From Stackebrandtia albiflava (GTDB lineage: Bacteria; Actinomycetota; Actinomycetes; Mycobacteriales; Micromonosporaceae): a DNA stretch of 64,000 bases. Under the pieces are notes generated by a model, which saw nothing but the letters and a program-made list of their open reading frames with translations, was not told the origin of the DNA and searched no databases. Both the position numbers and the translations under genes were made by a program. Shown piece after piece: positions 1 through 64,000 of this stretch; within the stretch, counting starts at the first letter, position 1, and every line of letters starts with the position of its first letter. The stretch spans positions 1,287,142-1,351,141 of the forward strand of contig NZ_VLLL01000005.1 of assembly GCF_007994225.1 (NCBI RefSeq), written 5' to 3'.

Positions 1-440
1 ACGTCGTCGCCCTCGAAGTGGTCGCGGGCGATCGCCCGGGAGATGACGGCACCGGCGGCGCCGGCGAGACCCTGAACGAACCGCAGCGCGATGAACGCCT
101 CCGCCGAGGGCACGAACATGCACAGCAACGACGTGATCGTGAATATGACGGTGCCGATGAGCAGCGGCCTACGGCGGCCCCAGGCGTCGCTCATCGGGCC
201 GACGACGAGCTGGCCCAGCGCCATGCCGATCATGGCCGAGGTCAGGGTGAGTGCGATCTGGTTCTCGGTGGCGTTGAGGTCGTCGGCGATGACCGGGAAC
301 GCCGGCAGGTAGAGGTCGGTCGCCAGTGGCCCGGTGGCGGCGAGGGTGCCGAGCACCAGGACGAGCGCCACGATCGAGCGACGCGGTTTCGGCGCGGTCG
401 TGGTCGTCGTGGTCTCGGCGGGCGCGGTTGCGGTAGACAA
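1..440 (-). CDS. Bcr/CflA-type MFS drug exporter (N-terminal part)
   Basis: Reading leftwards from a TTG codon at 440-438, the frame stays open to the window edge, so about 146 N-terminal residues are present and the C-terminus lies outside. A Thr-rich cytoplasmic N-terminus is followed by a hydrophobic helix, the segment ATDLYLPAFPVIADDL, a second helix and the motif-A-like loop VGPMSDAWGRRRPLL. These are hallmarks of the 12-TM Bcr/CflA branch of the major facilitator superfamily, proton-driven drug exporters of the inner membrane. I chose the TTG start because AGGA sits 6 nt upstream and no ATG or GTG fits the family N-terminus. Substrate unknown. Confidence 0.85.
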   Translation of the reverse strand, partial: MSTATAPAETTTTTTAPKPRRSIVALVLVLGTLAATGPLATDLYLPAFPVIADDLNATENQIALTLTSAMIGMALGQLVVGPMSDAWGRRRPLLIGTVIFTITSLLCMFVPSAEAFIALRFVQGLAGAAGAVISRAIARDHFEGDD

Positions 441-867
441 CAGAAGTCCTAAGCGGGGTCGCGTGCGTGTGTTACCGGAGGAGTTCGGGGAACGGGGATC
501 GTTGAAGACCGGTGAGTGGGTGTCCACCGGCACCGTTCGCAATGCGCGGCGATGGGCCTCGCGATTCCGGTGTGCGGGATGCGGCCCGGAGGAGGGGCGG
601 CATTCGGGTGATCCTGTCCCCAGGAGGCCGCGCTCACACCGGTACGTACGTCGTGAAAGCGGTCTCCAGGAAGTCCGTAACAGACGATACGTCTCCTCGG
701 CGGTTATGCACAGGCATTTGAGAGTGAGGCAACACCGGCGACTTTGCGGCGGCGACCGGTCACCCACCATCGGTGCCGGAGTACCCGGTGTCACCCGTCT
801 CACCGAATGACCGGCCCTCCCACGACACCGGACGCGACCCACGTCCACAGCGGACCGGAATATCCCG
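441..867. other. Gene-free spacer between divergent genes
   Basis: No convincing ORF, tRNA or repeat is visible in this 427-bp stretch between the leftward exporter and the rightward orphan gene. It presumably holds the exporter promoter, but no clear -35/-10 pair stands out on the minus strand. Confidence 0.5.
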
Positions 868-896
868 TTGTCGCCCTTGACCGTCCCCACTACAGT
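868..896 (+). promoter_or_regulatory. Predicted sigma-70-type promoter of the orphan-protein/tRNA-mimic unit
   Basis: TTGTCG at 868-873 is separated by exactly 17 bp from TACAGT at 891-896. The start codon at 923 follows with GAGGAGA at 910-916. No similar pair is seen nearer the RNA genes, so gene and RNAs are probably transcribed from here. Confidence 0.55.
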
Positions 897-922
897 TCGG
901 CTGCGAACCGAGGAGAACGCCG

Positions 923-1654
923 ATGACAAGACTGAACCAGCTGATCGCCGTCGAGAAGACCGTCAAGGGCAAGGCGCAGCAGAAGATCGCCGAGGTCGGC
1001 CGCGACCTGGCCAAGGCCGGCCTGCTGTCGGGCATATCGCGCACCTACCAGCCCAAGGACGAGGACGGGGAGCAACTGCCGCCGGAATCGACGCGGGTGC
1101 AGGTCCGCGCCGACGTCGTTCTCAAGGAGGTCGCCGACGGTCTCACCCGGCTGTTCGACGTGACGGCCTCCAAGGACCTCACCAACTGCACCGCCCGCGC
1201 CGACGTGGTCGTGGACGGCCAGCCCCTGCTGCGGGACGTTCCGGTCACCACACTCCTGTTCCTCGAGAAGCAGTTGGCCGAGATGCAGGCGTTCCTGCGG
1301 CGGCTGCCGGTGCTCGACGCCGCGGAGGTGTGGGGCTACAACGACGCCGCCGACTGCTGGTCGACCGAACCGGTCCGCACCATCCGGACCAGGAAGGTGC
1401 CCCGCAACCACGTGAAGGCCGAGGCCACCGAGCACCACCCGGCCCAGGTCGAGGTCTACCACGAGGACGTCCCGGTCGGATACTGGACGTCGGTCAAGTT
1501 CTCCGGAGCCATGCAGGCCAAGCGGCTCGGTGACCTGCTCGACCGCGTCGACACACTGCAGCACGCCGTGAAGTTCGCGCGCGAGGAGGCAAACGCCACC
1601 GAGGTCGTGGACAGCCGCATCGGCGACAAGGTTTTCGGTTACCTGTTCCGGTAA
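923..1654 (+). CDS. Conserved actinobacterial protein of unknown function, linked to tRNA-mimic RNAs
   Basis: This 243-aa soluble protein has no signal peptide or membrane helix. It starts at an ATG with GAGGAGA 6 nt upstream. From memory, close homologues are widespread in Streptomyces and relatives as hypothetical proteins (possibly DUF7873). Recognisable conserved blocks are LSGISRTYQPKDEDGEQLPP (residues about 35-54), a central FLEKQL segment, a basic stretch RTRKVPRNHVKAEATEHHPA and VEVYHEDVPVGYWTSVKFSG. The C-terminus ends in GDKVFGYLFR. I see no known catalytic motif. The gene ends 8 nt before a perfect hairpin and 35 nt before the first of two tRNA-mimic RNAs, with no promoter visible between. 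I infer that it binds, protects or processes these RNAs; nothing in the sequence proves it. It is too short to be a Ro60/TROVE protein. Confidence 0.8.
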   Translation: MTRLNQLIAVEKTVKGKAQQKIAEVGRDLAKAGLLSGISRTYQPKDEDGEQLPPESTRVQVRADVVLKEVADGLTRLFDVTASKDLTNCTARADVVVDGQPLLRDVPVTTLLFLEKQLAEMQAFLRRLPVLDAAEVWGYNDAADCWSTEPVRTIRTRKVPRNHVKAEATEHHPAQVEVYHEDVPVGYWTSVKFSGAMQAKRLGDLLDRVDTLQHAVKFAREEANATEVVDSRIGDKVFGYLFR

Positions 1655-1662
1655 CCTGGAGA

Positions 1663-1682
1663 CTTCCCCCGAGCGGGGGAAG
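1663..1682 (+). other. Perfect 8-bp hairpin between the orphan gene and the first tRNA-mimic RNA
   Basis: CTTCCCCC and GGGGGAAG flank the tetraloop GAGC. There is no T-run after it. It could attenuate or terminate the mRNA, mark a processing site that frees the downstream RNA, or be the 5' stem of that RNA. Confidence 0.6.
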
Positions 1683-1689
1683 AAGTGCA

Positions 1690-1815
1690 GGAGCACAAGC
1701 TGAAACTGAAGTCGAAACTGATTCGCGGTCAAGACGCGGGTTCGAATCCCGTCACCGGTACGTGCCGGTGTAGCCCAATGGTGAGGCAGCCGCGTGAGAC
1801 TCAGACTATCGCTCC
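1690..1815 (+). ncRNA. Y-RNA-like tRNA mimic 1 (circularly permuted tRNA fold)
   Basis: The tRNA parts occur in permuted order. Order of elements: anticodon-stem 3' strand CGCGG (1724-1728), variable region, T arm GCGGG-TTCGAAT-CCCGT (1736-1752), acceptor 3' strand CACCGGT (1753-1759), a 4-nt loop ACGT, acceptor 5' strand GCCGGTG (1764-1770), TA (positions 8-9), D arm GCCC-AATGGTGA-GGC (1773-1787), then CCGCG (1790-1794), which pairs with 1724-1728. The acceptor stem is therefore closed and the RNA ends leave through the anticodon arm. That arm is extended by CTGAaGTC (1706-1713, one bulged A) with GACTCAG (1798-1804), and by GGAGC (1690-1694) with GCTCC (1811-1815). This is the layout of the tRNA-like module of bacterial YrlA RNAs. 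Exact ends are inferred from pairing. A split, permuted tRNA gene is the alternative. Confidence 0.7.
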
Positions 1816-1839
1816 AGACTCAGCATTCGCCATCACGCA

Positions 1840-1967
1840 CCGGCCGACGACGGACGGACGACGGGACTTGAGGTTGCAGGTTCGACTCCTGCCCGCCGCG
1901 CCACATGCGGCGGTAGCTTCAATGGGAGAGCGCAAGGCTTGAAACGGATCCGTCCGCGACGGGCCGG
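1840..1967 (+). ncRNA. Y-RNA-like tRNA mimic 2 (circularly permuted tRNA fold)
   Basis: Same permuted layout as its neighbour, but closer to a true tRNA. CTTG (1867-1870), variable loop AGGTT, T arm GCAGG-TTCGACT-CCTGC (1876-1892), acceptor strand CCGCCGC (1893-1899), G plus CCA (1900-1903), linker CAT, acceptor strand GCGGCGG (1907-1913; perfect 7 bp), TA, D arm GCTT-CAATGGGA-GAGC (1916-1931; 4 bp with one G-U), then CAAG (1933-1936) pairing with CTTG. The outer stem has CGGACGGA (1851-1858) with TCCGTCCG (1949-1956) and CCGGCC (1840-1845) with GGCCGG (1962-1967), separated by a small imperfect helix. The total of about 128 nt matches module 1 and is in the usual Y RNA size range. A hairpin terminator follows 25 nt downstream. 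Confidence 0.72.
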
Positions 1968-1992
1968 CAGCGGCGATCACGGTGGCATCTCC

Positions 1993-2024
1993 GGGGCTCG
2001 GGGGAAGGCAATCCTCCGAGCCTC
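1993..2024 (+). terminator. Predicted hairpin terminator of the tRNA-mimic unit
   Basis: A 13-bp stem runs from 1993-2005 to 2012-2024 with two G-U pairs and a 6-nt loop. No T-tract follows, as is common in high-GC actinobacteria. It marks a plausible 3' end for the transcript that starts near 903. Confidence 0.55.
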
Positions 2025-2188
2025 CCTCATGCCCGGTCCGCCGTGAGGCTCCACCGTGGAACATTCACCGGGCGGGCCACGGGCGGCCGTCGCCGGGTCG
2101 CTTCACGGTCGCGCAGGGTCCCGGCGGGGCGCCGCCGGACGGGCCGCGGTGCCGTGCGCCTCACGCCCACGACACCGCGGCGACCGGA

Positions 2189-3058
2189 CTAGTGGAGCCG
2201 CAGCTTGTACTCCGCCACCAGCGGAAGGTGGTCGGAGGCCAGCGGGTCGTCGGTCACGACCTCGGCCGACACCGGTGTCAGGTCGGCCGAATGCCAGACG
2301 TAGTCGATCCTGACCTTCGGGTCGATCGTGTTGTAGGTGTGGCCGGGGCCGTCGCCGACGGCGGTCCACACGTCGTCGACCACCGAGTCGATCGTGCTGA
2401 TCTCGGGGGTGCCGGTCTCGGCGTTGAAGTCGCCGGTGACGACGGTCCGCCGCGGCCGGTTACCCAGGATCTCCGCGATCGCGGTCGCCTGTGCCTCACG
2501 TTCGAGGTTGTTGTTGTGCTGGAGGTGGGTCGTCGCCACGTGCACCGGCATCCCGGCGGGCGTGGCCACGGTGACCTCCAGGAAACCCCGCTGTTCGCCG
2601 TTCTCGAACTTCGGCAGCAGGGTGTTGTGCCTCCTGATGATCGGCCACTTCGACAGCACCAGCGTTCCGTACTCACGACCGGGATCACCCGGCCGCTCGG
2701 CGGGCAACTGGACGTTGGGCGCGTACGCCTTCCACATCCGCAGCCGGCGCGCGAACCACTGCGGTTGGTCGACGAAGTCACTGCGGGACCAGAAGCGGTC
2801 CACCTCCTGGAGCCCGATGACGTCGACGTCCATCGACTCGATGACGGTGGCGATCCGCTCCAGGTCCACCACGTTGTCGGGGCTGGCGGCGTGATGGATG
2901 TTGAACGTGGCGAAACGGAGCCGGTTGTGCCTGTTCGTGGCGACCTCCTCGGCCGACGCCGCGCCCGGCGCGGCGAGGGAGGCGCCCACGGCACCGATTC
3001 CCAGACCGGTCAGCAGGGCTCTACGGGACACTGCGAGAGGTTTGTTCCGGGCGGACAA
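2189..3058 (-). CDS. Tat-secreted endonuclease/exonuclease/phosphatase-family protein
   Basis: The 289-aa precursor begins with a twin-arginine signal: SRRALL, a hydrophobic stretch, then an Ala-rich cleavage region near ASAEE. The mature part has the full DNase-I-like (EEP) fold signature: ATFNIH (Asn), GLQEVD (catalytic Glu), TTHLQH, TGDFNA (Asp/Asn) and SDHLPL (general-base His). Members hydrolyse phosphodiester bonds in nucleic acids, phospholipids or inositol phosphates; the substrate here cannot be told. I chose the TTG at 3058 because GGAGG lies 6 nt upstream and the Tat motif follows at once. In-frame ATGs farther upstream lack a ribosome site. The gene is convergent with the tRNA-mimic unit. 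Confidence 0.85.
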   Translation of the reverse strand: MSARNKPLAVSRRALLTGLGIGAVGASLAAPGAASAEEVATNRHNRLRFATFNIHHAASPDNVVDLERIATVIESMDVDVIGLQEVDRFWSRSDFVDQPQWFARRLRMWKAYAPNVQLPAERPGDPGREYGTLVLSKWPIIRRHNTLLPKFENGEQRGFLEVTVATPAGMPVHVATTHLQHNNNLEREAQATAIAEILGNRPRRTVVTGDFNAETGTPEISTIDSVVDDVWTAVGDGPGHTYNTIDPKVRIDYVWHSADLTPVSAEVVTDDPLASDHLPLVAEYKLRLH

Positions 3059-3079
3059 TGGGGGCCTCCATTGTGGTGC

Positions 3080-3098
3080 CCAAGCCGTCGCGGCTTGG
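3080..3098 (-). other. Leader hairpin before the secreted phosphohydrolase
   Basis: CCAAGCCG and CGGCTTGG form a perfect 8-bp stem with a TCG loop. It lies 11 nt upstream of the GGAGG ribosome site of the leftward gene, so it could mark a leader structure or an upstream terminator. Confidence 0.4.
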
Positions 3099-3273
3099 TG
3101 GGCGATACGGGACGAAGCCATCTTGGCGCATCCGGGCGCGCTTTGCACGCACGTCGCGCCGCACAGCCACATTGGAGTGTCGCCGCGCCCGGAACCGCCG
3201 CACCGCCATCGTGCCCGGCCGAGGTGACGACCGGGTGTCCGTCCGGTGGCCGTCGACCCACCCGGCGGCGACG

Positions 3274-4011
3274 TCAGGCTGCGGGCATCCGGCCGGAACA
3301 CAGCACGTGGACGTCCCGGTACCCCAGTCTCCGGTACAACCGGTGCGTGGCCTCCTCACCGGCGTAGGACCCCAACGCCACCATGGGATGCCCCCGTTCC
3401 AGCAACCGCCGGGTGACCCACGAGGTCAATGCCGACGCCAGGCCACGCCGCCTCGCGTCGGGATGCACCGCCACCGAACCCAGCATGGGGCCGATGCCCT
3501 GACCGGTGTTGGCGTTCCCACAGGCGACGATCCGACCCGAGGCGTCCCGCGCCCCGAACCACTCCATACCCGGGCGTTCCCCGTCCGGCCGGCTGGAGGC
3601 CGTCGGGAACGCCACCTCCAGTAGCGCGTCCACCTCCGCATGGTCCACCGGATCGATCCACTCGCACGCGGCCTCGGCCGGTGTCTCCGGTGGCGCCGAA
3701 CGGGTGTAGAACCAGTGCCACGCGCCCTCCACGGCGGGCCTACCCGGTTCGGGCAGTTCCTCCAGCACCGGGCGCGGGATCGTGAACCGCTGCACCGGTA
3801 CCTCGGCGGCGACCCGCGCGAACAGCCCCGCGACCGCCCGGGGCTCACCGTCTCCCATGAGGACGGTCCGGTCGTGGTGGCCGCGATACCACACCACCGC
3901 GCCCTCCTCGGCGAAGCCGACCGAGTCCTCGGAGGCGAAGCAGCGGACCAACGGGAGGTCGGCGGCGGCGAGCAGCGCGCCACGCCCGCTCAACCGGGTG
4001 GGAAGGCTCAT
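3274..4011 (-). CDS. GNAT-family N-acetyltransferase
   Basis: A 245-aa cytoplasmic protein. The C-terminal half carries the acetyl-CoA-binding signature GSVAVHPDARRRGLASALT followed by an amphipathic helix ending LLERG, then SYAGEEATHRLYRRLGYRD, the usual beta-bulge and C-terminal strand of GNAT/FR47-like enzymes. The N-terminal 120 residues are divergent, so this is a two-part GNAT with an unknown substrate. I chose the ATG at 4011 because it has a GGAG-like site just upstream; an upstream ATG at 4104 would add 31 Arg/Gly-rich residues that look non-coding. No operon partner is evident. Confidence 0.8.
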   Translation of the reverse strand: MSLPTRLSGRGALLAAADLPLVRCFASEDSVGFAEEGAVVWYRGHHDRTVLMGDGEPRAVAGLFARVAAEVPVQRFTIPRPVLEELPEPGRPAVEGAWHWFYTRSAPPETPAEAACEWIDPVDHAEVDALLEVAFPTASSRPDGERPGMEWFGARDASGRIVACGNANTGQGIGPMLGSVAVHPDARRRGLASALTSWVTRRLLERGHPMVALGSYAGEEATHRLYRRLGYRDVHVLCSGRMPAA

Positions 4012-4133
4012 CGCCTCCGCTCCACATCGCCGTCGCCACCCGTCGGACTCACGGCCGGGGGGACCGGCCCGCGCATCACCCAATCCACGGCTGAATCGTG
4101 ACACCGCCGCCTCGGCATCCGCAATGTAATGCG

Positions 4134-4236
4134 GAGCACGCCTATGGCGTGGGTGCCGAGCACGCCTCCGGCGCGACGCCGAGCACGTCTCCGGTGTGGG
4201 TACCCAGCACGGTGCCGAGCACGTCGGCGGCGTCTG
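4134..4236. repeat. Short imperfect tandem repeat
   Basis: GAGCACG recurs at 4134, 4158, 4181 and 4217, each followed by a related 16-30 nt stretch such as CCTCCGGCGCGACGCC. The first three units are 23-24 nt apart and the last is offset by 36 nt. It lies in the 382-bp gene-free spacer between the GNAT gene and ruvC. The rest of that spacer (4012-4133, 4237-4350) shows nothing recognisable. Confidence 0.6.
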
Positions 4237-4351
4237 GCGACGTGTTACGGCGGCGCGGGGCCGGGTCCCCGACCACGGTCGTGTCCCCGGACGGCCGTCC
4301 CCGATGCCGTCGCGCGACGAGTGTCCGGACGGACCTGTCGGTCCCCACGAC

Positions 4352-4375
4352 TAGAGTGATCGAACGGACGTTCGC
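4352..4375 (+). promoter_or_regulatory. LexA (SOS) box at the ruvCAB promoter
   Basis: TCGAAC-GGAC-GTTCGC at 4360-4375 matches the actinobacterial SOS box TCGAAC-N4-GTTCGA at 11 of 12 positions. TAGAGT at 4352-4357 can serve as the -10, placing the transcription start inside the box so that LexA binding would block initiation. This fits SOS control of ruvCAB. Confidence 0.7.
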
Positions 4376-4393
4376 GGCGGAAGGGAACGGAAC

Positions 4394-4921
4394 ATGCGGA
4401 TTCTGGGCGTCGATCCCGGCCTGACCCGTTGCGGCGTCGGCGTCGTGGAGGGACTGCCCGGCAGGCCGTGCCGGCTCGTGGCCGTCGGCGTGATCCGCAC
4501 CCCTCCCGAGGACGACATACCGGACCGGCTGCTGGCGGTGGAGGCCGGAATCACCGAATACCTCGACCGGTACCGGCCCGAGGCCGTCGCCGTGGAACGG
4601 GTCTTCAGCCAGCACAACGTCGCCAGCGTCATCGGCACCGCCCAGGCCGCCGCCGTGGCGATCCTCGGCGCCGCGCGGCGGGGCATCCCCGTGCACACCT
4701 ACACGCCCAGCGAGGCCAAGGCCGCGGTCACCGGTTCCGGTACCGCCGACAAGAGACAGATGACCACCATGGTCACCCGGCTGCTGCGACTCGCGGAACC
4801 GCCCAAACCCGCCGACGCCGCCGACGCCCTGGCGCTGGCGATCTGCCACGTGTGGCGCGGTGGCACCAAGGCGCGACTGCTGGCGGCCGGGCGACGGACG
4901 ACGAAGGGAGTCAGGACGTGA
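4394..4921 (+). CDS. ruvC: Holliday junction resolvase RuvC
   Basis: A 175-aa endonuclease that cuts Holliday junctions symmetrically together with RuvAB. It opens with the signature [16 protein letters not shown] (first catalytic Asp), has VAVERVF (Glu) and ends with the Asp pair in [15 protein letters not shown]. Length is normal for the family. The stop overlaps the GTG of ruvA (GTGA), so the genes are translationally coupled, and the LexA-like box just upstream predicts damage induction. Confidence 0.97.
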
Positions 4922-5523
4922 TCGCCAGCCTCACCGGCACGATCACCTCGGTGACCGGCGACAGCACGGTCATGACGGTCGGAGGGGTCGGCTACCTCCT
5001 GCGGGCCACACCGGGGACACTCGCCAACCTGCGGGTGGGAGCCGAGACGACCCTGCACACCACCCTGATCGTCCGTGAGGAGTCCCTGACCCTGTACGGA
5101 TTCGCCACCGTCGCCGAACGCGACCTGTTCGAACTGCTGCAGACCGCGAGCGGCGTCGGGCCCCGGCTGGCGCAGGCGGCGTTGGCCGTGCACAGCCCCG
5201 CCGCCGTCCGGCACGCCATCGCCTCCGCCGACACCGCGACACTGACCCGCATACCCGGTGTCGGGAAGAAGGGCGCCGACCGTCTCGTGCTGGAACTCAA
5301 GGACAAGATCGGGGCGGCCCCCGCCACCGACGAACCGTCGGGCGGCGGTGACCGGCCGCCCGCGTGGCGTGAGCAGGTCTCCCAGGGCCTCCAGGCGTTG
5401 GGCTGGTCCGCCAAGGACGCCGCCACGGCCGTCACCAAGCTCGACGCCGGTTCCGAGGTCGACGCCACCGACGTGCCGGGCCTGCTCAAACAGGCGATCC
5501 GGCTGCTGGGGCGGACCCGATGA
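4918..5523 (+). CDS. ruvA: Holliday junction DNA helicase subunit RuvA
   Basis: A 201-aa junction-binding subunit that loads RuvB. N-terminal OB fold ([11 protein letters not shown]), two helix-hairpin-helix motifs ([14 protein letters not shown] and [20 protein letters not shown]), a Gly/Pro-rich linker near residue 145 and the C-terminal RuvB-binding domain. The GTG start overlaps the ruvC stop and GGGAG lies upstream. The last codon overlaps the ruvB ATG (ATGA). Confidence 0.97.
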
Positions 5524-6596
5524 CCGAGTTCGGCGACCTCTACGAACCCGACCTCGTGTCCGCGCAGGCGCTTCCCGCCGAATCCGGCGCGGAGTCGGGA
5601 GTGCGTCCGGCCAAACTGGACGAACTCATCGGCCAGTCCCGGGTCCGCGAACAGCTGGAACTGCTGTTGTCCGGCGCGCGGGCGCGAGGCGGCGCCCCCG
5701 ACCACATCCTGCTGTCGGGACCGCCGGGACTGGGCAAGACCACCATGGCGATGATCGTCGCCGCCGAACTGGGCGTGTCGCTGCGGCAGACCTCCGGTCC
5801 CGCCATCGAACGGTCCGGCGACCTCGCCGCGGTGTTGACGTCGCTGGGGCCCGGGGAGGTGCTGTTCATCGACGAGATCCACCGGATGGCCCGGCCCGCG
5901 GAGGAACTGCTCTACACCGCCATGGAGGACTACCGGGTCGACGTCATGGTCGGCAAGGGCCCGGGGGCCACCGCCATCCCGCTCGACCTGGAGCCGTTCA
6001 CACTGGTGGGCGCCACCACCCGGTCCGGGCTGCTCACCGGCCCGCTGCGCGACCGGTTCGGTTTCGTGGGCCAGCTCGACTTCTACGACCGGCCCGAACT
6101 GGAGGCGATCGTGCGACGCACCGCCTCGATCCTCCAGGTCGACATCACCGAGGACGGCGCGGTCGAGATCGCCGGGCGCTCCCGTGGCACACCCCGCATC
6201 GCCAACCGGCTGCTCCGGCGGGTCCGGGACTTCGCGCAGGTGCGTGCCGACGGTGTCATCACCCGCCCGGTCGCCCACGAGGCGCTCGCGCTCTACGACG
6301 TGGACCACATCGGGCTCGACCGGCTCGACCGTGCCGTACTCACCGCCCTCATCGACCTCTTCTCCGGTGGGCCGGTCGGGCTCACCACGCTGGCGGTCGC
6401 GGTGGGGGAGCAGCCCGACACCGTGGAGGAGGTGTGCGAGCCGTTCCTGGTCCGGGCGGGGTTGCTGGCCCGGACGCCCCGTGGCCGGGTCGCCACGGTG
6501 CACGGTTGGCGGCACCTCGGCCGGACCCCGCCCCAGTCGGGTGCCGGGGTGGCTCCGGCACCGCTGTTCGGCGCGCGGGAGTCCGACGAAGACTGA
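5520..6596 (+). CDS. ruvB: Holliday junction branch migration ATPase RuvB
   Basis: A 358-aa AAA+ motor. Walker [10 protein letters not shown], Walker [10 protein letters not shown], sensor 1 [10 protein letters not shown], arginine finger LRDRFGF and a C-terminal winged helix. It drives branch migration on the RuvA-bound junction. Coupled to ruvA by a 4-nt overlap. The C-terminus after the winged helix is slightly extended ([19 protein letters not shown]). A separate promoter follows for yajC, so the repair operon probably ends here. Confidence 0.97.
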
Positions 6597-6619
6597 GGTC
6601 GCCAAGGGTTGTGGCGGCG

Positions 6620-6648
6620 TTCACGTACCCAGATCGGCAGGCTAGACT
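6620..6648 (+). promoter_or_regulatory. Predicted promoter of yajC-secDF
   Basis: TTCACG (6620-6625), a 17-bp spacer and TAGACT (6643-6648) form a good sigma-70-type pair 44 bp upstream of the yajC GTG. Confidence 0.55.
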
Positions 6649-6691
6649 CCGCAGACGTCCCAGAATCCGTATCTCAGGAAAGGCCCTGCGC

Positions 6692-7102
6692 GTGGGTAAC
6701 GAAGGCTCAAGCGGCTTGCTTATGCCGGCGATCATCATCGTGATGATCTTGGCGATGTACTTCCTCATGATCCGTCCGCAGAACAAGCGCCGCCGCGAGA
6801 TGATGGAGAAGCAGCGTCAGGCCGGCCCCGGCCAGACTGTCGTCACCATCGGCGGATTGCACGCCACGATCATCGACAGCGACGACACCACGGTGACCCT
6901 GGAGGTCAGCCCGGGTGTCATGTGCGTCTACGAACGGGGTGCCATCGCCCGGGTCCTGGACGACGACGGCGTGGACGAGGACACCACGACCGATTCCGAG
7001 CCGGAGGACGGTATGCCCGCGACCGACGCCAAGGCCGACGAGCCGGCCGCCGAGGACTCGAAGGCCGGCAACCGGCCGCCCGGCGACGGAACCCAGAACT
7101 GA
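6692..7102 (+). CDS. yajC: Preprotein translocase accessory subunit YajC
   Basis: A 136-aa protein with one N-terminal membrane helix (LLMPAIIIVMILAMYFLMIR) followed by PQNKRRREMM and the conserved cytoplasmic segment GQTVVTIGGLHATI. YajC associates with SecDF and SecYEG. The acidic, Thr/Glu-rich tail after residue 90 is low-complexity. I chose the GTG at 6692 because AGGAAAGG precedes it by 8 nt. It is the first gene of a yajC-secD-secF operon. Confidence 0.93.
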   Translation: MGNEGSSGLLMPAIIIVMILAMYFLMIRPQNKRRREMMEKQRQAGPGQTVVTIGGLHATIIDSDDTTVTLEVSPGVMCVYERGAIARVLDDDGVDEDTTTDSEPEDGMPATDAKADEPAAEDSKAGNRPPGDGTQN

Positions 7103-7198
7103 GGCATTCCGGCGCGCCGACCCACGCGCCGCCCGATACGGCTGCCGGACCACCCCCAACCCGATTCCCGGCACCCGAAGTGAGGAGAGAACACGGCT

Positions 7199-9178
7199 GT
7201 GGCTCGTAGACGAAAAGGGCTGGCCCGCAAACAGCTGCGGGTAGCGCCCTACTTCATCGCGCTGCTGGCGCTCACCGGCCTGCTATGGCTGTCGGCGTTC
7301 GCAGGCGTCGGGTTCAAGAGTTTCCCGATGCCCAAGCTCGGCCTCGACCTGCAGGGCGGCATGAGCATGGTCCTGTCCGCCGAACTGCCCGACGGCGGCA
7401 CCCCCGACGCCGAGAGCATGGAACAGGCCCGGCAGATCATCGAGGACCGGGTCAACGGCACCGGTGTCGCCGAGCCCGAGATCTACGTCGAGGGCACCAA
7501 CAACATCGTGGTCAACGTGGCCGGTGACCAGACCGACGCCGACCAACTGCGCGAGGTCGGTGCCCCGGCCGAGTTGCGGTTCCGCCAGGTGCTCCAGGGT
7601 CCGTTGCCCGACTACACCCTTCAGGACCCGGCCGACTTCGAGGACGAGCCCAACGACGGTGCCGAGGACGGCGAGTCCGGCGACGAGTCGGGCGATGCGT
7701 CCGAATCGCCCTCGGCGGACGGCTCCGAATCCCCGTCGGCCGACGGCTCGGAGACCCCGTCGGCGGACTCCTCCGAGTCCCCCTCCGGTGAGGCGTCGGT
7801 GAGCCCGTCCGGAGACGCCTCCGAGTCCCCCTCGGGCGAGCCCTCCGAATCGCCGAGCGAACCGGCCGCCGAGGACCCGGCCGAGACCAACCCGGACATC
7901 GAGCAGCGCCGCGAGGAGGTCCGCGCCAAGATCGGCGAGGACGTCTGGGCGATGGCCGAGAGCCTGGTCGCGTCCGGCACACCGGTGCCCACCGACCAGC
8001 TCGCCGTGTACATGCAGGCCTTGGCGCCGTTCGGTGAACTGTTGGGCGAAGAGGTCGCCGTCCTCTCCCCGGAGATGCAGTTCTTCATCCCCACGATCGG
8101 CTGCGGCCAGCTCACCGGGCGGCCCGCCGGCTCCATCTCACCGATGGACCAGCAGGTCGTCGCCTGTGACCGCGCCACCCCGGAGGAGGTCGCGGCGGCC
8201 GAGGAGAGCGGACAGTCTCCCTACGGCAAGTACCTGCTCGCGCCCTCGACCGTGGAGGGACGTGACGTCTCCACCGCGGCCATGCAGCAGGACCAGCAGT
8301 CTCCCGGCGCCTGGGCCGTCGGCCTGACCTTCACCAACGATGGCCAGGACCGCTGGATGACGCTCGCCAACGAGGCCGTCAACACCCAGGTCGCGGTCGT
8401 GCTGGACAACGTCGTGGTCACCGCCCCGACCATCCAGCCCGGAGCCGCCAACGGCGGCACCGTCGAGATCACCGGTGGATTCACCTCCGACCAGGCCAGG
8501 CTGCTCGCCGAACAGCTCAACTACGGTTCGCTGCCGCTGGCCTTCGACGTCGAGACCATCGACACGGTCTCGGCGACGCTCGGCCTCGACCAGATGGAGG
8601 CCGGTCTGCTGGCCGGTGGCATCGGCGTCGCCCTGGTCATCCTGTACTGCCTGGCCTACTACCGGTTCCTCGGCGTCATCGTGATCCTCAGCCTCATCGT
8701 CTCCGGTGCGCTGCTGTACCCGGCGATCGCCATGCTCGGCGAGCAGATCGGCTTCACGCTCACCCTGGCCGGCATCGCCGGTTTCATCGTCGCGATCGGT
8801 ATCACCGCCGACTCCTTCGTGGTGTTCTTCGAACGACTGAAGGACGAGATGAAGGAGGGCAGATCGCCGCGCAGCGCGGTTCCACGCGCGTGGGTCAGGG
8901 CCAGGCGCACCATCATGTCCGCCAACGCCGTGTCGATCCTCGCGGCCATCGTGCTGTACTTCCTGGCGATCGGCGCCGTGAAGGGCTTCGCCTTCACGCT
9001 GGGCCTGTCGACCGTCATGGACATCGCGGTGGTCTTCCTGTTCACGCACCCCGTGGTCTCGTGGCTCTCGCGACGTGGCCGCATCCTGTCGTCCTCGCGG
9101 CTGTCGGGTCTCTACAGCGGTACCGCGATCCGAGTACAGCCGTCCCGCCGCGCCGTGACCCGCCCGAAGGAGTCCTGA
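7199..9178 (+). CDS. secD: Protein translocase subunit SecD
   Basis: A 659-aa proton-driven export subunit. TM1 at residues about 16-36, then KLGLDLQGGMSMVL (D1 signature), the periplasmic P1 domain, and a C-terminal RND-type block of five helices with GFIVAIGITADSFVVFFERLKDE. The GTG start has GAGGAGAG 9 nt upstream. An unusual Ser/Glu/Pro-rich linker of about 80 residues (about 150-232), built from SPSADGSE-like units, splits P1. The gene is followed 3 nt later by secF. Confidence 0.95.
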   Translation: MARRRKGLARKQLRVAPYFIALLALTGLLWLSAFAGVGFKSFPMPKLGLDLQGGMSMVLSAELPDGGTPDAESMEQARQIIEDRVNGTGVAEPEIYVEGTNNIVVNVAGDQTDADQLREVGAPAELRFRQVLQGPLPDYTLQDPADFEDEPNDGAEDGESGDESGDASESPSADGSESPSADGSETPSADSSESPSGEASVSPSGDASESPSGEPSESPSEPAAEDPAETNPDIEQRREEVRAKIGEDVWAMAESLVASGTPVPTDQLAVYMQALAPFGELLGEEVAVLSPEMQFFIPTIGCGQLTGRPAGSISPMDQQVVACDRATPEEVAAAEESGQSPYGKYLLAPSTVEGRDVSTAAMQQDQQSPGAWAVGLTFTNDGQDRWMTLANEAVNTQVAVVLDNVVVTAPTIQPGAANGGTVEITGGFTSDQARLLAEQLNYGSLPLAFDVETIDTVSATLGLDQMEAGLLAGGIGVALVILYCLAYYRFLGVIVILSLIVSGALLYPAIAMLGEQIGFTLTLAGIAGFIVAIGITADSFVVFFERLKDEMKEGRSPRSAVPRAWVRARRTIMSANAVSILAAIVLYFLAIGAVKGFAFTLGLSTVMDIAVVFLFTHPVVSWLSRRGRILSSSRLSGLYSGTAIRVQPSRRAVTRPKES

Positions 9179-9181
9179 GCC

Positions 9182-10390
9182 GTGAACCCCTTCTCCAAGG
9201 TCGTACGCGTATGGCGCACGCTCTACCACGGTGACAACAACTACAACTTCATGGGCTACCGCCCATGGTGGTACGGGCTGTCCGCGGCGTTGGCGCTCGT
9301 CTCGATCGTCGGGATCGCCGTCGTCGGCTTCAACCTCGGCATCGAGTTCTCCGGCGGCAGCCAGTTCACGGCTCCCGCCACGCAGAGCGACGCCACCCTC
9401 GACGACGTCCGCGGCGCCGTCGAATCCACCGGTGTGGAAGTCGCCTCCGCGCAGGAGTTCAGCGGCGGTGAGCGCTACCTGATCCGCACCGAACTGGTCG
9501 GCGAGGACGAGTCCCTGGAGATCCGGGACGTCATCGGCTCCGAGCTCGGGATCACCGCCGACGACGTCGACGTCACCGAGGTCAGTTCCTCGTGGGGCAG
9601 CAGCGTGAGCCGTCAGGCGATCATCGCGCTGTGCGTCTTCCTGGTGCTGGTGTCGATCTACCTGTGGTGGCGTTACGAACGCAAGATGGCGGGCGCCGCG
9701 ATCGCGGGTCTGATCCACAACCTGGTGTTCACCGCCGGTGTGTACGCGCTGGTCGGATTCGAGGTCACGCCGGGAACCGTGATCGGGATGCTCACCATCC
9801 TCGGTTACTCCCTCTACGACACCGTCGTCGTGTTCGACAAGGTCGACGAGAACACCCGCGGCACACTCGCGCAGTCCCGTTACACCTATCAGGACGGCGC
9901 GAACCTCGCCATCAACCAGACCCTGATGCGGTCGGTCAACACCTCGATCATCGGTCTGTTGCCGGTGGCGGGCCTGTTGTTCGTCGGTGCGGGCCTGCTC
10001 GGCGTCGGAACCCTGATGGACCTGGCGCTGGTGCTGTTCGTCGGTATGTTGACCGGTTCGTTCTCGTCGCTGTTCCTGTCGACGCCGCTCCTGGTGGACT
10101 TCAAGCTCATCGAGCCCGCCTACAAGACCCACACCCGCAAGGTCCTGGCCAAGCGGAGTGCGGGCGGCGACGCCGCCAAGGACGCCGAGGAGATCCGCGA
10201 GGAGATCACGGCCGACGTGGAGTCGGAGGTGGACTCCGACCTCGACTCCGACGGCGAGCCGGAGGAGTCCGAGGAGTACGACGTCACGGCGGAGGCCGAA
10301 CCTGAGGGCGACCGCCGCGCGTTGGCGGGTACGGCCCCCCGGCCGGGTGCCCGGGGAAGCCGCAGGCCGCCCAAGCGCCGGCGGCGCTGA
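9182..10390 (+). CDS. secF: Protein translocase subunit SecF
   Basis: A 402-aa partner of SecD with six membrane helices. GIEFSGGSQFT is the post-TM1 signature, and GYSLYDTVVVFDKVDENTRG plus LNQTL-like LAINQTLMRSVNTSI are the conserved RND segments. The C-terminal 90 residues form an acidic then basic cytoplasmic tail. GTG start, 3 nt after the secD stop. A strong hairpin terminator follows. Confidence 0.95.
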   Translation: MNPFSKVVRVWRTLYHGDNNYNFMGYRPWWYGLSAALALVSIVGIAVVGFNLGIEFSGGSQFTAPATQSDATLDDVRGAVESTGVEVASAQEFSGGERYLIRTELVGEDESLEIRDVIGSELGITADDVDVTEVSSSWGSSVSRQAIIALCVFLVLVSIYLWWRYERKMAGAAIAGLIHNLVFTAGVYALVGFEVTPGTVIGMLTILGYSLYDTVVVFDKVDENTRGTLAQSRYTYQDGANLAINQTLMRSVNTSIIGLLPVAGLLFVGAGLLGVGTLMDLALVLFVGMLTGSFSSLFLSTPLLVDFKLIEPAYKTHTRKVLAKRSAGGDAAKDAEEIREEITADVESEVDSDLDSDGEPEESEEYDVTAEAEPEGDRRALAGTAPRPGARGSRRPPKRRRR

Positions 10391-10409
10391 CCGGCCTCAC
10401 GCACACGAA

Positions 10410-10442
10410 CGGGGCGGATCAGACATCGTCTGATCCGCCCCG
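10410..10442. terminator. Bidirectional hairpin terminator after secF
   Basis: A 15-bp perfect stem (10410-10424 with 10428-10442) closes on ATC. It lies between the convergent secF and small basic protein genes. Confidence 0.8.
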
Positions 10443-10502
10443 CGTGTTGCTGTCACCGCTCGTGGGGCGACACGTCACCGCACCGCCTCACGGGCCAGGC
10501 GA

Positions 10503-10754
10503 TCAACGGCGGCCGGGGTCCTTCGCCCGTCCTGCCGTCCGGTTGGCCTGGTCCTGGTAGGACCGGTTTCCGGTCTCCGCGGTGCCGGCCGCGCCACCCC
10601 GGGCCTGGCTGCGCGCCTGCGTGGCCTTGCCCTTGGCTTCCGCCTTCTTTCCCTTGGCGCGGCTCTCGGCCTCGGTGCGCTTGCCCCGGGCCGCGTCGCC
10701 GGCCTTGCCCCTGGCGCGATCGGTGGTTTCGTCGAACCTGTCTGAGATCCCCAT
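10503..10754 (-). CDS. Small Lys/Arg/Ala/Gly-rich protein, CsbD-like
   Basis: An 83-aa, highly charged, hydrophilic protein built almost entirely of short K/R-A-E-G units such as RARGKAGDAARGKR and KGKKAEAKGKATQ. The composition and the opening MGISDRFDE resemble small actinobacterial CsbD-like stress proteins, but the similarity is too weak to assign function. I chose the ATG at 10754 because GAGGGG precedes it by 5 nt. It occupies the place where many actinobacteria have apt between secF and relA. Confidence 0.65.
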   Translation of the reverse strand: MGISDRFDETTDRARGKAGDAARGKRTEAESRAKGKKAEAKGKATQARSQARGGAAGTAETGNRSYQDQANRTAGRAKDPGRR

Positions 10755-10847
10755 TGCTGCCCCTCGTGTAGGAATGGCTGCATTTCGCATCTACACGTTA
10801 GGACGGCCGGAACGATTCCGGGGGAAGTCCGCTAAGTTACCGGGAAG

Positions 10848-13238
10848 TCACTCGTCGTCGCCGGAGGTGATCCGATAGGCGTCGTACACACCCTCCACCT
10901 TGCGCACCACGCGCAACACGTGATCCAGGTGTTTGGGGTCCGCCATCTCGAAGGTGAAGCGGGACAGGGCCACCCGGTCCCGCGTCGTGGTGACCGTCGC
11001 CGACAGGATGCCGATTCGTTCCTCCGACAGGGCCTGTGTCACGTCGGCGAGTAGCCGGTGCCGGTCGAGCGCCTCCACCTGCATCACCATCAGGAACGCA
11101 GAATCGGACGCGGGCCGCCACGAGACCTCCACGAGGCGTTCCGGTTCGTCCTCGGCCCGCATCAGGTTCGGGCAGTCGCTCCGGTGCACGCTGATGACGT
11201 TGTACCGGGTGACGAAACCGATGATGTCCTGATGCGGCACCGGGTTACAGCACCCCGCGAGCTTGACCGCGGCGTCGCTGTTGCCCATCCCCGCCACCAC
11301 GACCGCGGCGTCCTGGACGTGCCGGTGCTGCTTGCTGCGGTCGGGGGAGGTGACCTCCGCGATGTCCTCCACGGCGCCCTCGGTGCCGCCGTAGCCGGTG
11401 ACCAGCCGTTGCACGATGTGCTGCGCGGACACCTGGTTCTCGCCCACGGCCGCGTACAACGCCGACACGTCGGTGAGGTGGAGTTCCCGGGCGATGGCGT
11501 TGAGGGCGCTGGTGGTCAGCAGCCGCTGCAACGGCAGGCCCTGCTTGCGCATCGCCTTGGTGATCAGGTTCTTGCCGTTGTCGATGGACTCTTCCCGGCG
11601 CTCCTTGTTGAAGTGCTGCCGGATCTTGGTGCGGGCGCGGGGGCTCTTGACGAACGACAACCAGTCCTGGCTGGGATTGGGGGCCTCGTTGTTGGACGTG
11701 AAGATCTCCACGACGTCGCCGTTCGACAACGGTTCGTGGAGCGCCACCAGTTTCTCGTTCACCTTGGCGCCGATGCAGCGGTGACCGATGTCGGTGTGCA
11801 CCGCGTAGGCGAAGTCGACCGGGGTCGAACCGGCGGGCAACGCGATGACGTCGCCCTTGGGTGTGAAGACGTACGCCTCGGAGCTGGCGAGGTCGAACCG
11901 CAGCGCGTCCAGGAACTCGCTGGGGTCGGCGGCCTCCCGCTGCCAGTCGAGCAGTTGCCGCAGCCACGCCATCTCGTCGATGTGCGCGGGCGGGCCCGCG
12001 ATCGTGGCGCCCTTGGTCTCCTTGTACTTCCAGTGCGCCGCGATGCCGTACTCGGCCGTGCGGTGCATCGCCCAGGTGCGGATCTGCATCTCGACGGGTT
12101 TGCCGGTCGGGCCGATCACCGTCGTGTGCAACGACTGGTACATGTTGAACTTCGGCATCGCGATGAAGTCCTTGAACCGGCCGGGGACCGGCTGCCAGTT
12201 CGCGTGGATGACGCCCAGGGCGGCGTAGCAGTCGCGCTCGCTGTCGACGAGGATGCGTATCCCGACCAGGTCGTAGATGTCGGAGAAGTCCCGGCCGCGC
12301 ACGATCATCTTCTGATAGATCGAGTACAGGTGTTTCGGCCTGCCGGACACGGTCGCCTTGATGCGCGCGTCCCGCAGGTCGGTGTTGACCCGGTCGGTGA
12401 CCTGCGCCAGCAGCATCTCCCGCTGCGGCGTGTGCTCGGCGACGAGCCTGCCGATCTCGGCGTACCGCTTGCGGTACAACGTCGCGAACGCCAGGTCCTC
12501 CAGCTCCCACTTGATGGTGTTCATGCCCAGCCGATGGGCCAGTGGCGCCAGGATCTCCAGTGTCTCGCGGGCCTTCTGCTCCTGCTTGGCCTGCGGGAGG
12601 AAGGTCAGCGTCCGCATGTTGTGCAGCCGGTCGGCGAGCTTGATGACCAGTACGCGCGGGTCCTTGGCCATCGCCACGACCATCTTGCGGATCGTCTCGG
12701 CCTTGGCGGCGTCGCCCAGCTTGACCTTGTCGAGCTTGGTGACGCCGTCGACGAGCAGCGCCACCTCGCCGTCGAAGTCGCGCTGCACGTCCTCGATCGT
12801 GTAGTCGGTGTCCTCGACGGTGTCGTGCAGCAGCGCGGCCACCAGGGTGGTGGTGTCCATACCCAGCTCGGCCAGGATCGAGGCCACCGCCAGCGGGTGG
12901 GTGATGTAGGGGTCGCCCGACTTGCGGAACTGGCCCTCGTGCAGCCGCTCGGCGGTGTCGTACGCCCGTTGCAGGAGCCGCACGTCGGTACGGGGGTGCG
13001 ACGCCCGGTGCGTCGCCACCAGCGGTTCCAGCACCTCGGGGAGCTGTGGTGACTGCCAGGGCGTGTTGAATCTGGCGAGTCTCGCGCGGACCCGGCGGCC
13101 GGTGGGCGCGCCGGAGAGGCCGGAGCGGTTGCCGTTGCCGTTGGACTGCGCGCGTTCGGCCGCCGGCGGCGTACCACCGGCGGCCGAGCCGCGCCTACTG
13201 TCCTTGTCTCCGGGAGAGACCACTGTCTCACCAGCCAC
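10848..13238 (-). CDS. relA: Bifunctional (p)ppGpp synthetase/hydrolase RelA/SpoT (Rsh)
   Basis: A 796-aa stringent-response enzyme. HD hydrolase domain with [13 protein letters not shown] and [13 protein letters not shown], synthetase domain with [12 protein letters not shown] and [22 protein letters not shown] domain [22 protein letters not shown], a Cys-containing zinc-finger-like segment ([15 protein letters not shown]) and a C-terminal ACT domain. It makes and degrades ppGpp in response to stalled ribosomes. I prefer the GTG at 13238, with AGGAG 6 nt upstream, over an ATG at 13268 that lacks a ribosome site. The N-terminal 70 residues are poorly conserved and Gly/Ser-rich. Confidence 0.96.
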
Positions 13239-13337
13239 TCTGGGCTCCTCACCACCACGGTTACGCATCAGGGAGCCGGTTCGGGATCCCAGTGCCCATC
13301 GTAGTGCGCCCGTCGCGCGACCGGCGACAGGCGGGCG

Positions 13338-14255
13338 TCAGCCCATCGGCATCTGCTGCTGGGAGGCCGGCACCTCGGCCCCGGCCTGCGCGATCTCCCG
13401 CACGATGTCGAGGCCCTCGGTCAGTTCACCGAAGACCGTGTAGTCGGCGGGCAGGTAGGTGTCCTCGTACACGATGAAGAACTGGCTGCCGTTGGTGTCG
13501 GGCCCGGAGTTGGCCATCGCGATGGTCCCGGCCATGTAGTTGGGCTCGGGCTTCTTGCCCTCGGCGATCTCCTCCTCGGTCAGGTCCTCGGCGGTGTCGT
13601 GGGGCAGGTTCTCGTTGGCGAAGCTGTAGCCCGGGCCGCCGGAGCCGGTGGCGGTGGGGTCGCCGCACTGGAGGACGAAGATGCCCTCGGTGGTGAGCCG
13701 GTGGCATTCGCTGCCGTCGAAGTAGCCCTGACCGGCCAGCGCGGTGAAGCTCGCCGCGGTACAGGGGGCGTTCTCGGTGTCGATCTCCACGGTGAGGTCG
13801 CCGTGGTTGGTCTGGATCGTCATGGTCTGCGTGCCGCTGGCGGGCTGCGCGCCGTCGGCGGGTGCCTCCGCGTCCTGGAGGTTCGGGTTCGCGGCCCGCT
13901 CCTCGTCACTGGCGGGCACGTACGCGCACTCGGCGGTGCCGTCGTCGGCCGAGGCCGGGTCCGACATCGTCAACGCGGTGATGTCGACCTGTTCGACGGG
14001 CTGGCCGTCACCGGCGGGGACCATCTCCTCCTCGGTGGGGCCGTCGTCCCCGGTGGCGGTGGTGTCGGTGGTGTTCGCGGTGCTGATCACCTTGTACAGC
14101 AGGAAACCGATCCCGCCCACCAGGACCAGGGCCAGCACCGAGGCCAACGTCACCTGGATGCGACGGGTACGGCGGGCCGCGGCGGCCTTCTCGGCCATGC
14201 GGGCTTCGAGTTTGGCGCGGGCCGCTTCCCGTTGCTGTCGAACTGAGGATGGCAC
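13338..14255 (-). CDS. Membrane-anchored cyclophilin-type peptidyl-prolyl isomerase
   Basis: A 305-aa protein with a basic cytoplasmic N-terminus, one membrane helix at residues about 34-55, an acidic linker and an extracytoplasmic cyclophilin domain from about residue 140. Signatures are TNHGDLTVEIDTENAPCTAA, YFDGSECHRL, GSGGPGYSFANE, GTIAMANSG and NGSQFFIVYED. It probably catalyses proline isomerisation in exported proteins. The GTG start has GGAG 7 nt upstream. It lies downstream of the gene at 14313-14657, whose basic N-terminus and helix resemble its own. This gene normally sits between relA and hisS in actinobacteria. Confidence 0.93.
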   Translation of the reverse strand: MPSSVRQQREAARAKLEARMAEKAAAARRTRRIQVTLASVLALVLVGGIGFLLYKVISTANTTDTTATGDDGPTEEEMVPAGDGQPVEQVDITALTMSDPASADDGTAECAYVPASDEERAANPNLQDAEAPADGAQPASGTQTMTIQTNHGDLTVEIDTENAPCTAASFTALAGQGYFDGSECHRLTTEGIFVLQCGDPTATGSGGPGYSFANENLPHDTAEDLTEEEIAEGKKPEPNYMAGTIAMANSGPDTNGSQFFIVYEDTYLPADYTVFGELTEGLDIVREIAQAGAEVPASQQQMPMG

Positions 14256-14312
14256 CGGATGCTCCGATCGTGGTGTGTGGTGGAGGTGGAAGGCAGGTGA
14301 GATGGTGAGCCG

Positions 14313-14657
14313 TCAGGACTCGTCGGTGTCCCCGCTGGGAGTCTCCGACGGGTCCTCGCTGCTCTCGGCGTCGCCGTCGCTCGACGGTTCCTCCGACGGC
14401 TCGTCGGAGGGCGCCGGGGTCGGTTCCTCTTCGGCGGGCGTGGTGGTCTCCGCCGTGGGATTGTCGTCGGGCTCCGCGGAGTCGAACGCGCCCAACAACC
14501 ACGCCAACCCGAATCCGGCCAGGATCAGCACGAGCACGCTCGCTCCGGCGATCAACTGCCGGCGACGTCGCGCCGATGCGGCGCGCCTGCTGAGCTGGCG
14601 CTCGTACTTGGCCCGGGCGAGTTGCCGCTGGCGGGCCTTGCCCTTGCTGGAGGACAC
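14313..14657 (-). CDS. Small membrane protein with acidic exposed tail
   Basis: A 114-aa protein: basic N-terminus (KARQRQLARAKYERQLSRR), a single hydrophobic helix (LIAGASVLVLILAGFGLAWL), then a disordered Glu/Pro/Ser/Thr-rich tail with no domain. The N-terminus and helix resemble those of the adjacent cyclophilin, so this may be a duplicated and shortened copy that has lost its isomerase domain. The GTG at 14657 was chosen because GAGG lies 8 nt upstream; longer starts add Arg-rich sequence typical of non-coding GC-rich DNA. Probably cotranscribed with the cyclophilin (57-nt gap). Confidence 0.7.
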   Translation of the reverse strand: MSSSKGKARQRQLARAKYERQLSRRAASARRRRQLIAGASVLVLILAGFGLAWLLGAFDSAEPDDNPTAETTTPAEEEPTPAPSDEPSEEPSSDGDAESSEDPSETPSGDTDES

Positions 14658-15007
14658 GGGTACTACCTCTTCTCTCGGCGGACGCGGACGCCGGTGACTG
14701 CCTCGTTCAGATGAATGGCGAATCCTGCCGGTGACGGGGCACCGGCCACGGACCCCGCGGTGGCGCGGCGTCGGACCGGACGGCGGGCGCGTGCGGTGAC
14801 GCCGCACACGTGCTGGACGCCGCGCGCGTGCCGTGATGGGTCGGAAACCGGTTCGCCACGGGCGTTCCATTGCCGGACTGTCTCCGTGCGGTTCTGGACG
14901 GGGAGTCTATAACGTCAAGCCCGGATGCGTATACGTCCGTGTCGTCGGTACGCTTACCGGATGTGGGCCGAAAAGGCCGTATAAACCCACCGAAAAGGGA
15001 CGAATCC
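14658..15007. other. Divergent intergenic region with unresolved promoters
   Basis: A 350-bp gap between divergent genes. TATAAC at 14908-14913 and the AT-richer stretch 14905-15000 suggest promoters, but no well-spaced -35 partner is visible on either strand. No RNA gene or repeat seen. Confidence 0.4.
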
Positions 15008-15712
15008 GTGCTGATCCGCAGTCTCGTCGCCGAGGCGTTCGCCACAAATTGTTATGTGGTTGCGCCCGAAGCGGGCGCGGAGTGCGTGGTCGTCGACCCG
15101 GGCATCGGCGTGGTGCCGGGCCTCGACGAGGTCCTGGCCGAGCACCGGCTCAAACCGGTGGCGGTGTTGATGACCCACGGCCACCTCGACCACACCTTCT
15201 CGGTGACACCGGTGTGCGGAGCGCGTGACATCCCCGCCTACATCCACGCGGGTGACCGGGAGTTGTTGGCCGACCCGATGAAGGGCCTGTCCCCGCAGCT
15301 GGGCGCGATCTTCGGTGGACGACTCACCTGGACCGAACCGGACGACGTGGCGATCCTGCCCGACGGAGGCGACCTGCGGCTGGCGGGCCTGGAGTTCACC
15401 GTCGACCACGCCCCCGGCCACACGCCGGGCTCGGTGCTGTTCCGGTTGCCCGGGGACGACGACGCGGCGGCCTACTGCCTGTCGGGTGACGTGCTGTTCG
15501 CGGGTTCGATAGGTCGCACCGACCTGCCCGGCGGCAGCACCGAGGCGATGATGACGAGCCTGCGCGACAAGATCCTGCCCCTGGCGGACGAGACCGAGGT
15601 ACTGCCGGGGCACGGCGGCGCCACCACGATCGGGCGGGAACGCCGCACGAACCCGTTCCTGCGTCAGGTGAACGAGAGCGGCCATATGCGGGCACCGACC
15701 CGCGGGATGTGA
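15008..15712 (+). CDS. Metallo-beta-lactamase-fold hydrolase, glyoxalase II-like
   Basis: A 234-aa soluble enzyme with the full dizinc ligand set: THGHLDH (HxHxDH), VDHAPGHTPGS, CLSGDVLFAGSIGRTDLPGG and LPGHGG. The short, compact form without the C-terminal helical domain matches YcbL-type enzymes rather than full GloB. Such enzymes hydrolyse thioesters such as S-lactoylglutathione or mycothiol/bacillithiol analogues; the substrate here is not known. I chose the GTG at 15008 with GGGA upstream. It precedes hisS, a conserved actinobacterial pairing. Confidence 0.88.
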   Translation: MLIRSLVAEAFATNCYVVAPEAGAECVVVDPGIGVVPGLDEVLAEHRLKPVAVLMTHGHLDHTFSVTPVCGARDIPAYIHAGDRELLADPMKGLSPQLGAIFGGRLTWTEPDDVAILPDGGDLRLAGLEFTVDHAPGHTPGSVLFRLPGDDDAAAYCLSGDVLFAGSIGRTDLPGGSTEAMMTSLRDKILPLADETEVLPGHGGATTIGRERRTNPFLRQVNESGHMRAPTRGM

Positions 15713-15776
15713 GCCGCGCGGTCGGTGCCGCGCCGAGCCGTCCGTCTTCCGTTCACCACGCCAGGAGTTTCAAGTA

Positions 15777-17102
15777 ATGAGCCGTATCGCGCCGCTGTCC
15801 GGATTTCCCGAACTGCTGCCGGGACAGCGCATCGTCGAACAGCGGGTCCTCGACCGGCTGGCCCACACCTTCGAGCTCTACGGGTTCTCGTCGATCCAGA
15901 CCCGTGCCGTCGAACCGATGGAACAACTGCTTCGCAAGGGCGAGACCTCCAAGGAGGTGTACGTCCTGCGGCGCCTGCAGGCCGACGAGTCCGACTCCGG
16001 TGACTCCGGCCTCGGGCTGCACTTCGACCTGACCGTGCCGTTGGCGCGGTACGTCCTGGAGAACGCCGGCAGGCTCCAGTTCCCGTTCCGCCGGTACCAG
16101 ATCCAGCCGTGTTGGCGCGGGGAACGGCCGCAGGAGGGCCGTTTCCGGGAGTTCTGGCAGGCGGACGTCGACGTGGTCGACCGCGACGACCTCTCGGGCC
16201 ACTACGAGGTGGAGTTGCCGCTGCTGATCGGGGACGCGCTGAGGTCGCTGCCGATCCCCCGGATGCGGATGCACGTCAACAACCGGAAACTCTCACAGGG
16301 CTTCTACCGGGGCCTGGGGATCGCCGACCCCATGGCGGCCATCCGTGCAGTGGACAAGCTCGACAAGATCGGTCCCCGCGGGGTGGCCGACCTGCTCGCC
16401 GAGACCACCGGAGCCGACGACGCACAGGTGGCGGCCTGTCTCGCCCTGGCGGAGATCCACAGTGAGGACGAATCCTTCGTCGACCGGGTCAGGGCCCTCG
16501 GCGTCTCGGACCCGTTGCTGGACGAGGGACTGTCGGAACTCGGCGCCGTCGTCACCGCCGCCGCCGAGGACGCGCCGGGCCTCGTCGTGGCGGACCTGCG
16601 GATCGCGCGGGGCCTGGACTACTACACCGGAACCGTCTACGAGACCTACATGGACGGTTACGCGAACCTGGGTTCGGTCTGCTCGGGCGGGCGTTACGAC
16701 GACCTCGCCAGCGAGGGAAGGAACCGGTTCCCGGGTGTGGGACTGTCGATCGGTGTGTCCCGCATCCTCGTTCCGCTGTTGAACGAGGGGCGGCTCGCTC
16801 CGACCCGGGAGGTGCCGACGTGTGTCCTGGTCGCGCTGCCGAACGAGGAACGCCGGCGCGACTGCGACCGGATCGCCCGGGCGTTGCGGTCGCGGGGGAT
16901 CGCCGCCGAGGTCGCGCCCGCCGCGCAGAAGTACGGCAAGCAGATCCGGTTCGCCGAGCGGCGTGGGATCCCGTTCGTCTGGTTCCCGGGTGACGCCGAA
17001 GGCGGTGACGAGGTGCGGGACATCCGCTCGGGGGAGCAGTCGGCCGCCGACGGCGCGAAGTGGAGTCCGCCGGACGCCGACCTGCGGCCGCGGATCGCAT
17101 GA
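15777..17102 (+). CDS. hisS: Histidine--tRNA ligase
   Basis: A 441-aa class II synthetase. Motif 2 region FDLTVPLARYVLENAG with YQIQPCWRGERPQEGRFREF, the histidine-specific LDYYTGTVYETYM, and CSGGRYDDL near motif 3; the C-terminal anticodon-binding domain starts near residue 345. It charges tRNA-His for translation. AGGAG lies 9 nt upstream of the ATG. A hairpin terminator follows directly. Confidence 0.97.
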   Translation: MSRIAPLSGFPELLPGQRIVEQRVLDRLAHTFELYGFSSIQTRAVEPMEQLLRKGETSKEVYVLRRLQADESDSGDSGLGLHFDLTVPLARYVLENAGRLQFPFRRYQIQPCWRGERPQEGRFREFWQADVDVVDRDDLSGHYEVELPLLIGDALRSLPIPRMRMHVNNRKLSQGFYRGLGIADPMAAIRAVDKLDKIGPRGVADLLAETTGADDAQVAACLALAEIHSEDESFVDRVRALGVSDPLLDEGLSELGAVVTAAAEDAPGLVVADLRIARGLDYYTGTVYETYMDGYANLGSVCSGGRYDDLASEGRNRFPGVGLSIGVSRILVPLLNEGRLAPTREVPTCVLVALPNEERRRDCDRIARALRSRGIAAEVAPAAQKYGKQIRFAERRGIPFVWFPGDAEGGDEVRDIRSGEQSAADGAKWSPPDADLRPRIA

Positions 17103-17107
17103 GACGA

Positions 17108-17141
17108 CCGGGGGCGGGCGGGGTCTTCCGCCCACCCCCGG
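17108..17141. terminator. Hairpin terminator after hisS
   Basis: CCGGGGG and CCCCCGG flank an inner GGGCGG/CCGCCC stem with one C-A mismatch and loop GGTCTT. It serves the convergent hisS and the ricin-like gene. Confidence 0.75.
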
Positions 17142-17147
17142 GTCCGG

Positions 17148-17849
17148 TCACACCGGTGTGAAGTCGAACCGTTGGCCGGGGAGGTCGGCGTCGCAAGCCA
17201 TGATCGCCATCGCCGTTCCGACGGCGGGTGTGGACTCCAGCGCGTCCAGGCACATGTCGTCGGTGCCGTTGACCGCCACCCCGAAACCGCCCTGCGGGTG
17301 CGGCACGAGTGTGAAGTCGGCGAAGGTGGCGTCGGCGCAGTCGTAGGGGGCGAACAGGTACCCGATCTCGTCGGCGGGGGCGTCCACCGACAGGCAGGCC
17401 GTCCAGTCCTCCTCGGTGAAGTCCATGAGCATTCGGTGTCCCCCGGAGGCGGCCGGTTCCAGGGTCACCGGCGGCGCCGCCTCCGCGCAACCGGCGAGCA
17501 CCACGACGGTGCGTTCCTCGTTGCCGGGCTCGGGACCGGCCGACATGCACAGATCGGTGTCGGCGACCCGGATCCGGTAATCGCCGGGGCCGGGAGGGGG
17601 AGTGTCGGAGGTGGTGTCGGCCGGTGCCTCGGACTCCTCCGGTGAGGGGGACACGGTGGAACCGGCGGACGGTTCGGCGGGACCGTCACCGGTCATCAGC
17701 ACGGCCGCGACGATGCTGCCCGCCAACAGCACGACCGCCGCGCAGATCAACGTGACGATGAATCTGGTCCGCTTGCGGCGTGTGCGTCGCGCCGCAAGCG
17801 GTTCGTAGGATACCGGGGGATACGCGGGTGTTCGGTGGGGAGTGGACAT
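17148..17849 (-). CDS. Membrane-anchored protein with ricin-like (beta-trefoil) ectodomain
   Basis: A 233-aa protein: short cytoplasmic N-terminus, a membrane helix (FIVTLICAAVVLLAGSIVAAVL) at about residues 30-51, a Pro/Ser/Thr linker, then an exposed domain of about 140 residues. The domain has repeated units such as YRIRVADTDLCMS, WTACLSVDAP and MCLDAL and ends with QRFDF, reminiscent of the QxW/F repeats of ricin-type lectins. Paired Cys residues in each unit suggest disulfides. Function unknown; carbohydrate binding is a guess. ATG at 17849 has AGGTGA upstream. Confidence 0.65.
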   Translation of the reverse strand: MSTPHRTPAYPPVSYEPLAARRTRRKRTRFIVTLICAAVVLLAGSIVAAVLMTGDGPAEPSAGSTVSPSPEESEAPADTTSDTPPPGPGDYRIRVADTDLCMSAGPEPGNEERTVVVLAGCAEAAPPVTLEPAASGGHRMLMDFTEEDWTACLSVDAPADEIGYLFAPYDCADATFADFTLVPHPQGGFGVAVNGTDDMCLDALESTPAVGTAMAIMACDADLPGQRFDFTPV

Positions 17850-18123
17850 GTCGTCACCTGTCGTGTGAGAATGCCGGGCTTCACCGCGCGGGTCGCGGGG
17901 TGCGAACACGCTACATCGTGACAAAGTGCATAAGACGTCCATACCCGTCTCGGTGCGGCCACCGGTTTCGGGGCCGTCGCGTTCCGAAGGCGGGCAGCGT
18001 GTCCGGCCGTGGGAGCGATCCCCATCGGGTCAAAACGATCGAGCGCGACATCTAGCGCAAATCGATCAATGACGATACGGTACTTCGCACCTGAGCATCG
18101 CTCAACGTCCATGGAGGACAACA

Positions 18124-18480
18124 ATGCCTGATTCGAAAGGAACGGGACGAGAGCCGGACGACCACGTGGACAGCCTCGCCGTCCAGCAGAGCCCCGAGTT
18201 CGCCGCCCTGCGCAAGGCCCTGCGACGGTTCGTCTTCCCCGCCACCGTGGCGTTCCTGGCCTGGTACGCACTGTACGTTCTACTGTCGACTTACGCCCGT
18301 GGCTTCATGGCCTTGCAGGTCACCGGGCACATCAACGTCGCGCTGATCTTCGGGGTGCTGCAGTTCGTCAGCACCTTCGGCCTCGCCTGGGCGTACGCCC
18401 GATACGCCGCCAGGCACCTCGACCCCAAGGCCGACGCGATCAAGGCCCGGATCGACGGTGACGAGGAGACGACGTCATGA
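18124..18480 (+). CDS. DUF485 membrane protein, partner of the solute symporter
   Basis: A 118-aa protein with two membrane helices (FVFPATVAFLAWYALYVLL and VALIFGVLQFVSTFGLAWAY) and the DUF485 signature around LSTYARGFM. In many bacteria DUF485 (YjcH-like) is encoded directly before acetate/solute symporters and is thought to be an accessory subunit. GGAGG lies 6 nt before the ATG. Its stop overlaps the next ATG (ATGA). Confidence 0.9.
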   Translation: MPDSKGTGREPDDHVDSLAVQQSPEFAALRKALRRFVFPATVAFLAWYALYVLLSTYARGFMALQVTGHINVALIFGVLQFVSTFGLAWAYARYAARHLDPKADAIKARIDGDEETTS

Positions 18481-20150
18481 ACCTGATCGCACAGGGTGTC
18501 GACGACACCTCCCGCACCTGGACCCTGTCGCTGTTCGTCGTCCTGGTGATCGCCACACTGGCGATCACGGCGTGGGCGGGGATGAAGTCCCGCAGCGCCA
18601 ACGACTTCTACGCCGGTGGCCGTTCGTTCTCCGGTTTCCAGAACGGCATGGCCCTCGGCGGCGACTACATGTCGGCGGCCTCGTTTCTGGGGATCGCCGG
18701 GATCATCGCGCTGTCCGGTTACGACGGATTCCTCTACTCGATCGGCTTCCTGGTCGCCTGGCTGGTGGCCCTGTTGCTCGTGGCCGAGCTGCTGCGCAAC
18801 TCCGGGAAGTACACGATGGCCGACGTCCTGGCCTTCCGGATGCGGCAACGACCGGTGCGCACCGCGGCGTCGGTCTCCACCGTCACGGTGTCCATCTTCT
18901 ACCTGCTGGCGCAGATGGTGGGCGCCGGTTCGCTGGTGGCCCTGCTACTCGGCATCGGGGAGAACGACACCTTCCTGGGCATGACCGCCGCGACCGCCGA
19001 GGCGCTCACCATCGTCGTGGTGGGTGTGCTGATGATCGTGTACGTCGTCATCGGCGGCATGAAGGGCACCACCTACGTACAGATCATCAAGGCGGTGCTC
19101 CTGCTGTTGGGCACCGCCCTGATGACGGTCCTCGTCATGTGGGCGTTCAAGTTCGACCTGTCCGGCCTGTTGGGTACCGCGGCGGCCGAGTCCGGTCAGG
19201 GTGAGGCGTTCCTGAACTCCGGCCTCAAGTACGGCACCGAGGTCTCCGGAGACCTGTGGCAGACCACCGTCAACAAGCTCGACCTGTTGTCGCTGGGCCT
19301 GGCGCTGGTGCTGGGGACCGCCGGCCTGCCGCACATCCTGATCAGGTTCTACACCGTTCCCACCGCCAAGGCCGCCCGTAAGAGCGTGCTGTGGGCGATC
19401 GGGATCATCGGGGTGTTCTACCTGATGACCCTCGCGTTGGGATTCGGCGCGGCGGCCCTGGTGGGCGGTGACGCCATCAAGGCGCAGGACCCCGCGGGCA
19501 ACGTGGCGGCGCCGCTGCTGGCCCAGGAGCTGGGCGAACGATTCTTCGGCGGTGACACCGGAGGCGCGGTGCTGCTGGCGTTGATCGCCGCCGTCGCGTT
19601 CGCCACGATCCTGGCGGTCGTGGCCGGACTGACGCTGGCGAGTTCGTCCTCGCTGGCGCACGACCTGTACGCCAACGTGTTCCGGCACGGCAAACCGCAG
19701 GACGAGCGGCAGGAGGTGCGGGTGGCGCGGTTCGCGGCGCTCGGTATCGGTGCGGTCGCGATCCTGTTGGCCATCTTCGCCCAGAACCTGAACGTGGCCT
19801 TCCTGGTGGCGTTGGCGTTCGCGGTGGCGGCGTCGGGCAACCTCCCCGCGATCCTGTACAGCCTGTTCTGGAAGCGGTTCACCACGTCCGGTGCGGTGTG
19901 GGCGATCTACGGCGGCCTGGGCACGGCGGTGCTGCTGGTGGTGTTCTCGCCGGTGCTGTCGGGTGCGGAGAACTCGATGTTCCCCGAGGCGGACTTCGCG
20001 TTCTTCCCGCTGAGCAATCCCGGACTGGTGTCGATCCCCGTCGGCTTCCTGTGCGGTTGGCTGGGGACGGTCCTGTCGAGGGAGCGGCCCGACGCCGGCA
20101 AGTACGCCGAGCTGGAGGTCCGGTCGCTGACCGGGATCGGGGCCCACTGA
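18477..20150 (+). CDS. Solute:sodium symporter, ActP-like
   Basis: A 557-aa sodium:solute symporter (SSS) family protein with about 13 helices. Signatures are NDFYAGGRSFSGFQNGMALGGDYMSAASFLG, GTTYVQIIKAV, and GTAGLPHILIRFYTVPTAKAAR. Coupling to DUF485 and the conserved segments point to a monocarboxylate or acetate transporter; ligand not proven. Translation is coupled to the DUF485 gene by a 4-nt overlap. A strong terminator follows. Confidence 0.9.
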   Translation: MNLIAQGVDDTSRTWTLSLFVVLVIATLAITAWAGMKSRSANDFYAGGRSFSGFQNGMALGGDYMSAASFLGIAGIIALSGYDGFLYSIGFLVAWLVALLLVAELLRNSGKYTMADVLAFRMRQRPVRTAASVSTVTVSIFYLLAQMVGAGSLVALLLGIGENDTFLGMTAATAEALTIVVVGVLMIVYVVIGGMKGTTYVQIIKAVLLLLGTALMTVLVMWAFKFDLSGLLGTAAAESGQGEAFLNSGLKYGTEVSGDLWQTTVNKLDLLSLGLALVLGTAGLPHILIRFYTVPTAKAARKSVLWAIGIIGVFYLMTLALGFGAAALVGGDAIKAQDPAGNVAAPLLAQELGERFFGGDTGGAVLLALIAAVAFATILAVVAGLTLASSSSLAHDLYANVFRHGKPQDERQEVRVARFAALGIGAVAILLAIFAQNLNVAFLVALAFAVAASGNLPAILYSLFWKRFTTSGAVWAIYGGLGTAVLLVVFSPVLSGAENSMFPEADFAFFPLSNPGLVSIPVGFLCGWLGTVLSRERPDAGKYAELEVRSLTGIGAH

Positions 20151-20154
20151 GGCA

Positions 20155-20190
20155 GGGGTGTGGCGGTCGGCGCACCGGCCGCCACACCCC
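20155..20190 (+). terminator. Hairpin terminator after the symporter gene
   Basis: A perfect 12-bp stem GGGGTGTGGCGG/CCGCCACACCCC, extended by four inner pairs to a CGCA loop. Confidence 0.8.
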
Positions 20191-20223
20191 GGTGCCGACC
20201 GGGCTCCCGGAAACTGTCAAGTA

Positions 20224-20286
20224 TGTAAAGAGAACCATAAATATTTGATTAGGATCTTTACAGATTCGTTGCGGCACTTCGATACT
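20224..20286 (+). promoter_or_regulatory. Large palindromic operator overlapping the DoxX-like gene promoter
   Basis: TGTAAAGA (20224-20231) and TCTTTACA (20255-20262) are perfect inverted repeats 23 bp apart. The 8-bp palindrome AAATATTT (20239-20246) sits almost at the centre. The right arm overlaps a -35 (TTTACA 20257-20262; GATACT -10 at 20281-20286, 18-bp spacer). The block is strikingly AT-rich for this genome. A repressor binding both arms would occlude the promoter. Confidence 0.6.
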
Positions 20287-20318
20287 GGGCGTCATCGACC
20301 CTTGTGAAAGGCACGCCC

Positions 20319-20888
20319 ATGACCGGTACCGCATCCCCGACCCGGATACCCGACCACGCCCCGGCCGCCTACCCGGCGCAGGCCCCGCCCGCGCTCGGAA
20401 CGGCCGCGCGATACACGTTGGCGATCGCGCGCATCGCCGTCGGTTGGGTGTTCCTGTGGGCCTTCCTCGACAAGACCTTCGGTCTCGGACTCCCGACGCC
20501 CGCGGGTTCCGGCTGGCTCGACGGCGGCAGTCCCACCTCCGGTTACCTCGCCGGCCAGGCCGCCAAGCCCGGTGGACTCGCCCAGCTCTTCGCCGGACTC
20601 AGCGGGCAGACGTGGGTGGACTGGCTGTTCATGATCGGCATGGGCGGCGTCGGTGCCGCCCTGGTGCTCGGCGTCGGAATGCGGCTCGCCGCCGTCGGCG
20701 CCGTGTGCGTCATGGTTCCACTGTGGCTGTCGTCGTGGCCGCTGGCCGCGAACCCCTTCATGGACCAGCATCTGGTGTACCTGTTGGCCGCCGTCGCCCT
20801 GGCCGCCACCGACGCCGGTGACACCGCCGGACTCGGCCGTCCGTGGTCCCGCACCCGGCTGGTCCGCGCGCTCCCCGTCCTGCGCTGA
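20319..20888 (+). CDS. DoxX-like membrane protein
   Basis: A 189-aa integral membrane protein with four predicted helices, beginning ARIAVGWVFLWAFLDKTFGLG, then DWLFMIGMGGVGAALVLGVGM, AAVGAVCVMVPLWLSSW and DQHLVYLLAAVALAATDAG. This matches the DoxX/TQO-large-subunit family, small membrane proteins linked to quinone or thiosulfate redox chemistry. A Gly/Ser-rich loop of 35 residues lies between helices 1 and 2. I chose ATG 20319 (AAAGG 7 nt upstream). It is monocistronic between terminators and sits behind a large palindrome, so it is probably tightly regulated. Confidence 0.8.
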   Translation: MTGTASPTRIPDHAPAAYPAQAPPALGTAARYTLAIARIAVGWVFLWAFLDKTFGLGLPTPAGSGWLDGGSPTSGYLAGQAAKPGGLAQLFAGLSGQTWVDWLFMIGMGGVGAALVLGVGMRLAAVGAVCVMVPLWLSSWPLAANPFMDQHLVYLLAAVALAATDAGDTAGLGRPWSRTRLVRALPVLR

Positions 20889-20906
20889 ACGACCCCGGAA
20901 ACGATT

Positions 20907-20938
20907 CGGCCCGTGAACCCGAACGGGTTCACGGGCCG
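20907..20938. terminator. Bidirectional hairpin terminator
   Basis: CGGCCCGTGAACCCG pairs with CGGGTTCACGGGCCG around a minimal AA loop, between convergent genes. Confidence 0.8.
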
Positions 20939-20975
20939 GACATGTCCGAGGCGGTGCCTCAGACCGGTCGAGTCG

Positions 20976-21806
20976 TCACGCGAGCGACTTGACGCAGAAG
21001 ATCCACTTCAGCTCACCGGGGTACTCGGTGAGGTTCGAGTAGTAGAAGTCGAATTCCTGGCCACACACCGAGATGGCCTCGTTCATCTCCTGCTCCGAGT
21101 CGTTCATGGTGCCCGACAGCCCGGACTGGCTGGCCGTGACCTCCTCGTACGCCTCGGCCGAACCGCAGTCCACGATGGTCAGCGGGTACTCCGAGGTGCT
21201 GACGTCGGCCAGGCACTGCCCGGTCTCCGCCGGCGAACCCCACTTGGGGGTGTCCACGTTGATCGGGTCGAGGCAGATCAACCAGTCGAGGCTGCCGCTG
21301 CGGGCGTCCTCCTGGTAGAGGTACTCCGCCGCGTCGGTACCGGCGCAGGTCGCCTCGGCCACCGCGACCTCGTCGCTGCCGGACGGGCTGTCCTCGCGGG
21401 CGACGATGTTGAAGTACGCCTCGGGGTCGGCGCAGTCGACGGTCTTGACGTCCTCGGCGCTCAGCGCCTGGGTGGTGCAGTCACCGACGTCGGCGACCGA
21501 GGTGTCACCGGTCATGACGCTGATGATCCAGCCGCCCGCACCGAGCACCACGACCACGACCACCGCGATGACGATGCGCAGCGCGATGTTCTTGCCGACG
21601 TTCTTGGCGGCACCGCCGAAACCCCCACCGGGCGGGGGAGTGCCGGGGCCGCCGGCTGCCGGGAAACCGCTGGGCGTCTGCCCCGGGTGACCCTGTTGTT
21701 GTCCGTACCCGGGCTGCTGCGGCGGCGGAGTCTGCTGTCCGTAGCCAGGCTGCTGAGGCGGCTGCTGCCCAGGGTAGCCACCCTGGTAGGGCGGTGGCTG
21801 AGTCAT
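20976..21806 (-). CDS. Membrane-anchored LppU-like protein with Gly/Pro/Gln-rich N-terminus
   Basis: A 276-aa protein. Residues 1-60 are a repetitive PGYGQQ/PPPQQ cytoplasmic tail, followed by a basic spacer, one membrane helix (LRIVIAVVVVVVLGAGGWIISVM) and an exposed domain. The exposed part has two similar Cys-containing units, VGDCTTQ...TVDCADPEAYFNI and TGQCLADV...TIVDCGSAEAYEEV, as in LppU/SCO3897-type actinobacterial proteins of unknown function. I chose ATG 21806, with GGAGAG 6 nt upstream. Extracellular disulfides are likely. Confidence 0.7.
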   Translation of the reverse strand: MTQPPPYQGGYPGQQPPQQPGYGQQTPPPQQPGYGQQQGHPGQTPSGFPAAGGPGTPPPGGGFGGAAKNVGKNIALRIVIAVVVVVVLGAGGWIISVMTGDTSVADVGDCTTQALSAEDVKTVDCADPEAYFNIVAREDSPSGSDEVAVAEATCAGTDAAEYLYQEDARSGSLDWLICLDPINVDTPKWGSPAETGQCLADVSTSEYPLTIVDCGSAEAYEEVTASQSGLSGTMNDSEQEMNEAISVCGQEFDFYYSNLTEYPGELKWIFCVKSLA

Positions 21807-22227
21807 GTCTGTCTCTCCGAAGGGTTGTGATTTCCGACCGCGCCGATTGGGGGATAGGTGCGCGGACTTGGTGACAATAGCGGCCGGGTGCCACAATTTT
21901 TCGCCGCGTCCCGCCTGGTCACACCCGGTCACCGGCGACTTCCGCACCGTTGCGCGCGCCGCCCCTTACCGGCCCTCGCGCGCCCGATCGCCCCGTTTCG
22001 CCGGAGCCGGTCGCTTCCGCGCCGTTCGGCCGGTTCGGGCGGCCGCGGTCCCCTCCGTCCGCGACCGGCCCGCTACCAGATCACGGGACGGGACTGGAAG
22101 GCCGCCATCACGTCGAATACACTGACACGACTACGGGCCGACGTCGTCCCTGTTCCGAAACACGACCCCGGTGCAAGACGCCCACGTCACCGGCGGATCA
22201 CATCCGACGACGAATGGAGGCCCGAGC
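21807..22227. other. Divergent intergenic region upstream of gltB with a weak GlnR-like site
   Basis: A 421-bp spacer. The only notable element is GTCCC-TGTTCC-GAAAC at 22146-22161, which fits the actinobacterial GlnR half-box pattern GTnAC-N6-GAAAC with one mismatch, 66 bp before gltB. No well-spaced promoter, RNA gene or repeat is visible. Confidence 0.35.
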
Positions 22228-26758
<4,531 letters not shown>

Positions 26759-26766
<8 letters not shown>

Positions 26767-28252
26767 CTCGACCGGATTCCTCCGGCATCGCCGCGGGTTG
26801 CCGCCGCGCCGGCCGGTGCCGCTGCGGCTGATGGACTGGCGTGAGGTCTACGAGGCCGGCGAGGAGGGCGCGCTGCGCGACCAGGCGTCACGTTGCATGG
26901 ACTGCGGTATCCCGTTCTGCCACGAGGGATGTCCACTGGGGAACAAGATCCCCGAGTGGAACGACCTGGTCCGTACCGGGCGGTGGGAGGAGGCGTTGCG
27001 CCAGTTGCACGCCACCAACAACTTCCCCGAGTTCACCGGCCGACTGTGCCCCGCCCCCTGTGAGGCGTCCTGCGTCCTGGGCATCGGCACCGGCGCGCCC
27101 GGCTACGGAGACGACGTCGGCGCCGTCACGATCAAACAGATCGAGGTGGAGATCATCGACCGGGCGTTCGCCGACGGGACCGTCGCCCCGGTGGCACCGC
27201 CGCCGGCCACCGGCCGCAGCGTCGCCGTCGTCGGTTCCGGGCCGGCGGGCCTGGCCGCCGCCCAGCAGTTGGCGCGCGCCGGGCACGCCGTCACCGTGTA
27301 CGAGCGCGACGACGCCCCCGGCGGCCTGCTCAGGTACGGCATCCCCGACTTCAAACTGGAGAAGCACCACATCGACCGCCGGCTCGACCAGTTGCGGGAC
27401 GAGGGGGTCCAGTTCGTCACCGACTGCGAGATCGGCGTCGACGTGTCCATGACCCACCTGCGCCGCCGCCACGACGCCGTGTTGCTGGCGGTGGGCGCGT
27501 TGGAGGCACGCGACACCGACACACCCGGCAGGTCGCTCGGGGGAGTCCACCTGGCGATGTCCCACCTCGTCGACTCCAACCGGGTCGTCGCCGGGCGGGC
27601 ACCGTTCCCCACCATCGACGCCGCCGGTAAACACGTCGTGATCATCGGCGGTGGCGACACCGCCGCAGACTGCCTCGGTGTCGCGCACCGGCAGGGCGCC
27701 GCGTCCGTCACCCAGCTCGACCTCTACCCGGAGCCGCCGCGCCTGCGCGACGAGGCCCGGGACCCGTGGCCGGTGTGGCCCACCCTGCTGCGCGACTACC
27801 CCGCCCACGAGGAGGGCGGTGAACGCGTGTTCGCGGTGGCCGCCGCCGAGTTCGTCGGTGACGACGCCGGTCGGGTCAAGGCGATGCGCATCGCCGAGGT
27901 GACCGTCGACAAGTCGGGTGGCCGCCGTGTCGTGAACGAGGTGCCCGGTACCGCCCGGGAGATTCCCGCCGACCTCGTGCTGCTCGCCATCGGCTTCGCC
28001 GGGACCGAACGACAGCCGCTTCTGGAACAGGCCGGCCTTCAGCGCCGCGCCGGGGTGCTCGACTGTGGACCGGACTGGCAGACCGACGCCGACGGCGTCT
28101 TCGTCGCCGGTGACGCCCACCGCGGCGCCTCGCTCATCGTCTGGGCGATCGCCGAGGGGCGTGCCGCGGCGGCCGCGATCCACCGTCGGCTCGGCGGTGA
28201 GGACGACCTCGCCTCCCCGGTGACCTCCGACGAGGTGCCGCTGCGCACATGA
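26759..28252 (+). CDS. gltD: Glutamate synthase small subunit
   Basis: A 497-aa NADPH-oxidising subunit feeding electrons to GltB. Two N-terminal [4Fe-4S] motifs ([16 protein letters not shown] and CPAPCEASC), FAD site [19 protein letters not shown] and NADPH site [13 protein letters not shown]. The ATG overlaps the gltB end and has AAGGAGG upstream, so the subunits are translationally coupled. Confidence 0.97.
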
Positions 28253-28290
28253 CCGGCTGCGGACGGCCCCGCCGTGTGAGGATGACGGAC

Positions 28291-28878
28291 ATGGTGAAAC
28301 TGACCCGCGTCGAGGACGCGGCGGCATACGGCGGCGGCCTGCTCACCGGCGAACGGGTGAGACTACGACCGTTGCACGCCGACGACCTCGACGTGTTCGA
28401 GCGGTGGTGGGAGGATCCGGCGTGGATGGTGCTGCAACAGGTGATGGTGCGGCCGGCCCCCGTCGGTCGCGCCCGTGAGCTGTTCACGCGCTGGAGCGCC
28501 AACACCACCCCCGGCTCGGTCGGTTTCAGTGTGACCGACGCCGACGGCGTCCTCGTCGGGCACGTCACCCTCTACGGGGCGGAGCTGCCCGAGCGGGCGG
28601 CGACGCTGGCCGTCGTCGTCGCGCCGGACCGGGTCGGCGAGGGACTGGGCCCGGACGCGGTCAGGGTGATGCTGCGGTACGGGTTCCGGGAGATGGGCCT
28701 GAACCGGATCGAACTGACCGTCTGGGAGTTCAACACCCGGGCGGTGCGGGCGTACGCGAAGTGCGGTTTCGTCATGGAGGGCCGTCGCCGCCAGGCCGTC
28801 CACCACGACGGCCGGTTCCACGACCAGATCATCATGTCGGTGCTGGCGTCCGAGTGGGAGGCCGCCCGGGGTGGCTGA
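28291..28878 (+). CDS. RimJ/RimL-type GNAT acetyltransferase
   Basis: A protein of about 195 aa. LTGERVRLRPLHADDLDVFERWW is the typical N-terminal start of RimJ/RimL-like GNATs, followed by VVVAPDRVGEGLGPDAV (acetyl-CoA loop) and NRIELTVWEFNTRAVRAYAKCGFV. Substrate unknown. Start is uncertain: ATG 28291 has GAGG 9 nt upstream, while ATG 28249 overlaps the gltD stop (ATGA) and would add 14 residues. Probably the last gene of the glt transcript. Confidence 0.85.
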   Translation: MVKLTRVEDAAAYGGGLLTGERVRLRPLHADDLDVFERWWEDPAWMVLQQVMVRPAPVGRARELFTRWSANTTPGSVGFSVTDADGVLVGHVTLYGAELPERAATLAVVVAPDRVGEGLGPDAVRVMLRYGFREMGLNRIELTVWEFNTRAVRAYAKCGFVMEGRRRQAVHHDGRFHDQIIMSVLASEWEAARGG

Positions 28879-28941
28879 GGGCGGTACGGCTCACCGTGAC
28901 CGGCCGGGTCGCCGGCTCCGTCGAGGCGCTACGGTTGCCGG

Positions 28942-29358
28942 GTGTCGCAACAACCCGGTGAACCCGAATCCCCAGAGCCCGGCGGCCCCCGTGACGGGCA
29001 CCGGCAGGCCGGCGAACGGGACCTGAGGGAGGCCCGGGAGACCCTCGACCGGGTACGCCGCGAGATGCCGTTCCGGCGGTCCCTGTGGGGATTCCGCCTC
29101 TACTACACCGCGATGTTCTCCAGCCTGGGGACCATCCTGGTGGGCTGCTTCGACGGACTGGAGTCGGCGCTGGTGGTGGTGCCGGTAGCCCTGCCGTTCG
29201 CGCTGGCCGGGTACCTCTACGGCTACTTCCAGAACCGGGACGAGTACCGCAGGTTCCTGGAAGCGGCCACCCCCGACGTGTGGCACGCCCGCCGGGACCG
29301 GAAGAACCAGTGGCAGGCCGCCGTCCTGCGGGACTCCTTCATGGGCCGCCTACAGTGA
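28942..29358 (+). CDS. Small two-helix membrane protein
   Basis: A 138-aa protein. A charged N-terminal segment with short coiled-coil character (LREARETLDRVRREM) precedes two helices (YYTAMFSSLGTILVGCF and ALVVVPVALPFALAGYLYGYF) and a basic C-terminus. No recognised family. The GTG has no ribosome site but lies 7 nt after TACGGT (28930-28935), so it may be translated from a leaderless mRNA. Confidence 0.65.
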   Translation: MSQQPGEPESPEPGGPRDGHRQAGERDLREARETLDRVRREMPFRRSLWGFRLYYTAMFSSLGTILVGCFDGLESALVVVPVALPFALAGYLYGYFQNRDEYRRFLEAATPDVWHARRDRKNQWQAAVLRDSFMGRLQ

Positions 29359-29430
29359 ACGGTGAATACACCGGATTTTTAGCGGTCGTTAACCTCCCCG
29401 CCCGTGTGACCAGCCGAAATCGTCGGGGAC

Positions 29431-29436
29431 TAGGCT
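29431..29436 (+). promoter_or_regulatory. -10 element for leaderless pyk mRNA
   Basis: TAGGCT ends 7 nt before the pyk GTG and no Shine-Dalgarno lies between. The expected start of transcription coincides with the start codon. The -35 is weak (TGACCA with an 18-bp spacer). Confidence 0.5.
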
Positions 29437-29443
29437 CGAACAC

Positions 29444-30865
29444 GTGACCCGTCGAGCCAAGATCGTTTGCACCATAGGACCCGCCACCGCCACCCGGGAA
29501 CGCATCCGGGGTCTGGCCGAAGCCGGCATGGACGTCGCCCGGCTGAACTTCAGTCACGGCAGCCACGCGGACCACGAGGCGGTGTACCACCTGGTACGCG
29601 CCGCGGCCGAGGAGACCGGCCGGGCCATCGGCATCCTCGCCGACCTGCAGGGACCGAAGATCCGGCTCGGCAAGTTCCAGAACGGCAGCGCCGAATGGCG
29701 TACCGGCGACCACATCACCATCACCGGCGACGAGGACGTCGTCGGCATGGCCGACCGTGTCGGGGTCACCTACACGAAACTTCCGGCCGAGGTCAACACC
29801 GGAGACCGGCTCCTCGTCGACGACGGGAAGCTCTCCCTGGAGGTGCTGGACGTCGAAGGCGACGACATCCGTTGCCTGGTGGTGGAGGGCGGCCCGGTCT
29901 CCGACCACAAGGGCCTGTCACTGCCCAACGTGGCCATCAGCGTCCCCGCCCTGTCCGAGAAGGACACCGAGGACCTGCGGTTCGCGCTGTCGCTCGGCGT
30001 CGACCTGGTCGCGTTGTCGTTCGTGCGCACCCCCGAGGACATCAAGCCCGTCCACGCCATCATGGCCGAGCTGGACGCCCGGCGGCCGGTGCTCGCCAAG
30101 ATCGAGAAACCCGAGGCCGTCGACCGCCTCGAGTCGATCGTGCTCGCCTTCGACGGCATCATGGTCGCCCGCGGCGACCTGGGTGTGGAGCTTCCGCTGG
30201 AGCAGGTGCCGTTGGTGCAGAAGCGCTGCGTGCAACTGTGCCGGGAGAACGCCAAGCCGGTCATCGTGGCCACCCAGATGCTCGACTCGATGATCAACAA
30301 CGCCCGCCCCACCCGCGCCGAGACCTCCGACGTCGCCAACGCCGTGCTCGACGGCGCCGACGCGGTGATGCTGTCGGGCGAGACCAGCGTCGGCAAGTAC
30401 CCCGTCGGTACGGTCAGGACCATGGCCCGCATCGTCGCCACCACCGAAGGCGGCCACTTCACGCCACCGCGCCTGGCGCACGACCCCAAGACCCAGGGTG
30501 GCGCGATCACCGCGGCGGCCTCCCGGGTCGCGAGCGCCGTCGACGCCAAGGCGCTGGTGGCGTTCAGCCAGACCGGCGACACCGTGCGGCGGTTGTCGCG
30601 GCTGCACTGTCCGCTGCCGCTGCTGGCGTTCACCCCGGAGGAGAAGACCCGCGGCCAGTTGGCGCTGTCGTGGGGCGTCGACGCGCACCTGGTGCCGTTC
30701 GTTCACCACACCGACGAGATGTTCCAGCAGGTGGACGAGGCGATGATCCGGCTCGGTGCCGCCGAGGCAGGTGACCTGGTCGTCATCGTCGCCGGTTCCC
30801 CGCCGGGCACCCCCGGCTCCACCAACACCCTGCGAGTCCACCGGGTCGGATCGGTGGACCGGTAG
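29444..30865 (+). CDS. pyk: Pyruvate kinase
   Basis: A 473-aa glycolytic enzyme converting phosphoenolpyruvate and ADP to pyruvate and ATP. Signatures: KIVCTIGPAT, RLNFSHGSH, LADLQGPKIRLG, the catalytic LAKIEKPEAVD, MVARGDLGVELP and TRAETSDVANAVLDG. The C-terminal allosteric domain is complete. GTG start is likely leaderless. The stop TAG overlaps the next GTG by one base (TAGTG). Confidence 0.97.
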   Translation: MTRRAKIVCTIGPATATRERIRGLAEAGMDVARLNFSHGSHADHEAVYHLVRAAAEETGRAIGILADLQGPKIRLGKFQNGSAEWRTGDHITITGDEDVVGMADRVGVTYTKLPAEVNTGDRLLVDDGKLSLEVLDVEGDDIRCLVVEGGPVSDHKGLSLPNVAISVPALSEKDTEDLRFALSLGVDLVALSFVRTPEDIKPVHAIMAELDARRPVLAKIEKPEAVDRLESIVLAFDGIMVARGDLGVELPLEQVPLVQKRCVQLCRENAKPVIVATQMLDSMINNARPTRAETSDVANAVLDGADAVMLSGETSVGKYPVGTVRTMARIVATTEGGHFTPPRLAHDPKTQGGAITAAASRVASAVDAKALVAFSQTGDTVRRLSRLHCPLPLLAFTPEEKTRGQLALSWGVDAHLVPFVHHTDEMFQQVDEAMIRLGAAEAGDLVVIVAGSPPGTPGSTNTLRVHRVGSVDR

Positions 30866-31761
30866 TGGAGGACATCCTCACCGGACAGGCGGCGGTCGAC
30901 GAACTCCTCCGGGTCCTCGACCTGGAGCAGATCGACGTCAACCTGTTCCGGGGTGTCGGTCCACGGGTGTCGCCGCAGCGCGTGTTCGGGGGACAGGTCG
31001 CCGGGCAGGCGCTGGTCGCCGCCGGCCGCACGGTGGACCCCGACAGGTCCGTCCATTCGCTACACGGGTACTTCGTGCGTCCCGGTGACTCGACCAAACC
31101 CATCGTCTACCAGGTGGAACGCATCCGTGACGGCCGATCGTTCTCGGTGCGGCGCACCCAGGCGTTCCAGGGCGGACAGCAGATCTTCTTCATGTCGGCC
31201 TCGTTCCACATAGGCGAGGAGGGTCTGGAGCACAACGCCCCGGCGCCGAGTGACGTGCCGCCGCCCGAGGAGGTCCCGACCCTTCCCGAACGGCTGGCGG
31301 CCCACCCGGATCGGCTCGGCATCTGGTCGAGGACGGCGCGACCCATCGACGTGCGCTACATCGGGGAGTCCGGGTTCGCGGCCTCCGGTGAACGGCCTCC
31401 CTCGTCGCAACAGCGGGTGTGGATGCGCGCCGCCGGTGACCTGCCCGACGATCCGCTGCTGCACGTGTGCGTCCTGACCTACGCCAGTGACCTGACCCTG
31501 CTGGACACCGTCCTCAACCAACACGGCCAGGTGTGGGGACCGGGCGGCTATCTGGGCACCAGCCTCGACCACGCGTTGTGGTTCCATCGCCCGTTCCGCG
31601 CCGACGAATGGTTCCTCTACGACTCCGAGTCGCCGTCGGCGGCGCGGGGCCGGGGACTCGCCACCGGCCAGTTCTTCACCGCCGACGGCGTCCACATCGC
31701 CTCGGCCGTCCAGGAGGGACTGCTGCGCCGCACCCCGCAGGTCCCGCCGGGCGTGCCTTAG
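30865..31761 (+). CDS. tesB: Acyl-CoA thioesterase II
   Basis: A 298-aa double-hotdog thioesterase hydrolysing acyl-CoA to free fatty acid and CoA. RVFGGQVAGQALVAAGRT and LHGYFVRPGD belong to the first hotdog, and LGTSLDHALWFHRPFRADEWFLYD, GRGLATGQFFT and IASAVQEGLLR to the second, as in E. coli TesB. The GTG overlaps the pyk stop, so translation is coupled. Confidence 0.93.
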   Translation: MEDILTGQAAVDELLRVLDLEQIDVNLFRGVGPRVSPQRVFGGQVAGQALVAAGRTVDPDRSVHSLHGYFVRPGDSTKPIVYQVERIRDGRSFSVRRTQAFQGGQQIFFMSASFHIGEEGLEHNAPAPSDVPPPEEVPTLPERLAAHPDRLGIWSRTARPIDVRYIGESGFAASGERPPSSQQRVWMRAAGDLPDDPLLHVCVLTYASDLTLLDTVLNQHGQVWGPGGYLGTSLDHALWFHRPFRADEWFLYDSESPSAARGRGLATGQFFTADGVHIASAVQEGLLRRTPQVPPGVP

Positions 31762-31782
31762 AGCTCTCAGTCGCCACGACGC

Positions 31783-31816
31783 CTCGGGGGCGCCGGCCGA
31801 AGCCGACGCCCCCGAG
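31783..31816. terminator. Hairpin terminator between convergent genes
   Basis: CTCGGGGGCG (31783-31792) pairs with CGCCCCCGAG (31807-31816), after tesB and the convergent membrane protein gene. Confidence 0.75.
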
Positions 31817-31828
31817 ACCGCGCGGTGA

Positions 31829-33001
31829 TCAGTGGCCTTCCACCAGCCCTCCGGACGTGTCGCCCGCGGGCATCGAACCGTCCACCATGCCCGGTGCGGT
31901 GTCGGTGTACCCGTCCGAGGGGAGCGAACCGTCGACCATGCCGGGTGAGTCGTCCACGTAGCCCTCGGCCATCGGGTCGACCGACACCAGGCCGGTGCCG
32001 GCGGAACCGGTGTCGTCGTACAGGACGACGTGGTCGTACTCGTCCTGCGGCGCCGGTTCCGAGTACGTGTACGGCGAGTCGTCGTAGGTCTGGTACTCGG
32101 TGTACGGCCCCGAGTCGACCGGGGGCTCCGACTCGTACTGCGGCTCGGTGGGGTAGTACTCCGGCTGCGGCTCGTACACGGGTTCACTGGGCTGCGGCGA
32201 CGGTTGCGAGGTCTCCGGCTCGGGCGTCCACGACTGCGCGGGCGTTGTCGAGGTGCCCGTGTCGTCGCCCCCGGACGGGGCGTCGGAGCCGGCCGCCGGC
32301 GTGTCCCCGCCGGCGGGCGCGTCCTCATCGGACTCCGCGGCCTCGTCGCCGGTGGATTCGCCCGGTGAGTCGGCGTCGGTGGGCGACTCCGGTTCCACGG
32401 TCGTGCCGCCGCCCGTCCACGGGTCGATCGCGCCGTCCTCGGTGACGACGATCGTGGTCTCGGCGGGGAGGTCGGTAGCCGTGGACGTCACCACACCACC
32501 GACGCCGACCGCGGCCAGCACCACCACCGACAGCGCGGCCACCGTCACCTTCACCCGCTGCACCACCAGTTTCAACTGCGCGGCCCGGCTGCGAAGCGCC
32601 GCCGGAATGCGCGCCAGCCGCTCGGTGGCCTCGCTCCAGCGGTCCGACAGGTCGGTGAAGAACGCCGCGATGGGTGCCGCGATCGGCCACGTCGACGGCC
32701 GGGTCAACCTGATCGCTCCACCGGGCGCGGTTGGCACCACCGTCGCCCGTGGCGCCCGGAACACCGCCAGCGGCGACCGGTCCACGGCGGTGCGGGGCCT
32801 GGCCGCCGCCACGATGGCGCGGACCGACCGGTACACGGCGGGTTCGGCGACCGCGCGCGGCCGGTCGTAGACCACCGGCACCGGCGCGGACCTGAACACC
32901 CCGGCGCGGGCGGCCCTGGCCCGCGGCGCCTGCGACAGATCGGCGAACGGTGACACCGCCGACGCCGTCTCCGGCCCGGTCACCTCATCGATGGTGCGCA
33001 T
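31829..33001 (-). CDS. Single-pass membrane protein with long disordered, repetitive exposed tail
   Basis: A 390-aa protein of no recognised family. Residues 1-150 are a basic cytoplasmic part, a helix lies at about 155-178 (VTVAALSVVVLAAVGVGGVV), and about 210 residues of Pro/Glu/Ser/Tyr-rich sequence follow outside. The tail includes QPEYYPTEPQYESEPP and ends with repeats of PGMVDGS separated by 12-residue spacers. It could be a cell-wall-spanning or scaffold protein. The ATG has GGAGGG about 10 nt upstream. It is divergent from the SARP regulator. Confidence 0.7.
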   Translation of the reverse strand: MRTIDEVTGPETASAVSPFADLSQAPRARAARAGVFRSAPVPVVYDRPRAVAEPAVYRSVRAIVAAARPRTAVDRSPLAVFRAPRATVVPTAPGGAIRLTRPSTWPIAAPIAAFFTDLSDRWSEATERLARIPAALRSRAAQLKLVVQRVKVTVAALSVVVLAAVGVGGVVTSTATDLPAETTIVVTEDGAIDPWTGGGTTVEPESPTDADSPGESTGDEAAESDEDAPAGGDTPAAGSDAPSGGDDTGTSTTPAQSWTPEPETSQPSPQPSEPVYEPQPEYYPTEPQYESEPPVDSGPYTEYQTYDDSPYTYSEPAPQDEYDHVVLYDDTGSAGTGLVSVDPMAEGYVDDSPGMVDGSLPSDGYTDTAPGMVDGSMPAGDTSGGLVEGH

Positions 33002-33146
33002 AACTTCCAGTCCCTCCGCGAAACGACGCAGTAAGCCGCGGCGACCGCTGTCGTCGCCGCCGCGACCACGTCACGTTACGATTCGCCGGTTGCACAAAGG
33101 TTGCAGCAGGAACCGGGACGACCGACCACATCGGCCCGGATCGGAG

Positions 33147-33175
33147 ATGACAGCCCGGAGGCGGCGCATTAGGGT
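33147..33175 (+). promoter_or_regulatory. Promoter of the SARP regulator (leaderless)
   Basis: ATGACA (33147-33152; 5/6 match to TTGACA), a 17-bp spacer and TAGGGT (33170-33175) lie 6 nt before the GTG start. This predicts transcription starting at the initiation codon itself. Confidence 0.65.
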
Positions 33176-33181
33176 GGTGAC

Positions 33182-36100
33182 GTGACAAAGCCTTCGGAGG
33201 GCGTCCGCATCGGCCTACTCGGCGAAGTCGTCCTGTATGGACAACGGGGCCACGTCAGTGCCGGAACCCCCAAACAAGCCTGCGTGTTGGCCGTGCTCGC
33301 CATGCAACCCCACCGTGCCGTCACCGCCGACGCTTTAATGGACCGGCTGTGGGGCGACAACCCGCCCGACACCGCCCGTAAGACCCTCGCGGGCTACGTC
33401 GCCCGGTTGCGGGGACTGCTGAAAGACTGCGACCTCAGCATCACCTGCCGCGCCTCCTCGTACACCCTGTGGGCCCGGCCCGAACACATCGACCTCCATC
33501 TGATGCGGGAACTGACCGGCCGCGCCAGGCAGGAGGAGCCCCACGCCGCCGCCGCCAGCCGCCGTGCCGCCGCCTCCCTGTGGCGCGGAACCCCGTTGAC
33601 GGGAGTGCGCGGTCGTTGGGCGGAACTGGCCCGCACCAGCCTGGAGCGCGAACACGTCGGAATCTGGAGCGAACTGTTCGCCGCCGAGCTCGCCGCCGGG
33701 AACCACCAGCGCATCCTGCCCGAACTCGCCGAATGGGTCGCCCGCGAACCGGTCCACGAGACCCTCACCGCGCACCACATGCTCGCCCTGCACCGAAGTG
33801 GACGTACCACCGAGGCGTTGGCCGCGTACCGGTCGATCAGGGCCGCGCTGCGCGACGAACACGGCAGCGAACCGGGTCGCGCCCTCACCGAGCTCCACCG
33901 GCGGATCCTCCAGGACGACCCCCAGTTGCGTCCCGAGGCGGCCACCGAACCCGTCGCCGCGTCGCGCTCCGCCCGCACGCCCCGGCAACTGCCGGCCGCG
34001 CCCCACGCCTTCACCGGCCGTCACGCGGAACTGACCCGGCTCGACGACCTCATCGCCCCCGACGGGACACTCCCGGTCATCGCGATAGTCGGGGCCGGCG
34101 GCACCGGAAAGACCGCGCTGGCGCTCGCCTGGGCGCACAGGGTCATCGACCGGTTCCCCGACGGGCAGCTCTTCATCGACCTGCAGGGCCGGTCGATCAC
34201 CGAACCGGTGCGCGCCGAGGACGCCCTGGAGATGCTGCTGAGGTCGCTCGGGGTCGCGATCGCCGACATCCCGGAACGCCCCGCCGACAAGGCCGCACTG
34301 TACCGCTCGCTGCTGGCGGGACGCCGCGTGCTCATCGTCTGCGACAACGTCGCCGACTCCGCCCAGTTGCGCCCGCTGTTGCCCGGCGGCGACAGCAGCC
34401 TCGTCGTCGCCACCAGCCGCACGCGACTGACCGGGATCGCCGCGGGTCACGACCTGCGTAGCCTCACCCTCGACGCCCTCTCCCACGCCGACGCCGTCGC
34501 GTTGCTGGACCGGCTCCTCACCGAACCCGACACCCGCCCCTACCACTCCCGGTTGGCGTTGCTGTGCGGCGGCCTCCCCCTGGCGTTGCGACTGGCGGCC
34601 GGCCGGCTCGACCCCGATCTGACCGCCGAGGAACTGACCGACCTGTTGACCGGACCCGAACGGCTGGCCGCCCTGACCGCCGACGACGACCCGGCACTGG
34701 GACTGCGCGCCAGTTTCGACCGCTCGATGCAGGCACTCCCGGAGGCCGCGGCGAGGCTGTTCCGCGCCATGGGCGGCTTCCCCGTCAGCCCCGCCGAACC
34801 CGAACCACTCGCGGCCGTGACCGGGACGACCGTCGCCGACACGCTGACCCGGCTGAGGACGCTGGCCTCGGCGCACCTGGTCCACCGCGTCGACAAGACC
34901 CAGTGGGGGATGCACGACCTCCTGCGGGAGTACGCCGCCGCCCGGCACCGTGAACTCGACGGACCGGGCGACCGCACCCCCGCGTACAACTGGTACGTGG
35001 ACGCCGCCCTGGCGGCCCGGGAACTGGTCTTCGGGGTACCACCGCACATACGGCTGTCACCCCCGTCGGAGGTCCCCACACCGGAGCTGGCCGACCGGCA
35101 GGCAGCACTCGACTGGGTCGACCAGCGGCTGGACACCCTGTTGGCGATCGCGCGACACGCGGTCGCCGACCAGGCCTGGTGCCAGGTCGCCGACCTGGTG
35201 TCCGGCCTGTGGCGTCACCTGTTCTTCAGGCAACGCGTCGAACGCATGCGGGGCCTGTTGACCGACGGCGTCCTGGCCGCCACCCGGTTGGGAGACGATG
35301 GGCGGCTCGTGGAGTTCCTGCGGTTGGCCGCGCACGCGGAGTCCGACGCCGGAGAGCGGACCGCCGCCGCGGAACGGCTCACCGAGTCCGTCGCCATCGC
35401 CGAACGCATCGGACACGGGTTGGGCGCCGCCCTGGGCCGCCTCGCCATGGGACAGGTCCAGCTCCAGCTCGGCGACAACGACTCCGCCTACCGGAACGCG
35501 CAGGAGGCACACCACGCCGCCGTCGCGCTGGAGGTGTGGCACATCGCGGCCGACGCCCTGGACGACATGGGGCACGCCGCCGCCGTCCGCGGCGACCACC
35601 TGCTGGCCAAGGAGCACATCACGGCCGCCCTGCGGCTGCTGGCCGAACACGGCGAACAGGGCAACCGAGACCCGATCACCACCCACCTGGGCCGGGTCCA
35701 GGTGCGTCTGGGTGAACTGGACGCCGCCGAGGAGTCGTTGCAGTCGTCGCTGCGGGTCGCGGTGTCGACCGACGACCGTATCGCCGAGGCGTTCAACCGC
35801 AGCATCATCGGCTGCCTGCGCACCGCCCAGGGACGACACCAGGAGGCGGTGGAGGAACACCATCGCGCACTCCTGCTGGGACTCAACAGCGGCGGCACCG
35901 GCCTCCACACCGAACTGCTCAACAACGCGGGGGAGGGGTACACCGCCGCCGGGCGGCCGCAACGCGCCCGCGACCACCACGCCGAGGCACTACACATCGC
36001 CGAACAGGCCGATGACCCGTACGAGACCATGCGGGCGTGCCGGGGCCTGGCGGACGCGTGTACGGCGCTGGGCGAGTCCGACGCGGCGGCCGAACACCGT

Positions 36101-36187
36101 GCCCGCGCCGACCGTCTGGCACTGCGACTCGGAATCGTGCCCCGCTCCCACGAACCGCCGGCCCGGGAGCCGCAGTCGGTCGGTTGA
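33182..36187 (+). CDS. AfsR/SARP-family regulator with BTAD, NB-ARC and TPR domains
   Basis: A 1001-aa transcription factor. Residues about 8-95 form an OmpR-type winged helix (IGLLGEVVLYGQRGHVSAGTPKQ...), 100-245 a bacterial transcriptional activation domain, and about 270-520 an NB-ARC ATPase with P-loop VGAGGTGKTALALAW and VLIVCDN. The C-terminal 300 residues are TPR-like repeats. SARPs of this size activate secondary-metabolite genes and integrate nucleotide or kinase signals, but no biosynthetic cluster is in the window. The GTG start is leaderless. A hairpin at 36191-36225 terminates it. Confidence 0.93.
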   Translation: MTKPSEGVRIGLLGEVVLYGQRGHVSAGTPKQACVLAVLAMQPHRAVTADALMDRLWGDNPPDTARKTLAGYVARLRGLLKDCDLSITCRASSYTLWARPEHIDLHLMRELTGRARQEEPHAAAASRRAAASLWRGTPLTGVRGRWAELARTSLEREHVGIWSELFAAELAAGNHQRILPELAEWVAREPVHETLTAHHMLALHRSGRTTEALAAYRSIRAALRDEHGSEPGRALTELHRRILQDDPQLRPEAATEPVAASRSARTPRQLPAAPHAFTGRHAELTRLDDLIAPDGTLPVIAIVGAGGTGKTALALAWAHRVIDRFPDGQLFIDLQGRSITEPVRAEDALEMLLRSLGVAIADIPERPADKAALYRSLLAGRRVLIVCDNVADSAQLRPLLPGGDSSLVVATSRTRLTGIAAGHDLRSLTLDALSHADAVALLDRLLTEPDTRPYHSRLALLCGGLPLALRLAAGRLDPDLTAEELTDLLTGPERLAALTADDDPALGLRASFDRSMQALPEAAARLFRAMGGFPVSPAEPEPLAAVTGTTVADTLTRLRTLASAHLVHRVDKTQWGMHDLLREYAAARHRELDGPGDRTPAYNWYVDAALAARELVFGVPPHIRLSPPSEVPTPELADRQAALDWVDQRLDTLLAIARHAVADQAWCQVADLVSGLWRHLFFRQRVERMRGLLTDGVLAATRLGDDGRLVEFLRLAAHAESDAGERTAAAERLTESVAIAERIGHGLGAALGRLAMGQVQLQLGDNDSAYRNAQEAHHAAVALEVWHIAADALDDMGHAAAVRGDHLLAKEHITAALRLLAEHGEQGNRDPITTHLGRVQVRLGELDAAEESLQSSLRVAVSTDDRIAEAFNRSIIGCLRTAQGRHQEAVEEHHRALLLGLNSGGTGLHTELLNNAGEGYTAAGRPQRARDHHAEALHIAEQADDPYETMRACRGLADACTALGESDAAAEHRARADRLALRLGIVPRSHEPPAREPQSVG

Positions 36188-36190
36188 CGG

Positions 36191-36225
36191 CCGTCCCGCC
36201 GGGGTCGTTCCCGACGGCGGGACGG
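36191..36225 (+). terminator. Hairpin terminator after the SARP gene
   Basis: CCGTCCCGCCG (36191-36201) pairs perfectly with CGGCGGGACGG (36215-36225), 3 nt after the stop codon. Confidence 0.75.
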
Positions 36226-36318
36226 TCACCGCGACGCCGACCAGCCGGGTCGCCTCTCCAGGCGCGAACCCACCCCTCCACGGGGTCGATCCCGGCGGGC
36301 CTGGGCGACAATCGACGC

Positions 36319-36768
36319 ATGCGACTGTCCGCCCGTGTTGACTACGCCCTGCGTGCCTGCCTCGCCCTCACCGAGGCGGGTGACGTCTGGACCTCGGCCG
36401 AACGCGTGGCCACCGCCCAGCAGATCCCCGCCAAGTTCTGCGAGTCGATCCTGCTGCAACTGCGGCGCGGCGGGATCGTGGAGTCCAGGCGCGGCCCCGA
36501 CGGTGGGCATCGCCTCGCGCGCGCCGCGGAGGAGATCTCGCTCGCCGAGGTGATCCGGGTCGTGGACGGTCCACTCGTGGGCGTGCGGGGGCAACGACCC
36601 GAGCACGTCGACTACTCCGGCGCGGCCCGTACCCTCCAGGACGTCTGGATCGCTCTGCGCGCGAGCGAGCGGCGGATCCTGGAGTCGGTCACGCTGCGAG
36701 ACGTCGCCGCCGCCGACCTGCCCGAGAGCGTCGCCGAGCTGGCCGCCGACCCGGCGGCGTGGCGTTGA
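36319..36768 (+). CDS. Rrf2-family transcriptional regulator
   Basis: A 149-aa regulator. MRLSARVDYALRACLALTEAG and IPAKFCESILLQLRRGGIVESRRGPDGGHRLAR are the family's winged-helix signature. The three clustered cysteines that hold Fe-S in IscR/NsrR are missing; only two lone Cys residues (in RAC and KFC) remain, so a thiol switch or ligand is more likely than a cluster. The ATG has no ribosome site but follows GACAAT (36307-36312) by 6 nt, suggesting a leaderless mRNA. It probably controls the next gene through the palindrome at 36843. Confidence 0.9.
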   Translation: MRLSARVDYALRACLALTEAGDVWTSAERVATAQQIPAKFCESILLQLRRGGIVESRRGPDGGHRLARAAEEISLAEVIRVVDGPLVGVRGQRPEHVDYSGAARTLQDVWIALRASERRILESVTLRDVAAADLPESVAELAADPAAWR

Positions 36769-36842
36769 CGTCCCGGTAGACCGGGCGGAACGAGGGTCCT
36801 CGTTCCATGTCCTCCGTGTGCATCCGAGACACACCGGCCCAC

Positions 36843-36877
36843 TTAGTTGACAAATCCTACTGTTTTAGTCAAGCTAA
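36843..36877 (+). promoter_or_regulatory. Rrf2-like operator and -35 of the TSUP transporter gene
   Basis: TTAGTTGAC (36843-36851) and GTCAAgCTAA (36868-36877) form a long inverted repeat with one extra G. TTGACA (36847-36852) inside the left arm is a consensus -35. The pattern GTTGAC...TTTTAGTCAA resembles operators I recall for non-cluster Rrf2 regulators. The stretch is AT-rich against its surroundings. Confidence 0.65.
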
Positions 36878-36907
36878 TGGGAATTCAATCGCCTCAGGGA
36901 GCACACC

Positions 36908-37789
36908 ATGCCCACCCTCATCATCATCGCCGCAGCCGGACTCCTCGCCCAACTCATCGACGGCGGGCTGGGCATGGGCTACGGCGTCATATCCACATCC
37001 CTACTCCTGGCCACCGGACTCGCCCCCGCCGCCGCATCCGCCACCGTCCACCTCGCCGAGATCGGCACCACCCTCGTATCCGGCATCTCACACTGGCGCT
37101 TCGGCAACATCGACTGGGGCGTCACCCTCCGCATCGCCGTCCCCGGCGCGATCGGCGCCTTCCTCGGCGCCACCGCTCTGGCCAACCTCCCCGCCGCCAA
37201 CGCCGCACCATGGACCGCCGGCATCCTCATCCTCCTCGGCATCTACCTGCTGACCAGATTCGCCCGGCCCCGCGCCGTCCCCACCTCCGGCCGCCGCCCC
37301 CTACGCACCCGCCACCTCGCCCCCCTCGGACTCGTCGGAGGTGCCGTGGACGCCACCGGAGGCGGCGGCTGGGGCCCCATCGCCACCACCACGCTCCTCG
37401 CCGGCGGCAGACTGCACCCACGCAAGACCATCGGCTCGGTCAGCGCCGCCGAATTCGCCGTCTCCGTCGCCGCGAGCATCGGATTCCTCATCGCACTCAC
37501 CGACTCCGGCATCCTGTGGCCCGCCGTGGCCGCCCTCCTCATCGGAGGCGCCGTCGCCGCACCCCTCGCCGCCTGGCTGGTCCGCCGCCTCCCCACCCAC
37601 ATCCTCGGAACCGCCGTCGGCGGCGTCATCATCGCCACCAACGCCCGGACCGTCCTCAACGCACTCGACGCCGCCACCACGGTCCACGCCGTCACCTACA
37701 CCGCCGTCGCCGCCGCCTGGGCCACGACCCTCGTCCTCACCCTCCGCAACCACGCCGCGAAACGACTCCAGACCGCCACCGCGGCATGA
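36908..37789 (+). CDS. TSUP (TauE/SafE) family membrane transporter
   Basis: A 293-aa protein with eight predicted helices and the TSUP twin-domain pattern: AQLIDGGLGMGYGVISTSLLLATG in the first half and GLVGGAVDATGGGGWGPIATTTLL in the second, each followed by a His/Glu-containing ATVHLAEIGTT or GSVSAAEFAVS segment. TSUP proteins export sulfite, sulfoacetate or related anions. GGGAG lies about 5 nt upstream of the ATG. The upstream Rrf2 gene and palindrome suggest response to sulfur or reactive electrophile stress (inference). Confidence 0.9.
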   Translation: MPTLIIIAAAGLLAQLIDGGLGMGYGVISTSLLLATGLAPAAASATVHLAEIGTTLVSGISHWRFGNIDWGVTLRIAVPGAIGAFLGATALANLPAANAAPWTAGILILLGIYLLTRFARPRAVPTSGRRPLRTRHLAPLGLVGGAVDATGGGGWGPIATTTLLAGGRLHPRKTIGSVSAAEFAVSVAASIGFLIALTDSGILWPAVAALLIGGAVAAPLAAWLVRRLPTHILGTAVGGVIIATNARTVLNALDAATTVHAVTYTAVAAAWATTLVLTLRNHAAKRLQTATAA

Positions 37790-37839
37790 AAAGCCCGAAA
37801 ACACCGCACCACCCCGGCGACGCCGATACCGTCGACGAC

Positions 37840-37980
37840 ATGAACAAGCGACGCATCCTCTCGGCCACCGCCGCCGCCCTCCTCGCCGTCACCCTCACCG
37901 CCTGCGGCGGTGGCGACGACGGAGACGACAACCAGGAAGACCAGCAGAACGAACAGCAGGAAGACAACGACGACGACTGA
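37840..37980 (+). CDS. Tiny acidic lipoprotein
   Basis: A 46-aa precursor: MNKRRIL, a hydrophobic Ala/Leu stretch and lipobox LTAC, leaving a mature lipid-anchored peptide of about 25 residues made almost only of Gly, Asp, Glu, Gln and Asn. No Shine-Dalgarno; TACCGT at 37827-37832 lies 7 nt before the ATG, so probably leaderless. Function unknown; the acidic tail could bind cations. It is too short for most gene callers. Confidence 0.6.
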   Translation: MNKRRILSATAAALLAVTLTACGGGDDGDDNQEDQQNEQQEDNDDD

Positions 37981-38089
37981 CCACACCGGACCCGGCGGCA
38001 CCCGCCGGGTCCGAACCCCGCCCACACCACCGGTTCGGCGATAGACTCCCAGCCACCGCACTCGGCCCCCACCACCGTCGAGGAGCCAC

Positions 38090-39049
38090 ATGAACCGGCC
38101 GTTCGCCTCCAGTCGAGACCTCACACCCAAGACCCAGACCCTCGAAACCATCGGCGACGGAGTCTGGGCACTCACCGCGGAAGGCGACCCCAACGTCGGC
38201 GCCGTCGAAGGCGAGGACTTCCTCGTGTGCATCGAGGCGACCGCCACACCCCACACCGCCAGTCAATGGCTGCGGCGACTCCGCAGGCACACCGACAAAC
38301 CCGTCCGACACCTCGTGCTGACCCACTACCACGCCGTACGAACCCTCGGCGCCTCCGCGTTCGACGCCACCGAGATCATCGCCCACGAGAACACCCACGC
38401 GCTCATCCGGGAACGCGGCCGCCAGGACTGGGAATCCGAACACGCCCGCATGCCACGACTCTTCGACCACCCCGAGACGATCCCCGGCCTCACCCACCCG
38501 ACCGTCACGTTCACCGACCGCCTCACCATCCCCCTGGGCGGCGACCGCGGCGACCTCGTCCTCGCCCACTGCGGCCCCGGCCACACCGAGGGCGACATCG
38601 TCGCGTGGATACCCCGGCAACGGATCCTCTTCGCCGGCGACCTCGTCGAATCCCGCGCCGCCCTCTACACCGGAGACGCCTTCCACCACCCGTGGTCCAC
38701 CACCACACTGGACCGCATCGCCGCCTTCGAGGCCGACACGCTCGTCGGCGGCCGCGGCGCCACCGTCACCGGACACGCCGACGTGAACGCCGCCATCGGC
38801 CAGACCCGCCGATTCCTCACCACCATGATCGAGCGGACCCGCGCCGTCCACGACGCCGACGGCACCCTGGAAGCCGCCTACGCGGCGGTCCACGACGCAC
38901 TCGCCCCCGAGTACGGCCGGTGGCCGATCTTCCAGCACTGCCTGCCCTTCAACGTCTCCCGCCTCTGGGACGAACTCGACGGCATCACCCGCCCACGCAT
39001 CTGGACCACCGAACGCGACCGGCAGATCTGGGAAAGACTCCAGGACTGA
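38090..39049 (+). CDS. MBL-fold hydrolase with variant metal-binding motif
   Basis: A 319-aa metallo-beta-lactamase-fold protein. The usual HxHxDH is replaced by LTHYHAVRTLGASAF, while HCGPGHTEGDIVAW and LFAGDLVESRAA are kept. I recall a distinct family with the same THYHAVR motif, so this is a subfamily trait and not decay. Loss of the Asp/His pair suggests one metal or an altered reaction. GAGGAG lies upstream of the ATG. It ends 1 nt before the FAD monooxygenase start, and the two probably act together on an aromatic compound. Confidence 0.85.
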   Translation: MNRPFASSRDLTPKTQTLETIGDGVWALTAEGDPNVGAVEGEDFLVCIEATATPHTASQWLRRLRRHTDKPVRHLVLTHYHAVRTLGASAFDATEIIAHENTHALIRERGRQDWESEHARMPRLFDHPETIPGLTHPTVTFTDRLTIPLGGDRGDLVLAHCGPGHTEGDIVAWIPRQRILFAGDLVESRAALYTGDAFHHPWSTTTLDRIAAFEADTLVGGRGATVTGHADVNAAIGQTRRFLTTMIERTRAVHDADGTLEAAYAAVHDALAPEYGRWPIFQHCLPFNVSRLWDELDGITRPRIWTTERDRQIWERLQD

Positions 39050-39050
39050 C

Positions 39051-40580
39051 ATGACCGCGACCGTCATCGTCATCGGCGCCGGCCCGGTCGGACAGACCAG
39101 CGCCCTGCTGCTGGCCCGATGGGGCCTCGACGTGACACTCCTCGACGCCGCCCCCGGCCGCACGGCTACCGGATCACGCTCGATCTGCCAACAACGCGAC
39201 GTCCTCGACATCTGGAGCCACATCGGAGCCCGCGCGGCCACCACCGAAGGGCTCACCTGGACCACCGCCAAGACCTACCACCGGGGCCGACCGATCCACA
39301 GCGCCACCTTCCCCGCCACCACCGGCACACCCCCCTTCGTCAACCTCTCCCAGTCCCGCACCGAGACGATCCTCGACGGACTCATCGCCGCTCAACCCCG
39401 CATTACCGTCCACTGGGACCACCCCGTCACCGACGTCGCCGAGACCGGCCACACCGTCACCGTCACCACACCCCACGGCACCCACCACGGCGACTACGCC
39501 GTCCTGGCCACCGGCGCACACGGCAGAACACTCCGCGAACGACTCGGCATCGACTTCCCCGGCACCAGCTACGACGACGTGTTCCTCATCACCGACGTCG
39601 CCGCCGACCTCGACCACCCCGACGAACGGCACTTCCACTTCGACCCGCCCGGAAGCCCCGCCCGGCAGACCCTCATCCACCCCTGCCCCGGCGGCACATA
39701 CCGGATCGACTGGCAACTCGACCCGCGACACCGCACCGTCTCACCACCGGACCTGCGGCGACTCGTGCGCGCCGCCACCGGAACCGACCGGTTCCGCATA
39801 CTGTGGAGCACCACCTACCGGTTCCACTCCCGCGTGGCCACCCGCATGGCCACCGGTCGAGTGCTCCTGGCAGGCGACGCCGCGCACCTCTACGCCCCCT
39901 TCGGGGCACGCGGCCTCAACTCCGGCATCCCGGACGCGGAGAACCTGGCCTGGAAGATCGCCGCCCACGCACACGGCTGGGCCCACCCGGACATCCTCGA
40001 CAGTTACCACCGGGAACGGCACGCCGCCGCGCGGGAGAACCAGGAGGTCGTCGACACCACGATGCGATTCCTCACCCCGCACACCGACGCGCAGCGTCAC
40101 CACCGCGAGCAGGTGCTGCGGGCCGCCCACACCGACCCCGACGCCGCCCGGCACATCGACTCCGGCCGCTTCGCCGAACCGTACTGGTACCCGGAGTCGC
40201 CACTTCACACCGCCGCACCGCACCGGCCGCCCGGTGACCGGCCGCCCAAGGGCGGGACCGCCACCACCGCGCCCGGCGCCATCCTGCCCGACCCGCCGGA
40301 GGGCACACCCTCCCTACGGCCCAGAGTCCGCGGAAGGTTCACCCTCATCACCCGCGACCACGCCGACACCACCTGGTTCCACCGCACCACCGACGCACCC
40401 ACCGCCCACATCGCACTCTGCGACGTGGACCCCACCGGCCACGCCGCCGACCACCTCGGCATCCGGCCGGGCGAGGCATGGCTCACCCGGCCCGACGCCC
40501 ACCTCGCCGCCACCATCGACACGGCCGGCCCCGCCGACGTCGCCCGAGCCGTCAGGACCGCGCTCGCTCATCCGGACTGA
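39051..40580 (+). CDS. FAD-dependent aromatic hydroxylase (PheA/TfdB-like)
   Basis: A 509-aa class A flavin monooxygenase. Dinucleotide-binding VIVIGAGPVGQTSALLLARWG, the second FAD motif GRVLLAGDAAHLYAPFGARGLNSGIPDAENLAWK, and a C-terminal thioredoxin-like domain from about residue 400. Enzymes of this class hydroxylate phenols or polyketide aromatics using NAD(P)H and oxygen. Substrate unknown. Directly follows the MBL gene (1-nt gap), with a hydrolase remnant behind it, suggesting a degraded small catabolic operon. Confidence 0.9.
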   Translation: MTATVIVIGAGPVGQTSALLLARWGLDVTLLDAAPGRTATGSRSICQQRDVLDIWSHIGARAATTEGLTWTTAKTYHRGRPIHSATFPATTGTPPFVNLSQSRTETILDGLIAAQPRITVHWDHPVTDVAETGHTVTVTTPHGTHHGDYAVLATGAHGRTLRERLGIDFPGTSYDDVFLITDVAADLDHPDERHFHFDPPGSPARQTLIHPCPGGTYRIDWQLDPRHRTVSPPDLRRLVRAATGTDRFRILWSTTYRFHSRVATRMATGRVLLAGDAAHLYAPFGARGLNSGIPDAENLAWKIAAHAHGWAHPDILDSYHRERHAAARENQEVVDTTMRFLTPHTDAQRHHREQVLRAAHTDPDAARHIDSGRFAEPYWYPESPLHTAAPHRPPGDRPPKGGTATTAPGAILPDPPEGTPSLRPRVRGRFTLITRDHADTTWFHRTTDAPTAHIALCDVDPTGHAADHLGIRPGEAWLTRPDAHLAATIDTAGPADVARAVRTALAHPD

Positions 40581-40625
40581 CCCGCGCCGGAGGCCGTCGC
40601 GTCGCACCAGGTCCGCTCAAGAGGA

Positions 40626-40907
40626 GGGTCGCAACCGCGACAGGTACGCGTCGACGGCCTCCACCGCCTGGGCCACCTCCTGGCCGACGACACGTTGCGG
40701 GAGATCACCGTCCCGACCCACCTACTACTGGGCGGCCGGTCCCGGCTCTACGACTCGCACGCCCTGGCCGCGCGGGCCGACCGGCTGCTACCCGACCTGA
40801 CCACCTACGTCGAACCCGACGGCGGTCACGGTTTCGGATACGACGACCCCGAGTCGCTTGCGACACGGGTGCTCACCTTCATCGACCACCACGACCCCCG
40901 CCCCTGA
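40626..40907 (+). pseudogene. C-terminal remnant of an alpha/beta hydrolase
   Basis: The frame reads HRLGHLLADDTLREITVPTH, LLLGGRS, then EPDGGHGFGYDDPESLATRV and a stop. This is the C-terminal third of an alpha/beta hydrolase, with the acid loop and the catalytic His (GGHGF). The nucleophile elbow and N-terminal two thirds are absent, and the 5' side runs into unrelated sequence after the monooxygenase stop. Only a TTG at 40695 could start it. Probably a decayed third gene of the MBL/monooxygenase set. Confidence 0.65.
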
Positions 40908-40917
40908 CATCGCGGCC

Positions 40918-41685
40918 TCACTTCTTCGGGCCGATGAACTCGTCCAACAGCGCTACCGCTTCCCGTGTCGCCACCGAGATGGAATTGCGTCGATTGAACC
41001 GCCAGGCGGCCCCGACTCGATCCAACGTTTCACCGCACAACCGGAGGATGTCGGAGGACTCGTTGGCGAAGAAGTACCGGGGATACTCGTACACCTTCTC
41101 ACCACGGGTGACTCGATTCACGGAGCGGCAACCGTCGGCATGTATCAGTCCACGCAGGAATGGCCTGGGATGCGTCGCGACCAACTCCTCCTGCCAGTCG
41201 GCCAGCACGATCCTGCGGGTGTGCTTCATGCCGGGGCCGTGCTGTGGGAACAGACACGTCCAATGGCGGTGATACGCACAGACGGCTGTGCAACCGCGCT
41301 TGGGCGCCAGGTGGACGCTGCGTCCCAGCGTTCGCAGTATCGCGGAACGACACTCATCGATGATCCCGACGTGGGATGAAGTGCAGTAGATGCGCAGCAC
41401 GGTGTTCCTGTCGGTCACGACGATGTGTCCGTCGCCGAGATACTGCCCGAGCAGGTAGCAGTATGTCGCGGCGTCCGCCGGGATCGTGGGTGTCGACAGG
41501 CACCGAGGGCATTCCGGCATGGTGTGATGCGACAGAGGTGCGAGCAGGCCGGCCGCCCTATCCAGATGCAACCAGTATCCGACCGTGCCGTAGGGCACGC
41601 CCATCTGCTTCGCGATCTCGCGGTTCGTGAATCCGTCACTGGACAACCGGCGGCATTGGACACGCTGGGCAGAATGGGACGCCAT
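40918..41685 (-). CDS. LAGLIDADG-type homing-endonuclease-like protein with N-terminal HTH
   Basis: A 255-aa protein. Residues about 15-45 form a helix-turn-helix (GFTNREIAKQMGVPYGTVGYWLH), then a CPRC Cys pair. Two LAGLIDADG-like helices follow: YLLGQYLGDGHI near residue 77 and FLRGLIHADGCR near 178, each with the acidic residue needed for metal binding. That is a free-standing homing endonuclease or a regulator derived from one. ATG 41685 chosen; a longer reading would run into the tRNA. Its start lies 55 bp from the 3' end of the tRNA, and both are on the same strand. Confidence 0.8.
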   Translation of the reverse strand: MASHSAQRVQCRRLSSDGFTNREIAKQMGVPYGTVGYWLHLDRAAGLLAPLSHHTMPECPRCLSTPTIPADAATYCYLLGQYLGDGHIVVTDRNTVLRIYCTSSHVGIIDECRSAILRTLGRSVHLAPKRGCTAVCAYHRHWTCLFPQHGPGMKHTRRIVLADWQEELVATHPRPFLRGLIHADGCRSVNRVTRGEKVYEYPRYFFANESSDILRLCGETLDRVGAAWRFNRRNSISVATREAVALLDEFIGPKK

Positions 41686-41739
41686 TCCGTCACCATCCGT
41701 CACGGGTATGACGATTCCGGTGGAGGTGGGTGCTGTCGG

Positions 41740-41814
41740 TGCCCTGGGTGGGATTCGAACCCACACTGTATGGTGTTTGAGACCATTGTCTACTGCCAGT
41801 TGGACTACCAGGGC
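41740..41814 (-). tRNA. tRNA with CAA anticodon (Leu), short variable loop
   Basis: Complete 75-nt cloverleaf: acceptor GCCCTGG/CCAGGGC, D stem GTC/GAC with a 12-nt loop containing GG, anticodon stem ATGGT/ACCAT with loop CTCAAAC (anticodon CAA, reads UUG), variable loop ACAGT, T arm GTGGG-TTCGAAT-CCCAC and discriminator A. CCA is not encoded. Leucine tRNAs normally have a long variable arm; this one has five bases. The A73 discriminator fits leucine. Confidence 0.93.
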
Positions 41815-42128
41815 TTATTCAATTTGGTCGATGCGGTCCGCCGCATCGCTCGCCTGCCGCCTCACCGTCACGGATGGCCGTGACCGCCGGTCGGAGCACG
41901 GTCATCATAGCGAGCCGCCGGGAGCGTCGATCGCCAGCCTCCGCCGTTTCAGGATACGGATCGGCCGCCGCGCCGCCACCGGATATCCCCGGCCGTGGCG
42001 GCGTCCGCACCACCACCGGTTCGGTGGTCCGTGCCCTCACCCGCCACCGGCTGACCGGTTACGCTTTCATTTCGCGTGTGCACGGTCGTCGGGCACACGA
42101 CCTCCCGACATGTGAGAAAGGTGCCACG
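41815..42128. other. Divergent spacer between the tRNA and the ANTAR regulator
   Basis: A 314-bp region with no ORF I trust. It must hold the tRNA promoter (leftward; the AT-rich stretch at 41815-41830 is the likely -10 area) and the regulator promoter (TACGCT at 42060-42065 is a candidate -10). Neither has a clear -35. Confidence 0.4.
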
Positions 42129-42752
42129 GTGATGACGGGCAACGCCGAGACCGCGCGCCGCCGGGTGTTGATCGCCGAGGACGAGGGGCTGATCCGCCTC
42201 GACCTCGCCGAGATGCTGACCGAGGAGGGCTACGAGGTCGTCGCCGAGGCCGGCGACGGTGAGACCGCCGTGCGGCTGGCCGAGGAGAAGCGCCCGGACC
42301 TGGTGATCTGCGACATCCAGATGCCGATCATGGACGGCCTGCAGGCGGCCGAGAAGATCGTCGCCGCGCGGATCGCCCCCGTGGTCATCCTCACCGCGTT
42401 CAGCCAGCGGGATCTCATCGCCCGCGCCCAGAGCGCCGGCGCGATGGCGTACCTCGTCAAGCCGTTCCAGAAGAGTGACCTGGTCCCGGCGATCGAGCTG
42501 TCCCTCGCCCGGTTCGCCGAGATGGTGGCGTTGGAGCGGGAGGTCGAGAGCCTCTCGGAACGGTTGGAGATCCGTAAGCTCGTCGACCGTGCCAAGGGTC
42601 TACTCATGACGAGGTACGGCATGTCGGAGCCGGACGCCTTCCGGTGGATCCAGCGTGCCGCGATGGACCACCGGTTGTCGATGCGTGACGTGGCTGTCCG
42701 CATCATCGAGGAGTCGCAGCCCGCGGACGCCTCGGGGGAGCCCGCCGGCTGA
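42129..42752 (+). CDS. ANTAR-domain response regulator (PdtaR-like)
   Basis: A 207-aa two-component regulator. The receiver domain has the acidic pair AEDEGLIRLD, the phospho-acceptor Asp in VICDIQMPIMDG, Thr in VILTAFS and the Lys in YLVKPF. The C-terminal ANTAR domain (LEIRKLVDRAKGLLMTRYGMSEPDAFRWIQRAAM) binds paired hairpins in nascent RNA to prevent termination. This matches M. tuberculosis PdtaR (Rv1626). I chose GTG 42129 because AAAGG lies 7 nt upstream; ATG 42132 is the alternative. No partner kinase is present here. Confidence 0.92.
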   Translation: MMTGNAETARRRVLIAEDEGLIRLDLAEMLTEEGYEVVAEAGDGETAVRLAEEKRPDLVICDIQMPIMDGLQAAEKIVAARIAPVVILTAFSQRDLIARAQSAGAMAYLVKPFQKSDLVPAIELSLARFAEMVALEREVESLSERLEIRKLVDRAKGLLMTRYGMSEPDAFRWIQRAAMDHRLSMRDVAVRIIEESQPADASGEPAG

Positions 42753-42808
42753 CCGGACGGCCGGCGCCCCACCCCGTGTGATGCGGGTCGCCTCAATGCC
42801 GCGACTTG

Positions 42809-42858
42809 GTAACAGCTTGGCAACGGTGGTCTTGGGGCTGCCGTCGCCTGGGTATGAT
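42809..42858 (+). promoter_or_regulatory. liv operon promoter with GlnR-like box
   Basis: TATGAT at 42853-42858 is a strong -10; the -35 is weak (CTTGGG at 42831, 16-bp spacer). GTAAC-AGCTTG-GCAAC at 42809-42824 fits the actinobacterial GlnR pattern GTnAC-N6-GAAAC with one mismatch and sits just upstream of the -35, where an activator would bind. This suggests nitrogen control of amino-acid uptake. Confidence 0.5.
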
Positions 42859-42911
42859 CCCGGACACGTTTGCACTCGAACCTGTCCGTTCGTACCCCTA
42901 CAGGAGCCCCG

Positions 42912-44294
42912 TTGCGAAGATTCGCGGTATCGCTGTGTGCCTTGGTGGGCGCACTGTTCGCCTTGTTGAGTCTGGGGGCCACGGCCGCCTGGGCGGAGGG
43001 CGAGCAGGGTTTCAAAGGCGTGTTGGAGAACAAGGACGCCGGCGACGAGCCCGTGCCCGGTGTGACGTTGCGTGTCTTCGACGCCGAGGACAACGAGGTC
43101 GTCACCGCCGAGTCGGCGGACGACGGCAGTTGGGAGGCGCTGGTCCCCGAGGCCGGCGACTACCGGGTGGAGTTGGACGCCTCGACGCTTCCGGACGGCC
43201 TGGTGGTGCGTACGGGTCGTACCTCCACGGACCTGCTGCGAGTGGACGAGGGCCAGGTGCGCAACGCGTTGTTCCCGCTGGGCACGAGCGTGACGACGCC
43301 GGGCGGGGACGCCCCCGAGGGTGAGGAGACGGCCGAGGAGTCGACCACACCGGAGGAGGAGTGTGTCGTCGACGAGGAGACCGGTGAGGAGATCTGCGGG
43401 GGTGGCAGCGGCTGGCTGGGCCAGTGGGGCAACGTCATCTACAACGGTCTGCACTTCGGGTTGATCATCGGCCTGGCGGCGGTGGGCCTGTCGCTGATCT
43501 TCGGGACCATGGGCCTGACGAACTTCGCGCACGGCGAGCTGGTGACCTTCGGCGGCGCGGCGACCTACATCATCAACGTGAGTGTCGGGTTGCCGGTGTT
43601 GGTGGCGATTCCGGCGGCGGTGCTGTTGGGCGGCCTGTTCGGTTGGGCGCAGGACAGGTACTTCTGGGGCTGGCTGCGAAAGCGCGGCACCGGCCTGGTG
43701 ACGATGATGATCATCTCGATCGGTGTGGCGCTGGCGCTGCGTTACCTGATCAACTTCATCATGGGGCCGAACACCGAGCGGTACACCGACTACGTGCGGC
43801 AGGCATCGATCGACCTCGGGTTGTTCCAGGCGACGCCGAAGAAACTCATCGTGGACGCGGTGGCCATCACCGCGGTGGTGATCGTCGGCCTGGTGCTCAT
43901 GTACACCCGCGTCGGTAAGGCCATCCGGGCGGTGGCGGACAACCCGTCGCTGGCGGCGGCCTCGGGCATCAACGTCGACCGGGTGATCCGGTGGGTGTGG
44001 ATGGCGGGTGCGGCCCTGGCGGCGTTGGCGGGCGCCTCGTTGGCGTTGGACCGCGGTGTCAAGTTCGACATGGGCATGCAGTTGTTGTTGTTGATCTTCG
44101 CCGCGGTCGTCCTGGGTGGTCTGGGCACGGCGTTCGGCGCGATCGTGGGCGCCCTGATCATCGGCGTCTTCACACAGGTGTCGACCGTGTGGATGGAGCC
44201 GCAGTTGAAGTACGTCGGTGCGCTCGTGGTGCTGATCGTGGTCCTGCTGTTCAGGCCACAGGGCATTCTCGGTCGTCGTGAGCGGATCGGATAA
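42912..44294 (+). CDS. livH: Branched-chain amino-acid ABC permease LivH with N-terminal extracellular domain
   Basis: A 460-aa fusion. A signal-like helix (residues about 5-30, ending AAWAEG) leads into a CarboxypepD_reg/CNA-B-like beta-sandwich (PGVTLRVFDAEDNEVVTAES...DYRVELDASTLPDGL) and an acidic linker with a Cys pair. The LivH permease from about residue 165 (HFGLIIGLAAVGLSLIFGTMGLTNFAHGE... ) has the family signature and eight helices. LivH normally starts directly at the permease. TTG start chosen because AGGAG lies 5 nt upstream. First gene of livHMGF. Confidence 0.9.
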   Translation: MRRFAVSLCALVGALFALLSLGATAAWAEGEQGFKGVLENKDAGDEPVPGVTLRVFDAEDNEVVTAESADDGSWEALVPEAGDYRVELDASTLPDGLVVRTGRTSTDLLRVDEGQVRNALFPLGTSVTTPGGDAPEGEETAEESTTPEEECVVDEETGEEICGGGSGWLGQWGNVIYNGLHFGLIIGLAAVGLSLIFGTMGLTNFAHGELVTFGGAATYIINVSVGLPVLVAIPAAVLLGGLFGWAQDRYFWGWLRKRGTGLVTMMIISIGVALALRYLINFIMGPNTERYTDYVRQASIDLGLFQATPKKLIVDAVAITAVVIVGLVLMYTRVGKAIRAVADNPSLAAASGINVDRVIRWVWMAGAALAALAGASLALDRGVKFDMGMQLLLLIFAAVVLGGLGTAFGAIVGALIIGVFTQVSTVWMEPQLKYVGALVVLIVVLLFRPQGILGRRERIG

Positions 44295-44309
44295 GGGTGG
44301 AGTAGCGCG

Positions 44310-45314
44310 ATGGACTTTCTTCAGATCCTCTCCAGTGCGTTGCAACAGGCCCTCGGGCCGACGATGTTGGCCTACGCGATCTGCGCGATCGGTTTGAACA
44401 TCCACTTCGGGTACGCGGGCCTGTTGAACTTCGGTCAGGCCGGTTTCGCGGCGGTCGCCGCGTACGGTCTGGCGATCTCGGTGGCCTACCTGGGCCTGTC
44501 GTTCTGGTTGAGTCTCCTGATCGGTCTCGCGGGCGCCGTCGTGCTGGCGTTGCTTCTGGGTGTGCCGACACTGCGGTTGCGCGCCGACTATCTGGCGATC
44601 GTGACGATCGCGGCGGCGGAGATCATCCGAAGGCTGGGACGTTCCACGACCTTCAGCGACTACACCGGTGGTTCGGACGGGACGCGCCCGATCGGCAGCT
44701 TCAACGACAGCTTCGTGGCGTTGAATCCGTTCCCGCAGGGTTGGTCGCTCGACCTGGGGATCATCCGTTTCACGCGGGCGGACGCCTGGGTGATGCTGGT
44801 GGGCTGGGCGCTGGTGGCGTTCTGCCTGCTGGTGATGTTCCTGGCGATGCGCAGCCCGTGGGGCCGGGTCCTCAAGGGCATCCGGGAGGACGAGGAGGCG
44901 GTGCGCAGCCTGGGCAAGAACGTGTTCTCGTACAAGATGCAGGCGCTGGTGTTGGGTGGCCTGTTCGGTGCCCTGGGCGGCTTCGTCTTCGCGCTGGCGA
45001 GGGACAACGTCCAACCCGACACGTTCTCCACGGAGTTGACGTTCTACTGCTACGTCATGTTGATCCTGGGTGGCGCGGCGCGGCTGTTCGGGCCGCTGCT
45101 GGGCGCGATGCTGTTCTGGTTCCTCTACAACTTCCTGGTGGGGACCCTCAACGATCTGGCCGGTTTGCAGGTGTTGCCGACCTGGCTGCTGACCACGACG
45201 AAGTCGGGTCCGCTGGTGTACGTCCTGATGGGCTTGGGCATGGTGCTGTTGCTCATCTATCGGCCGCAGGGAATCCTGGGTGACAAGAGGGAGTTGAGTC
45301 TGGATGTCCGGTGA
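44310..45314 (+). CDS. livM: Branched-chain amino-acid ABC permease LivM
   Basis: A 334-aa permease with about nine helices. AYAICAIGLNIHFGYAGLLNFGQAGFAAVAAYGLA and the cytoplasmic EAA-like loop GRVLKGIREDEEAVRSLGKNVFSYK are typical of LivM. It pairs with LivH to form the channel. It begins 16 nt after livH and overlaps livG by 11 nt. Confidence 0.94.
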   Translation: MDFLQILSSALQQALGPTMLAYAICAIGLNIHFGYAGLLNFGQAGFAAVAAYGLAISVAYLGLSFWLSLLIGLAGAVVLALLLGVPTLRLRADYLAIVTIAAAEIIRRLGRSTTFSDYTGGSDGTRPIGSFNDSFVALNPFPQGWSLDLGIIRFTRADAWVMLVGWALVAFCLLVMFLAMRSPWGRVLKGIREDEEAVRSLGKNVFSYKMQALVLGGLFGALGGFVFALARDNVQPDTFSTELTFYCYVMLILGGAARLFGPLLGAMLFWFLYNFLVGTLNDLAGLQVLPTWLLTTTKSGPLVYVLMGLGMVLLLIYRPQGILGDKRELSLDVR

Positions 45315-46194
45315 GGAATCCACCGCCTCGGGGGCCGTCGCGGGTACCGCCGCGGGCCCGTTGGCGGGAGTGGCCGCGCAGCCCGGTGTGCCGAAGCCGG
45401 ATGCGATTCTGGTGGCAGACGGCGTGACGCGGTCCTTCGGTGGCCTGCGCGCGGTGGACGTGGCGCACCTGGAGGTGCAGCGGGGCGCGATCACGGCGTT
45501 GATCGGCCCCAACGGTGCCGGCAAGACGACGTTGTTCAACCTGCTGACCGGTTTCGACCGGCCCGACTCGGGCGAGTGGTCGTTCGACGGCCGGTCGTTG
45601 GCGGGTCGCCGGGCGCACCAGGTGGCGCGTAGCGGCATGGTGCGGACGTTCCAGCTCACGAAGGCGTTGTCCCGGATGACGGTCCTGGACAACATGCGAC
45701 TGGGCGCGATGGGCCAGGCCGGCGAGAGCTTCTGGCGCGGCCTGATTCCGCCGCTGTGGGCGGGCCAGGAGAAGGAGAACACGGCGCGTGCCATGGACCT
45801 GCTGCGGCGGTTCAAACTGGACGCGAAGTGCCACGAGTACGCCGGAAGCCTGTCGGGTGGCCAGCGGAAACTCCTGGAGATGGCACGTGCGTTGATGGCG
45901 CAGCCGACGATGGTGATGCTCGACGAGCCGATGGCGGGTGTGAACCCGGCGTTGACGCAGTCGCTGCTCGGCCATGTCAAGGAGTTGCGTGAGGAGGGCA
46001 TGACCGTCCTCTTCGTGGAGCACGACATGGACATGGTCCACGACATCAGTGACTGGGTCGTGGTGATGGGGCAGGGCCGGGTGATCGCCGAGGGCACCCC
46101 GGACTCGGTCATGGCCGACCCCGAGGTGATCGACGCCTACCTGGGAAAGCACCACGACGACGTGGCGACGGATTCGAGTGAGGGTGATTCCTGA
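45304..46194 (+). CDS. livG: Branched-chain amino-acid ABC ATPase LivG
   Basis: A 296-aa ATP-binding subunit. Walker A GPNGAGKTTLFN, signature LSGGQRKLLEMAR, Walker B MVMLDEPMAGVNP and switch His (FVEHDMDMV). An N-terminal Ala/Gly-rich extension of about 35 residues precedes the domain. Overlaps livM and livF. Confidence 0.95.
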   Translation: MSGEESTASGAVAGTAAGPLAGVAAQPGVPKPDAILVADGVTRSFGGLRAVDVAHLEVQRGAITALIGPNGAGKTTLFNLLTGFDRPDSGEWSFDGRSLAGRRAHQVARSGMVRTFQLTKALSRMTVLDNMRLGAMGQAGESFWRGLIPPLWAGQEKENTARAMDLLRRFKLDAKCHEYAGSLSGGQRKLLEMARALMAQPTMVMLDEPMAGVNPALTQSLLGHVKELREEGMTVLFVEHDMDMVHDISDWVVVMGQGRVIAEGTPDSVMADPEVIDAYLGKHHDDVATDSSEGDS

Positions 46195-47027
46195 TGAGCC
46201 GGGATGAGTCGGTTCCCGACAAGGGACTGTCGCAGGCGGACCTGGAGGACGACACCGCCGGGGTCGAGGTGGTGGACCGGTCGGCGCACGTCGCGGGTTC
46301 GCAGGGCGCGTTGCTGGTGGCGGACGAGTTGTTCGCGGGCTACTCGACGGACGTGGACATCCTGCACGGCGCCGACCTGTACGCGGCCGAGGGCGAGTTG
46401 GTGGGCATCATCGGCCCCAACGGCGCCGGGAAGTCGACGTTGCTCAAGTCGCTGTTCGGGATGGTGCGGGTGCGCAGGGGCCGGGTGACGCTGGCCGGTG
46501 AGGAGATCACCAACTTCAAGGCGCACGCGCTGGTGCCGCGTGGCGTGGGCTTCGTTCCCCAGACGAACAACGTGTTCGCGCAACTGACCATCGAGGAGAA
46601 CCTGGAGATGGGCACGTTCCTGCGGCCCAAGCGGTTCGCCGAGCGGTTCGGTTTCGTGACGGAGTTGTTCCCGACGCTGGCCGACCGCCGTAAGCAGCGG
46701 GCGGGCTCGCTGTCGGGCGGTGAGCGGCAGATGGTGGCGATGGCGCGTGCGTTGATGATGGAGCCGTCGGTCCTGCTGCTGGACGAGCCGTCGGCGGGCC
46801 TGTCGCCGATGATGCAGGACGAGGTCTTCGCGCAGACCAAACGGATCAACTCCGCCGGCGTGACGGTGGTGATGGTGGAGCAGAACGCCCGCCGGTGTCT
46901 TCAGATCTGCGACCGCGGCTACGTGTTGGATCAGGGCCGCAACGCGTACTCGGCGTCGGGTACCGACCTGGTGAACGACCCGAAGGTCATCGAGTTGTAC
47001 CTGGGGACGTTGGCGCGGGTGCGCTGA
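46194..47027 (+). CDS. livF: Branched-chain amino-acid ABC ATPase LivF
   Basis: A 277-aa ATPase: LVADELFAGYSTDVDILHG, Walker A GPNGAGKSTLLKS, signature LSGGERQMVAMAR and Walker B VLLLDEPSAGLSP. The N-terminus has about 40 extra acidic residues. The ATG overlaps the livG stop (TGATG). With LivG it powers uptake of leucine, isoleucine and valine. A MITE-like element begins 14 bp downstream. Confidence 0.95.
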   Translation: MSRDESVPDKGLSQADLEDDTAGVEVVDRSAHVAGSQGALLVADELFAGYSTDVDILHGADLYAAEGELVGIIGPNGAGKSTLLKSLFGMVRVRRGRVTLAGEEITNFKAHALVPRGVGFVPQTNNVFAQLTIEENLEMGTFLRPKRFAERFGFVTELFPTLADRRKQRAGSLSGGERQMVAMARALMMEPSVLLLDEPSAGLSPMMQDEVFAQTKRINSAGVTVVMVEQNARRCLQICDRGYVLDQGRNAYSASGTDLVNDPKVIELYLGTLARVR

Positions 47028-47040
47028 GTCCTACACACTT

Positions 47041-47206
47041 AGAGGCTGTCTTCAAACCTACTGTTCTACTGCGCGACGACCGGTCGGCGCCTCGCGGCGT
47101 TGTCGAAGGCCCTGCGTACAACACCGGTACGCAGGGCCTTCTCCGCCTTGCGAATGCACTCGACCGGACCGCCGCTCGCCACGAACGAGGTTCAAGGACA
47201 GCCTCT
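47041..47206. mobile_element. 166-bp MITE-like element
   Basis: Terminal inverted repeats AGAGGCTGTCTTCAAACCT (47041-47059) and its near complement (47188-47206) match at 16 of 19 positions; the outer ten bases AGAGGCTGTC are identical. The GAGGCTGTC end resembles IS5-like transposon ends I recall from actinobacteria. An internal perfect 15-bp hairpin (47105-47119 with 47127-47141) is present. No transposase fits, so it would move only in trans. Flanks give no clean target duplication (TTA versus TTTA at best). Confidence 0.65.
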
Positions 47207-47210
47207 TTAA

Positions 47211-47240
47211 GGGACCCGGGCCGACATCGGCCCGGGTCCC
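47211..47240. terminator. Hairpin terminator after livF
   Basis: GGGACCCGGGCCGA (47211-47224) pairs with TCGGCCCGGGTCCC (47227-47240), a perfect 14-bp stem. Confidence 0.75.
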
Positions 47241-47289
47241 TCCGTATGTGTGACCGGCCCGGCCGGGGCACGCGTCCGGTGCGAAGACG

Positions 47290-47325
47290 GAGGCCCGGCC
47301 ACCGCGGGTGCGGTGGCCGGGCCTC
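47290..47325. terminator. Hairpin terminator after livK
   Basis: A perfect 16-bp stem (47290-47305 with 47310-47325) and GGGT loop, 18 nt beyond the livK stop on the minus strand. Confidence 0.8.
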
Positions 47326-47343
47326 GACGGTCGGTGTCGCGGG

Positions 47344-48594
47344 TCAGTCCAGGGAGCCGGTCTCGAAGCCCAGCAGGCTGAACTCGTTGGTGGCGTCGTA
47401 CTGGTAGACGCCGATGCTGCCGACGGCGATGTCGCCTTCCTCGGTCCACTCGATGGGGCCGGAGCGGCCGTCGTAGTCGATGTCCTTACCCTCGTCGAGG
47501 AGCGCCTTGCAGGAGGCGAAGTCCTCGCACTTCTCGCCCTCCTTGGTGACACCCACCAGTTCGGCCTTAATGGCGTTGGGGTGGTCGCTACCGGCGGCCT
47601 CGGCGGCCAGGGCGGCGATGATGGTGGCGTCGTAGGACTCGGGGCCGTAGGTGAAGTCGTTCAGCTCCGGGTCGACCGACAGCAGCGCCTCCTGGAAGTC
47701 CTCACCGGACTCCACGCCGGGCTTGGTGCCCTTGACGCCGTCCAGCAGCCCTTCGGGAAGCTGGTCGCCGTAGTTGGACAGGTTGCCGTCCACCATGTAC
47801 CACGGGACGTCCTCGGGGCTCATGCCGCCCTCGGCGAGCTGCGGCGCGAGGGTGGTGAACTCCTCGAAGGTGATCAGGACCAGGGCGTCGGCGCCGGATG
47901 CCTTGGCGGCGGCGACCTCGGCGCTGAACTCGGCGGCCTGCGGGTCGTAGACCTCCTTGAGGACGACCTCGCCTCCGGCGCCCACGATGTTCTTCTCGAC
48001 CTCGTCTGCCAGGCCGGTTCCGTAGGAGTCCTGCAGCGCCAGGATCGCGACGGAGCTGTAGCCGTCCTCGATGATGGTGTCTGCGAGGACTCGTCCCTGG
48101 ATGATGTCCGAGGGGGCGGTCCGGTAGTAGTACTCGGCGTCGGGGTCGGTGGTGAAGTCGGGGGAGGTGTTGGCGGGGGAGATCTGGATGATCTGCGCGT
48201 CGTTGAGCTTCGCCATGAAGTTGAACGACACGCTGGAGGAGGCCGCGCCGATGACGACGTCGGCGCCTTCGCTGATCAGGGCGTCGGCGGACTGGCTGGC
48301 GATGTCGGTGGAGGTGTCGCCGGAGTCCTTGTGGCTGACGACGACGTCCTTGCCCAGGACGCCTCCGGCCTCGTTGATCTCCTTGACGGCCAGGTCGACG
48401 CCCGCGAACTCGGGCGGGCCGAGGAAGGCGAGGGTGCCGGTCTGGGGGAGGATCGTTCCGACCGTGAGGGTGCCGTCGCCTTCGGGGGTGTCACCACCGC
48501 TGGTCTCATCTCCGCCGCCACCGCAGGCGGTGAGGGCGAGGGTGGCGACGCCTGCTATCGCGATACCGCGCAGCGCGTAGCGTGAGCGAAACAT
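47344..48594 (-). CDS. livK: Branched-chain amino-acid binding lipoprotein LivK
   Basis: A 416-aa substrate-binding protein. The signal ends in lipobox LTAC, a Gly-rich linker follows, and the periplasmic-binding type 1 fold starts at LTVGTILPQTGTLAFLGPPEFAGVDLAVKEINEAGGVLGK. Typical later segments are VVIGAASSSVS and GPESYDATIIAAL. It delivers amino acids to LivHMGF, encoded convergently on the other side of the MITE. ATG 48594 has AAGGAG about 10 nt upstream. Confidence 0.93.
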   Translation of the reverse strand: MFRSRYALRGIAIAGVATLALTACGGGGDETSGGDTPEGDGTLTVGTILPQTGTLAFLGPPEFAGVDLAVKEINEAGGVLGKDVVVSHKDSGDTSTDIASQSADALISEGADVVIGAASSSVSFNFMAKLNDAQIIQISPANTSPDFTTDPDAEYYYRTAPSDIIQGRVLADTIIEDGYSSVAILALQDSYGTGLADEVEKNIVGAGGEVVLKEVYDPQAAEFSAEVAAAKASGADALVLITFEEFTTLAPQLAEGGMSPEDVPWYMVDGNLSNYGDQLPEGLLDGVKGTKPGVESGEDFQEALLSVDPELNDFTYGPESYDATIIAALAAEAAGSDHPNAIKAELVGVTKEGEKCEDFASCKALLDEGKDIDYDGRSGPIEWTEEGDIAVGSIGVYQYDATNEFSLLGFETGSLD

Positions 48595-48774
48595 TATGTG
48601 TTGTCTCCTTGGTCTGGCGTGAGCAAGCTGACGCCGGAGTCCGGCTGTGATGTGCATGACAACTTAGTACGAATGTGGTTACCGCACCAGGCCGCCGACC
48701 TTTTCGGAGCCATAGAGTTATGCACTTGTGATGATGTCCGCACCGGTGCCGGACGGGATGTCGGGGGTGGCCGT

Positions 48775-48780
48775 TAGAGT
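48775..48780 (+). promoter_or_regulatory. -10 element of polA
   Basis: TAGAGT lies 8 nt before the polA GTG, with no ribosome site between, predicting a leaderless or nearly leaderless mRNA. The -35 is not clear. Confidence 0.45.
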
Positions 48781-48788
48781 CTGGTGGC

Positions 48789-51482
48789 GTGACGCAGACT
48801 CGACCCCGCCTGTTGTTGATCGACGGGCATTCGATGGCCTACCGGGCGTTCTTCGCGCTGCCGGCGGAGAACTTCTCGACCACGACCGGGCAGACCACGA
48901 ATGCCGTCTACGGCTTCACCTCGATGTTGATCAACGTGTTGCGGGACGAACGGCCGACGCACGTGGCGGTCGCGTTCGACGTGTCGCGTCAGTCGTTCCG
49001 GACCGAGCAGTACCCGGAGTACAAGGACGGCCGGGCCGCGACGCCGGACGAGTTCCGCAGTCAGATCCCGTTGGTGCAGCAGGTGCTCGGCGCCATGAAC
49101 GTCACGTGGCTGACGCTGGAGGGGTATGAGGCCGACGACATCCTGGCGACCCTGGCGCATCAGGCGACCGAGGCGGGTTTCGACACGCTGATCTGCTCCG
49201 GTGACCGTGACGCCCTGCAGTTGGTGGACGACGACGTGACGGTCCTGTACCCCGTCAAGGGCGTCTCGGAGTTGTCCCGGATGACGCCGGAGAAGGTGCA
49301 GGAGAAGTATGGTGTGCCGCCGCACCGCTACCGGGACCTCGCGGCGCTGGTGGGGGAGAAGAGCGACAACCTCCCCGGGGTCCCCGGCGTCGGACCGAAG
49401 ACGGCGGCCAAGTGGATCACCACCTACGACGGCCTGGACGGCGTGATCGCCGCCGCCGACCAGATCAAGGGCAAGGCGGGCGAGAACCTGCGTGCCCACC
49501 TGTCCGACGTCCTTCGCAACGCCCGGCTCAACAAACTGGTGTGCGACCTCGTGCTGCCCAAGTCGGCGGGGGAGCTGCTGTGGGAGGGATGGGACGCCGA
49601 GGCGACCGCGGAACTGTTCGACGTGCTGGAGTTCGCGACCCTGCAGGACCGGTTGCGTTCCCAACTGTCCGAGCGGCAGGTCGGCGAGTTCACGGCGGTG
49701 GCGGAACTGCCCGAGGTGGTGGCGACGTTCCGGCGGTTGGAGACCGGTGAGCTGGCCGGCTGGCTGGAGTCGCGTGACCCGTCGGAGCCGGTGGGGATCG
49801 CGGTGGCCGGCGAGTTCGCCAAGGGCTCCGGCCACATCACCGGCCTGGCGTTGTCGGACGGTGAGGAGGAGGTCTGGTGTGACCCGGCCGCCTTCGATCC
49901 GGGGGACGAGTCGGCGTGGCTGGCGTGGTTGGCCGACCCTGGGCGGCGTAAGGCGGTCCATGACGCCAAGGGCCTGTTGTGGGCCTGTGCGGGTCGTTCG
50001 TGGCGGGTCGCGGGCATCGAGATGGACACGGCGTTGGCGGCGTATCTGATCCGGCCCGACCTGCGGTCTTACGCCCTTGAGATCCTCGTGGAGCGGTACC
50101 TGGGGCGTGAGCTGACGGCGGCTTCGACCACGGCGGACCAGCCGGCGTTGGAGGGCATCGACGCGGCCGGCGAGGACGAGGCGGCGCTCGGGCGCCGGGC
50201 GGGCGCGGTGAGGGACCTGGCGGGCGTGCTCGCGGGCGAGCTGGCGAGCCACGACGTGGCGGGGCTGCTGGCCGACATGGAGTTGCCGGTGTTGTACGTG
50301 CTGGCGGACATGGAGACCACCGGGATCGGCGCCGACACGACGCACCTGTCGAGCCTGGAGGCGGAGTTCGCCGGTCGGGCGAAGGAGGCGGTGGCCGCCG
50401 CGCACGCGGCGGTGGATCAGCAGTTCAACCTCCGGTCGCCCAAGCAGTTGCAGGAGATCCTGTTCGAGAAGCTGGGGATGCCGAAGACCAAGCGCACCAA
50501 GACCGGGTACACCACGGACGCGGAGGCGTTGGCGGGGTTGTTCGCCAAGACCGGGCACCCGGTGTTGGAGGCGATCCTGCGGCACCGGGACGTCGAGAAG
50601 TTGAAGCAGACCGTCGACGGCCTGCTGGCGGCGGTGGCCGACGACGGCCGCATCCACACGACGTTCCACCAGACGGTGGCGGCCACCGGGCGCCTGTCGT
50701 CGTCGGACCCGAACCTCCAGAACATCCCGGTGCGGACCGGGGCGGGGCGGGAGATCCGGCGCGGCTTCGTGGTCACCGAGGGGTTCGACGCGTTGATGAC
50801 CTGCGACTACTCGCAGATCGAGATGCGGATCATGGCGCACCTGTCGGCGGACGAGGGCCTGATCTCGGCGTTCCACTCGGGTGAGGACCTGCACACCACG
50901 GTGGCGTCGCGGGTGTTCTCGGTGGCGCCGGAGGCGGTCGACGCCGAGCAGCGCCGCAAGATCAAGGCCATGTCGTACGGCTTGGCGTACGGCCTGTCGG
51001 CGTACGGCCTGTCGCAGCAGTTGACGATCACGCCCGAGGAGGCGCGTGGTCTGATGGACGAGTACTTCGACCGGTTCGGCGGGGTGCGGGACTATCTGCG
51101 GTCGGTCGTGGACGAGGCGCGTCGCAAGGGCTACACCGAGACGATGTTCGGGCGGCGGCGCTACCTGCCGGACCTGTCGAGCGACAACCGGCAGCGCCGT
51201 GAGATGGCGGAGCGGGCGGCGTTGAACGCGCCCATCCAGGGCAGTGCCGCCGACATCATGAAGGTGGCCATGCTGCGGGTCGCCGCCGGGTTGCGGGAGG
51301 CGGGCCTGACGTCGCGGATCCTGCTCCAGGTGCACGACGAACTGGTGTTGGAGGTGGCTCCGGGCGAGCGTGACCGGGTGGAGGCGCTGGTGCGCGACAG
51401 GATGTCCCACGCGGCGGAACTGGCGGTGCCGCTTGAGGTGTCGGTGGGGTTCGGCCGGGACTGGGACACCGCCGCGCACTGA
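48789..51482 (+). CDS. polA: DNA polymerase I
   Basis: An 897-aa repair and replication polymerase. The N-terminal 5'-3' exonuclease has DGHSMAYRAFFAL and YPEYKDGRAATPDE, the middle exonuclease-like domain lacks the catalytic acidic triad (usual in actinobacteria), and the polymerase carries motif A CDYSQIEMRIMAHLS, motif B RRKIKAMSYGLAYGLSAYG and motif C LQVHDELVLEV. It fills gaps during excision repair and removes primers. GTG start. Confidence 0.97.
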   Translation: MTQTRPRLLLIDGHSMAYRAFFALPAENFSTTTGQTTNAVYGFTSMLINVLRDERPTHVAVAFDVSRQSFRTEQYPEYKDGRAATPDEFRSQIPLVQQVLGAMNVTWLTLEGYEADDILATLAHQATEAGFDTLICSGDRDALQLVDDDVTVLYPVKGVSELSRMTPEKVQEKYGVPPHRYRDLAALVGEKSDNLPGVPGVGPKTAAKWITTYDGLDGVIAAADQIKGKAGENLRAHLSDVLRNARLNKLVCDLVLPKSAGELLWEGWDAEATAELFDVLEFATLQDRLRSQLSERQVGEFTAVAELPEVVATFRRLETGELAGWLESRDPSEPVGIAVAGEFAKGSGHITGLALSDGEEEVWCDPAAFDPGDESAWLAWLADPGRRKAVHDAKGLLWACAGRSWRVAGIEMDTALAAYLIRPDLRSYALEILVERYLGRELTAASTTADQPALEGIDAAGEDEAALGRRAGAVRDLAGVLAGELASHDVAGLLADMELPVLYVLADMETTGIGADTTHLSSLEAEFAGRAKEAVAAAHAAVDQQFNLRSPKQLQEILFEKLGMPKTKRTKTGYTTDAEALAGLFAKTGHPVLEAILRHRDVEKLKQTVDGLLAAVADDGRIHTTFHQTVAATGRLSSSDPNLQNIPVRTGAGREIRRGFVVTEGFDALMTCDYSQIEMRIMAHLSADEGLISAFHSGEDLHTTVASRVFSVAPEAVDAEQRRKIKAMSYGLAYGLSAYGLSQQLTITPEEARGLMDEYFDRFGGVRDYLRSVVDEARRKGYTETMFGRRRYLPDLSSDNRQRREMAERAALNAPIQGSAADIMKVAMLRVAAGLREAGLTSRILLQVHDELVLEVAPGERDRVEALVRDRMSHAAELAVPLEVSVGFGRDWDTAAH

Positions 51483-51695
51483 CCGCCGGAGTCAATCGGC
51501 AGGTGGTGCGCCGGATCATGTCGCGGTCGCATCGGGTGCGACTGTGTGTGGTAGGTCGAGACACGGTAGGCTTGTGGTTGCGATCGTGGGAGCCGGTGGC
51601 CTCGGCATGGAGCAGGTCTACACCACCTGGCGATTCAGGTGAACGGCCCCGCACTCAGGCACGAGAGACCACCAGTTACCGGAGCACCAACCCAC

Positions 51696-53201
51696 ATGAC
51701 GAGCAGCATCGAGGCCACCTCGAGCACCGCCGCCGAGAGCGGCAGCAAGGTCGCAGTCGACGATCTTGGCAGTGAGGAAGCCCTCCTCGCCGCGATCGAC
51801 GAGACCATCAAGTACTTCAACGACGGTGACATCGTTGAGGGCACCGTAGTCAAGGTCGACCGGGATGAGGTCCTGCTCGACATCGGCTACAAGACCGAGG
51901 GTGTCATCCCCTCACGTGAACTGTCCATCAAGCACGACGTGGATCCGGCCGAGGTCGTCTCCACCGGCGATCACGTCGAGGCCCTGGTCCTTCAGAAGGA
52001 GGACAAGGAAGGCCGTCTGATCCTGTCGAAGAAGCGCGCTCAGTACGAGCGCGCCTGGGGCACGATCGAGAAGGTCAAGGAAGAGGACGGCGTCGTGCGC
52101 GGCTCCGTCATCGAGGTGGTCAAGGGTGGTCTGATCCTCGACATCGGCCTGCGTGGGTTCCTGCCCGCCTCGCTGGTGGAGATGCGCCGGGTCCGGGACC
52201 TCCAGCCCTATGTCGGCCGGGAACTGGAAGCCAAGATCATCGAGCTGGACAAGAACCGCAACAACGTGGTCCTGTCCCGCCGGTCGTGGCTGGAGCAGAC
52301 CCAGTCGGAGGTCCGCACCGAGTTCCTCAACAAGCTCGCCAAGGGCCAGGTCCGCAAGGGCGTCGTGTCGTCGATCGTCAACTTCGGCGCCTTCGTCGAC
52401 CTCGGCGGTGTCGACGGTCTGGTGCACGTGTCGGAGCTCTCCTGGAAGCACATCGACCACCCCGGCGAGGTCGTGGAGGTCGGCAAGGAGGTCGAGGTCG
52501 AGGTTCTCGACGTCGACATGGAGCGCGAGCGCGTGTCGCTGTCGCTCAAGGCGACTCAGGAAGACCCGTGGCGTCAGTTCGCCCGGACTCACGCCATCGG
52601 TCAGATCGTGCCCGGCAAGGTCACGAAGCTGGTGCCGTTCGGCGCGTTCGTGCGGGTCGAGGACGGCATCGAGGGCCTGGTGCACATCTCGGAGCTGGCC
52701 GAGCGCCACGTCGAGGTGCCCGAGCAGGTCGTGGAGGTCGGCAGCGACGTCATGGTCAAGGTCATCGACATCGACCTGGACCGTCGCCGTATCTCCCTGT
52801 CGCTGAAGCAGGCCAACGAGGCGTACGTGGAGAACGAAGAGGCGTTCGACCCGACGCTCTACGGCATGGCCGCCCAGTACGACGACCAGGGCAACTACAT
52901 CTACCCGGAGGGCTTCGACTCCGAGACCGGGGAGTGGCTGGAAGGCTACGACGCGGCTCGCGAGGAGTGGGAGCGGCAGTACGCCGACGCCCGCGCCCGC
53001 TGGGAGGAGCACGGCCGTCAGATCGCCGAGCGTGTCATCGGGGAGCCCCCGGCGGACGCCGGCGAGGGTGCTCCGGAGCGCAAGGCACCGGGTGAGAAGA
53101 AGAAGCAGCCTCAGCAGGCGCAGGCCGACCAGGGTCCCTCGGGCACCCTGGCGACCGACGAGGCGCTGGCGGCTCTCCGGGACAAGCTCGCCAAGGGCTG
53201 A
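51696..53201 (+). CDS. rpsA: 30S ribosomal protein S1
   Basis: A 501-aa protein with four S1/OB-fold RNA-binding repeats (from about residues 35, 120, 205 and 290), e.g. GDIVEGTVVKVDRDEVLLDIGYKTEGVIP and KGVVSSIVNFGAFVDLGGVDGLVHVSEL. Four repeats are normal in actinobacteria. It helps recruit mRNA to the ribosome. The C-terminal 130 residues are acidic then Gln/Lys-rich. ATG has only a distant GGAG. TAGGCT at 51567-51572 could be the -10, giving a leader of about 115 nt. Confidence 0.96.
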   Translation: MTSSIEATSSTAAESGSKVAVDDLGSEEALLAAIDETIKYFNDGDIVEGTVVKVDRDEVLLDIGYKTEGVIPSRELSIKHDVDPAEVVSTGDHVEALVLQKEDKEGRLILSKKRAQYERAWGTIEKVKEEDGVVRGSVIEVVKGGLILDIGLRGFLPASLVEMRRVRDLQPYVGRELEAKIIELDKNRNNVVLSRRSWLEQTQSEVRTEFLNKLAKGQVRKGVVSSIVNFGAFVDLGGVDGLVHVSELSWKHIDHPGEVVEVGKEVEVEVLDVDMERERVSLSLKATQEDPWRQFARTHAIGQIVPGKVTKLVPFGAFVRVEDGIEGLVHISELAERHVEVPEQVVEVGSDVMVKVIDIDLDRRRISLSLKQANEAYVENEEAFDPTLYGMAAQYDDQGNYIYPEGFDSETGEWLEGYDAAREEWERQYADARARWEEHGRQIAERVIGEPPADAGEGAPERKAPGEKKKQPQQAQADQGPSGTLATDEALAALRDKLAKG

Positions 53202-53221
53202 CCCCCGTTCCGCGTTGTCTG

Positions 53222-53254
53222 AAAGCGGCCGTCCCGTCTGGGGCGGCCGCTTTT
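53222..53254 (+). terminator. Intrinsic terminator after rpsA
   Basis: AAAGCGGCCGTCCC pairs with GGGGCGGCCGCTTT (one G-U) around GTCT and is followed by TTTT. This is the most classical rho-independent terminator in the window. Confidence 0.9.
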
Positions 53255-53300
53255 CCGTGCCGCGTGAGGGCCCCACGGCCGCGCGGCGTACCGTTGCGGA

Positions 53301-54032
53301 ATGTCGGAGCTTGTGTACCCACCGGTCATCGGATTGGCGTTGGCGTCGTTCAAGGCGCTGGACATGCGTATCTCGGTCACGGGCGCCGAGCACATTCCCA
53401 CCGAGGGCGGGGCGATCCTGGCCAGCAACCACGTGAGTTACCTGGACTTCATCTTCTGCGGACTGGCGGCACGGCCGTCGCGGCGGCTGGTGCGGTTCAT
53501 GGCCAAGAAGCAGATCTTCGACCACGCGATCGGCGGACCGCTGATGCGGGGCATGCACCACATCCCGGTGGATCGGGACGCGGGGATGGGGTCGTTCCGG
53601 GCCGCGTTGGGGGCGCTGAAGGCGGGCGAGGTGGTGGGGATGTTCCCCGAGGCCACGATCAGCCGGTCGTTCACGGTCAAACCCATCAAGAGCGGCGCGG
53701 TCCGTCTCGCGCAGGCGGCGGGTGTCCCGTTGATCCCGGTGGCGCTCTGGGGCACGCAGCGCCTGTGGACGAAGGGGCGGCCGCGGCGTCTGTGGCAGCG
53801 GCGGCTGCCGGTGTCGATCCGGGTGGGGAAGCCGACGTTCCCGGGTCGGCGGGACGATCAGGCGGCGCTGACGGTCCGGTTGCGGGAGGACATGCAGCGG
53901 CTTCTGGACGAGGCGCAGCGCGAGTACCCGGATTCGCCGGCGTCGCAGTCGGAAGCGTGGTGGCAGCCGGCGCACCTGGGGGGCACCGCTCCGGAGCCGC
54001 CGGCCGAGCCCGCCGCGGACGACTCGGACTGA
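53301..54032 (+). CDS. 1-acyl-sn-glycerol-3-phosphate acyltransferase (PlsC-like)
   Basis: A 243-aa acyltransferase. The catalytic HX4D is in ASNHVSYLDFI, the substrate-binding block is GMFPEATISRS and the third motif is VPLIPVALWGTQ. It probably makes phosphatidic acid at the membrane. The ATG has no ribosome site; TACCGT (53289-53294) lies 6 nt before it, so translation is probably leaderless. C-terminal 40 residues are acidic and Pro-rich. Confidence 0.9.
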   Translation: MSELVYPPVIGLALASFKALDMRISVTGAEHIPTEGGAILASNHVSYLDFIFCGLAARPSRRLVRFMAKKQIFDHAIGGPLMRGMHHIPVDRDAGMGSFRAALGALKAGEVVGMFPEATISRSFTVKPIKSGAVRLAQAAGVPLIPVALWGTQRLWTKGRPRRLWQRRLPVSIRVGKPTFPGRRDDQAALTVRLREDMQRLLDEAQREYPDSPASQSEAWWQPAHLGGTAPEPPAEPAADDSD

Positions 54033-54057
54033 CGCGACCCGCCGCCCGCCCGGTTAG

Positions 54058-54086
54058 CTACGGTCCCGTAGGTTACGGTATCGTAG
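54058..54086 (+). promoter_or_regulatory. Tandem palindromic operator upstream of the acyl-ACP desaturase
   Basis: CTACGG-TC-CCGTAG (54058-54071) is a perfect palindrome and TTACGG-TA-TCGTAG (54073-54086) a close copy, 15 bp apart. Two dimers of a TetR-type lipid regulator could bind side by side. TTACGG/TACGGT in the second copy may also serve as a -10. Confidence 0.6.
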
Positions 54087-54162
54087 GTAGCCGGGCCGAT
54101 GAGCGTGCGCAGTCCGAACAGGGAGCGATCGCCTCGGCAGACACGACGCGCCGGAGGCGGAC

Positions 54163-55104
54163 ATGCGGGAACCCATAGACACGATGGCCCTGTTGCGGGA
54201 GCTGGAACCGGTGGTGGAGGTGAACCTCAACCGGCACCTGGCGACCGCCAAGGAGTGGTTCCCCCACGAGTTCGTCCCCTGGAGCCTCGGCCGTGACTTC
54301 GACGGTCCGCTGGAGGGCGTCGAGTGGAGCCCCGACCAGTCGGCGATCCCGGACGTCGCGAGGACGTCCCTCATCGTCAACCTCCTCACCGAGGACAACC
54401 TCCCCAGCTACCACCACGAGATCGCGACGTTGTTCGGCAGGGACGGCGCGTGGGGCACCTGGGTGCACCGCTGGACCGCCGAGGAGGGCCGGCACGGGAT
54501 CGCGATCCGCGACTACCTGCTGACCACCCGCGCCGTGGACCCGGTGGCGTTGGAACGGGCGCGCATGGTGCACATGTCCACCGGATACGACAGCAGCAAC
54601 GACGGCGTCATCGAGTCGCTCGCGTACGTGTCGTTCCAGGAGCTGGCGACCCGGGTGTCGCATCGCAACACCGGCCGGATCAGCGGTGATCCGGTGTGCG
54701 ACCAGCTGCTGGCGAAGGTCGCCGCCGACGAGAACCTGCACATGCTGTTCTACCGCAACCTGCTCGCGGCCGCCTTCGAGCTGGCACCGGATGTCACGAT
54801 GCGCGCGATCTGCCGCGTCGCCACGACCTTCCAGATGCCCGGCAACGGCATCGAGAACTTCAACCGCAAGTCGGTGCAGATCGCGATGGCGGGGATCTAC
54901 GACTTGCGCATCCACCACGACGAGGTGCTGATACCGGTGCTTCGACAGGTGAAGGCGATGGAACGCACCGGACTGTCGGGCGACGGTGAGGCGGCCCGCG
55001 AGGAGCTGGCGGTGTTCCTCGACGACCTCGACCGCAAGGCGGCCCGGTTCGTCGAACGTCGTGACGCCGCCCGCGACAAGCTCACCGCGAGGGCCGCCGC
55101 CTGA
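54163..55104 (+). CDS. Acyl-ACP desaturase (ferritin-like di-iron)
   Basis: A 313-aa soluble desaturase of the DesA/plant stearoyl-ACP type. Di-iron ligands are in TAEEGRHGIAIRDYL and AADENLHMLFYRNL, with upstream Glu in LLTEDNLPSYHHE. It inserts double bonds into acyl-ACP using ferredoxin and oxygen, adjusting membrane fluidity. The ATG at 54163 has GGAGG about 6 nt upstream. The double palindrome at 54058 implies control by lipid supply. It follows the acyltransferase gene. Confidence 0.93.
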   Translation: MREPIDTMALLRELEPVVEVNLNRHLATAKEWFPHEFVPWSLGRDFDGPLEGVEWSPDQSAIPDVARTSLIVNLLTEDNLPSYHHEIATLFGRDGAWGTWVHRWTAEEGRHGIAIRDYLLTTRAVDPVALERARMVHMSTGYDSSNDGVIESLAYVSFQELATRVSHRNTGRISGDPVCDQLLAKVAADENLHMLFYRNLLAAAFELAPDVTMRAICRVATTFQMPGNGIENFNRKSVQIAMAGIYDLRIHHDEVLIPVLRQVKAMERTGLSGDGEAAREELAVFLDDLDRKAARFVERRDAARDKLTARAAA

Positions 55105-55137
55105 CCGGCCGGTATCGCCGGTGACAGAATCTACGTC

Positions 55138-56337
55138 GTGTTGAGCGTGGGATTGACGGGCGGTATCGGGTCGGGCAAGAGCACGGTGGCCGACCGGTTG
55201 GTGAGTCACGGTGCGACCCTCGTCGACTCCGACCGGCTCGCCAGAGAGGTCGTCGCGGGGGGCACCGAGGGGTTGGCGGCCGTCGTCGACACCTTCGGTG
55301 ACGCCGTGCTGGACGACCGGGGCGAGCTCGACCGGGCGGCACTGGCCGCGCTGGTGTTCGGCGACGACGGGGCACGGCGACGGCTGGAGGGAATCGTCCA
55401 TCCGCTGGTGCGCCGCCGCGCCGCCGCGCTGGCCGCCGAGGCCGGGGACGAGGCGATCGTCGTCAACGACATACCCCTGCTCACCGAGATCGGTACCGCG
55501 CCGACGTTCGACCTCGTCGTCGTCGTCGAGACGCCCGAACGACAGCGCCTCGACCGGCTCGCGGCCCGGGGCATGGACCGCGACGCCGCCACCGCCCGCA
55601 TGGCCGCGCAGGCGGGAGACGACCGGAGGCGGGCGATCGCCGACGTGCTCATCGACAACTCCGGTGACCTGGCGCAGGTGCATCGGGCGGTGGACGCCCT
55701 GTGGCACGACCGCCTGGTCCCGTTCGCCGACAACAAACGCAACCGGACGCCGGCGCGACGTCCCGGACCGGCGTCGATAGTGGACTACGACCCGCGATGG
55801 CCGGACCGGTTCCGCCGGTTGGCCGATCGGCTGCGATACGTCCTGGGCGACGCGGCGGTCGCCATCGATCACATCGGGTCCACGTCGGTCCCGGGACTTC
55901 CCGCGAAGGACGTCATCGACGTCCAGATAGCGGTGTCCGACCTGGACGTCGCCGACGGTTTCGCCGACCGGCTCGGCGACGCCGGCTTCCCGGCCGTGGA
56001 GTCCCGGCACGACAACCCCAAGGCGTTCGCGCCCGAGCCCGGCGAATGGCACAAGCGGTTCCACGCCGGTACCGACCCGGGCAACCTGTGCCATCTGCAC
56101 GTCCGCCGCCACGGTGCCGCCAACTGGTACGTCGCCCTGGCGATCCGCGACCGGCTGCGCGCCGACCCCGCCGTCGCCGCCGACTACGCGGCCCTCAAAC
56201 GACGGCTCGCCGGCGACACCGACACCACCTCGGATTACGCGCGCCGCAAGGAACCGTGGTTCGAGCGGATGTGGGACGGGGTGGAGCGCTGGGTCGCCGA
56301 CACCGGTTGGCGTCCCGGCGACGGCCTCACGGCTTGA
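55138..56337 (+). CDS. coaE: Dephospho-CoA kinase fused to GrpB/UPF0157 domain
   Basis: A 399-aa fusion. Residues 1-200 are CoaE: P-loop GLTGGIGSGKST, DSDRLAREVV and VVNDIPLLTE; it catalyses the last step of CoA synthesis. After a short linker, residues about 210-395 are a GrpB-like nucleotidyltransferase-fold domain (VDYDPRWPDRFRRL, AIDHIGSTSVPGLPAKDVIDVQIAV, LCHLHVRRHG). This fusion is known in actinobacteria. GTG start without a clear ribosome site. The last 11 bp overlap the convergent methyltransferase gene. Confidence 0.95.
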   Translation: MLSVGLTGGIGSGKSTVADRLVSHGATLVDSDRLAREVVAGGTEGLAAVVDTFGDAVLDDRGELDRAALAALVFGDDGARRRLEGIVHPLVRRRAAALAAEAGDEAIVVNDIPLLTEIGTAPTFDLVVVVETPERQRLDRLAARGMDRDAATARMAAQAGDDRRRAIADVLIDNSGDLAQVHRAVDALWHDRLVPFADNKRNRTPARRPGPASIVDYDPRWPDRFRRLADRLRYVLGDAAVAIDHIGSTSVPGLPAKDVIDVQIAVSDLDVADGFADRLGDAGFPAVESRHDNPKAFAPEPGEWHKRFHAGTDPGNLCHLHVRRHGAANWYVALAIRDRLRADPAVAADYAALKRRLAGDTDTTSDYARRKEPWFERMWDGVERWVADTGWRPGDGLTA

Positions 56338-57082
56338 CGGCCTCGATGAGGAACCGCGACGAGTGCGCCACGAAGCACCCGTCGGCCTCGATCTGCCGGT
56401 GCAGCGCCTCCAGCTCGGGGGCGAACCGTTCGACACTGAACCCGGGGACGATCCAGACGACCTTACGGAGGAAGTAGACGACCGCCCCGATGTCGAAGAA
56501 CTCCATGCGCAACCGTTCGGACCGCAGATCGACCACCCGCAGGCCGGCCGCCCGCGCGGCCTCCCTCGCCGCGTCCGGGTGCCTGGCGTTGCGTACCTCC
56601 TCCGGCTGCGGTCCCAGGAAGTACTCCGACAGTTCGAAGACGCTGGCCGGCCCGACCTCCTGTGAGAAGTACCGGCCGCCGGGCGTCAGGATCCGGGCGA
56701 TCTCCGGCCACCTCGCCTGGACCGGGTGCCTGCTCACCACCAGGTCGAATCGGGCGGAGGTCAACGGCAGCCGGTCGGCCTCGGCGGCGACCACGTGAAC
56801 GCCGCGCGGCCCCAGCCGGGCCTGCGCCAACGTGAGATTGGGCCGCCACGACTCCGTAGCCACGACGCGCCGGGGTAGTCGTTCGGCCTCGGCGAGGACC
56901 TCGCCACCGCCGGTGTCGATGTCGGCGGCGGTGTCCGCCAGGGCCATGCGCGCCGCCATGGCGCGGGCGTAACCCCAGGACGGGCGGCGCTCGGTGGCGC
57001 GGCCGGCCAGCCATCCGAAGTCCCAGCCGTCGACGGGGACGGTGGCGGCCTCCTCGATCAGGTCGGCGAATCGGCGGGACAT
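56327..57082 (-). CDS. Class I SAM-dependent methyltransferase
   Basis: A 251-aa Rossmann-fold methyltransferase. Motif I is DIDTGGGEVL, motif II an acidic end of strand 2 (VVATESW), then VVAAEADRLPLTSARFDLVVSRHPVQ and ILTPGGRYFSQEVG. It resembles small-molecule methyltransferases; substrate unknown. It is convergent with coaE and overlaps it by 11 bp. Confidence 0.85.
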   Translation of the reverse strand: MSRRFADLIEEAATVPVDGWDFGWLAGRATERRPSWGYARAMAARMALADTAADIDTGGGEVLAEAERLPRRVVATESWRPNLTLAQARLGPRGVHVVAAEADRLPLTSARFDLVVSRHPVQARWPEIARILTPGGRYFSQEVGPASVFELSEYFLGPQPEEVRNARHPDAAREAARAAGLRVVDLRSERLRMEFFDIGAVVYFLRKVVWIVPGFSVERFAPELEALHRQIEADGCFVAHSSRFLIEAVKP

Positions 57083-57181
57083 GCCACGATCCTGGCACCC
57101 GTCCGGCCCCGGCGCCAGCCGATTCCGGACGCGCGTGGCGCGGTACCTCGGCAGGCGGGCGCGACGTCGCGTCCGGACCGG

Positions 57182-58642
57182 TCAGCTCGACAGGGCGGTG
57201 ACGATGCCGTACGGAATCGTCACCGGCGCGACCTCCTTCGACGTCAGGTCGAGGTGGGCCATGCCCAGGCCGGTCGTACGCAGTTCGATCCGGTGCAGCA
57301 GGCCGTCGTCCCGGCCGACCCAGTACCGGTACGGGGCGGCCCCGGGTTCGGTCTCGGGGTCGCCGGCGAGGGGGAACTCGTACACGTCCACGGTCGTTCC
57401 GCCACGGGTGTCCTCACGCAGCCACCGTGCGGAGTCGGGGACCTCCTCGACCGGTCCGTTCTGGGCGCTGCCCATGACCAGCAGCTTGTACATGAGGGTG
57501 TCGAGATCGCCCGCCTCACCGGACTCGATCCGGTCGTCCCAGCGTTGCGCCGTCCATCCCTCCGTGGGCGGCGGCGACGGCGGGAGACCGTTCACCGGCT
57601 GCCGTAGGGTCGCCGCGCCGGTCGGGAGCACGAACAGGAGGCCGTCGTTCTCCTCGCCGGGCGCGTCGACGGCCAGGTACACCAGTGACGCGCGCCAGTC
57701 CAGGTAGCCCTCGGCGCGGATGACCCGGTCGTCCGACACCGGCAGCTCGAGTGAGACCTCGGCCGTCCTGCCGCTGTTGGCCGCCCGCAGCCCCGCCAGC
57801 CTCGCCACCTCCTCGTCGGTGAGTTCCCGGGGGTCGCCGGTGGCGCCGCCCAGCACGTCCACCGGGGTGATCTCCGGCGTGTCCGACCGGGCGAGCAGGA
57901 AGTCGACCGTGGCGAGCCCGTGACCGCCCGGGTCGATCTGGACCCGGCGCAGTCTGGACTCCCGATCGACCCAGAACACCGCCTCCGGGACGGCCGCGGT
58001 CTCGGAGGCGGCGTCGGCGTCGCCGGTGGGGACGTCCGGTTGTAGCAGGAACGGTGCCCGCACCACGTCCACCGTGGCGCCGTCCACGGCGGCCTCGCGC
58101 AGCCACACGCCCTTCTCGCGCAGGTACCCGGAGTCGGCGGGTTGCGGGGAACCCAGTGCCATCAACGCGGACAGCACGATGTCGGTCGCGGCCTGGGCGG
58201 GCGGCACCGAGGCGGGGTCCTCGGCGGCGGCCATGCGACGCACCGTCCAGCCCCGGTCGGGAACCTCCCCGGACTCGGGATCGGCGTCGCCGGTGTGGCT
58301 GGCGATGAGCCCGGGGACCGCCTGGACCAGCGTCGCGTCGGATCCCTCGATGTCGGCGCCGGCGTGGACGAGGTGGCGGCGCCAGTCGATGTGCCCCTCC
58401 AGGCCCCCGCCGCCGAGCGAGTCGGGCAGCGCGAGCCGCATCGCGACGGGGCCGGCCTCCTGATTCGTCGTGCGGACTTCCGCGAGACGGGTGGCCTCGG
58501 CCTCGGTGAGTCGCCGGGCCTGTTCGACCGGGTCTCGCAGACAGCTCGTGGCGGCCCATCCCACCGCGCCGATCATGCCGGCGCAGACCAGCCAGACCAC
58601 GGCCCGGTGCAGTGTGTCACGTCGTGTGCTCGTTGTACCCAC
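57182..58642 (-). CDS. Membrane-anchored protein with duplicated exposed domain
   Basis: A protein of about 486 aa of no recognised family. An N-terminal helix (AVVWLVCAGMIGAVGWAATS) is followed by two similar exposed halves, each starting LTEAEATRLAEVRTTN or LTDEEVARLAGLRAAN, then a DWR-containing strand (HIDWRRHLVHAGAD / YLDWRASLVYLAVD) and a C-terminal FWVDRESRLRRV / YWVGRDDGLLHRI strand. The fold may be LolA/LppX-like (inference). Start uncertain: GTG 58642 chosen, but TTCACT-N17-TACAAC overlaps it and would favour a later GTG. Confidence 0.7.
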   Translation of the reverse strand: MGTTSTRRDTLHRAVVWLVCAGMIGAVGWAATSCLRDPVEQARRLTEAEATRLAEVRTTNQEAGPVAMRLALPDSLGGGGLEGHIDWRRHLVHAGADIEGSDATLVQAVPGLIASHTGDADPESGEVPDRGWTVRRMAAAEDPASVPPAQAATDIVLSALMALGSPQPADSGYLREKGVWLREAAVDGATVDVVRAPFLLQPDVPTGDADAASETAAVPEAVFWVDRESRLRRVQIDPGGHGLATVDFLLARSDTPEITPVDVLGGATGDPRELTDEEVARLAGLRAANSGRTAEVSLELPVSDDRVIRAEGYLDWRASLVYLAVDAPGEENDGLLFVLPTGAATLRQPVNGLPPSPPPTEGWTAQRWDDRIESGEAGDLDTLMYKLLVMGSAQNGPVEEVPDSARWLREDTRGGTTVDVYEFPLAGDPETEPGAAPYRYWVGRDDGLLHRIELRTTGLGMAHLDLTSKEVAPVTIPYGIVTALSS

Positions 58643-58722
58643 ACAAGTGCAACGAGTGAACTCCGGTGAGGTGATTGGCGCGTGACACGGGTCGGTCCCG
58701 GCCCGGTGTCGGTGGTGGCGCG

Positions 58723-58728
58723 TAGGTT
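58723..58728 (+). promoter_or_regulatory. -10 element of leaderless uvrB
   Basis: TAGGTT lies 6 nt before the GTG at 58735 with no Shine-Dalgarno. No LexA box is visible, unlike at ruvC. Confidence 0.45.
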
Positions 58729-58734
58729 GGTGTG

Positions 58735-60834
<2,100 letters not shown>

Positions 60835-60840
60835 TCCCGC

Positions 60841-61335
60841 TCACGGCCGGTGCCGGAGCAGGTCCCGGGTCAGCTCGAGGTGGCCGAGGTGCTGGTACAG
60901 CTCCTCCAGGATGTGGACCAGCGCCTCCTCCTGAGTGAACTCCGTCTCCCGCCCCTGCGGACGCCAGTCCGGCCGGGGCGGATGGCGCAGCGGTTCACCC
61001 GGTAGCAACGCCGCGAGGTCGGAGCGCAACCGGGCCACGGCGGTGTGGGCGCGCACCGCCAGCGCCGCCGGGGAACCGGCGGCGCTGAACTCGGCGTCGC
61101 GGTCGCGGGTGACCGCGCGTCCGGCGATGCCCCGGCCCGCCCAGAACGAGACGACGCCCAGGCAGTGCGTCAGTATCTGGTACGGACTGTTGGCGCCGGG
61201 CAGGTCGGGGCGGGTGTTGGCGAGTTCGTCACCCAGGCCGGTGACGATGTCGATCATCTGTTCCAGCGCATGTCCGGCGAATCGGAAGAGCTGGTCGGTG
61301 GTGACGATGCGGGGACTTCCGGTGTCGGTGGACAT
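60841..61335 (-). CDS. DinB/DUF664-like four-helix protein
   Basis: A 164-aa helical protein. The opening LFRFAGHALEQMIDIVTGLGDELAN, the His in ILTHCLGVVSFW and the pair HILEELYQHLGHLE give the three-His arrangement of DinB-type metal-dependent (often thiol-dependent) enzymes. In actinobacteria several use mycothiol; the substrate here is unknown. ATG 61335 has AAAGG 6 nt upstream. Convergent with uvrB (6-bp gap). Confidence 0.8.
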   Translation of the reverse strand: MSTDTGSPRIVTTDQLFRFAGHALEQMIDIVTGLGDELANTRPDLPGANSPYQILTHCLGVVSFWAGRGIAGRAVTRDRDAEFSAAGSPAALAVRAHTAVARLRSDLAALLPGEPLRHPPRPDWRPQGRETEFTQEEALVHILEELYQHLGHLELTRDLLRHRP

Positions 61336-61532
61336 CATGTGCCTTTCGTGACCGAGGACACGACCACGTGCGGGTCCGGGGGCCTCACCGGAGGGCCGGG
61401 CTGCGGTGGCCGGAAGACGGAATTACCCATCCACGAGCCAAAGCCCGTCATCGGGAGGATGATCGAATTGTGATCTTCGGACCGTCCCCGGTGGCGTTCC
61501 GAGAGAGGTAAGGCAGAATGGGCGGGTACGAC

Positions 61533-61682
61533 AGGAGGGGAGTATCCCCGAGCGTCAAGGTCGTCAACACGGAATGGCGGTGTCTCCGCCGGTCCCGGCC
61601 TTGTCGGTCGTCCCAGCACGGCACGGTGCCAGCGAGACGGCGCGCCTGGTGTTGGCGGCGGGAGAGACCTCCGGTATCACCA
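61533..61682 (+). promoter_or_regulatory. yybP-ykoY-type (Mn2+) riboswitch before terC
   Basis: The leader begins AGGAGGGGAGTATCCCC and GGTCGTCAACACGG, contains paired GC-rich arms, and ends GGGAGAGACCTCCGGTATCACC; these are the conserved ends I recall for yybP-ykoY elements, which sense Mn2+ and often precede TerC-family genes. It lies in the 378-bp gap after the DinB gene; bases 61336-61532 show no gene. Confidence 0.75.
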
Positions 61683-61713
61683 TCGCAGTGTTAACCGGAA
61701 GGTTTCGAAGAAC

Positions 61714-62820
61714 GTGGATGTATCTGTAGCTGTCTGGGTCGTCACCCTGGTGGCTGTCGTGGCTTTGCTGGCCGTCGACCTCATCATCGTGGGACGACGC
61801 CCACACGAGCCCTCGACGAAGGAGTCGTCGCTGTGGGTGGTGTTCTACGTCTCCCTGGCCGTCCTGTTCGGCGCGGGTGTGTGGCTCACCTCGGGCGGCG
61901 AGTTCGCCGGTCAGTTCTACGCCGGATGGATCACCGAATACAGCCTCTCGGTGGACAACCTGTTCGTATTCCTGGTCATCATGAGCAGTTTCGCGGTGCC
62001 ACGCATCTACCAGCAGAAGGTGCTGATGATCGGCATCATCACCGCCCTGGTGCTGCGCGGTGTCTTCATCGCCATCGGTGCCGCGCTGATCGAGCGGTTC
62101 GTCTGGGTGTTCTTCATCTTCGGCGCCTTCCTCATCTACACCGCCTTCACCATGCTGCGCACCGGCCTGGACGAGGACGAGCACAAGGAGAACCGGGTCA
62201 TCAAGTGGAGCCGCCGGGTCCTTCCCGTGACCGACGGCTACGTCGGGGCGAAGATCATCACGAAGATCGACGGTCGCCGGATGGCCACCCCCATGCTGAT
62301 CGTGATGATCGCCATCGGTACCACCGACCTGATGTTCGCGGTCGACTCCATCCCGGCGATCTTCGGCCTGACGCAGGAGGGCTACCTGGTCTTCACCGCC
62401 AACGTCTTCGCCCTGATGGGGCTGCGCCAGCTCTACTTCCTGCTGGGTGGCCTGGTGAACCGGCTGGTGTACCTGTCCTACGGCCTGGGGGCGGTGCTGG
62501 CCTTCATCGGGGTGAAGCTGGTGCTGCACGCCCTGCACGACAACAACCTGCCGTTCATCAACGGCGGTGAGCCCGTGCCGGGCATCCCCGACATCTCCAC
62601 CCTCACCTCGCTGGTCGTCATCGTGTCGATCCTGGTGATCGCCACGGTCGCCAGCCTCATCAAGTCCTCCTCCGACCGGCGCAAAGGCATCCTGCCGGAT
62701 TCCCCGGCGGCCGAGGCCGCCAAGGCACCCGACCCCTACACGGCCGGCGCGCAGGGCGACGTGAAGGACGACCGCGACCTCAAGGACACCCGCGACGCGC
62801 GGTCGTCCCGCAGGCGCTGA
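61714..62820 (+). CDS. TerC-family integral membrane protein (probable Mn2+ exporter)
   Basis: A 368-aa protein with about nine helices. The two signature blocks YSLSVDNLFVFLVIMSSF and GTTDLMFAVDSIPAIFGLT carry the conserved acidic residues. TerC/Alx proteins are implicated in Mn2+ export and metalation of exported proteins. The 60-residue C-terminal tail is charged and disordered. GTG start with GGAAGG about 11 nt upstream. The upstream riboswitch supports metal-dependent expression. Confidence 0.92.
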   Translation: MDVSVAVWVVTLVAVVALLAVDLIIVGRRPHEPSTKESSLWVVFYVSLAVLFGAGVWLTSGGEFAGQFYAGWITEYSLSVDNLFVFLVIMSSFAVPRIYQQKVLMIGIITALVLRGVFIAIGAALIERFVWVFFIFGAFLIYTAFTMLRTGLDEDEHKENRVIKWSRRVLPVTDGYVGAKIITKIDGRRMATPMLIVMIAIGTTDLMFAVDSIPAIFGLTQEGYLVFTANVFALMGLRQLYFLLGGLVNRLVYLSYGLGAVLAFIGVKLVLHALHDNNLPFINGGEPVPGIPDISTLTSLVVIVSILVIATVASLIKSSSDRRKGILPDSPAAEAAKAPDPYTAGAQGDVKDDRDLKDTRDARSSRRR

Positions 62821-62828
62821 CACACGAC

Positions 62829-62861
62829 GACGGCGGCCGGACGAGTCATCCGGCCGCCGTC
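62829..62861. terminator. Bidirectional hairpin terminator
   Basis: GACGGCGGCCGGA pairs with TCCGGCCGCCGTC around a 7-nt loop, between terC and the convergent NlpC/P60 gene. Confidence 0.8.
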
Positions 62862-62874
62862 ATCTTGGTCAGGT

Positions 62875-63816
62875 TCAGTCGGCGAACACGCGGTGGGCGC
62901 CGACGAAGGTCTCCGCCCGTTCCTCCGTGAACTCCTCGGCCACGACCTTGCCGTAGTTCCCGGCGGCGTGGATCATGGCGGGTTTCCCGGACGGGCCGGG
63001 CTCGGTCGCGACACCGATGTGGTGGATGCGCTTGCCGCGGCGCGCGAAGAAGTACAGGTCGCCGGGACGCGCGTCCTCCGGTGCGATCGCGGTGGTGGCG
63101 TCCGCCTGGTCGTGGGCGTCACGCGGCAACTGGATGCCCAGCATCCGGTACGCCAGGTACACCAGCCCCGAGCAGTCGACGCCGTAGGCGGTGAGCCCAC
63201 CCCACACGTACGGGGTGTCCAGCAACTGCCCGGCGACGTTCACCGCGTCCAGTCGGCCCGCCGCGGACCCGACCGGCTCGTTCGGCGCCTCGGTGATGTC
63301 GCGGACGCGGACCCAACCCGGCGGCTGCGGGCCGGGCAGCACGACCCGGCTCCAGCCCCGGTAGGACTCCTCGTCGATGACCGTGAGGCGGGTACCCAGG
63401 GTCACGCCGGGGATCAGCACCTCGCCGTCGGGCTCGTCACGGACCGCGGTGGCGGTCGCCGACACCAGGTGCGGGCGACCAGGCCGTACGGGCGCGGTGG
63501 TCGTGAGCTGGCGCGTCGGGATCCAACCGGGGTAACCACGCGCGTCCTCACTGGACGGCTGACCGGGCACGATCACCTTCGCCCAACCGTCCTCGATCTC
63601 CTCCACGTGCACCTCGTCACCGAGGAGCACCTGGCTGAGGGTGCGGTCCACCAGGCCGTCGACCCGTTGTTCGCGTGTCATGCCACTGACCCAGTCGCGG
63701 ATGGCCGAGTGGGTTCCGAGCGCCAGGCGGTCTGACGTCTCGGCGGCCTTGGGGGAAGTCCACAATGTCGCCGCGGCGACCGCCACGCGTGCATCGTGTC
63801 CGATTTCGACTGTCAC
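62875..63816 (-). CDS. NlpC/P60 peptidase with SH3 domains (murein-peptide recycling type)
   Basis: A 313-aa protein. Two SH3b-like domains (residues about 50-185) precede an NlpC/P60 domain with catalytic Cys in VDCSGLVYLAYR, His in HHIGVATE and a third polar residue in MIHAAGNYG. There is no signal peptide, so it is probably cytoplasmic like YkfC, a gamma-D-glutamyl-L-diamino acid endopeptidase. GTG with GAGGGG 5 nt upstream. It lies 64 nt behind a probable dipeptide epimerase, the usual partner. Confidence 0.9.
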   Translation of the reverse strand: MTVEIGHDARVAVAAATLWTSPKAAETSDRLALGTHSAIRDWVSGMTREQRVDGLVDRTLSQVLLGDEVHVEEIEDGWAKVIVPGQPSSEDARGYPGWIPTRQLTTTAPVRPGRPHLVSATATAVRDEPDGEVLIPGVTLGTRLTVIDEESYRGWSRVVLPGPQPPGWVRVRDITEAPNEPVGSAAGRLDAVNVAGQLLDTPYVWGGLTAYGVDCSGLVYLAYRMLGIQLPRDAHDQADATTAIAPEDARPGDLYFFARRGKRIHHIGVATEPGPSGKPAMIHAAGNYGKVVAEEFTEERAETFVGAHRVFAD

Positions 63817-63880
63817 GTGTTCCCCTCCCGGGGTTCGATACCAAGGGTGTTGTCGGTGGTCGCAGGAACCTTAAACAATC

Positions 63881-64000
63881 TCATGACCCGGTTGCCCCCT
63901 CGGCACGCCGAACGGAATCGGTTTGCGGCGAAAAAGTTACCCGGCCAAGACCCGGGCCGGTGTCGAGGTGTAGGGAACCGTCGGCGTACCGCAGGCCCGG
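63881..64000 (-). CDS. C-terminus of a probable dipeptide epimerase (partial)
   Basis: An open leftward frame enters from the window edge and ends at a TGA (63883-63881), leaving 39 residues: PGLRYADGSLHLDTGPGLG followed by a polar tail. This resembles the C-terminal strand of enolase-superfamily L-Ala-D/L-Glu epimerases. The position directly upstream of a signal-less NlpC/P60 gene supports the call. Only the last residues are visible, so the assignment is tentative. Confidence 0.5.
   Translation of the reverse strand, partial: PGLRYADGSLHLDTGPGLGRVTFSPQTDSVRRAEGATGS

Follow-up and report, generated by a model that had tools for sequence, protein, structure and literature searches.

Two tRNA-like folds lie directly behind a gene of DUF7873, a protein family of unknown function, in Stackebrandtia albiflava. 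The question that they raise is whether they belong among the Y RNAs and, if so, which protein they would serve, Y RNAs being usually read as partners of Ro60. A sequence-only reading of the stretch of DNA analysed here, 64,000 nucleotides in all and called the window below, had described the locus as two tandem, diverged copies of a circularly permuted tRNA mimic with the architecture of the YrlA RNAs, their pairing kept by selection.

Layout and covariation of the tandem units

The RNA region consists of two Y-RNA-like units in tandem, each of them a stem tipped by a circularly permuted tRNA mimic (Table 1). A letter-by-letter check recovered in both units the order that had been read there, T arm, acceptor, TA and D arm, and all seven pairs in each of the two acceptor stems, which are closed by loops as proposed: CACCGGT/GCCGGTG with one G-U pair and the loop ACGT in unit 1, and CCGCCGC/GCGGCGG in unit 2, whose loop, GCCACAT, contains CCA after the discriminator. 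The T loops TTCGAAT (unit 1) and TTCGACT (unit 2) and the D arms are present, and both units leave through an anticodon-like helix, again as described. The region starts with a hairpin 8 nt past the stop codon of the DUF7873 gene. A second, shorter hairpin follows; in the homologous loci presented in the following section, a hairpin stands immediately before the unit 1 stem in 53 of the 93 two-unit loci with a recognised stem start. At the other end, 94 of 104 two-unit loci have a perfect hairpin of at least 8 bp at 70-170 nt past the acceptor strand of unit 2, versus 21 with shuffled sequences.

Table 1. Positions in the window of the DUF7873 gene and of the elements of the RNA region
Feature	Position	Strand	Basis
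DUF7873 protein gene, 243 aa, candidate protein partner	923..1654	+	Pfam PF25283, E=2.7e-111, 371.5 bits
8-bp hairpin CTTCCCCC-GAGC-GGGGGAAG, start of RNA region	1663..1682	+	read from sequence
Second short hairpin GTGC-AGGA-GCAC	1685..1696	+	sequence
Unit 1: permuted tRNA-like module on a Y-like stem whose outermost pairs are GCTGA/TCAGC	1699..1824	+	fold, model scores, covariation, end positions
Unit 1 T arm GCGGG-TTCGAAT-CCCGT	1736..1752	+	letters, covariation
Unit 1 permuted acceptor stem, strands 1753-1759 and 1764-1770, closing loop 1760-1763	1753..1770	+	letters; two-sided changes in 7/7 pairs
TA dinucleotides	unit 1 1771-1772; unit 2 1914-1915	+	letters
Unit 1 D arm	1773..1787	+	letters, covariation
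Anticodon-like helices	unit 1 1724-1728/1790-1794; unit 2 1867-1870/1933-1936	+	letters
Stem motif CTATCGCTCCA (YTNTYGCTCYA), 3' strand of unit 1 stem, candidate protein-binding site	1806..1816	+	letters, conservation
Unit 2: outer stem 1840-1845/1962-1967 and 1851-1858/1949-1956, permuted tRNA-like module	1840..1967	+	fold, model scores, covariation
Unit 2 T arm GCAGG-TTCGACT-CCTGC	1876..1892	+	letters, covariation
Unit 2 permuted acceptor stem, 1893-1899 with 1907-1913	1893..1913	+	letters, covariation
Unit 2 D arm	1916..1931	+	letters, covariation
11-bp hairpin (one G-U), without U tract, probable terminator and 3' end	1995..2022	+	letters

The units were searched for with a descriptor that requires a T arm with a TTCRA loop, a permuted 7-bp acceptor with at least six pairs, T[AG] and a D arm. 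It has two matches in 1655-2055 and none in the rest of the 64-kb window on either strand; among 5000 dinucleotide-preserving shuffles of the region, two gave at least one match and none gave two. The minimum-energy folds of both units contain the T arm and the acceptor helix. Their energies do not differ significantly from those of shuffled sequences, with z -0.80 for unit 1 (41 of 200 shuffles equal or better) and z -1.73 for unit 2 (13 of 200).

Covariation among homologues is the decisive evidence for a structured RNA at this locus. Paired cells amount to 99.6% in unit 1 (64 sequences, 15 pairs, two-sided changes in 13 of them) and to 91.0% in unit 2 (50 sequences, 30 pairs, two-sided changes in 29), figures that are biased upward for the T, acceptor and D helices because the descriptor choosing the aligned units demands their pairing. 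The covariation score is 0.553 in unit 1, versus 0.144 after shuffling and 0.078-0.123 when the partners are slid, and 0.647 in unit 2, versus 0.207 and 0.112-0.143, respectively; none of 500 shuffles matched the observed score in either unit. Outside the descriptor, the anticodon-like helix of unit 2 (75.0% paired, two-sided changes in 5 of 5 pairs) and its outer helix (85.4% paired, 9 of 9) covary as well. When partners were swapped between loci, the anticodon-like zone was supported in both units, a helix of at least 5 pairs forming in 89% versus 45% and in 78% versus 37%. The outer zone gave a signal in unit 2 (7.85 versus 6.38) and none in unit 1 (6.17 versus 6.10), where the basal stem is read from the fold of a single sequence. 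A MAFFT alignment of the entire downstream region was too gapped for use.

Thus, selection on the pairing of two diverged tandem copies is borne out by their homologues, and the absence of compensatory changes, named beforehand as the outcome that would speak against the proposal, is excluded in both units. As judged from sequence comparison, this is a real, strongly conserved structured RNA that combines a Y-RNA-like architecture with a twin layout and a new protein neighbour.

Linkage to the DUF7873 gene in bacteria and phages

In protein searches, relatives of DUF7873 numbered at least 332 among viral contigs and at least 536 among genome contigs; 80 of either kind were kept. Phage records with DUF7873 number 73, or 88 with a Rhizobium-phage query, which also reaches Prevotella Lak phages, and plasmid records number 4. 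A DNA search of 41 related genomes, that of S. albiflava included, gave matches in 17, and at 10 of the 17 non-self loci a DUF7873 gene, 58.7-72.3% identical, lies upstream of the match. The gene is not universal: it is present in 13 of these 41 genomes, and in 6 of 296 genomes sampled across the phylum, five of them in one genus, which we count against our preferred reading. Among 14 control genomes, Deinobacterium chartae was the sole carrier of DUF7873 and also the sole carrier of TROVE; the family therefore extends to bacteria outside actinobacteria.

To define the linkage, we used the 188 of 203 sequences with a DUF7873 match, own-locus and other duplicates included. A permuted unit occurs within 800 nt downstream of DUF7873 in 175 of these 188 loci, and two units in 109. 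As controls from the same loci, 33 matches were obtained in the 2.1-Mb remainder, both strands counted, and one on the opposite strand of the downstream 800 nt. With identical downstream starts dropped, a wider T-loop pattern and 700 nt searched, 177 loci are left; two units occur in 109 of them, a single one in 56, three in 2 and no unit in 10.

A covariance model, R1, was built from 50 unit 2 sequences, to which at least 4 of the 13 DUF7873-bearing relatives contributed. It was run on 12 of the 13 loci negative with the descriptor, L099, which ends at the gene, being left out, and found units in 9. They lie downstream of the gene, with 51.7-118.1 bits, in L048, L189, L066, L083, L105 and L098, upstream of it in L111 (72.2 bits), on the opposite strand in L101 (109.7 bits) and, in L038, past a HEARO RNA (38.0 and 23.4 bits). 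R1 gave nothing in L075 and L076 and just 18.6 bits, on the other strand, in L096, so that no convincing unit was found in these three. Among the 41 genomes, R1 matches of at least 59 bits, a cut picked after the scores were seen, occur in exactly the 13 DUF7873 genomes and all of them lie beside that gene; the best match away from it (52.7 bits) is about 0.8 kb from a TROVE match in genome G024. Apart from DUF7873 and the frames overlapping it, a comparison of neighbours in 19 loci (frames of at least 110 aa, up to 4 kb on each side, the first 6000 bases of the window) found none common to more than three other loci. By eye, an ordinary-order tRNA-like sequence was noticed in L009 and L207 between a permuted unit and a hairpin.

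The close succession of gene and RNA would also suit a structured 3' UTR that tunes the stability or translation of the DUF7873 mRNA, its tRNA mimicry serving feedback by a tRNA-handling enzyme. The 8 nt behind the stop codon indeed leave no space for a separate intergenic promoter, and the region closes with a hairpin. However, with the upstream units of L111, the opposite-strand units of L101 and the weak units that L038 carries past a HEARO RNA, cis contact is not preserved everywhere, and two modular units appear more than a cis element requires. We regard this alternative as improbable.

The stem motif YTNTYGCTCYA is present in 125 of the 188 downstream regions, versus 6 occurrences in 1.13 Mb of background on one strand. 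With a slightly wider pattern, it sits between the units in 88 of 109 two-unit loci, 42-57 nt past the first base of the acceptor 5' strand of unit 1, and is absent in 20; in the 56 single-unit loci it lies upstream of the sole unit in 34, downstream in 2 and is absent in 20. In some of these single-unit examples, a plain hairpin seems to stand in for the unit 1 tRNA module, and a few retain such a module just below the cut. With the motif kept and the unit 1 module often missing, the stem is the less variable part, and the tRNA module would act as an exchangeable effector.

One or two units were also found 3' of DUF7873 in Arthrobacter phage Mimi, Gordonia phages Phendrix and Keelan, Rhodococcus phage NiceHouse, Pseudanabaena phage Pam2, Rhizobium phages TM21B and TM16, and Klebsiella phages Centimanus and KpLz-2_45; the DUF7873 proteins of these phage groups are 30-53% identical where aligned. 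A single descriptor match was obtained in each of Vibrio phages D472 and K481, where R1 scores weakly (30.0 and 25.1 bits), and the Microcoleus phage of locus L038 has weak R1 matches at 5065 (23.4 bits) and 5311 (38.0 bits), all of these scores being no higher than those of some ordinary tRNA arrays (up to 44.8 bits). In L038, a HEARO RNA (3450-3659, 129.1 bits) and a reading frame separate DUF7873 from the weak units, as would result from insertion of a HEARO element into the cassette. In Lak-A1, a Lak megaphage, no unit was convincing. Over the unit stretch, the annotation of most of these phages leaves several hundred nucleotides empty. In Gordonia phage Keelan and Vibrio phages D472 and K481, however, small coding genes have been annotated across or alongside the units, which counts against our reading, and ‘tRNA-Stop’ is annotated at the units of Klebsiella phage Centimanus.

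Sequence comparison shows this architecture, its covariation and its linkage to DUF7873 across actinobacteria and unrelated phages, and this recurrence of gene and RNA as a pair points to an uncharacterised RNA-protein machine. ARAGORN, run on 57 of the 80 kept viral-contig loci, detected tRNA or tmRNA genes in 32 of them and at least five tRNA genes in 14; this company of DUF7873 was kept out of the proof because it comes without a control rate. DUF7873 stands amid phage tRNA genes in viral-contig loci such as L053, L058, L059, L063, L077, L083, L088, L110 and L113. In Rhizobium phage MN988560.1 (W06, 113363-114106), a TROVE match and the DUF7873 gene with its unit are about 5 kb apart.

tRNA, tmRNA and YrlA readings of the units

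In the two-piece (circularly permuted) tmRNA, the acceptor 3' strand precedes the 5' strand, the same order as in the units described here. The units could be such a tmRNA, or else belong to a tRNA array, ordinary or decayed, whose register has been misread. R1 does reach 40.8 bits (G013) and 44.8 bits (G023) in real tRNA arrays: clusters of weaker R1 matches at G013:C1 8169306-8172790 (L012) and G023:C1 4364907-4366583 (L018) correspond to arrays, since ARAGORN finds 19 and 20 tRNA genes there. Weak beta_tmRNA matches occur in phages (24.1-25.3 versus 84 bits). Moreover, of the seven acceptor pairs, the canonical tRNA-array reading forms 4.23, which is slightly above control, the swapped mean being 3.92 and the highest of 200 swaps 4.17. 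The permuted reading, however, forms 6.98 and 6.94 (versus 5.02 for swapped unit 1), though the descriptor demanded at least 6, and in the anticodon-like zone, which the descriptor did not select, the permuted order pairs far better than the canonical one (mean 5.79 versus 3.83). The only gene that ARAGORN detects in the window is a tRNA-Leu at 41738-41814, with neither tRNA nor tmRNA at the site of the units; the tRNA model scores 18.2 bits versus 29 across the two units, and the tmRNA model 9.1 bits versus 47, both failing. The array and tmRNA readings were thus rejected on ARAGORN, the Rfam scores and the register of acceptor pairing, and we see hardly any chance that either is right.

Permuted tRNA genes, which would mature to functional tRNAs by circularisation or splicing, share with the units the element order, the TTCRA T loops and the CCA past the discriminator, present in 46 of 109 unit 1 copies and 31 of 109 unit 2 copies. 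Yet the strands on which an anticodon loop would be expected continue as a covarying outer stem in unit 2 and as a conserved stem motif in unit 1, whose module is often missing. It is thus very unlikely that the units give rise to tRNAs.

YrlA (RF02553) is the top Rfam family for both units, with 29.0 bits (E 2.8e-4) at 1709-1811 in unit 1 and 36.0 bits (E 2.7e-6) at 1851-1959 in unit 2. R1 scores 42.1 bits at 1709-1820 and 84.1 bits at 1841-1972, the latter with the unit's own sequence in the build set. Both units stay below the 69 bits at which YrlA matches are gathered, and no Rfam family attains its own gathering score in the RNA region. Elsewhere in the window, Rfam ASdes matches at 54484-54551 on the minus strand (73.2 bits, gathering 40), in what may be merely a conserved coding stretch. 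The covariance search that had been suggested as a check agrees with the sequence-only reading in the choice of family and falls short of it in score, for YrlA as for the tRNA model. Of the hallmarks of YrlA, the permuted T/acceptor/D domain and the basal stem are present; the gathering score is missed, and the adjacent gene is DUF7873 and not rsr (TROVE). ‘Y-RNA-like’ holds for the shape of the units, as far as the letters tell, and does not extend to the score or the neighbour.

The units might nevertheless be two ordinary YrlA RNAs acting in trans with Ro60/Rsr, DUF7873 being no partner at all. Besides the choice of family, this is favoured by the single TROVE match of the genome, on contig C9, and by the presence of TROVE in 5 of the 13 DUF7873-bearing relatives. 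The 25 records searched singly comprise 17 bacterial DUF7873 genomes, 12 of them with TROVE, and 8 phages, of which one has it; the bacterial matches cover only about positions 277-358 of the 442-position profile, so a divergent Ro60 could be missed. The low YrlA score of the units is compatible with membership too: each of the 8 TROVE loci examined has a YrlA-like match, all below the gathering score, and as these TROVE-linked YrlAs score only 26-45 bits, a low score does not exclude it. On the other hand, these same loci, with the one on C9 (44.9 bits), already own their YrlA-like RNA, and the stem motif is missing from 12 of 12 TROVE loci of about 3.2 kb. TROVE is not detected in 8 of the 13 DUF7873-bearing relatives or in 7 of the 8 phages, and co-occurrence among the 41 genomes, of which 13 have DUF7873, 8 have TROVE and 5 have both, does not reach significance (Fisher p 0.084). 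Carriers of DUF7873 without detectable TROVE, and TROVE loci free of the motif, indicate that the pair is separable from Ro60, though often in the same genome. We thus consider service to Ro60 in trans unlikely. In L026, two tandem YrlA-like matches (433-538 and 613-682) lie beside a TROVE gene; tandem units thus occur in a Ro60 context too.

A candidate ribonucleoprotein module and known systems

The AlphaFold2 model of DUF7873, computed with 78 sequences, is a confident alpha/beta structure (pLDDT 93.1, pTM 0.68). Foldseek returned no PDB match for it at E <= 0.001, the best being Pur-alpha (E 0.097, prob 0.30, TM 0.13), and one unnamed viral match (E 3.3e-4, TM 0.22); both were rejected as evidence on DUF7873. 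PDB sequence searches gave no significant relative of solved structure, and four DUF7873 proteins had no family in PHROGs or NCBIfam. In the literature searched, DUF7873 is unnamed and the gene-RNA pair undescribed; the main YrlA papers fell outside this coverage and an earlier description is possible.

We consider it probable that the DUF7873 gene and the twin Y-RNA-like RNA form a self-contained module, a ribonucleoprotein whose partner protein would be DUF7873 and not Ro60. The transcription, binding and function that we would propose for the pair start with a noncoding RNA of about 330-360 nt directly after the DUF7873 gene, presumably co-transcribed with it because of the 8-nt spacing, and ending at the last hairpin of Table 1. 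From the linkage, we infer that DUF7873 may bind this RNA; by analogy with the binding of the YrlA stem by Ro60/Rsr, it would contact the conserved stem or stems. The exposed tRNA mimics could recruit, or compete for, tRNA-handling enzymes such as TruB, Dus, nucleases or an exonuclease such as PNPase, so that, in tRNA metabolism, the particle would serve as a tether, gate or decoy. As effector, unit 2 would be the more constant of the two; unit 1 often lacks its tRNA module and retains the stem motif. Against this reading, we count the lack of a significant PDB match, the non-significant fold energies, the outer zone of unit 1 without signal, the unit-poor loci (L075, L076, L096 and Lak) and the displaced units of L101 and L111.

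More tentatively, and with less than even confidence, we suggest that such modules make up a separate, Ro60-independent class of Y-RNA-like ribonucleoproteins in actinobacteria and unrelated large phages, whose mimics would decoy or tether tRNA-cleaving or tRNA-modifying enzymes in phage-host conflict. PMC7790460 raises, without showing it, the idea of YrlA as a competitive inhibitor of an anticodon nuclease, and PMC7824862 reports RNA repair and TROVE in jumbo phages. If a different protein indeed works on the same tRNA-mimic architecture, permutation-based tRNA mimicry would be a portable solution. DUF7873, which counts hundreds of relatives among genome and viral contigs, would gain a testable role, and bacterial Y RNA function could be tested in a two-gene system independent of Ro60.

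Several known systems share features with this locus. GOLLD and ROOL are large noncoding RNAs of phages and bacteria. They and HEARO resemble the RNA described here in being noncoding and of phage and bacterial distribution, but none matches the region at the Rfam gathering score, and HEARO stands beside the cassette in L038 only. In the Salmonella operon, whose order is given as rsr-yrlB-yrlA-rtcB-rtcA in PMC9879122, a protein gene is likewise followed by two tandem Y RNAs; there, the protein is Rsr and RtcB/RtcA come after, whereas here it is DUF7873 and no further gene is widely common. YrlA itself, in PMC8394870, consists of a stem of the 5' and 3' ends plus a tRNA-like domain akin to the D, T and acceptor arms, and is described with Rsr, PNPase, DusA and TruB. 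The units differ from this YrlA of Rsr/Ro60 in their link to DUF7873, in their number, two per RNA region, and in a stem motif that TROVE loci lack. They share with it the basal stem and the tRNA-like domain, and, like the TROVE-linked YrlAs examined, they stay below the Rfam gathering score. As in Y RNAs, a constant stem would here be combined with a replaceable tRNA-module effector.
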